From positions 1 to 41,552 of the forward strand of contig JAMOVQ010000091.1 of assembly GCA_027067575.1 (NCBI GenBank): a stretch of 41,552 nucleotides of DNA, given 5' to 3'. Origin of the DNA: Thermoanaerobaculia bacterium (GTDB taxonomy: Bacteria; Acidobacteriota; Thermoanaerobaculia; Thermoanaerobaculales; Sulfomarinibacteraceae). The notes under the pieces are model-generated. The model ran no database searches and was not told where the DNA came from. It was given only the letters and a program-made list of their open reading frames with translations. Below are positions 1-41,552 of the stretch, one piece after another (the first letter of the stretch is position 1; each line of letters begins with the position of its first letter). Position numbers and translations under genes: made by a program.

Positions 1-62
1 GCCTCTTCGAGGCCATCGACGTCCCGCCCCCGACCCGCGGGAAGCTCCCCAGAGAGTTGTAG
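1..62 (+). CDS. C-terminal end of an unidentified protein (partial)
   Basis: The third frame is open from the window edge and reads LFEAIDVPPPTRGKLPREL before a TAG at 60-62. Third codon positions are almost all G or C, as in the housekeeping genes downstream, so this is probably the true end of a gene that starts to the left. Nineteen residues are too few to name a family. Confidence 0.4.
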   Translation, partial: LFEAIDVPPPTRGKLPREL

Positions 63-122
63 AGGGAACTTTTCCGAACCCGATCCAATGATATCAACCA
101 CTTACGCTCGTAACTGTCGAAC

Positions 123-416
123 TTGGGAGAAGACTTCCGAACCAACATTGGCTTTGTATGCTTTTCCGAAGGGTCTTGTAGCGTAAGAGTTGATCTCTTC
201 AGTGCCGATGGCAGTGCCATAGGGTCTTCTCTTCTCGCGACAGTACCACCTGGAGGTTGGTACCAACTCAGTAGAGTGTTCGCCATCGCTGGAGCGAGCC
301 CCTGTCCTCTTGGCTATGCGAAAGTCACAGCTACCGAGGGCGAAGTCTGGTCTTACGCTTCAGTAGTCGACAATCACTCAGGCGACCCAACCACTATTCC
401 GCTGGAGATCCAATAG
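123..416 (+). pseudogene. Remnant: C-terminal domain of a secreted protein
   Basis: The frame opens after a TAA at 111-113, with a possible TTG start at 123, and encodes about 97 residues. It has the pattern FRTNIGF, then a beta-rich segment (SVRVDLFSADG, VPPGGWYQLSRVF), then SYASVVDNHSGDPTTIPL. I recognise this as the domain found at the very C-terminus of large secreted proteins, for example in Acidobacteriota. Here it has no signal peptide, no upstream domains and no convincing ribosome binding site, and its G+C is lower than its neighbours. It is most likely the surviving tail of a larger secreted gene. A stand-alone protein cannot be excluded. Confidence 0.45.
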
Positions 417-462
417 GAGAGGCCTGTGTCCACGTCCTTGGATGGCCGGATGAAATTTCCTC

Positions 463-495
463 TTTCGTTTCACGTTTTCCGTTTCACGTTTCACG
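463..495. repeat. GTTTCAC heptad repeat, copy A
   Basis: About 4.7 units of a 7-base repeat (TCACGTT and variants) lie just upstream of the rpsU promoter. The reverse complement of 13982-14014 matches it at 30 of 33 positions, and both copies adjoin a CGGGCGGG-type G/C stretch on the same side. It is non-coding. It is a dispersed short tandem repeat rather than a CRISPR, because there are no spacers. Confidence 0.75.
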
Positions 496-517
496 ACGGG
501 CGGGGGGTGGTCCCGCC

Positions 518-547
518 TTGACCCGAAGATGCCGTTCCTGGTACCCT
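518..547 (+). promoter_or_regulatory. Predicted sigma-70 promoter of rpsU
   Basis: TTGACC (518-523) and TACCCT (542-547) are 18 bases apart, about 60 bases upstream of the rpsU start. The -35 box is good and the -10 box is moderate. It would drive the rpsU-mutS2-dnaG transcript. It starts 23 bases after the heptad repeat. Confidence 0.45.
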
Positions 548-606
548 TTGCGCCCTGCGCGGTGCCCGTGTGCACGAAACCGGCGCAGAGGAGGGGGTGA
601 ACGCCG

Positions 607-819
607 ATGCCCACAGGTGTGTACGTCCGTGACAACGAGTCCTTCGAGCAGGCCCTGCGCCGTTTCAAGCGCAAGTGCGAGAAGGCGGGCATCCTCTCCG
701 AGGTCAAGCGCCGTCGCTTCTACGAGAAGCCTTCCGAGCGCCGGAAGCGGCAGCTGGCCCAGGCCAGAAAGAAGATGCTGAGGAAGATGGCCAAGCAGCG
801 GCGCGCCGGCCTGCTGTAG
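607..819 (+). CDS. rpsU: 30S ribosomal protein S21
   Basis: The 70-residue product is a full-length bS21, a small basic protein of the ribosomal small subunit that helps mRNA base-pair with 16S rRNA during initiation. It opens [20 protein letters not shown] and continues with the [11 protein letters not shown] and KKMLRKM basic stretches typical of the family. A strong AGGAGGGGG ribosome binding site lies 7 bases before the ATG. It is the first gene of the macromolecular-synthesis cluster, as in many bacteria, with mutS2 starting 12 bases after its stop. Confidence 0.97.
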
Positions 820-831
820 GCCCGGCGGTCC

Positions 832-3213
832 GTGGGACGCACCGCCACCACCGAGCTGGAGTTCCACAGGGTCCTGGCCATGGTGGCGGCCCACGCGCGC
901 AGCGCCGCGGGCCAGCGTCTCCTTCGAGATCACGACGCCCTCCCCTCCACGGGGGAGGGCGTTCTTGCTGCCCGGCTCACCGCCGAGATGGAGCACCTCC
1001 TCGCCGAGGAGGGTCCCCTGAGCTTCGCCGGGCTGGACGAGGCCGGGCCCTGGCTCGCCCCGAAGGCCCCCACGCCCCGGGCCGTGGAGGACCTCCTGGC
1101 GCTGCTCTCCTGCGCCCGGAGGGTGGCGTCGATCCGGAGGACGCTGCTCGCCGCCCCCGGTGAGCTGGAACTGCTCCACGACCTGGCCGGGCGCCTGCCC
1201 GACGTGGCGGGCCTGGTGGAGTGGGCGGCGGCGCGGCTCGGCCGGGACGGCAGGGTGCCCGACACGGCCTCGCCGAAGCTGGCCTCGCTCCGCAGCACCC
1301 TGGTCCGCCTGAGGAGTCAGCTGCTCAGGGAGCTGGAGGGGATCCGGAGGGCCCACGGGGAGGCCTGCGCCGACGCCCCGCCCACGGTGCGCCGGGACCG
1401 CTACTGCCTTCCCGTGAAGCGCACCCACCGGGGCGAGGTGCCGGGCCTGGTGCTGGACAGCTCCGGTTCCGGGGCCACGCTGTACGTGGAGCCCTACGCC
1501 GCGGTGGAGCTCAACAACCAGATCGTGGAGACCACGGTGGCCGAGCGCCACGAGGTGCAGCGGATCCTGGACGAGGTGGCGGCGGCCTTCTCGGCGGCCC
1601 GCCACGAGCTGGCCGCGGCGGTGGAGGTGCTGGCACGCCTCGACGCCGCCCAGGCCCGGGCCCTCTTCGGCCGGACCGTGGAGGGGCGGGTGGTGGTGCC
1701 GGGGGAGTCGGAGGAGCTCGTTCTCGTGGGCGCCCGGCACCCGCTGCTGGACCGGCGCCTCCACGCGCTCCGCCGTGAGCTCTTCGGCGAGCCGGACCAG
1801 GCGCGCCGCGAGGTGGTCCCGCTGGACCTGCGGTTCCCGGAGGGGGTGCGCACCCTGGTGATCTCCGGCCCCAACGCCGGTGGCAAGACCGTGGCCCTGA
1901 AGACCGTGGGGCTCATGGTGCTCATGGCCTACCACGGGATCCCCCTGCCGGCCGCGGAGGGGACCGGCATTCCGGCCTTCGACAACCTCTGGTGCCACAT
2001 CGGGGACGAGCAGGACGTGGCGGAGGACCTCTCCACCTTCTCGGGGGCCATGGACTTCACGGCCCGGCTGCTCCGCGAGGCGGGGCCGGGCACCCTGGTG
2101 CTCTACGACGAGCTGGGGGCCGGCACGGACCCCCTGGAGGGCGCGGCGCTGGGCTTCGCGCTCCTCGAGGAGCTCACCCGGCGCGGGGCCCTCACCCTGG
2201 CCACCACCCACCTGGCCGCCATCGCCATGAACGCCGCGTCCGTGCCCGGCATGGAGAACGCGGCCATGGAGTTCGACGAGCGGCTGGGGCGGCCCACCTA
2301 CACGCTCCGGCTCGGGAGGGCGGGCCGGTCCCGGGGCCTGGAGATCGCCGAGGCCATGGGGGTCGCCCCCGGCGTGCTCGATCGCGCCCGGGAGCTGCTG
2401 GGCGGGGAGCACCTGGAGCTGGAGCGCTGGCTGAAGCGGCTGGAGGCGCTGGAGGCCGAGCTCGAGGAGCGGAAGGAGGCGATCCGAGGTGAGCTCGAGG
2501 AGGCCCGGCGGCTCCAGCGGCGTGCGGCCGAGGAGAAGCGGAGGCTCGAGACCGAGCGGAAGGGCCTCACGGAGAGGCTCGCCGCCGAGAGGGAGCGGCT
2601 GAGGCGGGCCGCGCGGGAGAAGCTCGACGCCGTGCTGGCCGAGATCGAGCGGGCCCGGAAGGAGCAGGAGCGCCTGGGCCGGCGCCGGCAGGAGCAGCTC
2701 CGTGCCCGGGCCATGGACCTGGAGGTCCCGGGGGAGGGCGCCGCCCCGGCGGGGGACGGGGACGCCGGGCCGGGGGACACGGTGCGGGTGGCGGGCCTGG
2801 GAAGCACGGGAACGGTGGAGGAGGTGCGGGGCTCGCAGGCGCGGGTGGCGGTGGGCGGCAAGCACCTCTGGGTGCCGCTCGGCGAGCTCGAACGGGTGGA
2901 AAGACCTGGAGCGGGGTCCCCCCGGGGCGCCGTCCGCGTCCACGTGGAGGAGGCCGTGCCCCGGGAGCTGGACCTCCGGGGCATGGACGCGGAGGCGGCC
3001 CGGGAGGAGCTCGAGCACTGGCTGGACCGGGCGCTGGCCGCCGGCCGGCCGTCGGTGCGGGTCATCCACGGCCACGGCACCGGTACACTGCGGAGGATGG
3101 TCCAGGAGATCTGCCGCTCCCACCCCGCCGTGCGGTCCTTCCGGCATCCGCCGGGGAACCGGGGCGGCACCGGCGCCACCGAGATCGAGCTCGAGGGGGC
3201 CTCCGATGGCTGA
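832..3213 (+). CDS. mutS2: MutS2 family ATPase/endonuclease
   Basis: The 793-residue product is a MutS paralogue without the mismatch-recognition domain. Family members act on recombination intermediates or rescue collided ribosomes. In order it shows a MutS core and clamp (about 1-310), an ABC-type ATPase with Walker A GPNAGGKT (346-353), the Walker B region LVLYDELGAGTDP followed by ATTHLAAIA, a long charged coiled coil (about 525-630), a short beta-rich KOW-like segment, and a C-terminal Smr nuclease domain with LDLRG (713-717) and HGHGTG (746-751). The start is a GTG with a weak ribosome binding site 12 bases after rpsU, so translational coupling to rpsU is likely. The last 8 bases overlap dnaG. 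Confidence 0.95.
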   Translation: MGRTATTELEFHRVLAMVAAHARSAAGQRLLRDHDALPSTGEGVLAARLTAEMEHLLAEEGPLSFAGLDEAGPWLAPKAPTPRAVEDLLALLSCARRVASIRRTLLAAPGELELLHDLAGRLPDVAGLVEWAAARLGRDGRVPDTASPKLASLRSTLVRLRSQLLRELEGIRRAHGEACADAPPTVRRDRYCLPVKRTHRGEVPGLVLDSSGSGATLYVEPYAAVELNNQIVETTVAERHEVQRILDEVAAAFSAARHELAAAVEVLARLDAAQARALFGRTVEGRVVVPGESEELVLVGARHPLLDRRLHALRRELFGEPDQARREVVPLDLRFPEGVRTLVISGPNAGGKTVALKTVGLMVLMAYHGIPLPAAEGTGIPAFDNLWCHIGDEQDVAEDLSTFSGAMDFTARLLREAGPGTLVLYDELGAGTDPLEGAALGFALLEELTRRGALTLATTHLAAIAMNAASVPGMENAAMEFDERLGRPTYTLRLGRAGRSRGLEIAEAMGVAPGVLDRARELLGGEHLELERWLKRLEALEAELEERKEAIRGELEEARRLQRRAAEEKRRLETERKGLTERLAAERERLRRAAREKLDAVLAEIERARKEQERLGRRRQEQLRARAMDLEVPGEGAAPAGDGDAGPGDTVRVAGLGSTGTVEEVRGSQARVAVGGKHLWVPLGELERVERPGAGSPRGAVRVHVEEAVPRELDLRGMDAEAAREELEHWLDRALAAGRPSVRVIHGHGTGTLRRMVQEICRSHPAVRSFRHPPGNRGGTGATEIELEGASDG

Positions 3214-4951
3214 CGTGGACCTCGGCCCCGCCTCGGTGGCGCGGGTCCGCGAGGCCGCCGACATCGTGGAGGTGGTCTCCGAGCACGTGAGCCTCAAGCG
3301 CCGGGGCCGCCGCTGGGTGGGCCTGTGCCCCTTCCACCAGGAGAAGACGCCGTCGTTCTCGGTGGACCCCGAGAGGGGCCTCTACTACTGCTTCGGCTGC
3401 CATGCCGGTGGTGACGTGATCCGCTTCGTCATGGAGCTGGAGCACCTGGCCTTTCCCGAGGCGATCCGCCACCTGGCGGACCGTTTCGGGGTCACCCTGC
3501 CCGAGGCCAGCCCGGAGGCCGGGAGGCGGGCCCGCGCCGCGGACCGCGCCCGGGCGCTGCTGGCCGAGGCCCAGGCATGGTTCCGGGAGCAGCTCCTGGC
3601 CCCGCGGGGCTCCGCGGCGCGGGCCGAGCTGGAGCGCCGGGGGTTCCCCCGGGAGACCTGGGAGGACTACGGCTTCGGCTTCGCTCCGGACGCCTGGCGC
3701 GACCTCCTGGAGCACCTCGGGAAGCGTCACACCCAGGGTGCCATCCTGGAGGCGGGGCTTGCGCTCACCAGCGACAGGGGTGGGTCCCCCTACGACCGCT
3801 TCCGCAACCGCATCACCTTCCCGATCCACGGGAGCGACGGGCGCATCGTGGCCTTCGGGGGCCGGGCCCTGGGCGACACCGAGCCCAAGTACCTCAACAG
3901 CCCGGAGGGACCGCTGTTCCACAAGCGGTCCACGCTGTTCCTGCTCCACCGCGCCCGGAGGCCCATGGGGGACGCCGGGCACGCCCTGGTGGTGGAGGGC
4001 TACTTCGACTGCCTCTCCCTCCACAGGGCCGGCTTCGGGCAGGCGGTGGCGACCCTGGGCACGGCGCTCACCGCGGACCATGCCCGGATCCTGCGGCGCC
4101 TGGTGCCGAGGGTGCTGCTCTGCTACGACGCCGACGCTGCGGGCCGGAAGGCCGCCGCCGCGGGAGCCCGGGTGCTCCTGGCGGCGGGGCTCGAGGTGGC
4201 CGTGGTGGCTCTGGAGCCCGGGAAGGACCCGGACGACGTGATCCGCGAGGAGGGGCCGGAGGCGTTCGGAGCCCTGGTGGACACCCCCCAGCCGCTCATC
4301 GACTTCCTCTGCGCCGACCTCCCGCCGGATCCCGCGGAGCGCCGGAGGGCGGGCACGGAGCTCGCACCCCTCATGGGCTCGGCCCGTGACCCCGTGGTGC
4401 GTTTCGCCCTCCTGGAGGAGCTGGCGCGGCGGCTGGACCTGCCGCTCGAGATGCTCCGGGAGCACGCGCGGGGGTCCGGCCCACCGCGGAGGGCGGCCGG
4501 GCCGGCGCCGGCACCGGCCCAGGAGAGCATTCCGCCCGGCGAGCTCTGCCTCGCGAGCATCCTGCTCCACTGCCCGGCCGGGCGGCGCCGGATCATCCTG
4601 GAGCACGTGGACACCGGCTTCCTCCAGAGCTCCAGGATCCGGACCCTGGTGGAGCGCCTGGAGGCCCTCGACGAGGACTTGGGATCCGATGCCGCCAGCG
4701 CGATCCTGGAGGGCTCCGACGACCCGGCCCTGGTGCAGCTCCTTGCGGAGCTGAGCCTCGGCGACCTGCCCGAGCCCAGCGAGAACGGGACCCGTGCGCA
4801 GCTCCGGCGGCTCCTGGAGCAGCAGGCCCGTCAGCGGGCCCGGAAGCTCCAGGAGGCCATCCGGGAGGCGGAGGCCCGGGGAGACGATGGCGAGATCGAG
4901 CGGCTGCAGGCCGAAAAAATGCGTCTGAGGCGGGAAATTCCAGAAATCTGA
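3206..4951 (+). CDS. dnaG: DNA primase
   Basis: DnaG makes RNA primers for chromosome replication. The 581-residue product has the N-terminal CHC2 zinc finger with C41, H44, C62 and C65 (CPFH and CFGC), then the RNA-polymerase basic/TOPRIM core with VVEGYFD (about 262-268) and YDADAAG (about 306-312). The C-terminal helicase-binding region is rich in Leu, Glu and Arg and has little recognisable sequence, as is usual. The ATG at 3206 lies inside the end of mutS2, overlaps it by 8 bases in another frame, and is preceded by GAGGGGG. The open frame extends farther upstream within mutS2, but homology begins exactly at MADVDLG. Length is normal for the family. Confidence 0.96.
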   Translation: MADVDLGPASVARVREAADIVEVVSEHVSLKRRGRRWVGLCPFHQEKTPSFSVDPERGLYYCFGCHAGGDVIRFVMELEHLAFPEAIRHLADRFGVTLPEASPEAGRRARAADRARALLAEAQAWFREQLLAPRGSAARAELERRGFPRETWEDYGFGFAPDAWRDLLEHLGKRHTQGAILEAGLALTSDRGGSPYDRFRNRITFPIHGSDGRIVAFGGRALGDTEPKYLNSPEGPLFHKRSTLFLLHRARRPMGDAGHALVVEGYFDCLSLHRAGFGQAVATLGTALTADHARILRRLVPRVLLCYDADAAGRKAAAAGARVLLAAGLEVAVVALEPGKDPDDVIREEGPEAFGALVDTPQPLIDFLCADLPPDPAERRRAGTELAPLMGSARDPVVRFALLEELARRLDLPLEMLREHARGSGPPRRAAGPAPAPAQESIPPGELCLASILLHCPAGRRRIILEHVDTGFLQSSRIRTLVERLEALDEDLGSDAASAILEGSDDPALVQLLAELSLGDLPEPSENGTRAQLRRLLEQQARQRARKLQEAIREAEARGDDGEIERLQAEKMRLRREIPEI

Positions 4952-5241
4952 TGCCAGGGCGGCAAATGGCCTTGCCAAACGGCGGTCCAGGCACCATATT
5001 CCCGGTTGGTGGTGTGCGAAACATCTGGGAGGCCAGCGATTCGGTCCGTGCCACGCACGAATCCCGTGATGATCATCATCGTTTCACCGTATCCACCAGG
5101 TGTGGGGAAGCATTGAGGGTCCGCGTGCGTTGTGATGACGGCGCGAGACACGCGGCCATGGATGGATGACTGGCGGGGGGCGCGCCGCCAGCGGCAGCCC
5201 CGCGGAATCATCGGCAACCAGCGCCCGGGGAGCAGGCAGAC
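4952..5241. other. dnaG-rpoD intergenic region
   Basis: These 290 bases hold no gene I can support. There is a short palindrome GATGATCATC near 5068 and a weak stem GGCAA...TTGCC near 4963. I see no strong promoter or terminator, although separate transcription of rpoD from within this gap is plausible. Confidence 0.4.
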
Positions 5242-6960
5242 ATGGAGGCGTCAGGGGTGTTGATCGAAGAAAAGTACCCTGAGCTGGGCAAGCTCATCCA
5301 GACCGGCAAGGAGCGGGGCTACATCCTCTACGAGGAGCTCTACGAGAACCTTCCCGAGGAGGTCACGGGGATCGCCGAGGAGCTCGACGAGATCTACGTG
5401 CGCCTCGGCGAGCTCGAGATCGATGTGATGGAGGGGGAGTCCGCCGAGGGATCCAGCCAGGACCCTGCGAAGTCCCAGCCCGGTTCCACCGAGGCCAAGG
5501 CGAGCACCGACGAGAAGGCTGCCAAGCCCGCCGCCACCGAGCAGCTGGAGAAGACCAACGACCCGGTCCGCATGTACCTGCGGGAGATGGGCACCGTCAA
5601 GCTGCTGGACCGCGAGGGCGAGGTGGCCATCGCCAAGCGGATCGAGGCCGGCGAGGCGCGGGTCTTCATCGCGCTGTCCAAGGAGCCCGACCTGCTGGAG
5701 CTCTTCGTCAGGACCAACGAGCAGGCGCGCCGCGAGCGCCGCGGCGTGCGGGAGCTGCTCCAGGCGGAGACCCTGGACCTGGAGGAGCGGGCCGAGGAGC
5801 GGGTCCGGGAGACCGTGGCCATCTTCAAGAAGATCAGCGACCTGGACGAGGAGTCCCGGGAGCTGAAGAAGCGCCTGAGGCGGTGCAAGAGCACCGGCAA
5901 GCGCCACCAGGAGCTGGCCGAGAAGATCGAGGACAACCTGGCCGACATCGCCGTCCTGGTGCGGCGCGTGGACTTCACCACCACCACCCGCAACCGGCTG
6001 CTCACCTTCCTTCGCGAGGTGGAGCGGCAGTTCTCCATCCCCGTGGGCACCATCAACCGGGACCGGAAGAAGATCCAGCAGGAGCGGAACGTGGAGCGCC
6101 GGCGCTTCTACCAGGACCGCATCGCGCGGTACGAGGAGGAGCTGGCCACCCTGGAGGAACGCTTCCGGATCCCCTACGACCGGCTCAGGACGCTGCTCGC
6201 CGAGGTCCGCCGCGGCGAGGCGGAGACCGACCAGGCCAAGCACGAGCTCATCGTGGCCAACCTCCGGCTGGTGGTGTCCATCGCCAAGAAGTACACCAAC
6301 CGCGGCCTGCAGTTCCTCGACCTCATCCAGGAGGGGAACATCGGCCTCATGAAGGCCGTGGACAAGTTCGAGTACCGCCGGGGCTACAAGTTCTCCACCT
6401 ACGCCACGTGGTGGATCCGCCAGGCCATCACCCGGGCCATCGCGGACCAGGCCCGGACCATCCGGATCCCGGTGCACATGATCGAGACCATCAACAAGCT
6501 CACGCGCACCACCCGGATGCTCGTCCAGGAGCTGGGCCGGGAGCCCACGGTGGAGGAGATCGCCGAGCGCATGGAGATGCCGGTGTCCAAGGTCCGGAAG
6601 ATCCACAAGATCTCCCAGGAGCCCATCTCCCTGGAGACCCCCATCGGCGAGGAGGAGGACTCCCACCTGGGCGACTTCATCGAGGACACCCACTCCGTGT
6701 CGCCCATCGACGCGGTGATCATGCGCACGCTCAAGGACCACACCGAGAAGGCGCTCCGGTCGCTGACGCCCCGGGAGGAGCAGGTGATCAAGCTCCGCTT
6801 CGGCATCGGGGACGGGACCGAGCACACCCTCGAGGAGGTGGGTCGGACCTTCAACGTGACGCGGGAGCGGATCCGCCAGATCGAGTACAAGGCGCTTCGC
6901 AAGCTCCGGCACCCCAGCCGCGCCCAGCTCCTCAAGCCCTTCTCCGAGGGACAGGAGTAG
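5242..6960 (+). CDS. rpoD: RNA polymerase sigma factor RpoD (sigma-70)
   Basis: This is the primary sigma factor, which directs RNA polymerase to housekeeping promoters. The 572-residue product shows region 1.1 (about 8-60), an acidic/Ala-rich linker (about 62-105), region 1.2 ([11 protein letters not shown]), a charged non-conserved region, region 2 from about 333 ([41 protein letters not shown]), region 3, and region 4 from about 505 ([15 protein letters not shown], the helix-turn-helix TLEEVG...[10 protein letters not shown]). All regions are intact. The TTGACA/TATAAT-like promoters seen elsewhere in the window fit this sigma. It closes the classic rpsU-dnaG-rpoD order. Confidence 0.97.
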
Positions 6961-6991
6961 GCGGCGGCCGCGCCATCCCGGCCGTCCCCGG

Positions 6992-7020
6992 TTGCCGGCC
7001 GGCAGGCGGCGGGTTACCAT
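6992..7020 (+). promoter_or_regulatory. Predicted promoter of the tRNA gene
   Basis: TTGCCG (6992-6997) and TACCAT (7015-7020) are exactly 17 bases apart. The -10 box ends 7 bases before the mature 5' end of the tRNA. The spacing is ideal and box quality is moderate. Confidence 0.45.
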
Positions 7021-7027
7021 GACCGTT

Positions 7028-7100
7028 GGGCCCATAGCTCAGCGGTCAGAGCCGCCGGCTCATAACCGGTCGGTCCCAGGTTCGAATCCTGGTGGGCCCA
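7028..7100 (+). tRNA. tRNA with CAT anticodon (Met elongator or Ile2)
   Basis: A complete 73-base cloverleaf can be drawn by hand. The acceptor GGGCCCA/TGGGCCC is fully paired with discriminator A. The D stem is GCTC/GAGC, the anticodon stem GCCGG/CCGGT with loop CTCATAA, and the T stem CCAGG/CCTGG with loop TTCGAAT. The 3' CCA is not encoded (CCG follows). A CAT anticodon in a CTCATAA loop can be elongator Met or the lysidine-modified Ile tRNA that reads AUA. Sequence alone does not decide here. It is not an initiator, because the anticodon stem lacks the three G-C pairs. Confidence 0.93.
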
Positions 7101-7142
7101 CCGGGCCGCCGTGGCGGGACCCAGGAAAACGCGGGGGAATCG

Positions 7143-7880
7143 ATGGAAAACGTCCGGCACGAGCTCATCCAGATGATCCGTCTCCAGGCGATCTACGACC
7201 AGATCGCCCAGGCCATCACCGAGCAGGAGACGCCGCCCGCCGACGTCCTCGAGCTCGAGGAGGAGAACCGGCGGCGGCAGCGGGAGCTCGAGGAGCTCGA
7301 GGAGAGGATCGAGGAGATCGAGGAGGAGCTCCGCGAGGTCCGCCGCAAGGAGGAGGAGTCGAAGCTCGAGCTCGAGCACTTCCAGAAGCAGCGCGCCGCG
7401 GTCACCAACGAGCGGGAGTTCACCGCGGTGATCAACGAGATCGACTTCGCCACCCGTGCGCTGGAGGAGGCCGAGGCGCGCCGGAAGGAGCTGGAGGGGG
7501 CCGAGGAGGAGATCAGGGCCGAGATCCAGACCCGCAAGGAGGCCCGTCCCGAGGAGGAGGCCTCCCACCGCGAGGTTGTGGAGCGGTGGGCCGCCCGACA
7601 GCAGGAGCTCAAGGAGCTCATCCACACCCTCGCCGAGCAGGCCAGGACCATCGAGGAGGGCCTCCATCCCGCCAACCGCTCGCGCTTCCTGCGGCTGCTC
7701 AAGAGCAAGCAGGGCCGGGCCATGGCGCCGGCCATCGAGGGCTCATGCTCCCTGTGCCACTTCGCCCTGAGGCCCCACGTCCAGCAGCGGGTCCGCCGTG
7801 CCGAGGAGATCATCACCTGTGAGCACTGCCACCGGATCCTCTACCTTCCCGAGCTCGGGGAGGACGGCGACGAGGGCTGA
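7143..7880 (+). CDS. Coiled-coil protein with C4 zinc ribbon (COG1579 type)
   Basis: The 245-residue product is nearly all charged coiled coil (about 25-190, runs of Glu, Leu and Arg). A C-terminal zinc ribbon has CSLC at 202-205 and CEHC at 226-229. Proteins of this family are widespread and often sit near rpoD or nif3-like genes. Their role is unproven, and nucleic-acid binding is a common guess. I chose the ATG at 7143, preceded by GCGGGGGA. The frame is open farther upstream, but that would run into the tRNA. It may be transcribed together with the tRNA, since no terminator separates them. Confidence 0.88.
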   Translation: MENVRHELIQMIRLQAIYDQIAQAITEQETPPADVLELEEENRRRQRELEELEERIEEIEEELREVRRKEEESKLELEHFQKQRAAVTNEREFTAVINEIDFATRALEEAEARRKELEGAEEEIRAEIQTRKEARPEEEASHREVVERWAARQQELKELIHTLAEQARTIEEGLHPANRSRFLRLLKSKQGRAMAPAIEGSCSLCHFALRPHVQQRVRRAEEIITCEHCHRILYLPELGEDGDEG

Positions 7881-7902
7881 GGCCCCGCGGAACCCACCGG
7901 CC

Positions 7903-8598
7903 ATGGCCACGGACATCGCCGCCCGCCTCGCCGCCGTCCGCCGGAGGATCGCCGGGGCCGCGGAGCGCTCGGGCCGGGACCCCGGCGGCGTGACCCTGGT
8001 GGCGGTGGGCAAGACCTGGCCCGCCGGGATCGTGGCCGAGGCCGTCAGGGCCGGGGCCACCGACCTCGGGGAGAACCGGGTCCAGGAGGCCGCGGCGAAG
8101 CGCCCCGGGGTGCCGCCGGCCACCTGGCACCTCATCGGCCCGCTCCAGCGGAACAAGGCGCGCCTGGCCCTGGAGGTCTTCGACGTGATCCACACCGTGG
8201 ACCGTCCCCGCCTGGTGGAGCGCCTCCAGGCGGTGCTCACGGAGCGCTGGCCGGGGCGGAGGGTGCCGGTCTACCTGGAGGTCAACGTGGGGGAGGAGCC
8301 CCAGAAGGCCGGGGTTTCACCGGGGGAGGCGGAGGGACTCGCGCGGCTCGTGCTCCAGGCGGAGCCCCTGAAGCTGGTGGGTCTCATGTGCATTCCCCCC
8401 TTCGCAGAGGACCCGGAGGCCTCCCGTCCCCACTTCCGGCGGCTGGCGGCCCTCCGTGACGAGCTCCAGCAGGCCCTCGGCCGGCCGTTGCCGGGGCTCT
8501 CCATGGGCATGAGCCACGACTTCGAGGTGGCCATCGAGGAGGGGGCCACGCTGGTCCGGGTGGGCACCGCCATCTTCGGCCCCAGGAGGCAGACATGA
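7903..8598 (+). CDS. yggS: YggS family pyridoxal phosphate homeostasis protein
   Basis: The 231-residue product is an alanine-racemase-fold, PLP-binding protein that buffers PLP and affects amino-acid balance. The PLP lysine is K37 in VAVGKTWPA. Other family signatures are DLGENRVQEA, WHLIGPLQRNK, YLEVNVGEEPQKAG, GLMCIPP, LSMGMSHDFEVAIEEGATLVRVGTAIFG. The ATG at 7903 begins where homology begins. The ribosome binding site is weak and the gene starts 22 bases after the zinc-ribbon gene. It ends in a 4-base overlap with yggT, a pairing conserved in many bacteria. Confidence 0.95.
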   Translation: MATDIAARLAAVRRRIAGAAERSGRDPGGVTLVAVGKTWPAGIVAEAVRAGATDLGENRVQEAAAKRPGVPPATWHLIGPLQRNKARLALEVFDVIHTVDRPRLVERLQAVLTERWPGRRVPVYLEVNVGEEPQKAGVSPGEAEGLARLVLQAEPLKLVGLMCIPPFAEDPEASRPHFRRLAALRDELQQALGRPLPGLSMGMSHDFEVAIEEGATLVRVGTAIFGPRRQT

Positions 8599-8894
8599 GA
8601 GCACTCCGGCTGATCGTCGTTCCACTGTTCACCGTGCTGGACTGGCTGCTCATGCTCACCATGTGGGCCGTCATCATCCGGGCGGTGATCTCCTGGGTGG
8701 AGCCCAACCCCGCCAACCCCATCGTGCGGACCCTCCGGATCCTCACCGATCCCATCCTGAGGCCGTTCCAGCGCCTCCAGTGGCGGCTGTTCCGGCGGCC
8801 GCTCCCGGTGGACCTCTCCCCCATCTTCGTGGTGATCCTGATCTCCGTGGTCCGGATCTTCCTGGGCGAGCTCCGCTTCCTGCTGCTGTACTGA
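8595..8894 (+). CDS. yggT: YggT family integral membrane protein
   Basis: The 99-residue hydrophobic protein has membrane segments at about 8-32 and 75-97. It carries the YGGT-family pattern RAVISWVEPNPANPIVRTLRILTDP followed by RP and a DLSPIFVVILI segment. The family is linked to osmotic shock tolerance and, in some bacteria, to positioning of division or photosystem factors. Its role here is unknown. It overlaps the yggS stop by ATGA and so is probably translationally coupled. It is convergent with nikR, with 98 bases between them and no clear terminator. Confidence 0.92.
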   Translation: MRALRLIVVPLFTVLDWLLMLTMWAVIIRAVISWVEPNPANPIVRTLRILTDPILRPFQRLQWRLFRRPLPVDLSPIFVVILISVVRIFLGELRFLLLY

Positions 8895-8992
8895 GCCCCC
8901 GTCACGCCGCGTTGGGCCGGTGGCGGTCACTCTCGCGATGGCTCACGTGGAGAGGACGTCCCCCTCCCCCCGGGCGGTGCCTGCGCGCGGCA

Positions 8993-9412
8993 TCAGCGAA
9001 GCTCCCGTCCCGTTGTGGAGGTGCAGAGCTGGGCGTGGAGGACACCGCGCTCCCGGCGCAGGGCCGCGGCCAGCCCCTCGATGTCGGCGGGCCGGCCCTT
9101 GAGGATCACCACCTCCACGCAGATGGTGTGGTCCAGGTGCACGTGGGTGGTGGCGAGGATCTGATGGTGGTGGCGGTGCTGGATCTCCGTCAGGCGGTCG
9201 GCGAGCCCCGGGGCGTGGTGGTCGTAGACCAGGGTCAGCGTGCCCACCACCGTTCCCTCGGCGGTCCGCCACGATTCCTGGACCAGGTAGTGGCGGATGG
9301 CGTCCCGGAGGAACTCCGAGCGGTTGGCGTACCCCCTGTGCAGCCGGAGCCTCTCCAGCTTCCCGTGAAGCCCCTCGTCGAGAGTGAAGCTGAGCCGTAC
9401 TGTATCACCCAT
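8993..9412 (-). CDS. nikR: Nickel-responsive transcriptional regulator NikR
   Basis: The 139-residue product has a ribbon-helix-helix DNA-binding domain (about 1-45: VRLSFTLDEGL, NRSEFLRDAIRHYL) and a C-terminal ACT-like nickel-sensing domain. The four high-affinity nickel ligands of E. coli NikR (H76, H87, H89, C95) correspond by spacing to H79, H90, H92 and C98 in HVHLDHTIC, all present. NikR normally represses nickel uptake genes. No nickel transporter or hydrogenase lies in this window, so its other targets must be elsewhere. A canonical NikR operator lies over its own promoter, which implies autoregulation. It is divergent from carA. Confidence 0.96.
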   Translation of the reverse strand: MGDTVRLSFTLDEGLHGKLERLRLHRGYANRSEFLRDAIRHYLVQESWRTAEGTVVGTLTLVYDHHAPGLADRLTEIQHRHHHQILATTHVHLDHTICVEVVILKGRPADIEGLAAALRRERGVLHAQLCTSTTGRELR

Positions 9413-9416
9413 GGTG

Positions 9417-9444
9417 GTATGAACCTCGTCTCAACATGTAATAC
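9417..9444 (-). promoter_or_regulatory. NikR operator (GTATGA-N16-TAATAC)
   Basis: Seen on the + strand, GTATGA (9417-9422) and TAATAC (9439-9444) are separated by exactly 16 bases. The E. coli NikR site is GTATGA-N16-TCATAC, so 11 of 12 half-site bases and the spacing match. The site covers the predicted -10 box of nikR and lies 4 bases upstream of its start codon, where bound NikR would block transcription. Confidence 0.8.
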
Positions 9445-9464
9445 GATACGGGGAGCCCTGTCAA
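9438..9464 (-). promoter_or_regulatory. nikR promoter
   Basis: On the - strand a perfect TTGACA (9464-9459) is followed after 15 bases by TATTAC (9443-9438), inside the NikR operator. Spacing is slightly short. TTACAT at 17 bases is a weaker alternative -10 box. Confidence 0.55.
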
Positions 9465-9614
9465 GCGTCTCATGTTCCAAGCAGCCAATGACACGTGATG
9501 TTGTCTCAGGACAGGAGTGGAGACGGAGAAGAGCGGGGAGGCGTCGTCCGGGCAGGGTACTTCCCGGGTGGGTGGCCGGCCTCCCCACCGCTTCGCGTTT
9601 TCCGGAGCCCGTGC

Positions 9615-9620
9615 TAGGCT
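9615..9620 (+). promoter_or_regulatory. Possible -10 box of carA
   Basis: TAGGCT (9615-9620) is preceded by TGC and ends 9 bases before the carA ATG. The -35 region at the right distance (TTCGCG) is poor. If real, the transcript would begin at or within a few bases of the ATG, which fits the absence of a ribosome binding site there. Confidence 0.25.
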
Positions 9621-9629
9621 GAGCCCCCG

Positions 9630-10777
9630 ATGGACAACCTGCCCCGCCTGCTGCGCTCTCCCCGGAAGGCGCACCTCATCCTCGCGGACGGCACGGTGTT
9701 CCCGGGCTTCGCCCTGGGGGCCCCGGGGGTCGCGGAGGGCGAGGTGGTCTTCAACACCTCCATGACCGGCTACCAGGAGATGCTCACGGACCCGTCGTAC
9801 CACGGGCAGATCCTGGTGCTCACCACCTCCCACGTGGGCCAGGTGGGCGTCAACGCCTTCGACGCGGAGTCCGGTGGCGTCTGGGCCCGGGCCCTGGTGG
9901 TGCAGGACCTGGACGCCGCGGCCTCCTCCTGGCGGGCCGAGGAGGATCTGGAGGACTTCCTGGAGTCGCGCGGTGTGGCGGTGGGCTGGGGCTTCGACAC
10001 CCGCACCATCGTGCGCCACGTGCGCACCCACGGCGCCGTGCCGGGCCTGCTGGTCACCGACGGCAGCGAGCCCTCGGCGCTCCTCGAGCGGGCCCGGGCC
10101 GCCCGCGGCACCGACGGCATGGACCTGGCCTCCGAGGTGGCCTGTGCCGAGCCCTTCCCCTGGGAGGCGGGCCCCTGGCCCGAGGGCTCCACGCCGGCGC
10201 CCGGCCCGGAGGCGCCCCTGGTCCGCGTGGTGGACTTCGGCGTCAAGCGCTCCATCCTGCGGCGGCTGGTGGGCGAGGGCTTCCGCGTGGAGGTGGTGCC
10301 CCCCTCCACGGAGCCCGGGGTGCTCACAGCGTCCGGGGTGGCGGGCGTGGTGCTCTCCAACGGCCCCGGCGACCCCGCGGCCGTGACCGGGGGCCGCCGC
10401 CTGGCGGAGGCCGTGCTCGGTGAGAAGCCCGTGCTGGGCATCTGCCTGGGCCACCAGATCCTGGGCCTGGCCCTGGGGGGCCGCACCGTGAAGCTGCCCT
10501 TCGGCCACCACGGCGGCAACCACCCCGTGCGCGAGCTGGCCACGGGCCGCGTGCTCGTCACCGCCCAGAACCACAACTACGCGGTGGAGGAGGCCTCCCT
10601 GCCGCGGGAGGTGGAGGTCACCCACATCAACCTGACCGACGGCACCGTGGAGGGCCTGGCCCTGCCGCGCCTGGGCGTGGAGTCGGTGCAGTTCCACCCG
10701 GAGGCGGCGCCGGGACCCAACGACGCCGCGGGCCTCTTCGCCCGCTTCCGGGAGCGCTGTGTGGCGGGGGGTGCGGC

Positions 10778-10781
<4 letters not shown>
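9630..10781 (+). CDS. carA: Carbamoyl-phosphate synthase small subunit
   Basis: CarA hydrolyses glutamine and channels ammonia to CarB for carbamoyl phosphate, the precursor of arginine and pyrimidines. The 383-residue product has the N-terminal CPSase small-chain domain ([18 protein letters not shown]) and a class I glutamine amidotransferase domain with nucleophile C272 in GICLGHQ and the H356/E358 pair in FHPEA. All catalytic residues are intact and length is normal. The ATG is preceded by GAGCCCCCG with no purine-rich ribosome binding site. It overlaps carB by ATGA. Confidence 0.97.
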
Positions 10782-13960
<3,179 letters not shown>

Positions 13961-13981
13961 GTCCGCCCGCCCGGCCGGCCT

Positions 13982-14014
13982 CGTGAAACGGGAAACGTGA
14001 AACGTGAAACGAAA
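13982..14014. repeat. GTTTCAC heptad repeat, copy B (inverted)
   Basis: Written on the + strand this is CGTGAAACGGGAAACGTGAA and onward, the reverse complement of copy A at 463-495 with three differences in 33 bases. It lies 21 bases after the carB stop and is followed by a CCCGCCCG tract that mirrors the GGGCGGG beside copy A. Confidence 0.75.
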
Positions 14015-14096
14015 GACCCGCCCGCCCGGCCGGTGAGGACGTGAGGGAGTCAGGGCGTCAGGAAGTCGGGGTGTGGGAACGGCCGGTGACGGAGCA

Positions 14097-14140
14097 GGGG
14101 AGCTGGGGAGCTGGGGAGCAGGGGAGCAGGGGCGCAGGGG
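14097..14140. repeat. Phased G-tract tandem repeat (G-quadruplex type)
   Basis: Six GGGG runs start exactly every 8 bases (14097, 14105, 14113, 14121, 14129, 14137), separated by 4-base loops AGCT, AGCT, AGCA, AGCA, CGCA. This fits the general G4-forming pattern on the + strand. A degenerate TCAGG-like run (14049-14068) precedes it. The 346-base carB-to-dehydrogenase gap otherwise holds heptad repeat copy B and a lone TATGGT at 14231-14236 that could be a -10 box without a good -35. Confidence 0.75.
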
Positions 14141-14306
14141 TGCGGCGGCCGCCCAGCCGCCCGTGCGCAACCACGGATTCCGGGGATCGGGAGGATTCGG
14201 AGGGTTCCCGGCCAGGAGGTGTCCGGGTGGTATGGTGTGGGGCGCCGGGAGTCCGGCGGGGGCCTCCGGGCTCCGACAGCCGGGGGAGGCCAGGGGAGGG
14301 TCGATC

Positions 14307-15203
14307 ATGGAAATCCGGAGAGTTCTGGTGGTCGGGACGGGTACGCTCGGTTCGCAGATCGGCTTCCAGTGCGCCCTGCACGGTTTCGAGACCGTGATGT
14401 ACGACGTTGACGAGGGGGCGCTGGAGCGCTGCGAGGCGGCCCACCAGAAGATCGGGCGGGCGGTCCGGGCGGACCTCGGGACTCCCGGGGAGGCCATCGC
14501 CGCGGCCCACGTAAGGCTCTCCTACACCACCGACCTGGCCGGGGCGGCCGCGGAGGCCGACCTGGTCAGCGAGTCGGTGCCGGAGGATCCCGGGCTCAAG
14601 CGGAAGGTCTTCGCGCAGCTGGGGGAGCCGTGCCCGTCGCGGACCATCTTCACCACCAACAGCTCCACGCTCCTGCTCAGCGACATGGCGGAGGCCTCCG
14701 GCCGCCCGGAGCGCTTCCTGGCCCTCCACTTCGCCAACCAGATCTGGGTCAACAACGTGGCCGAGATCATGCGCCATCCCGGCACCGACCCCGAGGTCTT
14801 CGAGCAGGTGGTCCGCTTCGCCCGGGAGATCGGGATGGTGCCCATCCGCCTCGAGAAGGAGCAGAACGGCTACGTGCTCAACACGCTCCTCGTGCCGCTG
14901 CTGGGCGCCGCCCTGAGCCTGGTGGTCAACGGGGTCGCCTCCCACGAGGACGTGGACCGGACCTGGATGATCGCCATGAAGGTCCCCATGGGTCCCTTCG
15001 GCACCCTGGACCTGGTGGGGCTCCAGACCGCCCACGACATCACCGCCTACTGGGCCTCCCGGAGCGGCGACGAGCAGTCCCGCCGCAACGCCGCCTTCCT
15101 CAAGGAGCACTACGTGGACCGCGGCAGGCTGGGGGTGGCCACCGGCGAGGGCTTCTACACCTACCCGGACCCGGCCTTCCGCCGGCCCGGTTTCCTGGAC
15201 TGA
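14307..15203 (+). CDS. 3-hydroxyacyl-CoA dehydrogenase family protein
   Basis: The 298-residue product has an N-terminal NAD-binding Rossmann fold (GTGTLGSQIG, residues 10-19; acidic D33 region MYDVDEG) and the C-terminal helical 3HCDH domain. The active-site stretch is FLALHFANQIWVNNVAEIM in place of the commoner HFFNP form, as in a distinct branch of short 3-hydroxyacyl-CoA dehydrogenases. It ends with the usual GVATGEGFYTYPDP. It would oxidise 3-hydroxyacyl-CoA (perhaps 3-hydroxybutyryl-CoA) to the 3-keto form. The ATG at 14307 follows GGGGAGGG. It is a single gene and no thiolase or crotonase is nearby, so substrate and pathway are open. Confidence 0.88.
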   Translation: MEIRRVLVVGTGTLGSQIGFQCALHGFETVMYDVDEGALERCEAAHQKIGRAVRADLGTPGEAIAAAHVRLSYTTDLAGAAAEADLVSESVPEDPGLKRKVFAQLGEPCPSRTIFTTNSSTLLLSDMAEASGRPERFLALHFANQIWVNNVAEIMRHPGTDPEVFEQVVRFAREIGMVPIRLEKEQNGYVLNTLLVPLLGAALSLVVNGVASHEDVDRTWMIAMKVPMGPFGTLDLVGLQTAHDITAYWASRSGDEQSRRNAAFLKEHYVDRGRLGVATGEGFYTYPDPAFRRPGFLD

Positions 15204-15216
15204 GCCGGTCCGCCGG

Positions 15217-15477
15217 TCAGAGCGACGGAAGTGCCGGCCCCCGGGCTCCCCCGCCCGGCCCGGTCACGGTCCTCACCTCGAATTCCGGCGGATCGTCCAT
15301 GGTCCTCTTCACCGTGCACATCTTCGCCGCCCGCTCCAGCGCCGCGTGGTACTTCTCGGGGAAGCCCTCCGGCACCCGGATCTCGAGCTCGATCCGGGCG
15401 AGCCTCCCCTCCGGGCTCCGGTGCCACCGCTGCACGAGCGAGAGCCCCTCGTGGGGGATTCCCCGTCGCTTTGACTG
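15217..15477 (-). pseudogene. Truncated OsmC-family protein (C-terminal half only)
   Basis: Reading leftward from about 15477, the frame gives HEGLSLVQRWHRSPEG, then LARIELEIRVPEGFP, YHAALERAAKMCTVKRTM and a stop at 15217. This is the C-terminal half of an OsmC-type peroxiredoxin, including the second redox cysteine in MCTVKR. Intact proteins are about 140 residues and carry an earlier catalytic cysteine, which is missing. In frame upstream there is a TGA at 15478-15480, and beyond it the G+C falls sharply. The gene seems to have been cut by insertion of, or deletion into, the island that begins here. Confidence 0.75.
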
Positions 15478-15486
15478 TCAACGCGA

Positions 15487-15523
15487 ATCCGGTCTCGCCC
15501 AATTCATGGCCATCCGGTCTCGC
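15487..15523. repeat. Direct repeat ATCCGGTCTCGC x2
   Basis: Two perfect 12-base copies (15487-15498 and 15512-15523) start 25 bases apart. They lie in the 85-base gap between the broken osmC end and the SIR2-like gene, at the composition boundary. They could be insertion debris or a protein-binding site. Confidence 0.5.
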
Positions 15524-15562
15524 GCGCTCTGTCCGACGTGGGTACCGGGTCCCTCGGGTATT

Positions 15563-17944
15563 TCACGAAAGGGACTTCCTATTTGGGTGGCGATCGACGT
15601 TCGACCCTCGGGATTGTGGCCCGGAACGTTCCTTGACCGAAGCCAGCTGGTGCCGAAGTACCTCCAAAGAGTGGCCGGATGCATGTTGAGAGGCAGCGAG
15701 CCTCTGAAGTGCGGAGCTGTCAATTCCAACTTCTCGTGCGGCATCAAGTAGCCCCTGGGTATGGAGAGGCATCTCAAGCGTTGCCGCGCTAGCCACCGCA
15801 CGTTCGATGAGCCTCTTGGCAAGTTCCCGTGAAACCCGGGAATGGGACAACAGGGCGGCGAGGCAGGCGATCTGGATCGTGGTCTCATGATCAGCCTCTC
15901 TCAGGCACATGAGGTGCGCGAGAATCGCCTCGGACGTGGAAATGCACGAGTTCAAGGTTAGCCCATCTTTGAGTAACCGCCAGTATTGGCGAAACCCGCC
16001 TCTGGGCACGATGAGTCTCTCTTTGATTTCGTTCGCGATGCCCAATGCGGCAGAGGAATCCCCGAGGCGGAGGAGACACCATCCCTTCAGAGCTTGGGTT
16101 CCCGCCGCCCGCTCCACGAAACCGCTTGCAGAGTAGATAGCGGCGGCAGAGTCAAGGAACGGGAGAGCCGAGCTCCACGACCCTAGCAGCGACCTCAACC
16201 AGCCTCGATTGAACAGAGCATTGGCTTCAGCTTCTCGTGCCCCTCGTTCCTGTGCAAGTTCGTAACTTCTCAGGAAGGCTTGGTCGGCACCGGTGACGTC
16301 ACCGCTCGCGAGCCGGCACAGCCCTAGGTTGCCACTGGCGTTCATGACTACCTCGAGATCCTCCAGGATCTCGGCCTCCTCAATCGCCTTGTTGTTCTCT
16401 CGCTCGGCATCAGCGATGTGGCCGGCGAGACGGTAGCCTTCGGCGAGGTTGACGCGCAGCACCAGTCGGCGCCGCGGTATCCCGATTTCACCGATGATTT
16501 GTTGGATCGATTCGAGCACTCGCACGCTTTCTTCCGGATTATCCGCACGCATCAACACAATTGCACGTCTCACTGCGGATTCTGCGCGGAGTGTCGGCAG
16601 ATTCAAACTTGCTGCGAGTTCTTCGGCGTGGCTAAGAACTCTGAGCGATTCGTCAAACCTTTCTCCTCCGTGGTAGGCCAAGACGAGACCGTAGGTCAGC
16701 GCTGAGTGAACCTCGAGGAGCGGATCCCCGGTAGACCGTGACCGTTCGAAGGCCCGGCGCGCGATGTCATGCGCGAGGTCCAACTCCCCCACCCTCCACG
16801 CCAAGTTGGCTGCTGCGTCCTCAGCTTGCGCTGCGACCTGGATTGGAGTCCCGGTTTCCTGTGCCAGCGCAGTGAGGCCGTGAACAGCAGTCGACACCTG
16901 ATTTGGGTTGCCTCGCTGTGCCCGTGCTGCGGCCTCTCCTTCGCGTTCGAGTATCCAAAGCCTCTCAATAGGCTGATGCGCTGTGATTCGCCGGTGAACA
17001 GTGGGGATCGTAAGTCGTCCCAGCTCATCTCCCCTCTCAAGGCAGAGAGTAGCTACCGCCTGGGCGAGAAGCGGTGATGGCTCGCACTCGACCCACCGGC
17101 CCACCGTCCTGCGCCATACGGCGGTGTCGTGTGAGCCGGTCCAGGGAGGTAAACCGAGAGCGTTTTCTAGGGCGGCGGGAGACCCCTCGCCGAGGTAAAT
17201 GCTGTGTCTGGCTACTGCCAGTGCTTCCCTCACGGACCGTTCGGCTTCTCCATAGCCCACCCATGCGACCCGTGACGAAGCAGCGACGAGCTGCCGAATC
17301 AGAGGGCGAAGGTCAGGATCTCGGACCGCATACCCGATGAAAACCAGCGGTTTCCCCTGAACCATAGCTACAAGCGAATCGCCGCATCGGGGGGGGAACT
17401 CTCGTAGGATCTGGTCGATAGTGAGGCCCAGGTCAGCGTCCCGGTCTGCCACCGAGGCATCACCATGCAACTTGATCACTAGGTGTTCATCCCGTGGAGG
17501 CGCCGCCAGAGTGGCGATGGTGGCTCGATCGGTGACCACCCGTGCAATCCCGCCCCACTGTGCAATGGCGAGTTCGATTTGGTCGTCGAAATTCGTCGTC
17601 AACCAGATCCGCGGGGTCTTGCTGACAGAAGCCAGGATTCTGTGTGTGGGCCCCGGTCCGAAGCCTTTCATCGTGGCAAGAATCGAGCTTGTAGCACTGG
17701 GGAGATAGCGGGAGATAATGTCCGTCACAACCTCGAATCGTGGCCACGAGGCCGTCGCTGAGGAATCCAATTCCGAGAATACACTCTCAAGGCCGATCCG
17801 GGAAAAGAGGCTCTTGACAAGGTATCGGGCCGCTTCATCGCCCAAAGGGAGGTCACCTCCGTAGCAGGCGCCTGCACCGAGAAAGTAGATCGTGTCAGGG
17901 TCACGGATGATCTCTGCAAGTTGTTGTGATTTGATCGTGGTCAT
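15563..17944 (-). CDS. SIR2-like domain protein with TPR-type C-terminal half
   Basis: The product is 793 residues from the ATG at 17944. A TTG at 17989 would add 15 residues, and neither start has a strong ribosome binding site. The N-terminal ~260 residues form a SIR2-like NAD-binding domain: YFLGAGACYGGDLP (20-33), LTTNFD with N118, KLHGD with H160, FIGYAVRDPD (202-211). The Asn and His that are catalytic in SIR2 NADases are both present. The rest (about 300-700) is alpha-helical with TPR-like units (ANLAWRVGELDLAHDIARRA, EANALFNRGWLRSLLGSWSS). SIR2 domains fused to sensor or solenoid regions are common in anti-phage systems that deplete NAD. I infer this role from the architecture and from the neighbouring hsdM/NYN scar. 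G+C is clearly lower than the flanking genes, which suggests transfer. Confidence 0.8.
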   Translation of the reverse strand: MTTIKSQQLAEIIRDPDTIYFLGAGACYGGDLPLGDEAARYLVKSLFSRIGLESVFSELDSSATASWPRFEVVTDIISRYLPSATSSILATMKGFGPGPTHRILASVSKTPRIWLTTNFDDQIELAIAQWGGIARVVTDRATIATLAAPPRDEHLVIKLHGDASVADRDADLGLTIDQILREFPPRCGDSLVAMVQGKPLVFIGYAVRDPDLRPLIRQLVAASSRVAWVGYGEAERSVREALAVARHSIYLGEGSPAALENALGLPPWTGSHDTAVWRRTVGRWVECEPSPLLAQAVATLCLERGDELGRLTIPTVHRRITAHQPIERLWILEREGEAAARAQRGNPNQVSTAVHGLTALAQETGTPIQVAAQAEDAAANLAWRVGELDLAHDIARRAFERSRSTGDPLLEVHSALTYGLVLAYHGGERFDESLRVLSHAEELAASLNLPTLRAESAVRRAIVLMRADNPEESVRVLESIQQIIGEIGIPRRRLVLRVNLAEGYRLAGHIADAERENNKAIEEAEILEDLEVVMNASGNLGLCRLASGDVTGADQAFLRSYELAQERGAREAEANALFNRGWLRSLLGSWSSALPFLDSAAAIYSASGFVERAAGTQALKGWCLLRLGDSSAALGIANEIKERLIVPRGGFRQYWRLLKDGLTLNSCISTSEAILAHLMCLREADHETTIQIACLAALLSHSRVSRELAKRLIERAVASAATLEMPLHTQGLLDAAREVGIDSSALQRLAASQHASGHSLEVLRHQLASVKERSGPQSRGSNVDRHPNRKSLS

Positions 17945-18003
17945 ATCAAACGATCCAGCGGGACTGATGTGGGGGTTGCACTTGGGCAACCCCTATTGGG
18001 ATT

Positions 18004-18408
18004 CTATTGTCCAACCTGCTCTCCCAAGTCCTCTTCAATAGCGGCGAACTGTTCCAGGGCGGCCTGGAGGTCCTCCACGATCTCGGCGGCGAGGATCCCC
18101 GGTTCCGGGAGGTTCGCCGAGTCCTCCAGGGACTCGTCCCGGAGCCAGAAGATGTCCAGGTTGGCCTTGTCGCGGGCCACGAGCTCGTCGTAGCTGAAGC
18201 ACTTGAAGCGCTCGCTCTCCTCACGCTCGTGGCGGTTGGCCGGGTTGTAGCACCGGACGAAGTCCTCGAGGTCGGCCCGGGTCAGCGGGTTCTTCTTCAG
18301 TGTGAAGTGCTTGTTGGTCCGGAGGTCGTAGATCCAGAGCTTTTCCGTCCAGGGCTTCTCGGCGGCGGGCCGGCGGTCGAAGAAGAGGACGTTGGCCTTC
18401 AGTTCCCG
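18004..18408 (-). pseudogene. Type I restriction methyltransferase HsdM, C-terminal fragment
   Basis: About 134 codons remain, from RELKANVLFFDRRPAAEKPW to the stop at 18004. The segment contains KLWIYDLRTNKHFTLKKNPL, LEDFVRCYNPANRHERE, KANLDIFWLRDESLEDSANL and a closing coiled region. This is the distal part of HsdM, the modification subunit of a type I restriction system. The catalytic N-6 methylase domain (NPPY motif) and any hsdS and hsdR are absent, so it is non-functional. It has normal high G+C, unlike the SIR2 gene that begins 60 bases after its stop. Confidence 0.85.
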
Positions 18409-18437
18409 TCGATGAAGAGGATCGCCCTGTCAGCCAT
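18399..18437 (-). pseudogene. First 12 codons of a NYN-domain protein
   Basis: ATG at 18437 opens MADRAILFIDGN and then stops at TGA (18401-18399). That opening is the typical first beta strand of NYN (PIN-like RNase) proteins, including the metal-binding Asp of FIDGN, where N and a W or Y usually follow. The reading then enters hsdM in a different frame. A ribosome binding site GAGG lies upstream. It is a deletion scar. A genuine 12-residue peptide is unlikely. Confidence 0.6.
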
Positions 18438-18445
18438 GGGACCTC

Positions 18446-18484
18446 AAGAAAAACCCCGGAGTGTGGCCACGCCAGACTCCGGGG
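18446..18484 (-). terminator. Intrinsic terminator/attenuator hairpin
   Basis: Reading the - strand, CCCCGGAGT (18484-18476) pairs with ACTCCGGGG (18462-18454). The 13-base loop contains the palindrome GTGGCCAC, and TTTTTCTT (18453-18446) follows. The 9-bp perfect stem plus U-tract is a textbook intrinsic terminator. It lies downstream of a predicted promoter and only 9 bases before the NYN start codon. Confidence 0.75.
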
Positions 18485-18523
18485 GGATGAACACCCTATC
18501 CCCGTGGGGCATCGGGCCATGAC

Positions 18524-18553
18524 ACCATACTGCCAGAGACCTGACCGTGTCAA
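18524..18553 (-). promoter_or_regulatory. Predicted sigma-70 promoter
   Basis: On the - strand a perfect TTGACA (18553-18548) is followed after 18 bases by TATGGT (18529-18524). Transcription would begin near 18517 and meet the terminator hairpin about 35 bases later. It would serve either a ~70-base RNA or, by read-through, the NYN/hsdM scar and the SIR2-like gene. Confidence 0.6.
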
Positions 18554-18880
18554 GCTGGGTCGGCTCCCGCGGCCGAAGGGTCGTTGACGGAAGACTACCC
18601 GGCTCCTGTACGTGATCATGGGTTCTCTCCGGCATTCGATGTGTTGAACAGCGCTCGTACAACAAACCCAGAGAAAGTTCAGCCACACCGAACCTTCTCC
18701 AGCATCGTTGTCATCCGTGGTGTCCCCCCAACCAGTTGAGGATCACTCATCTGAAGGGAGGTTATCCCCCCTTGTCCCGCCCCAGGCCCACCGACACCCC
18801 CCTGGGACCCATGTGGGAATCTGGGTGTCCCCCAACTGCGGGATCCTGGGTGTCCCTTGACAGGGACGTTCGCAAACGGC
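18554..18880. other. Intergenic region without a recognisable gene
   Basis: No frame here resembles a known protein, and composition is mixed. It contains the GGG...CTGGGTGTCCC direct repeat. A TTGACA (18857) with TAAAAT (18882) 19 bases on lies on the + strand, but no + strand gene follows. Confidence 0.4.
18815..18856. repeat. 17-base direct repeat, two copies
   Basis: GGGAATCTGGGTGTCCC (18815-18831) and GGGATCCTGGGTGTCCC (18840-18856) match at 15 of 17 positions with a 25-base period. Function is unknown. Confidence 0.5.
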
Positions 18881-18929
18881 ATAAAATCCCCCGTGGGAAC
18901 CCCACACGAGTGCAGGGTTCCAACGGGGG
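18881..18929 (-). terminator. Terminator of the secreted-protein gene
   Basis: The arms CCCCCGTGGGAACCC (18888-18902) and GGGTTCCAACGGGGG (18915-18929) pair at 14 of 15 positions around a 12-base loop. On the - strand the hairpin is followed by ATTTTAT (18887-18881). It lies 21 bases beyond the stop of the gene ending at 18951 and closes the two-gene secreted unit. Confidence 0.75.
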
Positions 18930-18950
18930 TGGTTTCCCGAGCGCCAGAGA

Positions 18951-19904
18951 TCAGCGATCCGCAGCGTCCAACCGCTGGAGCTCCGAACGGTTCACGAGAA
19001 CGAGTGGACCGTCGGGTCCGGGGTACAGCCACTGATCGGTCGGGAACGGGCGCTCCTCCAGGACGGTACCGTCCGCCCAGCGAACCTCGAGCAGCCGCGC
19101 GGCTTTTCCCGTTCCATCCACCGCCACCAGCCAGACGCTCTCTTCACCGGGGGCCCAGCCATGGACCCGGACGTTACCGGTCGGGGCCGGGACCACGATC
19201 CGCTCCCGAGGCGTTCCGTCCGGCGAGAACCGGAGGAGTGCCCGGTCGAACGGGTCGAAGACCTCGATCGCTGTCGGTGAGACATAGATCAGGAGCTGGT
19301 TCTCGATCCCGGCGATGGAGCTTCCGGCCTTGAGGGGACGTCGGGGCACGATGTCGTGGACGGGCTCGAGGTCCTTGCTGAAGATGGAACAGGCCAGTAC
19401 CGCCTCGTAGCCGCCCTGTCCATCGGTGTCGAGCCCCTCCCACCAGCCGACGAGTCGGCCGTCGGAAAGTGTGTCCAACGACAGGACCATCGCCACCTTC
19501 AGCAGCGCCTTCCGGACGAGTTTCCCCTTCCGGTCGAAAAAGAGGAGTGCGCCGTAGCGACGACGGCCGTTCTTCTCGAGTCGCAAGCCGCTCACGACGA
19601 ACCCCGATGGTGTCACTCCGGCGGCCCGCGGCGCGCCGAGGCGGCTGTTCAGAAACGATGTGTCGAGCACGATGTCGGCGCCCCCCGAGAGGGGATGCGC
19701 CACGACCTGTTCCGAATCCAGGGTCCAGGAGAGAATCCAACCGTGGGAGGCCCAGAGTTCCCCCGGTTGGTCGGGGTGAGCCGACCAGAGAAGACCCTGT
19801 GGGGGACTCATTGGCTCATTCGCTGATATTGTAAGACCAGGAGCCAGTATTGAGACAATGAGAACGCCTAGAATCATCGAAGATCGTCCGGGGAAGGATT
19901 TCAT
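18951..19904 (-). CDS. Secreted protein, propeller-like, unknown function
   Basis: The 317-residue product starts at the ATG at 19904 behind AAGGAGAG. A signal peptide covers about 1-28 (MKSFPGRSSMILGVLIVSIL, then APGLTISA), with likely cleavage before NEP. The mature part is beta-rich with repeated elements such as LLFFDRKGKLVRKALL, LLRFSPDGTPRERIVV and GWAPGEESVWLVAVDG, which resembles a 6-bladed propeller of the NHL/YncE kind. There is no catalytic motif. It lies 32 bases downstream of the cysteine-rich peptide gene and is followed by a terminator, so the two probably form an operon. I do not recognise a named family. Confidence 0.7.
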   Translation of the reverse strand: MKSFPGRSSMILGVLIVSILAPGLTISANEPMSPPQGLLWSAHPDQPGELWASHGWILSWTLDSEQVVAHPLSGGADIVLDTSFLNSRLGAPRAAGVTPSGFVVSGLRLEKNGRRRYGALLFFDRKGKLVRKALLKVAMVLSLDTLSDGRLVGWWEGLDTDGQGGYEAVLACSIFSKDLEPVHDIVPRRPLKAGSSIAGIENQLLIYVSPTAIEVFDPFDRALLRFSPDGTPRERIVVPAPTGNVRVHGWAPGEESVWLVAVDGTGKAARLLEVRWADGTVLEERPFPTDQWLYPGPDGPLVLVNRSELQRLDAADR

Positions 19905-19936
19905 CTTGACTCTCCTTTCGCTGCCTTCCTTGATCG

Positions 19937-20299
19937 TCACGGAGCACCACCGCACTGGTCGATGGCGCAGGAGTCAACGGTCCGCCCGATCCCATACCGA
20001 TCCACACAGATTGTCGGATCGGTATACTGGGTACATGCTGTGCAACATAAGATACAATCATCACAATAACAGCTCTGGCAATCGGGTCCCATGGAAAGCT
20101 GCCGCCCTTCCGTCATTACACAATATCCACCGCACATCACGTCGTCCCAGTCCGGATCACCTGGAGTTATGACGACAATAAATCCATCGCCGCCAGCACG
20201 AGCCGTCGTTACATTGACTGCCTGAAAGAGGAGTATCACAACCACAGCAATATACCAAGGAAACCTTCTCATTTGACTCTTTAACCCGAACCCTCTCAT
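19937..20299 (-). CDS. Secreted cysteine-rich peptide (12 Cys)
   Basis: The 120-residue precursor starts at the ATG at 20299 behind a perfect GGAGGTG ribosome binding site. Its signal peptide (about 1-35) ends TTARA before GGDGF. The mature ~85 residues contain 12 cysteines at 56, 60, 74, 77, 79, 82, 85, 86, 89, 98, 111 and 116, densest in CQSCYCDDCILCCTAC. The even number and export signal point to six disulfides, and metal binding by the dense cluster is an alternative. The N-terminus MRGFGLK is the same as that of the large LVIVD protein at 32535. A second ATG nine codons later (MRRFPW) is a possible original start. No family is recognised. Confidence 0.7.
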   Translation of the reverse strand: MRGFGLKSQMRRFPWYIAVVVILLFQAVNVTTARAGGDGFIVVITPGDPDWDDVMCGGYCVMTEGRQLSMGPDCQSCYCDDCILCCTACTQYTDPTICVDRYGIGRTVDSCAIDQCGGAP

Positions 20300-20339
20300 T
20301 TTCACCTCCAGTGTTCGTGTAAATGGGAAAGCACTGACC

Positions 20340-20364
20340 ATTGGGAACCCAGGAGTTTCCCAAT
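20340..20364 (-). other. Leader hairpin of the cysteine-rich peptide gene
   Basis: ATTGGGAA (20340-20347) and TTCCCAAT (20357-20364) form a perfect 8-bp stem with a 9-base loop, 41 bases upstream of the start codon. There is no U-tract, so it is not a terminator. It could be a 5'-UTR structure or a dyad operator. Confidence 0.4.
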
Positions 20365-20565
20365 AGTAACCACGGGGTCGGTTTTCGATCTCACGAAGGA
20401 TCCTGCTGGGTATCACCTCCTCTCGGGGAGGCACTCCGTCCTCCATCGCGACAGGGTGATCGGTCTTGAGGTTCAGGCAGCTAGAAAGCGAATGGATCGG
20501 AGAATCGCCGTACTGGGAGGATAACAAGATCGTTTGTTTCATCACAGATTACCATTACCACAGAT

Positions 20566-20579
20566 GGGGGGGGGGGGGG
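20566..20579. repeat. Poly-G tract, 14 bases
   Basis: Fourteen consecutive G residues on the + strand interrupt otherwise mixed sequence, 267 bases upstream of the cysteine-rich peptide start. The rest of 20365-20898 holds no gene I can support. A TATATG on the - strand near 20690 is the only promoter-like element. Confidence 0.85.
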
Positions 20580-20898
20580 TTAAGAAAAGGGACGCTACTT
20601 GTCTATGAACCCCACCCTTCCTCACACCCTTCCGCAAGATTCGGCCCCTCTCAGCCCCCCTCCGCAAAGGACCCGCTCCTGCCCCACTCATATACCCGCC
20701 AAACCGGGTCCCCAAGGCGCTCCCGGGACGCACTCTCCCCGGAAATCCGCTCTACTTCCCCCGCTGGGCCTATTGTTCGACCTGGCTCAGCCGGCCTTCG
20801 ACACCTGGAGTCACGCGGATGGCGCAAGTGTCCTGATGTGAGTTGGTTGCGGAGGGTGTCAGATTGGCGTGGTGTCTCCAGGTCTTGCGGTGTGGTGG

Positions 20899-21244
20899 TG
20901 ATTGTTTGGATTCGAGGTGGACTGGCGATGTCGAGGCTTTTGAGGATGTTCCGTTGTGCGGGTGTGGTCTCCGTCAGGATCTCGAGGTGTCCGGAGGGCC
21001 CAAACAATTCGACACGATGCAGGGTCTCCAGCTCGTCGCGGATCGCCTCGTCGTGCTCCACGAGGAAGTCCATCGCCCGGTACAGCTGATGGACCTTGAC
21101 CTCCTCCAGACCCTCGACATGGCACCGACGGCCCACCCACCGTTCGATGGCGTGCTTCGACCGCGGATCCAGCGCGCGGTTCGCCACCATCGCAAACAGG
21201 AGCCGTTCCACGTCGATCTCGTACTCCTTCTCTTGCTGTTCCAA
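20899..21244 (-). mobile_element. IS1634-type transposase remnant with internal deletion
   Basis: From about 21244 the frame reads RLEQQEKEYEIDVERLLFAM, ANRALDPRSKHAIERWV, HVEGLEEVKVHQLYRAMDFL and EHDEAI, which is part of the N-terminal portion of IS1634-family transposases. At about 21040 it passes directly into TLHRVELFGPSGHLEILTE, TPAQRNILKSLDI and SPPRI, which look like the C-terminal end. The whole catalytic DDE core (about 300-400 residues) and the first ~70 residues are missing. It is inactive. I could not identify terminal inverted repeats or a target duplication. Confidence 0.7.
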
Positions 21245-21391
21245 GCGAACGGTCCCGATCCTGAAGGCCGGTGGTTCTCTGGAGCGCCGACCTGGACGTC
21301 GCCGCGCCCGCACCTGGGTTCGTGGGGTATGGGGTGGCGGGGGCTGGCCGGGAGACGAGAACGGCTCGACGGCCTCTTCCCTCCGCGGGGC

Positions 21392-21420
21392 TTGACAACG
21401 GGGGTCCGGTGTCGTAGCTT
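21392..21420 (+). promoter_or_regulatory. Promoter of the tetR-efflux operon
   Basis: TTGACA (21392-21397) and TAGCTT (21415-21420) are 17 bases apart, with transcription expected to start near 21427. This is one of the best promoter matches in the window. Confidence 0.65.
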
Positions 21421-21428
21421 TCCGGAAG

Positions 21429-21446
21429 TTAGTGAGTGTTTACTGA
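21429..21446 (+). promoter_or_regulatory. Putative TetR operator
   Basis: TTAGTGAGTGTTTACTGA is an imperfect palindrome (outer TnAGT/ACTnA arms) immediately after the predicted start of transcription and 16 bases before the tetR ATG. Its form resembles AcrR/TetR-family sites, so autorepression of the operon is likely. Confidence 0.5.
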
Positions 21447-21462
21447 CCTCCGGGAGGACACC

Positions 21463-22104
21463 ATGGAAACGGGTCGAGACACCGCCGGAACCGCGCTCCG
21501 GCCGACGCCGCGGCAGGAGGAGATCCTGGACCACGCCATGGCGCTGGTCCGGCGGGGAGGGCTCGCCGCGGTCACGACCAAGCGGCTGGCGGAGAGCGTT
21601 GGGTTCACCGAGGCCGCGCTCTACCGCCACTTCCCGTCGAAGCGGGCGCTGATCCTCGGCATGATCGACCGCCTGGAGGCGATGCTCCTCGGCCCGATCC
21701 GTGAGATCGCGGGCGACGAGACGCTGGCGGTCGGCGAACGGCTCGAACGGATCGTCCGGCACCACACGGCCATCGTCCGCGAGCACCGGAGCCTTCCGAT
21801 CCTCCTGCTCGCCGAGGCGTCGGTCTCCGAGGACGAGGCCCTGCTGGCCCGGATGACCGCCATGTTCTCTGCCTACCTGGGGATCGTCGAGGAGCTGGTC
21901 CGGAAGGGGCAGGACCGCGGCGAGCTGGTGGCGGACCCGGAACCCGACTGCCTGGCCCTGCTCCTGATCGGCGCCCCCGCAGCCCTGGCGATCCGGCACC
22001 GCCTGCTGCCCGACGGGGAGGCGGAGCAGCGGTTCTCCGACTCGTTGATCCCGTTCCTGCTCCGGTCGATCCGGAGCGAACGGACCGTTGGGAGGTCCCG
22101 ATGA
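21463..22104 (+). CDS. TetR family transcriptional regulator
   Basis: The 213-residue product has an N-terminal helix-turn-helix (about 20-66: ILDHAMALVRRGGLAAVTTK, AESVGFTEAALYRHFPSKRA) and an all-helical ligand-binding C-terminal domain (DETLAVGERLERIVRHHTAI and onward). The ATG at 21463 follows GGGAGGACACC. An in-frame start 27 bases upstream lies inside the operator and is unlikely. It is the first gene of a four-gene unit in which every junction overlaps by 4 bases, and it is expected to repress that unit until an effector, probably an efflux substrate, binds. Confidence 0.93.
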   Translation: METGRDTAGTALRPTPRQEEILDHAMALVRRGGLAAVTTKRLAESVGFTEAALYRHFPSKRALILGMIDRLEAMLLGPIREIAGDETLAVGERLERIVRHHTAIVREHRSLPILLLAEASVSEDEALLARMTAMFSAYLGIVEELVRKGQDRGELVADPEPDCLALLLIGAPAALAIRHRLLPDGEAEQRFSDSLIPFLLRSIRSERTVGRSR

Positions 22105-23456
22105 ACCCACGACACGTCCCGTTGCACCTGGCGGCCCTGGCCGTCATCGGGGTGGCCGTTCCTGCGGCGGCCGCGGCAAACGCCCCGGCCCCGGAACCCG
22201 CTCCCGTCCACCTGAGCCTCGAGGAGGCCGTTTCCGGCGCCCTCGAGGCCAACCCGGACCTTCGGGCCCTCGCCCACCGCACCGAGGCGGCGCGGCGGGA
22301 TGCGAGGGCCGCCGGACGGACCCGCTGGGGCCGGCTCGATGCGTTCTTCCAGTACACGCGGTTCAACGACGACTGGATGGTCCGTCCCATGTCGCAGGAG
22401 ATGTTCGAGGAGGCCGGCGGGTTCGCCGGGCTTCCCTGGGACCGGAACCAGCGCCACTACGGGCTGACCTTCGAGATCCCGCTCTACATGGGCGGGGAGC
22501 TCTCCAACGGCATCCGCATCCACGACCTGGAGGCGGAGCGGGCCTCGGCGCTGCTCGAGGGAACCCGCTGGCAGGTCCGGTTCAACGCGGTGTCCCTGTA
22601 CACGGCCGTCCAGACGCTCGATGCCACGCTGGCCGCGATGGACGGCCTCGTGGAGGCCCTGGAGCGGACGAAGGAGCGGCTCGACCTGATGGTCTCCAGC
22701 GGGAAGCGTCCGGAGCTGGACCGGTTGAAGGTCGTGGAGGAGCTGGAGTCGGCCCGGGCCCGGCGGGCGGGCGTCCGCGCGGATCGGGTCCGTGCTGCGG
22801 CGCTCCTGCTGGCGCTGATGGGCCGCGACCCTGCCGGAGAGCTCGAGGTGGATCCACTCCCGGACCGGCTCCCGCGCCTGCTCCTCGACCGGGCCGAACT
22901 TCGCGAGGCCGCCGCCGCGAGCACCCCGGTGCGGCGCGCCCGGTTCGCCGCCGAGCAGGGGGAGCACGGTGTCCGGGTCGCAACGGCGAGCTTCGTTCCC
23001 CATGTGGTGGCCTCGGGCAACCTGACCCAGAACGCCGCGCCCTCGGTGGACGACCCGCTGGACACGTGGCAGGTCTCGGTCGGGGTCGTCGTCCCGATCC
23101 TCCACGGCACCTCACGTTTCGAACAGGTCGCGGCGGCGAAGGAACGGTCCCACGCCGCGCGGGAGGCGCTGGCCGGGGCCGAACGCCAGGCCATCGCCCG
23201 GCTGGAGGAGGCGCTGGCACGGTTCGATGCCGCCCGCGCCGAGCTCGCGGCCGCCCGCGCACGGGTCGCGGCGGGGGACGAGGCGGCGCGGATCGAGCAG
23301 ATCCGGTACGACACCGGCGCCGGGACCATCGAGGACCTGCTCCGGGCGCGTTCCCGCGAGGAGGAGGCACGCGCCGGCCTGGCCGCCGCCCGGGGCGCCG
23401 TGGTGACCGCCGCCGAGCGGATCGACAGCATCGTGGAGAAGGAGGCCGTCCGATGA
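22101..23456 (+). CDS. TolC-type outer membrane efflux protein
   Basis: The 451-residue product has a signal peptide (about 1-26, ending AAAAA-NAP) and two OEP-type halves (about 35-240 and 260-445). The halves share the typical opening LSLEEAVSGALEANPDLRAL, long amphipathic helices rich in Ala, Arg and Glu, and the second-half RYDTGAGTIEDLLRARSREEEARAGLA motif. It would form the trimeric outer-membrane exit duct for the RND pump encoded by the next two genes. It overlaps tetR and the adaptor gene by ATGA at each end. Confidence 0.92.
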   Translation: MNPRHVPLHLAALAVIGVAVPAAAAANAPAPEPAPVHLSLEEAVSGALEANPDLRALAHRTEAARRDARAAGRTRWGRLDAFFQYTRFNDDWMVRPMSQEMFEEAGGFAGLPWDRNQRHYGLTFEIPLYMGGELSNGIRIHDLEAERASALLEGTRWQVRFNAVSLYTAVQTLDATLAAMDGLVEALERTKERLDLMVSSGKRPELDRLKVVEELESARARRAGVRADRVRAAALLLALMGRDPAGELEVDPLPDRLPRLLLDRAELREAAAASTPVRRARFAAEQGEHGVRVATASFVPHVVASGNLTQNAAPSVDDPLDTWQVSVGVVVPILHGTSRFEQVAAAKERSHAAREALAGAERQAIARLEEALARFDAARAELAAARARVAAGDEAARIEQIRYDTGAGTIEDLLRARSREEEARAGLAAARGAVVTAAERIDSIVEKEAVR

Positions 23457-24631
23457 AGAAGCTGACCTGGATCCTCGTGGCCGTGCTGGTGGCCGCGGGA
23501 CTGCTCGCCGTGCGGGCGAAACGTGTGGCCGAGAAGAACGGCGCCCCGCTCGTCCGACGGGTCGTCCCGGTGGTCGAGACCGTGGCCGTGGAGCGGGGGC
23601 GGGTGGTCGTGACCCGTCACGTGACCGGGACCGTCGTCGCCGACGAGGAGGCCCAGCTGGCGCCGCGGATCATGGCGCGCCTGCTGGAGGTCCGCGTCCG
23701 GGAGGGCGACCCGGTCCGAAGCGGCCAGGTCCTCGCCGTCCTGGACGCCCGGGAGCTCGAGGACGCCGTGGCGCAGGCGGGCGCCGGCCTCGCGGCAGCC
23801 CGGGAGGCCGTGGCCGCGGCCGAGGCGGCCTGGCAAGCACAGCGCGAAGCCACCGCGCGGGACCGCGTCCTTCACGAGGCGAGGGCGATCTCCGACGAGC
23901 AGTGGGAGCACAGCACCGCGGCCGAACGCGCGGCGCGGGCGCGGCTTGAGGCGGCACGCGCCGAGCTGAAGGTGGCCGAAAAGCGCCACGACCAGGCCCG
24001 GACGCGACACGGGTACGCCCGCCTGTCGGCCCCGTTCGACGGCGTCGTGACGGCCCGGCTCGCCGATCCGGGCGACCTGGCGGTTCCCGGCAAGCCGGTG
24101 CTCACCGTCGCCAGGCGGGGCGGGATCCGGGTCCGGGCGGACCTCCCGGTCGAGGATCTGGCGAGGCTGGCGGTGGGCGCCCCGGTGACCGTCACGGCGC
24201 CGGGGGTCACCCTCGAGGCTGCGGTCTCGCGGATCGTCCCCGCAACCGGCGCCTCGGGTCTGGCGCCGTTCGAGGCCGACCTCGGAGACGCCCCGGCGGC
24301 CCTCCTGCCCGGCGCGACGGTGGGCGTGGACGTGGCGCTCGAGCGCGCCGAGGGCCTCGTCGTCCCCTCGGACGCCCTCCTCGAGGGCGAGGGAGGGAGC
24401 TGGGTGCTGCGGGTCGATCGTTCGGCCGGCGGGGAACGGGACCGGTCCGAGGGGACGGTCCACCCCGTGCCCGTCCGGGTCGAGGCCCGCTCCGCCGGGC
24501 GCGCCGTGGTGGAGGGGGACCTCTCCGAAGGCGCCCTGGTGGCCGTGGGAGAACCCTCCCGCCTGATGGTGCTCGCCCCGGGGAACACGGTCCGGATCGT
24601 TCCCCGTGAGGGGGAGGGGGGTGGCACGTGA
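23453..24631 (+). CDS. RND efflux periplasmic adaptor (membrane fusion protein)
   Basis: The 392-residue product is anchored by one N-terminal membrane segment (about 5-20) with no lipobox. A biotinyl-lipoyl-like domain split by a coiled-coil hairpin follows: GTVVADEEAQLAPRIMARLL, VREGDPVRSGQVLAVLDARE, helices about 100-180, then YARLSAPFDGVVTARLADPG. Beta-barrel and membrane-proximal domains (GATVGVDVALERAEGLVVPS) complete it. It would link the inner-membrane RND pump to the TolC-type duct. It overlaps its neighbours by 4 bases on both sides (ATGA, GTGA). Confidence 0.92.
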   Translation: MKKLTWILVAVLVAAGLLAVRAKRVAEKNGAPLVRRVVPVVETVAVERGRVVVTRHVTGTVVADEEAQLAPRIMARLLEVRVREGDPVRSGQVLAVLDARELEDAVAQAGAGLAAAREAVAAAEAAWQAQREATARDRVLHEARAISDEQWEHSTAAERAARARLEAARAELKVAEKRHDQARTRHGYARLSAPFDGVVTARLADPGDLAVPGKPVLTVARRGGIRVRADLPVEDLARLAVGAPVTVTAPGVTLEAAVSRIVPATGASGLAPFEADLGDAPAALLPGATVGVDVALERAEGLVVPSDALLEGEGGSWVLRVDRSAGGERDRSEGTVHPVPVRVEARSAGRAVVEGDLSEGALVAVGEPSRLMVLAPGNTVRIVPREGEGGGT

Positions 24632-27600
24632 GCTTCGTCGACAGCTACCTGAAGCGGCCGCACCTCGTCTCGGCGCTGCTCCTGCTCTCGGCCGGCCTCG
24701 GGATCATCGGGTACAACCGGCTCCCGTTCAAGCTGTTCCCGGACACCGAGAGGCCGCAGGTCGCGGTGGTGACCGTCCTGCCCGGCGCCTCGGCCCCGGA
24801 CGTGGAGAGCGACCTGACCCGTCCCATCGAGCGGGAGCTCTCCGCGCTGGACGACGTGCGCGCGGTCCGCTCCACGAGCCGCGACCAGGTCTCGGCCGTC
24901 ACCGTGGAGTTCCGGTACACGCGGGATCTCGCGAGCGCCACGACCGACGTGGCCAACGCGCTCAAGAAGGTCGAGTCGCGGTTCCCCAGGGGGACCAGGG
25001 CGCCGATCCTGTTCCAGGTCTCCTCGGCCACGGCCCCGGTGATGACCCTGGCGCTGCGGCCGAAGGAGGGCTCCCACGTCGACCTCTCCATGGTCCGCCA
25101 GATGGCGGAGAACCCGATCCGCGACCGGATCCTCCAGCTGCCCGAGGTGGCCAACGTGGAGGTGTTCGGGGGACACGAACCCGTCATCCTCGTCACGCCG
25201 GATCGGGACGCCCTCGAGCGGTACCGGCTCGGCGTGGCCGACCTCGCCGCGGCGCTGGCAGCGGCCAACGCCAACCAGCCGGCGGGGCTCGTGATCGGCG
25301 GCGGCTCCCAGATCGTGCTCAAGCGCAACGGCGCCCTGGCCGACGCCGGGGACGTGGCGCGGGTCGTGGTCACCGAACGCGGCCCCGGGATCGTCCGCGT
25401 GGGCGACGTGGCGGCGGTCCGCCGGGGGACGGCGGAACCCCAGAGCGCGTTCCACGGCGACGGGGCGCCGGCGATCGCCCTCAACATCCAGCGCCAGCGC
25501 GACGGCAACGTGCTCGACACGATCCATGCCGTGAAGGCGCTGATGCCCCGCCTCGAGGCCGAGTTCCCGTCGGTGGCGTTCTCGATCCCCGACTCCCAGG
25601 AGGGTCTGCTGACCCTGTCCGTCTCCAACATGCGGGACGCCCTCAAGAGCTCGATCCTGATGACGGTCACCGTCCTGTTCCTCTTCCTGGCCTCGGGACG
25701 CAGCCTCGCCCTGGTCGGCCTCTCCCTGCCCATGACGTTCATGCTGACCTTCGGCGTCATGTGGCTGGGAGGGATGGAGCTCAACATCGTCACGCTGACC
25801 GCCATCACGCTGGCAGTGGGGATGCTCGTGGACGACTCCATCGTCGTCGTGGAGAACATCCAGCGGCACCTGGACGAGCTCGGCAAGCCCGTGCGCCGCG
25901 CCGTGGTGGACGGCACGAAGGAGATCCTGCTGGCCGACTTCTCCGGCACGGCCACCACCGTGCTCGCGCTGGTCCCCATCGTCTTCGTCGGAGGGTACGT
26001 CCAGCGGGTCATGCGGCCACTGGCGCTGACGCTGATCATCGCGCTGCTGGCCTCGTTCTTCGTGTCGGTCACCATCATCCCGCTGGTCGCCCCCTCGATC
26101 CTCCGGCGGCACGAGAACGGGCGGGGCACCCTGCCCGAGCGGCTGACCGCCCGGCTCGCCGACGCCGTCCTCGGGCGGCTCCGTTCGTTCTACCAGGGCA
26201 CCGCCCGGCTCGCCCTGGACCACCGGGCGCTGTTCCTCCTCGCGGGAGCGGTGATGTTCGTCATCGCGGCACGGCAGATGCCGCTCGCCGGACGCGACCT
26301 GATGCCGCCGATGGACACCGGTATCGTCAAGGTGGCGTTCGAGGCGGACGCCGGGAGCTCCCTGTCGGCCACGGAACGGCTCCTGTCGCGGATGGAGGCG
26401 ATCATCGCATCGACTCCGGGCGTGGAATCGTCCATCGCGATGATCGGCTCGGAACCCGACGTGATCTCGTTCGGCTCGGGGCGCACGCCCCGGCAGGGGT
26501 CGATCACCGTCAACTTCGTCGACCGGTTCCACCGCCCGGAGACGATCTGGCAGATCGAGGACGACCTGCGGGAGGCGTTCCGGAGGCTGCCGGGCCTGTA
26601 CCACGTGGACGTCTCCGACTACGGGGCCACTCCCCTGTCCACCATCAAGGCGCCCGTGGACGTCATGATCACCGGTCCCGACCTGGAGACCCTGGCATCG
26701 ATCGGGCGGGACGTGGAGGAACGCCTCCGGACCCACCTGCGCGGCGCCACCTCCATCGGTCTCTCGTGGCGGCTGGACTCCCAGGAGGCCGCGCTGGAGC
26801 TCGACCCGGGCCAGCTGGCCCGGTACGGCATCTCGCCCGCCGCCGTCACAGCCCAGCTCGGAGGCGCCGTGGGCGGCGCGCCCGCCTCGACCCTCCGCGT
26901 TCCGAACCAGGACGGCCAGCCGATCCTCGTGCAGCTCCCGGCCGCACAGCGGGCCGACCTGGACTCCCTGGAGACGTTCCCGATCCGCACCCCGCGGGGC
27001 GTGGTCCCGCTGGCACAGCTCGGTTCGATCGAGCGCCGGGGCGCGGCCCAGGTAATCACCCACCAGGGGCTCCAGCGCACCCTGGACGTCATGGCGTACC
27101 GGCGGACCCGGGCGATCTCCCACCTGCAGGAGGACGTCTTGGCTGCCCTGGACGGACTCCAGCTCCCCCCTGGGTACACCATCTCCCATGAGGGTGAGAT
27201 CTCACAGATGAACGAGTCGTTCGCCCGCCTCGGCGGCGCGCTCTCCCTGTCGCTGATCCTGCTCTTCTTCTCCCTGGTCCCGACGTTCCGCTCCTGGCTC
27301 CACCCCGTCACCATCATGTCCGTGATCCCGCTGGGCGTCATCGGCGCCTCGTGGGCGCTGCTGATCTCGGGCCGCCACGCCTGCATGCCCGCCATGATGG
27401 GGCTGATCCTCCTCGGCGGGATCGTCGTCAACAACTCGATCCTCCTGCTCGACTTCGCCCGGTCGGCGCACGAGAAGGGGGCTGCCCTCGACGAGGCCCT
27501 GGTCGATGCCGTGGGCGTCCGGATGCGTCCGATCCTGATGACCGCCACCTCCACCATCGCCGGGATGATCCCCATCGCCATGGAGTGGTCGATCGGGCTC

Positions 27601-27765
27601 GAACGGCTCTCCCCCCTGGCCATGGTGGCCGTGGGCGGGCTGATCGTCGCCACCTTCCTGACCATGGTGTACGTCCCGGTCCTGTACTCGCTCCTCGAGG
27701 AGGCCCGGAAACGCGTAGCCAGATGGCTCCACCACCACCGTGGCACGGAGGCGGACATGGTGTGA
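24628..27765 (+). CDS. RND efflux permease (AcrB/HAE type)
   Basis: The 1045-residue proton-driven pump has 12 predicted membrane segments and two large periplasmic loops. The start is a GTG overlapping the adaptor stop (GTGA). The TM4 motif GMLVDDSIVVVENIQRH holds D402 and D403, the paired Asp of the proton relay in drug-type (HAE) pumps, whereas heavy-metal CzcA pumps have DE there. Other signatures are LPGASAPDVESDLTRPIE, SSATAPVMTLAL and, in the second half, GGIVVNNSILLLDFAR. Length is normal. Substrates cannot be read from sequence; drugs, bile-like detergents or lipids are possible. Confidence 0.95.
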   Translation: MSFVDSYLKRPHLVSALLLLSAGLGIIGYNRLPFKLFPDTERPQVAVVTVLPGASAPDVESDLTRPIERELSALDDVRAVRSTSRDQVSAVTVEFRYTRDLASATTDVANALKKVESRFPRGTRAPILFQVSSATAPVMTLALRPKEGSHVDLSMVRQMAENPIRDRILQLPEVANVEVFGGHEPVILVTPDRDALERYRLGVADLAAALAAANANQPAGLVIGGGSQIVLKRNGALADAGDVARVVVTERGPGIVRVGDVAAVRRGTAEPQSAFHGDGAPAIALNIQRQRDGNVLDTIHAVKALMPRLEAEFPSVAFSIPDSQEGLLTLSVSNMRDALKSSILMTVTVLFLFLASGRSLALVGLSLPMTFMLTFGVMWLGGMELNIVTLTAITLAVGMLVDDSIVVVENIQRHLDELGKPVRRAVVDGTKEILLADFSGTATTVLALVPIVFVGGYVQRVMRPLALTLIIALLASFFVSVTIIPLVAPSILRRHENGRGTLPERLTARLADAVLGRLRSFYQGTARLALDHRALFLLAGAVMFVIAARQMPLAGRDLMPPMDTGIVKVAFEADAGSSLSATERLLSRMEAIIASTPGVESSIAMIGSEPDVISFGSGRTPRQGSITVNFVDRFHRPETIWQIEDDLREAFRRLPGLYHVDVSDYGATPLSTIKAPVDVMITGPDLETLASIGRDVEERLRTHLRGATSIGLSWRLDSQEAALELDPGQLARYGISPAAVTAQLGGAVGGAPASTLRVPNQDGQPILVQLPAAQRADLDSLETFPIRTPRGVVPLAQLGSIERRGAAQVITHQGLQRTLDVMAYRRTRAISHLQEDVLAALDGLQLPPGYTISHEGEISQMNESFARLGGALSLSLILLFFSLVPTFRSWLHPVTIMSVIPLGVIGASWALLISGRHACMPAMMGLILLGGIVVNNSILLLDFARSAHEKGAALDEALVDAVGVRMRPILMTATSTIAGMIPIAMEWSIGLERLSPLAMVAVGGLIVATFLTMVYVPVLYSLLEEARKRVARWLHHHRGTEADMV

Positions 27766-27864
27766 ACACCCTTCTGACTGTCGAGAACTGGCACGAAACC
27801 GTCCCCTCTGCGGCGGATTGCAGTCTCCTCCTCCGGCGCCCAGGAAGTGAAAGCCCGGCGTCCC

Positions 27865-30800
27865 TCACGGATCCCGGGAGCCGATGACCACGGAAACATC
27901 CCCGGCGCCGATGCGGCCGTCCACGGTGAGGTCGTAGCAGGGGTCCCCGAGGTGGGCGCCGCCGACGGCATCCCTGGGCAGGACGCCGTCGGTGTCGTAG
28001 ATCTCGGCCAGGAGGTCGGCGACGTCGAGGCCGTCCACGGCCCCGTCGTGGTTGACGTCCGGACCGACGCGGACCAGGCGGGACGTGGTGGCCGAGCCGC
28101 TGGCGCCGGACACCGTCAGCGTGACGGTCCAGGTCCCGTAGCCGGGGAACCGGTGGACGGGGTCCGATTCCGTGGACGTCCCACCGTCGCCGAAGCTCCA
28201 GCTCCAGCCGTCCGGGCCGTACCGCGTCCTGTCGTTGAAGGCGACCTCCAGGCCACAGCTGGACCAGACGAACCCGGGTTCCGGTGCCCGGCACGTCAGG
28301 GTGTAGGCCTTCAGGGGACCCTCGTCCTGGACGAGAAGGGCCGAGCCGAGCAGGGCGCCATGCGCGAACCAGTCGTAGTATTCCTGCCAGACCACCCGGG
28401 GATCGGCGGGATCGGCGACATCGATCCGGAAGAAACCCATCGAGCCCGCCGCGTAGAGGTTCGTCCCGTCGATGCCGAGGATGGAGCGAAGATCCAGGTC
28501 GAACGGCAACGTTCCACCCAGGAGACGCGGGTTCGCGGGGTCGGAGACGTCGATGATCGAGAGCCCCTCCGTCCCGGCCTGCACCGTCAACAGCAGGTCG
28601 CCGGCGACGGCGAGGTCGGCTGGCCTGCCAATGTCGATGGAGCCGGCGGTGTACGGGTTGGAGGGATCCTGGACATCGATGATCTCGATACCGCCGTTCC
28701 CCCCGACGAAGACCAGATCCCCCGCCACCGCCACGGCGGAGGGGGCGGACGGGGAGCTCGTGCTCGAGACCAGCGATGGGTCGAACTCGTCCTCGATATC
28801 GACGATCTCGATCCCGCCGCCCTCCACGGCGACGAAGGCGAGATCGCCCGACACGGCCACGTCCACGGCCGGGGATGCCGTCTGGAACCGTCCGGCGAGG
28901 AACGGATTGGCCGGATCGAGAAGGTTCACGATCTGAAGGCCCTGCTCGGAGACGGCGACGGAGGCGTAATCGCCGCTGGCGTCGATCGCCGTCCCCATGG
29001 CGGGCAGGTCCACGGAGCCCAGGAAGCGGAGGTCGAACGGGTCGGCGGCGTCCACGGTCTTCAACGAGGTCCGGTCCGCGACACAGGCGAGGGTGCCGGT
29101 CACCGCGACGCCGGCGGCGCGTCCCCGCGCGTCCCACGTCCCGGTCACCCACGGTGCCGACGGATCGGAGACGTCGGCCATCTGCAGGCCGACCTCGGGG
29201 TGCGTGACCACCGCGACGCGGCCCTCCACGGCGACCCCGCCGGCCCTGCCCCCGTTCGCGGGGATGGTCCCACGGAGCACGGGGTTCCGCCGGTCGGACA
29301 CGTCGAAAATCTCCACCCCGTGAGAGCCCGCGGCGGAGTACAGCAGGCCGCCCACGACGGCGAGCCTGAAGGAGTGGTGTGCGGGGATCCTGGCCAGACT
29401 GCGGGGACGGGTGGGATCCGAGACGTCGAGTACGCGGAGCCAGTCGTTGTCCTGGCCGACGAAGACGGTGTCTCCCGAGATCGCGACGGCCCACGCCTCG
29501 CCCCAGAGCGGGAACGACGCCGCGTGCGCGATGTTCGCCGGGTCGGAGACGTCGAAGATCTCCAGCTGATCGTGCCAGGTGGCGAGAGCGACGAGCCCGC
29601 CCGATGCGGCGATCGTACTGTCGACGGAGGACTCCACCGGAACGCTGCCGAGGAGGCGCGGGTCCGCGGGATCGGAGACGTCGATCGCCAGGAGGACGCT
29701 CTCGGAGTCGTCGAGGTGCATCGTCACCAGGTACGCCGTGGTTCCCGACAGGCCGGCGCGGTAGGCCCAGCCGAGCCCGTGCAGGCGCCCGACGGTTCGG
29801 GGCGCCGCCGGCGCCGAGACGTCGACGACGGCCAGACCGTTGAAGCCGTCGGCCACGAAGAGCAGGCCGCCGCCGTCCGAGGCGAACTCCACCACGCCCT
29901 CGTCCGACTCCCAGAGGCCGATCGGGACGGGGTGGAACGGATCGGTGGCGTCCCACGTCCCGATCCCCCCGATCCGCGCCGCGCAGACGATGCCGCGCCA
30001 GAGCGACACGGTGTACGGATAGACCATGTTCCCGTCGAGGAAACAGGTATCCGCCGGGGCCGGGCAGCGCCGGGCGACTCCGGTGGTCCGCCCGCAGACC
30101 GGGCCCCCGAGCGGACCCTCGCCGCCGCACGAGCCCAGGGCGGCGACCCGGTAGCAGTATTCCGTGTCCGGACTGAGGCCCGCGTCCGTGAAACTGGAGA
30201 CGCCGTCGGGGACGTCGGCGATCCGGGCACTCCCGCGATGGACCGCCGCGCCGTGGGACCCCGGGGGCGGGGTCCACGTGATCCGGATCGCGTCGTCGCC
30301 GAGCACAGCCGCATGCAGTCCGGAGGGCGCATCGACGCCCCCGGCGGCGCAGGCGATCTCCACCTCGGCCGCCCCGTTGCACTGCGCGCTCCCATCAGGG
30401 GAATCGACGCGGATGGAGAGCTCCGCCGTGCCCGCTCCGGAACCCGTGGTCAGGGTGGCGGTGTAGCGGCCATCGCCGAGATCGCTGAAGCCGGAGAGCG
30501 AGCCCAGGGTGGTCGTTCCGCTGACAGCGAGTCCCGGCATGGCCCGGAAGACGAGGTCCTCGACGCGGACCGTCACCGTTCCGGTCTGGCCTCCGGTCAG
30601 CATCGGGGAAGCCGGGACCGACACCGTCACCCTGTCGCACGTGGGGCAGGCCGTAGCCAGCAGGTCGAGCGTGGAGTCCTCGGCCACGACGATGGCGCCC
30701 GTGACCGGGTCGGCGGCCACACCGTACGCGATGCCGTAGATGCTCGTGCCGAGACGAAACACGGGCTCACCGGGCGTGGAGAGGTCCCAGACCTCGAGGC

Positions 30801-32535
30801 TCGGGAAGGTGGCGTACCTGCCGGACGCCATGCCGACCACGGCGAGGTCGTCGAGGAAGGTCACGGACGTGGCCTCACCCGGAACGGTCGCCTCGAAGGC
30901 GGGGTGGGCGGGATCGTCGAGGTCGAGGATCTCCGACACCTCCCCGGACTCACGAACCCAGAGGGTACGCCCCGGAGAGGCCGCGAGGCCGAGGGCGGGG
31001 TTCGCGGTGGCGGAGTGCCCCACCACGTACGGCGCACCGGTCCCGGAGGTCTCGACCACCTGGACCCCTTCGTTCCAGTCCGCGACGGCCACCAGGGTTC
31101 CGCCGAGGGTCGCGATGTCGAGTGCAAACCCCGTCGTGTCCAGCAGACCGGTCCGGACCGGGTGGGCGGGATCGGAGACGTCCACGAGCTCGATCCCCGA
31201 GCTCCCCTCGGCGACGACGGCCAGATCCCCGACGAGGGCCACGGCGTAGGCGGGCCCCTCCGTTGTGAACTCCGAGAAGAAACCGATGTTGGTGGGATCC
31301 GCGACGGAGAGAAGCTGAAGCCCCTCCTCGGCCGCAGCGACCAGGGCCGTCGTCCCGTGGAGGGCCACGTCCAGCGCCACGCCGGGGACGTCGTGGTACC
31401 CGACCCACGAGGGGTTCGCCGGGTCCGAGATGTCGACGGTGAGAAACCCCAGGGTGCCGTCGGCCACGCAGGCGAAGTCCCCGGGCTCCACGGCCACGGA
31501 GAACGCCTGCCCGGCGACCATGTCGTACGCCCCGATCTCCTGGGGCGCCCTCGGATCGTTCACGTCGACGACCCGCAGGCCCTGCTCGGCGCCGGCGACG
31601 AACCCGAGGCCACCCGAGACCGCCACGCCCCACGCGCCTCCCGGGGTGGCCACCGAACCCATCACGGTGGGTGCGTCCGGGTCGCCGACGGCCAGGATCG
31701 CAAGGCCCCCATCCCCGTCGGCGACGTAGCCGAACGCACCGCCCGGCAGGATGACCCGGGACGCCGGACCTCCCGTGCCCACGGCGCCTCGCAGTACCGG
31801 GCTGGCGGGATCGGAGAGGTCCACCACCTGCACACCACCGGTGGTCAGCGCGACCCAGACGAAGTCCCCGGAGACGGCCACGTCCACGGCCGTGCCCGCC
31901 AGGGGGACCGATGCGAGCCAGGACGGGGTGGTGGGATCGGAGACGTCGTAGACCGCCAGACCATCCCCGCCGTTGGCGATCACGGCGATCCCGTTCCCCG
32001 CGAGCGCGACGTCCAGCGCGGTGCCACAGGTGTATTCGAGGGCCCGGACCCAGAAGTTCTGTGCCGAGACGTCGACGACGGCCAGTCCGTTCCCGCCGTC
32101 GGCCACGAACGCCCAGTCCCCGGAGACGGCTACGTCCATCGCCGTTCCCAACGTGGAGCTGCTCCACACCGTGTTGGTGATGTGCGGGTTCGTCGGGTCG
32201 GAGATGTCGATCCGCATGAGGCCGGCGTCACCGTCGGCGACCCAGGCCACGGTTCCTTCGACCGTGACGGAGATCGCCGGGGCGGGAAGCTGGACCTCGG
32301 CGATCCGGACGGGGTCCACCGGATTCGAGATGTCGTAGATCGTGACGCCATAGCGATCGGCCGCCACGACGTACTGATCTCTCACGGCCACGTCGTTGAT
32401 CCCCTGGTTGTACGGACCGAAACCCTCGGCGCCCCTCTGGGAGAGGCACCCCTGCGCCGCCGCCGTGCCGGGGGACACCACCGCCGCGAGCGACAGCACG
32501 ATGACGCCGACCCTCTTCAACCCGAATCCTCGCAT
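27865..32535 (-). CDS. Giant secreted LVIVD-repeat protein with Ig, FN3, PKD and dockerin-like domains
   Basis: The 1556-residue product has a signal peptide (1-27, cleavage after TAAA-Q). Roughly a dozen ~46-residue LVIVD-type repeats of the form VAVSGDWAFVADGGNGLAVV/DVSDPANP lie at about 30-625, followed by an invasin-like Ig domain (about 632-735), an FN3 domain (about 737-815) and a second array of about a dozen LVIVD repeats (about 830-1415). A PKD domain with WSFGDGGTSTESDPVHRF (about 1418-1490) and a dockerin-like pair of Ca-binding loops (DVNHDGAVDGLDVADLL, about 1494 on) close it. The repeats should fold as propeller-like beta structures. A surface or extracellular binding role is likely and no enzyme motif is seen. 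A strong GGAGGGAGGT ribosome binding site precedes the ATG. Confidence 0.9.
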   Translation of the reverse strand: MRGFGLKRVGVIVLSLAAVVSPGTAAAQGCLSQRGAEGFGPYNQGINDVAVRDQYVVAADRYGVTIYDISNPVDPVRIAEVQLPAPAISVTVEGTVAWVADGDAGLMRIDISDPTNPHITNTVWSSSTLGTAMDVAVSGDWAFVADGGNGLAVVDVSAQNFWVRALEYTCGTALDVALAGNGIAVIANGGDGLAVYDVSDPTTPSWLASVPLAGTAVDVAVSGDFVWVALTTGGVQVVDLSDPASPVLRGAVGTGGPASRVILPGGAFGYVADGDGGLAILAVGDPDAPTVMGSVATPGGAWGVAVSGGLGFVAGAEQGLRVVDVNDPRAPQEIGAYDMVAGQAFSVAVEPGDFACVADGTLGFLTVDISDPANPSWVGYHDVPGVALDVALHGTTALVAAAEEGLQLLSVADPTNIGFFSEFTTEGPAYAVALVGDLAVVAEGSSGIELVDVSDPAHPVRTGLLDTTGFALDIATLGGTLVAVADWNEGVQVVETSGTGAPYVVGHSATANPALGLAASPGRTLWVRESGEVSEILDLDDPAHPAFEATVPGEATSVTFLDDLAVVGMASGRYATFPSLEVWDLSTPGEPVFRLGTSIYGIAYGVAADPVTGAIVVAEDSTLDLLATACPTCDRVTVSVPASPMLTGGQTGTVTVRVEDLVFRAMPGLAVSGTTTLGSLSGFSDLGDGRYTATLTTGSGAGTAELSIRVDSPDGSAQCNGAAEVEIACAAGGVDAPSGLHAAVLGDDAIRITWTPPPGSHGAAVHRGSARIADVPDGVSSFTDAGLSPDTEYCYRVAALGSCGGEGPLGGPVCGRTTGVARRCPAPADTCFLDGNMVYPYTVSLWRGIVCAARIGGIGTWDATDPFHPVPIGLWESDEGVVEFASDGGGLLFVADGFNGLAVVDVSAPAAPRTVGRLHGLGWAYRAGLSGTTAYLVTMHLDDSESVLLAIDVSDPADPRLLGSVPVESSVDSTIAASGGLVALATWHDQLEIFDVSDPANIAHAASFPLWGEAWAVAISGDTVFVGQDNDWLRVLDVSDPTRPRSLARIPAHHSFRLAVVGGLLYSAAGSHGVEIFDVSDRRNPVLRGTIPANGGRAGGVAVEGRVAVVTHPEVGLQMADVSDPSAPWVTGTWDARGRAAGVAVTGTLACVADRTSLKTVDAADPFDLRFLGSVDLPAMGTAIDASGDYASVAVSEQGLQIVNLLDPANPFLAGRFQTASPAVDVAVSGDLAFVAVEGGGIEIVDIEDEFDPSLVSSTSSPSAPSAVAVAGDLVFVGGNGGIEIIDVQDPSNPYTAGSIDIGRPADLAVAGDLLLTVQAGTEGLSIIDVSDPANPRLLGGTLPFDLDLRSILGIDGTNLYAAGSMGFFRIDVADPADPRVVWQEYYDWFAHGALLGSALLVQDEGPLKAYTLTCRAPEPGFVWSSCGLEVAFNDRTRYGPDGWSWSFGDGGTSTESDPVHRFPGYGTWTVTLTVSGASGSATTSRLVRVGPDVNHDGAVDGLDVADLLAEIYDTDGVLPRDAVGGAHLGDPCYDLTVDGRIGAGDVSVVIGSRDP

Positions 32536-32686
32536 CGGAACCTCCCTCCGGCGGGGGCCTCACGATCGGCTCGTGCCGGATCCGTACGGTGCATCGGCCG
32601 AAAGAGCGGTTTTCCTCACCTCGCCGGCGCTGGAAGCGCCAGGGCCGTTGGGGGAGCACTCGGGGAGCTGGTCCGGTGAGGATGCG

Positions 32687-32896
32687 TCAGCGAACAGCCG
32701 GCCCGGGAATCGCCTCCACGACGATCGCCTCGAAGGGGCATTCGTGGACGCAGGTCCGGCACCCCGTGCACCGGCCGGAGACGGGCGCGGGCAGCGGCAT
32801 CTCCCGTGTCATGAGGATCGCGCCGTCCGGGCAGACGTCGGCGCAGATTCCGCAGCCCGTGCACTCGGCCTCGAGGAGGCGCCAGCGCCAGGTCAC
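32687..32896 (-). CDS. Ferredoxin with two 4Fe-4S clusters
   Basis: The 69-residue product has two complete cluster motifs, CTGCGICADVCP (C12, C15, C18, C22) and CTGCRTCVHECP (C43, C46, C49, C53), the arrangement of bacterial 2[4Fe-4S] ferredoxins. The GTG start at 32896 overlaps the stop of the preceding membrane-protein gene (GTGA), so the two are translationally coupled. The ferredoxin has no signal peptide and should be cytoplasmic. The stop lies 152 bases upstream of the LVIVD gene on the same strand. Confidence 0.9.
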   Translation of the reverse strand: MTWRWRLLEAECTGCGICADVCPDGAILMTREMPLPAPVSGRCTGCRTCVHECPFEAIVVEAIPGPAVR

Positions 32897-33525
32897 GCCA
32901 CGTCGCTCCCGGAGCCCCCCCGCCGGGACATGGCCGAGGCGAACGCCCAGAGCAGGATCGCGACGAGAAGGGGGAAGAAGATCCAGAAGCACCACTGCGC
33001 CAGCTCGATCCCGCCGGGGACGGCGTTGGAGCGCAGGTGGGCCGTGATCCAGCTCCACGCGGCGTTCGGGTGGAGGTCGAGGTACTCGTGGCCCGGGGCC
33101 TCCATGACGAAGGTGAACCCCGCGAGGTTGACCAGGTCCGCCCAGAAGAGGAGCCAGAGCGCGCGCCGCCAGGTCCGGCTCCCCGGTTCGGTTCCGCCGT
33201 GGAGGAGGCGAAGGACGAGGGCGACGGCCACGAGCACCACCGCCAGCGGATAGAACGGGACGGCCATCTTGACGTCGGCCATGATGTCCGGGTTGACCAG
33301 GAACAGGCCGGCCACCACCATGACCGCCAGCAGGAGGTCCACCGTCACCACCGTTACGGCGCGCCAGAGCTCGGTGGAGACCCGCAGGGTCAAGAGCCGT
33401 TCGATCCTCTGGTGGTACGGCTCCACCATGGCGATCCCCAGGGCGACGAACCCCGCCATGATCGAGCCGTCCAGCGTGTTCTGCAGGATCCAGATCTCGA
33501 GCGCCTTGGCGATCTCGTGCTCCAT
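32893..33525 (-). CDS. Five-helix membrane protein, unknown function
   Basis: The 210-residue product starts at the ATG at 33525 behind GGGGAGG. It has hydrophobic segments at about 20-34, 57-77, 90-108, 122-141 and 176-197, with polar residues between them including YHQR, HEYLDLH and TAHLR. The His residues could bind heme or metal, but no known cytochrome motif is complete. Coupling to a two-cluster ferredoxin by GTGA suggests an electron-transfer partner or a redox-linked membrane subunit. I do not recognise the family. It is divergent from sppA, with a 133-base gap lacking a clear promoter. Confidence 0.75.
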   Translation of the reverse strand: MEHEIAKALEIWILQNTLDGSIMAGFVALGIAMVEPYHQRIERLLTLRVSTELWRAVTVVTVDLLLAVMVVAGLFLVNPDIMADVKMAVPFYPLAVVLVAVALVLRLLHGGTEPGSRTWRRALWLLFWADLVNLAGFTFVMEAPGHEYLDLHPNAAWSWITAHLRSNAVPGGIELAQWCFWIFFPLLVAILLWAFASAMSRRGGSGSDVA

Positions 33526-33658
33526 GCGGCCTCCCCGCGGTGGGTTCCGTCCCGGACCGCCGAACCATACCACGGGGACCACCGTGCAACCCTCGGAGGC
33601 CCTCGCCGTAGAACCGTGGGAGAAGTGCGGTTCCGGCCCGCGCCGGACGGGGAGGTCG

Positions 33659-35389
33659 ATGATGGCGTCACATCGTGGCAGGTGGTTCCTTGGTCTCGGA
33701 TGTCTGGTCCTTCTGGCCGGTATCGGGCTGATCGTTCTCGCGGTCGGGATGATGGCCGGTCCCGGTGTCCCCTCGAAGGGCGTCCTGGAGATCCGGTTCT
33801 CCGGACCGATCGTGGAGATCGCTGCGAACGATCCGTTCCAGCAGATGTTCGGTGGGGGCCAGATGAGCTACCGGGGTCTGCGGAAGGCGCTGAAGAACGC
33901 GGCGACGGACGACCGGATCGTCGGCGTGCGGGTGAAGATCGACCGGTTCGGCGGCGGGTTCGCCACGGCCCAGGAGATCCGGGCGCTGCTCGAGGAGGTC
34001 TCCGCCGCCGGCAAGCACACCGCCGCCTACATGGACACGGCGGGCGAGTTCGCTCCCGGCAACCTGGAGTACCTCGTGGCCGCGGCGTGTGACGAGGTCT
34101 CCATGAACCCCATGGGAGACGTCAACCTGATCGGCCTTTCCGCCCGTTCCCCGTTCATCCGGGGCCTGTTCGACAAGCTCGGGATCGAGCCGGAGTTTCC
34201 CGGCAGGGGCGAGTACAAGACGGCGCGGTTCATGTACACCGAGCGCGACTTCACCCCCGAGCAGCGTGAGATGACGGCGTGGCTCCTCGATTCCCTGATG
34301 GACCAGCTCGTCCAGGGCGTGGCCGACTCACGTACGATGGACGCCGCCACCGTCCGGCAGATCATCGACCGTGCGCCGTTACTCGGCGACGAGGCCGTCG
34401 ACGCCGGCCTGATCGATCATCTCGAGGACTGGGGCGGCTTCACCGAACGGCTCAAGGAAACGTTCGGCAAGAATACGAAGACGATCACGTTGGGCCGGTA
34501 CGTCAAGGGACTCGGCAAGGGTCACGGCGCCAAGATCGCCGTGATCACCGCCACCGGCGCCATCATGCGGGGGGAGAGCGGCAAGGAGTTCAGCCCGCTG
34601 TTCGGTGGCATGGAGGAAATAATGGGTTCGGACACCATCGCCAAGGCGTGGCGGGACGTCCGGCGCTCCCCCGGCGTCAAGGCGGTGATCTTCCGGATCG
34701 ACTCGCCCGGCGGCAGCGCCGTGGCCTCCGAGGTCATCCGGCAGGAGATGGCGAGGACTGCGGAGAAGATCCCCGTGGTGGTCTCCATGGCCAACGTGGC
34801 CGGGTCCGGCGGATACTGGATCACGTGTGGGGCGAGCCGGATCGTTGCCGACCCCGGGACGCTGACCGCGTCAATCGGTGTGTTCGCGGGCCACCTCAAC
34901 TCGGACCGGTTCTGGCGGGACAAGATCGGCATCACCTTCGGCAGGATGGATCGTGGCATGAACGCCAACATCTACGGCGGGCTCGAGAACTGGACGGACG
35001 AGCAGCGCGCCGTGATCGACCGGATGCTCGACCGGATCTACGATCAGTTCGTGCAGCGTGTCGCCAGCTCGCGCGGGATGACACGGGAGCAGGTCGATGC
35101 CATTGGACGGGGCCGGGTGTTCACCGGTGAGCAGGCGCTCGAGAAAGGGCTCGTGGACGCCCTCGGCGGGTTCGACACCGCGCTCGCGATGGCAAAGGAG
35201 CTGGCCAGTATCCCAGAGGGCCAGCCGGTCCGGCTCGTGGACTATCCCCGTCCGAGACCGTTCTGGCAGCGGATCGTCGAGCGGCAGGAAGAGCAGGCCG
35301 CGATGGCCCGCGCGCTTCGCCAGGCGTTCGAGGAGGGCCGGTTCGAACAGCCGGGTGTCGCCTGGATGCCACCGATCATCGTCCGCTGA
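33659..35389 (+). CDS. sppA: Signal peptide peptidase SppA, long (67 kDa) type
   Basis: The 576-residue product is a membrane-anchored (about 8-32) serine protease of the inner membrane that degrades cleaved signal peptides. It has the duplicated S49 fold of the E. coli-type enzyme. The catalytic Lys is K187 in GRGEYKTARF in the N-terminal half, and the nucleophile is S383 in VAGSGGYWITCGASRIVA in the C-terminal half. Both are intact. The ATG at 33659 follows GGGGAGGT, and a second ATG follows immediately. It is transcribed alone or with the next two genes. Confidence 0.94.
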   Translation: MMASHRGRWFLGLGCLVLLAGIGLIVLAVGMMAGPGVPSKGVLEIRFSGPIVEIAANDPFQQMFGGGQMSYRGLRKALKNAATDDRIVGVRVKIDRFGGGFATAQEIRALLEEVSAAGKHTAAYMDTAGEFAPGNLEYLVAAACDEVSMNPMGDVNLIGLSARSPFIRGLFDKLGIEPEFPGRGEYKTARFMYTERDFTPEQREMTAWLLDSLMDQLVQGVADSRTMDAATVRQIIDRAPLLGDEAVDAGLIDHLEDWGGFTERLKETFGKNTKTITLGRYVKGLGKGHGAKIAVITATGAIMRGESGKEFSPLFGGMEEIMGSDTIAKAWRDVRRSPGVKAVIFRIDSPGGSAVASEVIRQEMARTAEKIPVVVSMANVAGSGGYWITCGASRIVADPGTLTASIGVFAGHLNSDRFWRDKIGITFGRMDRGMNANIYGGLENWTDEQRAVIDRMLDRIYDQFVQRVASSRGMTREQVDAIGRGRVFTGEQALEKGLVDALGGFDTALAMAKELASIPEGQPVRLVDYPRPRPFWQRIVERQEEQAAMARALRQAFEEGRFEQPGVAWMPPIIVR

Positions 35390-35413
35390 CCGGCCTCTCT
35401 CGGCCGGCCGTGA

Positions 35414-35439
35414 GCGAGCCCCCCAGAGCGGGGGCTCGC
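35414..35439 (+). terminator. Stem-loop after sppA
   Basis: GCGAGCCCCC (35414-35423) and GGGGGCTCGC (35430-35439) form a perfect 10-bp stem with a 6-base loop, 25 bases after the sppA stop. There is no U-tract, so termination efficiency is uncertain. Confidence 0.45.
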
Positions 35440-35527
35440 CGCGTCCAGAGGCCCATGGACGCCCCCGGCCGCACGGCGGTTCTGGTGTAGAGTATTGCGA
35501 CGGGCCACACGCGCTCCGGGAGGTTCG

Positions 35528-37156
35528 ATGAGTCCGAACGTTATCAGTGTTCTCGGCCTGCTGACGCTGGTGGGGCTGGGATGGGCCATCTCCTACCACC
35601 GCACTCGGGTTCGCCTCCGCGTAGTCGCCTGGGGGCTGGGCCTCCAGTTCCTCTTCGCCGTGATCATCCTGCGGGACGACGCCTGGTCCTTCGCCGGCAT
35701 GGCCGTGCTCGGGCTGCTCGTGGTGACCTACCTGCTGGAGGACGAGCGGCGGCGCGGCCGGGACGCCTGGGCCGTCGGGATCGCCGGGGGCGCGGCGGCG
35801 CTGGCCACGGGTGCGGTGCTGGTCCGGTTCCTCCCCGGCGCCATCCTTCCACTGCTGGGGATCGTGACCGTCGCCCTCCTGCTCGGCACCCGTATCCGAT
35901 TCCTCGCCGGCGCCGGACGGTGGCTCGGCGCCCTCCTCGTCGTCCTGCTCGTGGCGCTGCCCGTCTCGCGGGGTCTCCACGGACGGCTCGTCTTCAAGGC
36001 GTTCAGTGAGAGGGTCTCGGCGTTTCTCAACCTGTCCGACTACGGCGCCCGCTTTCTGTTCGGCAACCTGGCCGATCCGAAGTACTTCTTCCCCGGCGAC
36101 GGCGCCGTCTGGCCCGGCTTCGGGTTCCAGTTCGCGTTCAAGGTGCTGCCGACCATCATCTTCTTCGGCGGTTTCATGGCGATCCTGTACCACCTCGGGG
36201 TCATGCAGCGGATCATCGAGGCGATGGCCCGGTTCATGCGCTGGACCATGGGCACGAGTGGCGCCGAGACGCTCTCCTGCACGGCCAACATCTTCGTCGG
36301 CCAGACCGAGGCGCCCCTGCTGATCCGGCCGTTCCTCGACGGGATGACCCGGTCCGAGCTGTTCACCGTCATGGTCGGCGGGTTCGCCACCATCGCGGGG
36401 GGCGTGCTCGCAGGGTACATCGCCATGGGCGTCCCAGCCGGCCATCTGATCGCCGCGAGCGTCATGTCGGCGCCCGCGGCGCTCGTGATGGGCAAGATCG
36501 TCTTCCCCGAGCTCGAGCACTCCCAGACCGCGGGAGACACGGCGTTCCCGGAGATCGCGACCGGGGACAACGTCATCGAAGCCGCGACCAACGGGATCTC
36601 GGACGGCCTCAAGCTGGCCGTCAACGTCGGCGCGATGCTGGTCGGGTTCATCGCGCTGATCGCCGTGCTCGACGTCAGCCTCTCGTTCCTGGACCGGATG
36701 ATCGACGGCCGGCTCCTCCACGGCGCGTGGATCGCCTACCCGGCGCAGGGGATGTCCCCGGTCTCCGGGGAGTTCGCCGGCATCGTGCCGGGCTCTCTCC
36801 GGACGCTGTTCGGGACGCTGCTCCGGCCGCTGGCGTGGCTGATGGGCGTCCCGTGGAAGGATGCGGCCCTGGTCGGCAACCTGCTCGGGATCAAGCTGTC
36901 GCTCAACGAGTTCGTTGCCTACGGGACCCTGGGGACGTACATCCAGCAGCATGCCGTGGACGAGCGCTCCGTGGTGATCGCAACCTACGCCCTGTGCGGG
37001 TTCGCCAACTTCGCCTCCATCGGCATCCAGATCGGCGGGATCTCCGCCCTGGCGCCCCACCGCCGCGGCGATCTGGCGCGGCTCGGGCTCAAGGCGATGT
37101 TCGCCGGCGCGTTCGCCTCATGGCTGACCGCGACGATCGCTGGTATCCTGCTCTGA
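35528..37156 (+). CDS. CNT family nucleoside transporter with inserted membrane segment
   Basis: The 542-residue product belongs to the concentrative nucleoside transporters, which import nucleosides with Na+ or H+. Signatures are FVGQTEAPLLIRPF (257-270), KLSLNEFVAYGTL near the C-terminus, and the gate region FGGFMAILYHLGVMQ. Bacterial NupC is about 400 residues. Here the N-terminal domain opens normally (LRVVAWGLGLQFLFAVIILR, 30-49) but is interrupted by about 100 mostly hydrophobic residues (about 50-152, 3-4 membrane segments) before it resumes with RLVFKAFSERVSAFLNLSDY. The ATG follows GGGAGGTTCG. The lipoprotein gene starts 21 bases downstream. Confidence 0.9.
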   Translation: MSPNVISVLGLLTLVGLGWAISYHRTRVRLRVVAWGLGLQFLFAVIILRDDAWSFAGMAVLGLLVVTYLLEDERRRGRDAWAVGIAGGAAALATGAVLVRFLPGAILPLLGIVTVALLLGTRIRFLAGAGRWLGALLVVLLVALPVSRGLHGRLVFKAFSERVSAFLNLSDYGARFLFGNLADPKYFFPGDGAVWPGFGFQFAFKVLPTIIFFGGFMAILYHLGVMQRIIEAMARFMRWTMGTSGAETLSCTANIFVGQTEAPLLIRPFLDGMTRSELFTVMVGGFATIAGGVLAGYIAMGVPAGHLIAASVMSAPAALVMGKIVFPELEHSQTAGDTAFPEIATGDNVIEAATNGISDGLKLAVNVGAMLVGFIALIAVLDVSLSFLDRMIDGRLLHGAWIAYPAQGMSPVSGEFAGIVPGSLRTLFGTLLRPLAWLMGVPWKDAALVGNLLGIKLSLNEFVAYGTLGTYIQQHAVDERSVVIATYALCGFANFASIGIQIGGISALAPHRRGDLARLGLKAMFAGAFASWLTATIAGILL

Positions 37157-37177
37157 GCGTGGAGGGGAGGACGATCG

Positions 37178-38527
37178 ATGAAGATGGAAAGGCTCGTTCT
37201 GATGGTGCTCGCGCTGACGGCATCCGTGTGGCTGGCGGGGTGTGATGCGCTCAACCCCCAGCGGCCGACGCCCCAGCCGGACACGGACATCTACGGCTCG
37301 CTCGTCTCGAAGGCGCAGGATCCGGAACGGCCGGAGGCGACCGTGCTGAAGATCAAGGTTGGCCTGCCCCGGGCCCTTTCGGGCAAGCGCGCCGAGGAGG
37401 GACGGCCGGAGGTTCCCGTGGAGTCGGAGGATCTGGTGGCCACCGTCACCGTCACGCCGGACACCACGGCCATCCTCGGTGACCTGCCGGCGGGGACACT
37501 CGACGGGTTCCGGACCGGGATGGACGTGGTGGTCCTTCCCGTGCCGGGTACGACCCGGATCGTGGGCACGAAGGAGCTCCTGGCCGATGCCGCTCTCATC
37601 GCGGACTTCGAGAGCTTCCGCTCCTGGCGCCTGCCCAAGAGTCTTGGCGAGACCGTTCCCGAGGAGCCTTCCGATCCGGCCCGGATCGCCTCCGCCGGCG
37701 TGGAGCATGCGCCGGTTCCCCTCAAGGGTGGGACGGTGCTCTACTTCGCCGCGCGTCTCCGCCGGCCGTGGAAGGACGGGACGCCGTGGCTCGGAGCGGC
37801 CCGTCCTGGCCTCAAACCCGGCGATGGCGAACACCCCGCGACGGAGCGAAGCTACCGGACCGAGCTCGGCAGCGACGGCTGGAGCGTGCCGGAGCTCGTG
37901 ACCTTCCCCGGGCTGGACGACGCCAGGACGGTCCGGGTGACGTGGATGGACGAGGAGGAGCGGCTGTGCCTCGTGACCGTCCAGGACGGGGACGGCACGC
38001 GCTGGGTTGGCCGCTCATCTCGCGCGAAAGCCACGGCGCCGTGGGGGTCCGTGGAACGGCTCGAGGATGCCGGCGACGCACCGGCCGAGGACGCGGTCTA
38101 TCTGGCCGGCTCCACGACAGCGTTCGCCTTCACCACCGACCGGCACGGGAACCTCGACATCTACCTCTACTACCCGAAACAGGGCAAGGATCCGATGCCG
38201 CTCGATCCGCGGATCGACACGGCGGGGAACGAGTGGGCGCCCCGGACGGGTCCGGCGAACGAGCTCCTGTTCTGCCGCGGCGACCGTCAGCTCCTCTACG
38301 TCAAGGGGATCACGCAGCCGCTCCGGGTGGACGTCCCGCTCCGGATCCCGGTCACCGAGGCCAACCCGGCCCGGGACGGGAAGTGGATGTTCGCCTGCCT
38401 CCCGCGGTACACGGCCGGGGAGCTCGACCGCGACATCGTCGTCATGCCCTGGCTGGAGCCCGGGAAGCTCGGCGAGCCGGTCCCCGTCGACGACTGGCGG
38501 CCCGTCGGGGAGACGGAGAAGGAGTAG
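37178..38527 (+). CDS. Lipoprotein, unknown function
   Basis: The 449-residue product has a lipoprotein signal peptide ending in the lipobox LAGC, with C22 as the acylation site, and Asp at the next position (in enterics, a signal for inner-membrane retention). The mature protein opens with a Pro-rich linker. It then has a segment about 50-180 that may be a small beta domain and a C-terminal half with propeller-like WD/YWTD-type units (HGNLDIYLYYPKQGKDP, GNEWAPRTGPANELLF), reminiscent of TolB-like proteins. The start follows GGAGGGGAGG. It probably shares a transcript with the nucleoside transporter. No family is recognised with confidence. Confidence 0.75.
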   Translation: MKMERLVLMVLALTASVWLAGCDALNPQRPTPQPDTDIYGSLVSKAQDPERPEATVLKIKVGLPRALSGKRAEEGRPEVPVESEDLVATVTVTPDTTAILGDLPAGTLDGFRTGMDVVVLPVPGTTRIVGTKELLADAALIADFESFRSWRLPKSLGETVPEEPSDPARIASAGVEHAPVPLKGGTVLYFAARLRRPWKDGTPWLGAARPGLKPGDGEHPATERSYRTELGSDGWSVPELVTFPGLDDARTVRVTWMDEEERLCLVTVQDGDGTRWVGRSSRAKATAPWGSVERLEDAGDAPAEDAVYLAGSTTAFAFTTDRHGNLDIYLYYPKQGKDPMPLDPRIDTAGNEWAPRTGPANELLFCRGDRQLLYVKGITQPLRVDVPLRIPVTEANPARDGKWMFACLPRYTAGELDRDIVVMPWLEPGKLGEPVPVDDWRPVGETEKE

Positions 38528-38557
38528 CGGGCCGACCCGGGCGGCGCCGGGGCCGGT

Positions 38558-39121
38558 TCAGCCGTTCTGGACGGCCCACAGGTCGCGGACCCTGGGGTGG
38601 TCCCAAGGCACGCGGTGCTCGTCGGGGTCGTCGAGGTCGAACGGGCGCGTGACGATGTAGAGCAGCGGACACGGCGCCACCAGGGGCCGGTACCCGTGGG
38701 CCACGCCCGGCGGGATCCGCAGCCACGTCCCCCGCCCCCCGCCGAGGACGTACGTCCGGACCACGTCCGCGCTCGGGGAGGCCTTCCGGAGGTCCCAGAG
38801 GACGACCTTCATCTTCCCCTCGGGCGGGCAGAACCAGAGGTCGGTCTGGCGGAGGTGGTAGTGGAGGCCCTTGACCGTCTCCGTCGAGTCCACCACGGCC
38901 CAGTTCATCTGGGCCACGTCGACACCGGCGAAGAACCGGGCCAGCCGCTCCGTTCCGTCGTGGGTCGCCTCCCGCCGGTAGATCTCGAGGAACGACCCCC
39001 GGTCGTCGACGAAGCGCGCCGCCTCCAGAAGCTCCACCCCGTCGATCGGCGGGGGGGACCCGTACCGCTTCACCGTCCCGCGGACCGCGTCGATGATGTC
39101 GCTCGCGCCGAGCTCCGCCAT
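38558..39121 (-). CDS. dTDP-4-dehydrorhamnose 3,5-epimerase family protein
   Basis: The 187-residue product is an RmlC-like cupin. The family signatures are visible as EAARFVDDRGSFLEIYRRE, ETVKGLHYHLRQTDLWF with the catalytic-type His at 87, KMKVVLWDLRKASPS and RIPPGVAHGYRPLV. True RmlC enzymes convert dTDP-4-keto-6-deoxyglucose for rhamnose synthesis. No other rml genes are near, and the GLHYH and LWFCPPEG variations make a different sugar-nucleotide substrate possible. The ATG at 39121 follows GGGAGGCTGCC. It is the last gene of the - strand series and converges on the lipoprotein gene with 30 bases between them. Confidence 0.85.
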   Translation of the reverse strand: MAELGASDIIDAVRGTVKRYGSPPPIDGVELLEAARFVDDRGSFLEIYRREATHDGTERLARFFAGVDVAQMNWAVVDSTETVKGLHYHLRQTDLWFCPPEGKMKVVLWDLRKASPSADVVRTYVLGGGRGTWLRIPPGVAHGYRPLVAPCPLLYIVTRPFDLDDPDEHRVPWDHPRVRDLWAVQNG

Positions 39122-39197
39122 GGCAGCCTCCCGCTTGCGAGCATAGCCCATCCCGTCCCGCGGGAGGAAAGGAGACCGGCCCCGGACGGGGGCCGCC

Positions 39198-39755
39198 TCA
39201 GCCCTCCCCGCTGGTTCCGCCGCCGTCCCCGGACAGCCACGCCAGCGTGGCGCCCCAGCCGCCCCGTTCGGGTGGGGCGTCGGCGAAGCGGACCACGAGC
39301 GGGTGTCCCTCCAGGAGCCGGCGGACCCGCTCCCGCTGGACGCCGACCCCCTTGCCGTGGACGATCCGGACCTCGGAGAACCCGGCCCCCGCCGCGGCCC
39401 GGAGGTACTCGTCCACCACCGAGGGGATCTCGGCCGGGTCGAACGGATGGAGGTCGATCCAGTCCTCCACCGGCAGCACCACCGGTTCGCCGGGATCGGG
39501 CACCACCGGGATCGAGGGCTCGGACCCGGCAAGTCTGCTGCCATCCTCTCCGCGGCCACCCTGTCCTCCTATGGCCAGCACGACCACGGCCAGCAGTGCC
39601 ATCGCCCCGGCGAACGCCGCCCACGCCCACCAGAGGCGCGGGCCGAACCGCGGGGCGAGGAGCGCCGTCACACCGGCCGCCAGCGCCACCACGGCCAGCT
39701 TCGTCGCCAGGTACGCCCTCCGGACGGCGGGATCCCGGAGCCCCAGAGGATCCAC
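39198..39755 (-). CDS. Membrane-anchored Smr domain protein
   Basis: The 185-residue product has a GTG start, two membrane segments (about 18-36 and 42-62), a short linker, and a C-terminal Smr domain with DLHPFDPAEIPSVVDEYL, VRIVHGKGVGVQRERVRRLL and a final GGWGATLAWL. Smr domains, also at the end of MutS2 in this window, are nucleases or nucleic-acid binders. In many proteins the first motif is LDLHG, and here it is DLHPF. Membrane anchoring is unusual for soluble nucleases, although short membrane-linked Smr proteins are known in diverse bacteria. It lies 10 bases downstream of the reductase gene. Confidence 0.85.
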   Translation of the reverse strand: MDPLGLRDPAVRRAYLATKLAVVALAAGVTALLAPRFGPRLWWAWAAFAGAMALLAVVVLAIGGQGGRGEDGSRLAGSEPSIPVVPDPGEPVVLPVEDWIDLHPFDPAEIPSVVDEYLRAAAGAGFSEVRIVHGKGVGVQRERVRRLLEGHPLVVRFADAPPERGGWGATLAWLSGDGGGTSGEG

Positions 39756-39765
39756 CGGCGAACCC

Positions 39766-40581
39766 CTACCAGTACCGCTCGAGGTGGATCTGGCCTGGCG
39801 TGGTCTTCGTGTGCTCCACGAACCCCTCGCGGCCGAGCACCTCGATCATCCCCTCGATCATCATCGGGTTGCCGCACAGGAAGACGTGGGTGTCCTCCGG
39901 CGTCGGCCGGTGCCCCAGTATCTCGGCGAACGCTCCCTCCTCCCACCGCTCGTTGATGAACCCCGTCATCCCGCCCCACGGCACCGGTTCCTGGTCCGGC
40001 TCGCTGATGATCGGCATGTAGTGGAACCCCGGGAAGAGCCGGTCGAGGGTCGTGAGCTCGGAGCGGTACCCGAGGTCCCACGAGTGCCGCGCACCGTGGA
40101 TGACACCGATCCTGCGCTCCCGGTGGTTGAGCAGCTCGGAACGGATCATGCTCATGTACGGCGCGAGCCCCGTCCCCGTCGCCACGAGCAGGACGTCGAG
40201 GCCGGCCGGCACGCGGTCGATGGTGAACATCCCCGAGAACTTCGGCCCCATCCACAGGTGATCGCCCGTCTGAAGCGTCCACAGCCGTGGCGTCAGCGCC
40301 CCGGAACGGACCAGGGAGATGTAGAACTCGACGTATTGGCGCTCCTGCGACGACGAGGCGACGGAGTAGGCGCGCCGGATCAGCCGGCCCGACGGCACGG
40401 GCAACGGGTCCTCCGGGTCCGCGATCTCGTGGCGGGGGTGGGACCCCGGCAGTCCCAGCACCCCGAACTGACCCGGCGTGAACTCCGGCAGGGTCCAGCC
40501 GTCCGGCACGATCCGCAGGATCATCAGCTCGGGGGTGACATCGACACGTTGCAGAACGGTGGCGTTCGCTTCCTTCGCCAT
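39766..40581 (-). CDS. fpr: Ferredoxin/flavodoxin-NADP reductase
   Basis: The 271-residue product is a plant-type FAD-dependent reductase that shuttles electrons between NADPH and ferredoxin or flavodoxin. The FAD-binding motif is RRAYSVASS (69-77), the NADP-binding glycine motif is VATGTGLAPYMSMI (133-146), followed by the HGAR segment and FLCGNPMMIEGM. The C-terminus HLERYW resembles the Tyr-Trp end of E. coli Fpr. The ATG at 40581 follows GGAGGAGGAG. A possible partner, the ferredoxin at 32687, is 7 kb away. It lies 64 bases downstream of the ArsR-type regulator. Confidence 0.93.
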   Translation of the reverse strand: MAKEANATVLQRVDVTPELMILRIVPDGWTLPEFTPGQFGVLGLPGSHPRHEIADPEDPLPVPSGRLIRRAYSVASSSQERQYVEFYISLVRSGALTPRLWTLQTGDHLWMGPKFSGMFTIDRVPAGLDVLLVATGTGLAPYMSMIRSELLNHRERRIGVIHGARHSWDLGYRSELTTLDRLFPGFHYMPIISEPDQEPVPWGGMTGFINERWEEGAFAEILGHRPTPEDTHVFLCGNPMMIEGMIEVLGREGFVEHTKTTPGQIHLERYW

Positions 40582-40645
40582 GGTCTCTCCTCCTCCTTCC
40601 GGGCGTCCGGCGCCCCGAACCGGCCTGCCGGCCGGTGCGCTGGTT

Positions 40646-41095
40646 TCAACGGGAACCCTCCCCCTCCCCATTCCCCCCGTCGAGGATCGGATCGCCCGGA
40701 GCCGAGGGCCACGGGCTTCGCGCGAGGGCGTAGAACGTGGTCATCCCGGAACGGCGGGAACGAACGAGCCCCGCAGAGCGAAGCCGCGCCAAGTGCTGGG
40801 AGACGGCCGCCGGCGAGATGTCGAGCACCGAGGCCAGGTCGCAGACACACAGCTCCCCCGCACACTCGAGGAGCGCCAGGATCTTCAGCCGGCTCTCGCT
40901 GGCCAGCACCCGGAACTCCTCGGCCTTCCCTGCGAACAGCTCCGTGCAGGCATCGAGCTTCTGCTGAAGCGCCATCAGATCATCCGGCGTCCGATCCGGC
41001 GCCACGCACTCGACGATCCGCCGCGGCCGTCCGGCCGCACCGTCGAGCCCGTGCCACCGGGCCGTCCCACGCCGTTTCCCCTTCTCTCCACTCAT
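40646..41095 (-). CDS. ArsR/SmtB family metalloregulator
   Basis: The 149-residue product has a winged helix-turn-helix (about 60-125: FRVLASESRLKILALLECAG, SPAAVSQHLARLRSAGLVRS). It carries the metal-sensing motif ELCVCDL with C83 and C85, which in ArsR proteins binds As(III) or Sb(III) and releases the DNA. Further Cys at 30, 50 and 78 could complete a three-thiol site. The first ~40 residues are an extension. A start at M41 would give a more typical ~109-residue protein. No arsenate reductase or arsenite pump is near; the reductase gene downstream is the nearest candidate target. The 41095 ATG lacks a ribosome binding site. Confidence 0.88.
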   Translation of the reverse strand: MSGEKGKRRGTARWHGLDGAAGRPRRIVECVAPDRTPDDLMALQQKLDACTELFAGKAEEFRVLASESRLKILALLECAGELCVCDLASVLDISPAAVSQHLARLRSAGLVRSRRSGMTTFYALARSPWPSAPGDPILDGGNGEGEGSR

Positions 41096-41097
41096 AC

Positions 41098-41113
41098 ATG
41101 ACTATTTTAGCAT
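41098..41113 (-). promoter_or_regulatory. Possible ArsR operator/-10 region
   Basis: ATGACTA (41098-41104) and TAGCAT (41108-41113) form an imperfect dyad around an AT-rich centre, in otherwise GC-rich DNA. On the - strand it includes TAAAAT (41109-41104), a possible -10 box 8 bases before the arsR ATG. The position suits autorepression and a leaderless message. No good -35 is visible. Confidence 0.4.
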
Positions 41114-41552
41114 AGCCTAACCAATGCCGCGCAGGCAGACCGAGGGACATCACACCGACTCGAAGCGCGCCACGGGTCTCAGCATCGGTGACCGGAGCCA
41201 CGATCGCGTTGGTAGCCGGAGGACGACCACCGTCCCATTGTTCGCCTCCACCCCCCCCGCTCGATCGGGGAGCGCTCTCGCAGGCGGATCCCGGGGACGG
41301 AAGGAGAGTGTCCCCAGCGAGCGCTCCACCCACGCGTCCTCCCAGGGACGAGCAAGGCGATGTCCCGGTGAGCGCCTCAGAGCACCCTGATCTCCACGAC
41401 CGGAACCATCCCCCCGGTGCGGTACGAGATCAACAGTGTCCTCTATAACAAGTCAAGCGTGGTTGGTTCCTCCGATTCATCAATGGGGATCGTCGTCGTC
41501 GGGGGTGTGGAGGTGTGGGAAACCGGCAGGGGGGAGGGATGGGAGGGCCGGT
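41114..41552. other. Right-end region without a supported gene
   Basis: Frames here have no recognisable protein similarity. An ATG at 41483 opens a frame (MGIVVVGGVEVWE) that runs off the window on the + strand without a stop, but it has no ribosome binding site and could be chance. Confidence 0.35.

Follow-up and report, generated by a model that had tools for sequence, protein, structure and literature searches.

We consider it fairly likely that the SIR2-TPR gene described here encodes a self-contained, DSR2-like immune NADase which is gated by an array of tetratricopeptide repeats (TPR) and was recently transferred into its present genome. The protein carries an immune-type SIR2 domain with an intact active site fused to a TPR arm, the gene has foreign codon use, and neither an NTPase family in the protein (Pfam) nor a partner among the neighbouring proteins scanned was detectable. 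An initial annotation had put the gene forward as a candidate NAD-depleting defence effector. Given the immune-branch SIR2 domain, the intact active site, the TPR fusion and the likeness to DSR2, a stand-alone NAD-depleting effector is also the most likely reading of our results, whereas the argument drawn in that annotation from a defence-island setting did not hold up.

Domain architecture and active site

Coordinates refer to the window, that is, the whole 41.5 kb stretch of DNA that was analysed.

15217..15475, minus strand: C-terminal remnant of OsmC, marking where the foreign DNA ends on the left (Pfam, end of homology)
15563..17944, minus strand: SIR2-TPR gene, 793 aa (ORF, translation, Pfam SIR2_2 and TPR_12, AF2 model)
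15617..17248, minus strand: alpha-solenoid, residues ~233-775 (Pfam TPR_12, AF2 helical hairpins, Foldseek)
17249..17944, minus strand: SIR2_2 catalytic domain, residues ~1-232 (Pfam, invariant columns, PDB profile matches)
18007..18402, minus strand: HsdM C-terminal remnant (translation, 90-92% identity to HsdM of relatives)
18403..18438, minus strand: start of a NYN-like ORF (MADRAILFIDGN); its fusion to the hsdM remnant is out of frame (translation)

The SIR2-TPR ORF opens with ATG; an alternative TTG located 45 bp upstream would extend the protein to 808 aa. Pfam places SIR2_2 (PF13289) at residues 115-227 (E 7.9e-13; 49.2 bits against a curated cut-off of 24.5) and TPR_12 (PF13424) in four stretches (E 1e-12, well over the curated cut-off), in agreement with the SIR2-like domain and the long TPR-like solenoid that had been described from the translation. 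The recognisable TPRs lie at residues ~380-630, and we propose that the solenoid serves as a sensor or oligomerisation arm. The NADase-linked residues and the GAGA and GYAVRDPD motifs named in the initial annotation are all present: GAGA at 23-26, TTNFD at 116-120 (N118), KLHGD at 158-162 (H160) and GYAVRDPD at 204-211, with G23/G25 of the GAG at 23-25, N118, H160, GY at 204-205 and D209 retained. The key positions N118, D120, K158, H160, G161, G204 and D209 show no variation among 27 diverse SIR2 proteins or among 16/16 members of the clade to which the protein belongs. A Pfam scan in which E values up to 10 were admitted revealed no NTPase family. Pfam detected neither GreA/B nor PIN, and Pfam and PADLOC domain searches revealed neither SLOG/STALD nor APAZ.

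The SIR2 domain belongs to the immune branch

A profile built from the nearest SIR2 domains was compared with the PDB and matched KomC (3e-19), DSR2 (2e-18), SIR2-APAZ (8e-18) and ThsA (3e-15), while deacetylases followed at 8e-7 or weaker. Entries 8in8/8jkz bear the title 'Sir2 superfamily protein', which we take to denote SIR2-APAZ. KomC was also the best single-sequence SIR2 match. Since immune-branch entries far outscore deacetylases with the SIR2-clade profiles, a reading as a protein deacetylase was rejected. N118 and H160 are equivalent to N133 and H171 of DSR2, whose alanine mutants have lost NAD+ cleavage (PMC11087589). Judged from its sequence, the assignment of the domain to the NADase type is well supported. 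The PADLOC search proposed in the initial annotation did match SIR2 effectors of defence systems, the best being those of short Argonaute, ThsA and PDC-S65, but all matches were confined to the SIR2 part.

Predicted structure and comparison with known systems

The AF2 model is of moderate confidence as a whole (pLDDT 66.7, pTM 0.37). The Rossmann core reaches a pLDDT of ~80-93 and the helical repeats at residues 370-620 mostly ~70-91; the linker and the C-terminus are weak. The top Foldseek matches were the TPR proteins LGN/Pins (E 2.6e-9), followed by a long series of DSR2 entries. In the structural comparison that had been suggested at the outset, DSR2, which combines SIR2, a middle domain and a horseshoe solenoid in one chain, was matched over both SIR2 and solenoid (~919 columns, E from 7e-7), with a TM-score of only ~0.2. 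Among the matches listed, DSR2 is the best whole-chain relative that contains a SIR2 domain, and no other SIR2-plus-repeat structure occurs among the best 50 matches listed. The low TM-scores probably stem from the flexing of long solenoids and from model uncertainty; in view of them, the match supports the notion that the protein works like DSR2 rather than membership in DSR2.

Like DSR2, the SIR2-TPR protein is a single polypeptide with an N-terminal SIR2 domain of the NADase type and the same Asn/His pair (N133/H171 in DSR2; PMC11087589), and it has a predicted C-terminal alpha-solenoid, the part that in DSR2 binds the trigger. It differs in that DSR2 is longer (~1005 aa), that no TPR array is described for the DSR2 solenoid, and that full-length sequence similarity was not detected: DSR2 was absent from the results of a phmmer search of the full protein against the PDB, and only SIR2-domain profiles reach it. 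The phage tail tube protein is established as a trigger for DSR2 only. Repeat arms act as sensors in DSR2 (PMC11087589) and in Avs5, which has TPRs (PMC12931631). Avs5 resembles the present protein in joining a SIR2_2 NADase effector to C-terminal repeats, possibly including TPRs (PMC12931631), but requires a central nSTAND3 ATPase, whereas the Pfam scan described above detected none here. ThsA (Thoeris) and KomC (Kongming) carry a SIR2 domain from the same immune branch; however, both use partner genes and nucleotide signals, and the SIR2-TPR protein has no SLOG/STALD domain. ThsA differs further in its C-terminus, which here consists of TPRs, and the PADLOC match to ThsA is limited to the SIR2 part, just as the matches to Argonaute systems (SIR2-pAgo) fall in the SIR2 region.

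No TIR gene (the ThsB partner) was present among the adjacent ORFs tested, and a scan of adjacent and larger proteins of the window revealed no HerA or APAZ/PIWI partner. Membership in Thoeris, Avs5, SIR2-HerA and SIR2-Argonaute systems was rejected because the defining partner or domain is absent. In line with the initial annotation, the gene stands alone, with no partner found among the neighbouring proteins scanned.

The pairing of SIR2_2 with TPRs has precedents. In a published SIR2_2 tree that includes the FAM118 sirtuins, some members are marked as carrying an additional TPR domain (PMC12700824), the same pairing as in the SIR2-TPR protein. Sirtuin-linked 'TPR-GreA/B-PIN' systems, which receive a one-line mention in PMC9503650, likewise tie a SIR2 effector to a TPR-containing system, but the present protein is devoid of GreA/B and PIN. 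In the literature searched, which was mostly non-subscription, we found no functional study of the SIR2-TPR architecture and no use of the name 'SIR2-TPR', and only the Avs5 paper joins a SIR2 domain, the tetratricopeptide repeat and defence. The architecture is already known to exist, and its function appears unstudied.

Proposed mechanism

We propose that SIR2-TPR could act as a self-contained immune-type NADase, a one-protein sensor-effector comparable to DSR2. The N-terminal SIR2 domain, with its N118/H160 active site, would be held inactive by the C-terminal TPR solenoid, probably in an oligomer. Upon binding of a trigger by the solenoid, most likely a phage protein or another invader protein, the assembly would rearrange and hydrolyse NAD+ to nicotinamide and ADP-ribose, and the cell would stop growing or die before multiplication of the invader. 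The gene itself is a recent horizontal arrival, on a compact stretch of ~2.5 kb between decayed hsdM and osmC. Gating of the NADase activity by the TPR arm appears likely, and anti-phage defence is a plausible role, with a chance somewhat better than even; we infer both the autoinhibition and the trigger.

Distribution and genomic context of relatives

Searches of plasmid and phage records and of related genomes yielded no close homologue, and neither did a search of viral contigs for close relatives. Distant SIR2 relatives were collected by profile search. According to Pfam, SIR2_2 and TPR occur together without an NTPase in six other proteins, from two Acidobacteriota (G056 and G210), Maribellus (Bacteroidota), a myxobacterial MAG (Myxococcota; gene L084, which runs off the end of its contig) and two Asgard archaeal MAGs, one of Lokiarchaeota and one of Sigynarchaeota. 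An additional SIR2+TPR protein, L028 (G123), has weaker TPRs. The combination occurs rarely, from bacteria to Asgard archaea.

A tree was calculated from the SIR2 domain alone; TPR columns were excluded, as these could group TPR proteins falsely. The SIR2-TPR protein, a long branch in this tree, falls into a 16-member clade (UFBoot 95 / SH-aLRT 75) that contains 7/8 of the TPR-fused proteins detected (Fisher p 1.2e-5, which is indicative only, since rows were recruited by similarity to this clade). The TPR label requires 7 changes on the tree and 97/500 shuffles are equally good, so that the TPR fusion is not established as having a single origin.

All six Pfam-confirmed SIR2+TPR proteins likewise stand alone, mostly beside housekeeping genes, and the other SIR2+TPR genes share no conserved neighbour. 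The neighbours of the strict members are largely housekeeping genes, presumably groEL/groES, ispG/dxr/rseP and gatB, names that we assigned by interpreting the sequences. A PADLOC tally of 62 proteins (the neighbours of four strict SIR2+TPR proteins, of L028 and of clade member L115, plus the window genes) returned only generic families (subtilase, HTH, mad1/2, DpdF, IetS). Defence genes do lie near some sister members of the clade whose C-termini are divergent: QatA in the case of L026, both an SLFN_AlbA_2 gene and an OLD-like nuclease in that of L093, a RAMP gene in that of L175, and methyltransferases in other sister members; in G391, a likely DNA methyltransferase gene precedes that of a sister SIR2 protein on the same strand. 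The context evidence for a defence role is mixed. The initial annotation had regarded homologues that are never enriched near defence genes as speaking against its reading; this is partly what was seen for the strict SIR2+TPR proteins but not for their same-clade sisters.

Two distant SIR2-TPR genes, one acidobacterial (L068:7321-11412) and one from the myxobacterial MAG (L084:1-5342), adjoin groES-groEL, one downstream on the same strand and one convergent; with two cases only, this adjacency may be due to chance. Clade member L026 is surrounded by QatA, a SIR2-looking gene without a Pfam match and an AAA/SMC-like gene (L070:1-1710, 15591-18001). Just upstream of clade member L176, an acidobacterial genome encodes a protein of the Tc toxin complex family, annotated as having a TcA C-terminal TcB-binding domain (L201:5077-8721).

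These neighbourhoods bear on an alternative in which the protein is a regulated NADase or ADP-ribosyltransferase that works outside defence, for instance in stress signalling or in programmed cell death linked to host proteins, and the TPR arm binds a cellular partner. The solitary position of most strict homologues among housekeeping genes, with those of G056 and the myxobacterial MAG adjoining groES-groEL, is consistent with it, as are the common binding of host proteins by TPRs and the processing of NAD by human FAM118 relatives, as described in PMC12700824. The same position beside housekeeping genes counts against an immune reading, as does the failure to find homologues in plasmid or phage records or, for close relatives, in viral contigs. 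However, the patchy, rare distribution and the foreign codon use described below fit defence genes better than housekeeping regulators, and sister proteins lie near Qat, methyltransferase, OLD and RAMP genes. We regard a non-defence role as rather unlikely.

If, as we prefer, the protein is a self-contained immune NADase, a broader view can be offered, although only tentatively and against the balance of probability: SIR2-TPR proteins may form an ancient, scattered class of ATPase-free one-gene immune receptors in bacteria and Asgard archaea, in which the TPR array directly gates the NADase. On this reading, guilt-by-association searches would largely miss the class because its genes lie outside defence islands, and it would indeed escape defence-island searches, since the strict SIR2+TPR genes sampled stand alone. 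A TPR array that switches an NADase without an ATPase or a partner would be among the simplest sensor-effector immune receptors, and such a simple receptor would lend itself to easy cloning, mutation and trigger screening. The Asgard archaeal proteins may bear on the origin of the eukaryotic NAD-consuming immune sirtuins (FAM118).

The locus: foreign DNA between broken genes

The host genome belongs to the Acidobacteriota. Identified flanking genes comprise those for a sigma-70 factor, carA, carB and a 3-hydroxyacyl-CoA dehydrogenase (3HCDH) to one side of the locus and a membrane-fusion/RND efflux pair to the other. Within the 41.5 kb window, the hsdM fragment is the sole defence-like sequence recognised, intact defence systems were not recognised, and the identified flanking genes are housekeeping; the 'typical defence-island setting' claimed initially is therefore not supported. 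The lower G+C content compared with the neighbours was confirmed, at ~60% for the SIR2-TPR gene versus 70-75%. Its GC3 of 0.634 compares with 0.986 for carB, 0.953 for 3HCDH and 0.95 for RND; host genes range from 0.907 to 0.986, and the hsdM remnant has a value of 0.909. This difference in codon composition (0.634 versus ~0.95) shows that the gene was acquired recently by horizontal transfer.

The foreign stretch that contains the SIR2-TPR gene measures only ~2.5 kb and lies between two broken genes, both of which had been noticed in the initial annotation. On one side, the OsmC remnant covers Pfam positions 48-99 only, just below the curated cut-off, and homology to a relative with intact-length osmC ends at 15475; relatives have intact-length osmC frames. 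On the other side, an HsdM C-terminus, 92% identical to that of a relative, is joined to the NYN-like start. The stop of the HsdM remnant is located ~60 nt upstream of the SIR2-TPR ATG on the same strand, and other hsdM copies are homologous at the DNA level as far as a point near 18023, at the last hsdM codons. Upstream of the NYN-like start, the adjoining sequence has a 93% identical counterpart on contig C182 of this genome, and in one relative the NYN-like gene adjoins an intact hsdM. The hsdM/NYN restriction region is a shuffled, decaying locus. Its pieces are found rearranged on two contigs of this genome (window 18007-18727 and L066 (G000:C182) 1-2130; 93-95% identical), and between them lie a dehydrogenase-like fragment and what appears to be a small toxin-antitoxin pair. 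In an empty-site comparison, relatives carried the dehydrogenase and osmC on separate contigs, without synteny. As the borders of the 2.5 kb stretch share neither repeats of at least 15 nt nor microhomology of at least 7 nt, transposon or cassette ends were rejected.

The junction with hsdM also concerns a second alternative, in which the effector needs a partner (e.g., restriction-linked or second-messenger-producing) that was lost or is encoded elsewhere, the hsdM remnant being its trace. The short same-strand distance from the hsdM stop to the SIR2-TPR ATG and the arrangement downstream of a likely DNA methyltransferase gene in G391 would agree with such a dependence. However, the foreign stretch begins at the last hsdM codons, so that the two genes seem to have come together by chance; no neighbour is conserved among the other SIR2+TPR genes, and SLOG/STALD, APAZ and NTPase domains were not found in the protein by the searches described above. 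We consider a missing partner improbable. That the gene is a decaying, non-functional islander, as the flanking osmC, hsdM and NYN fragments might suggest, is very improbable, given that the 793-aa frame is uninterrupted, all catalytic residues are kept and the codon-position base composition is even along the gene.

No Rfam match was obtained for window positions 14000-22000. In the interval that separates the hsdM stop from the SIR2-TPR start, there is a perfect short inverted repeat (GGGGTTGC..GCAACCCC; 17968-17990, minus strand), which is not followed by a T-run. The remainder of the low-GC stretch is made up of two low-GC orphan ORFs at 18951-20545 (minus strand), encoding proteins of 334 aa and 202 aa, the latter Cys-rich, without Pfam matches. 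At 27865-32535 (minus strand), the window encodes a 1556-aa protein with many LVIVD repeats and PKD domains.
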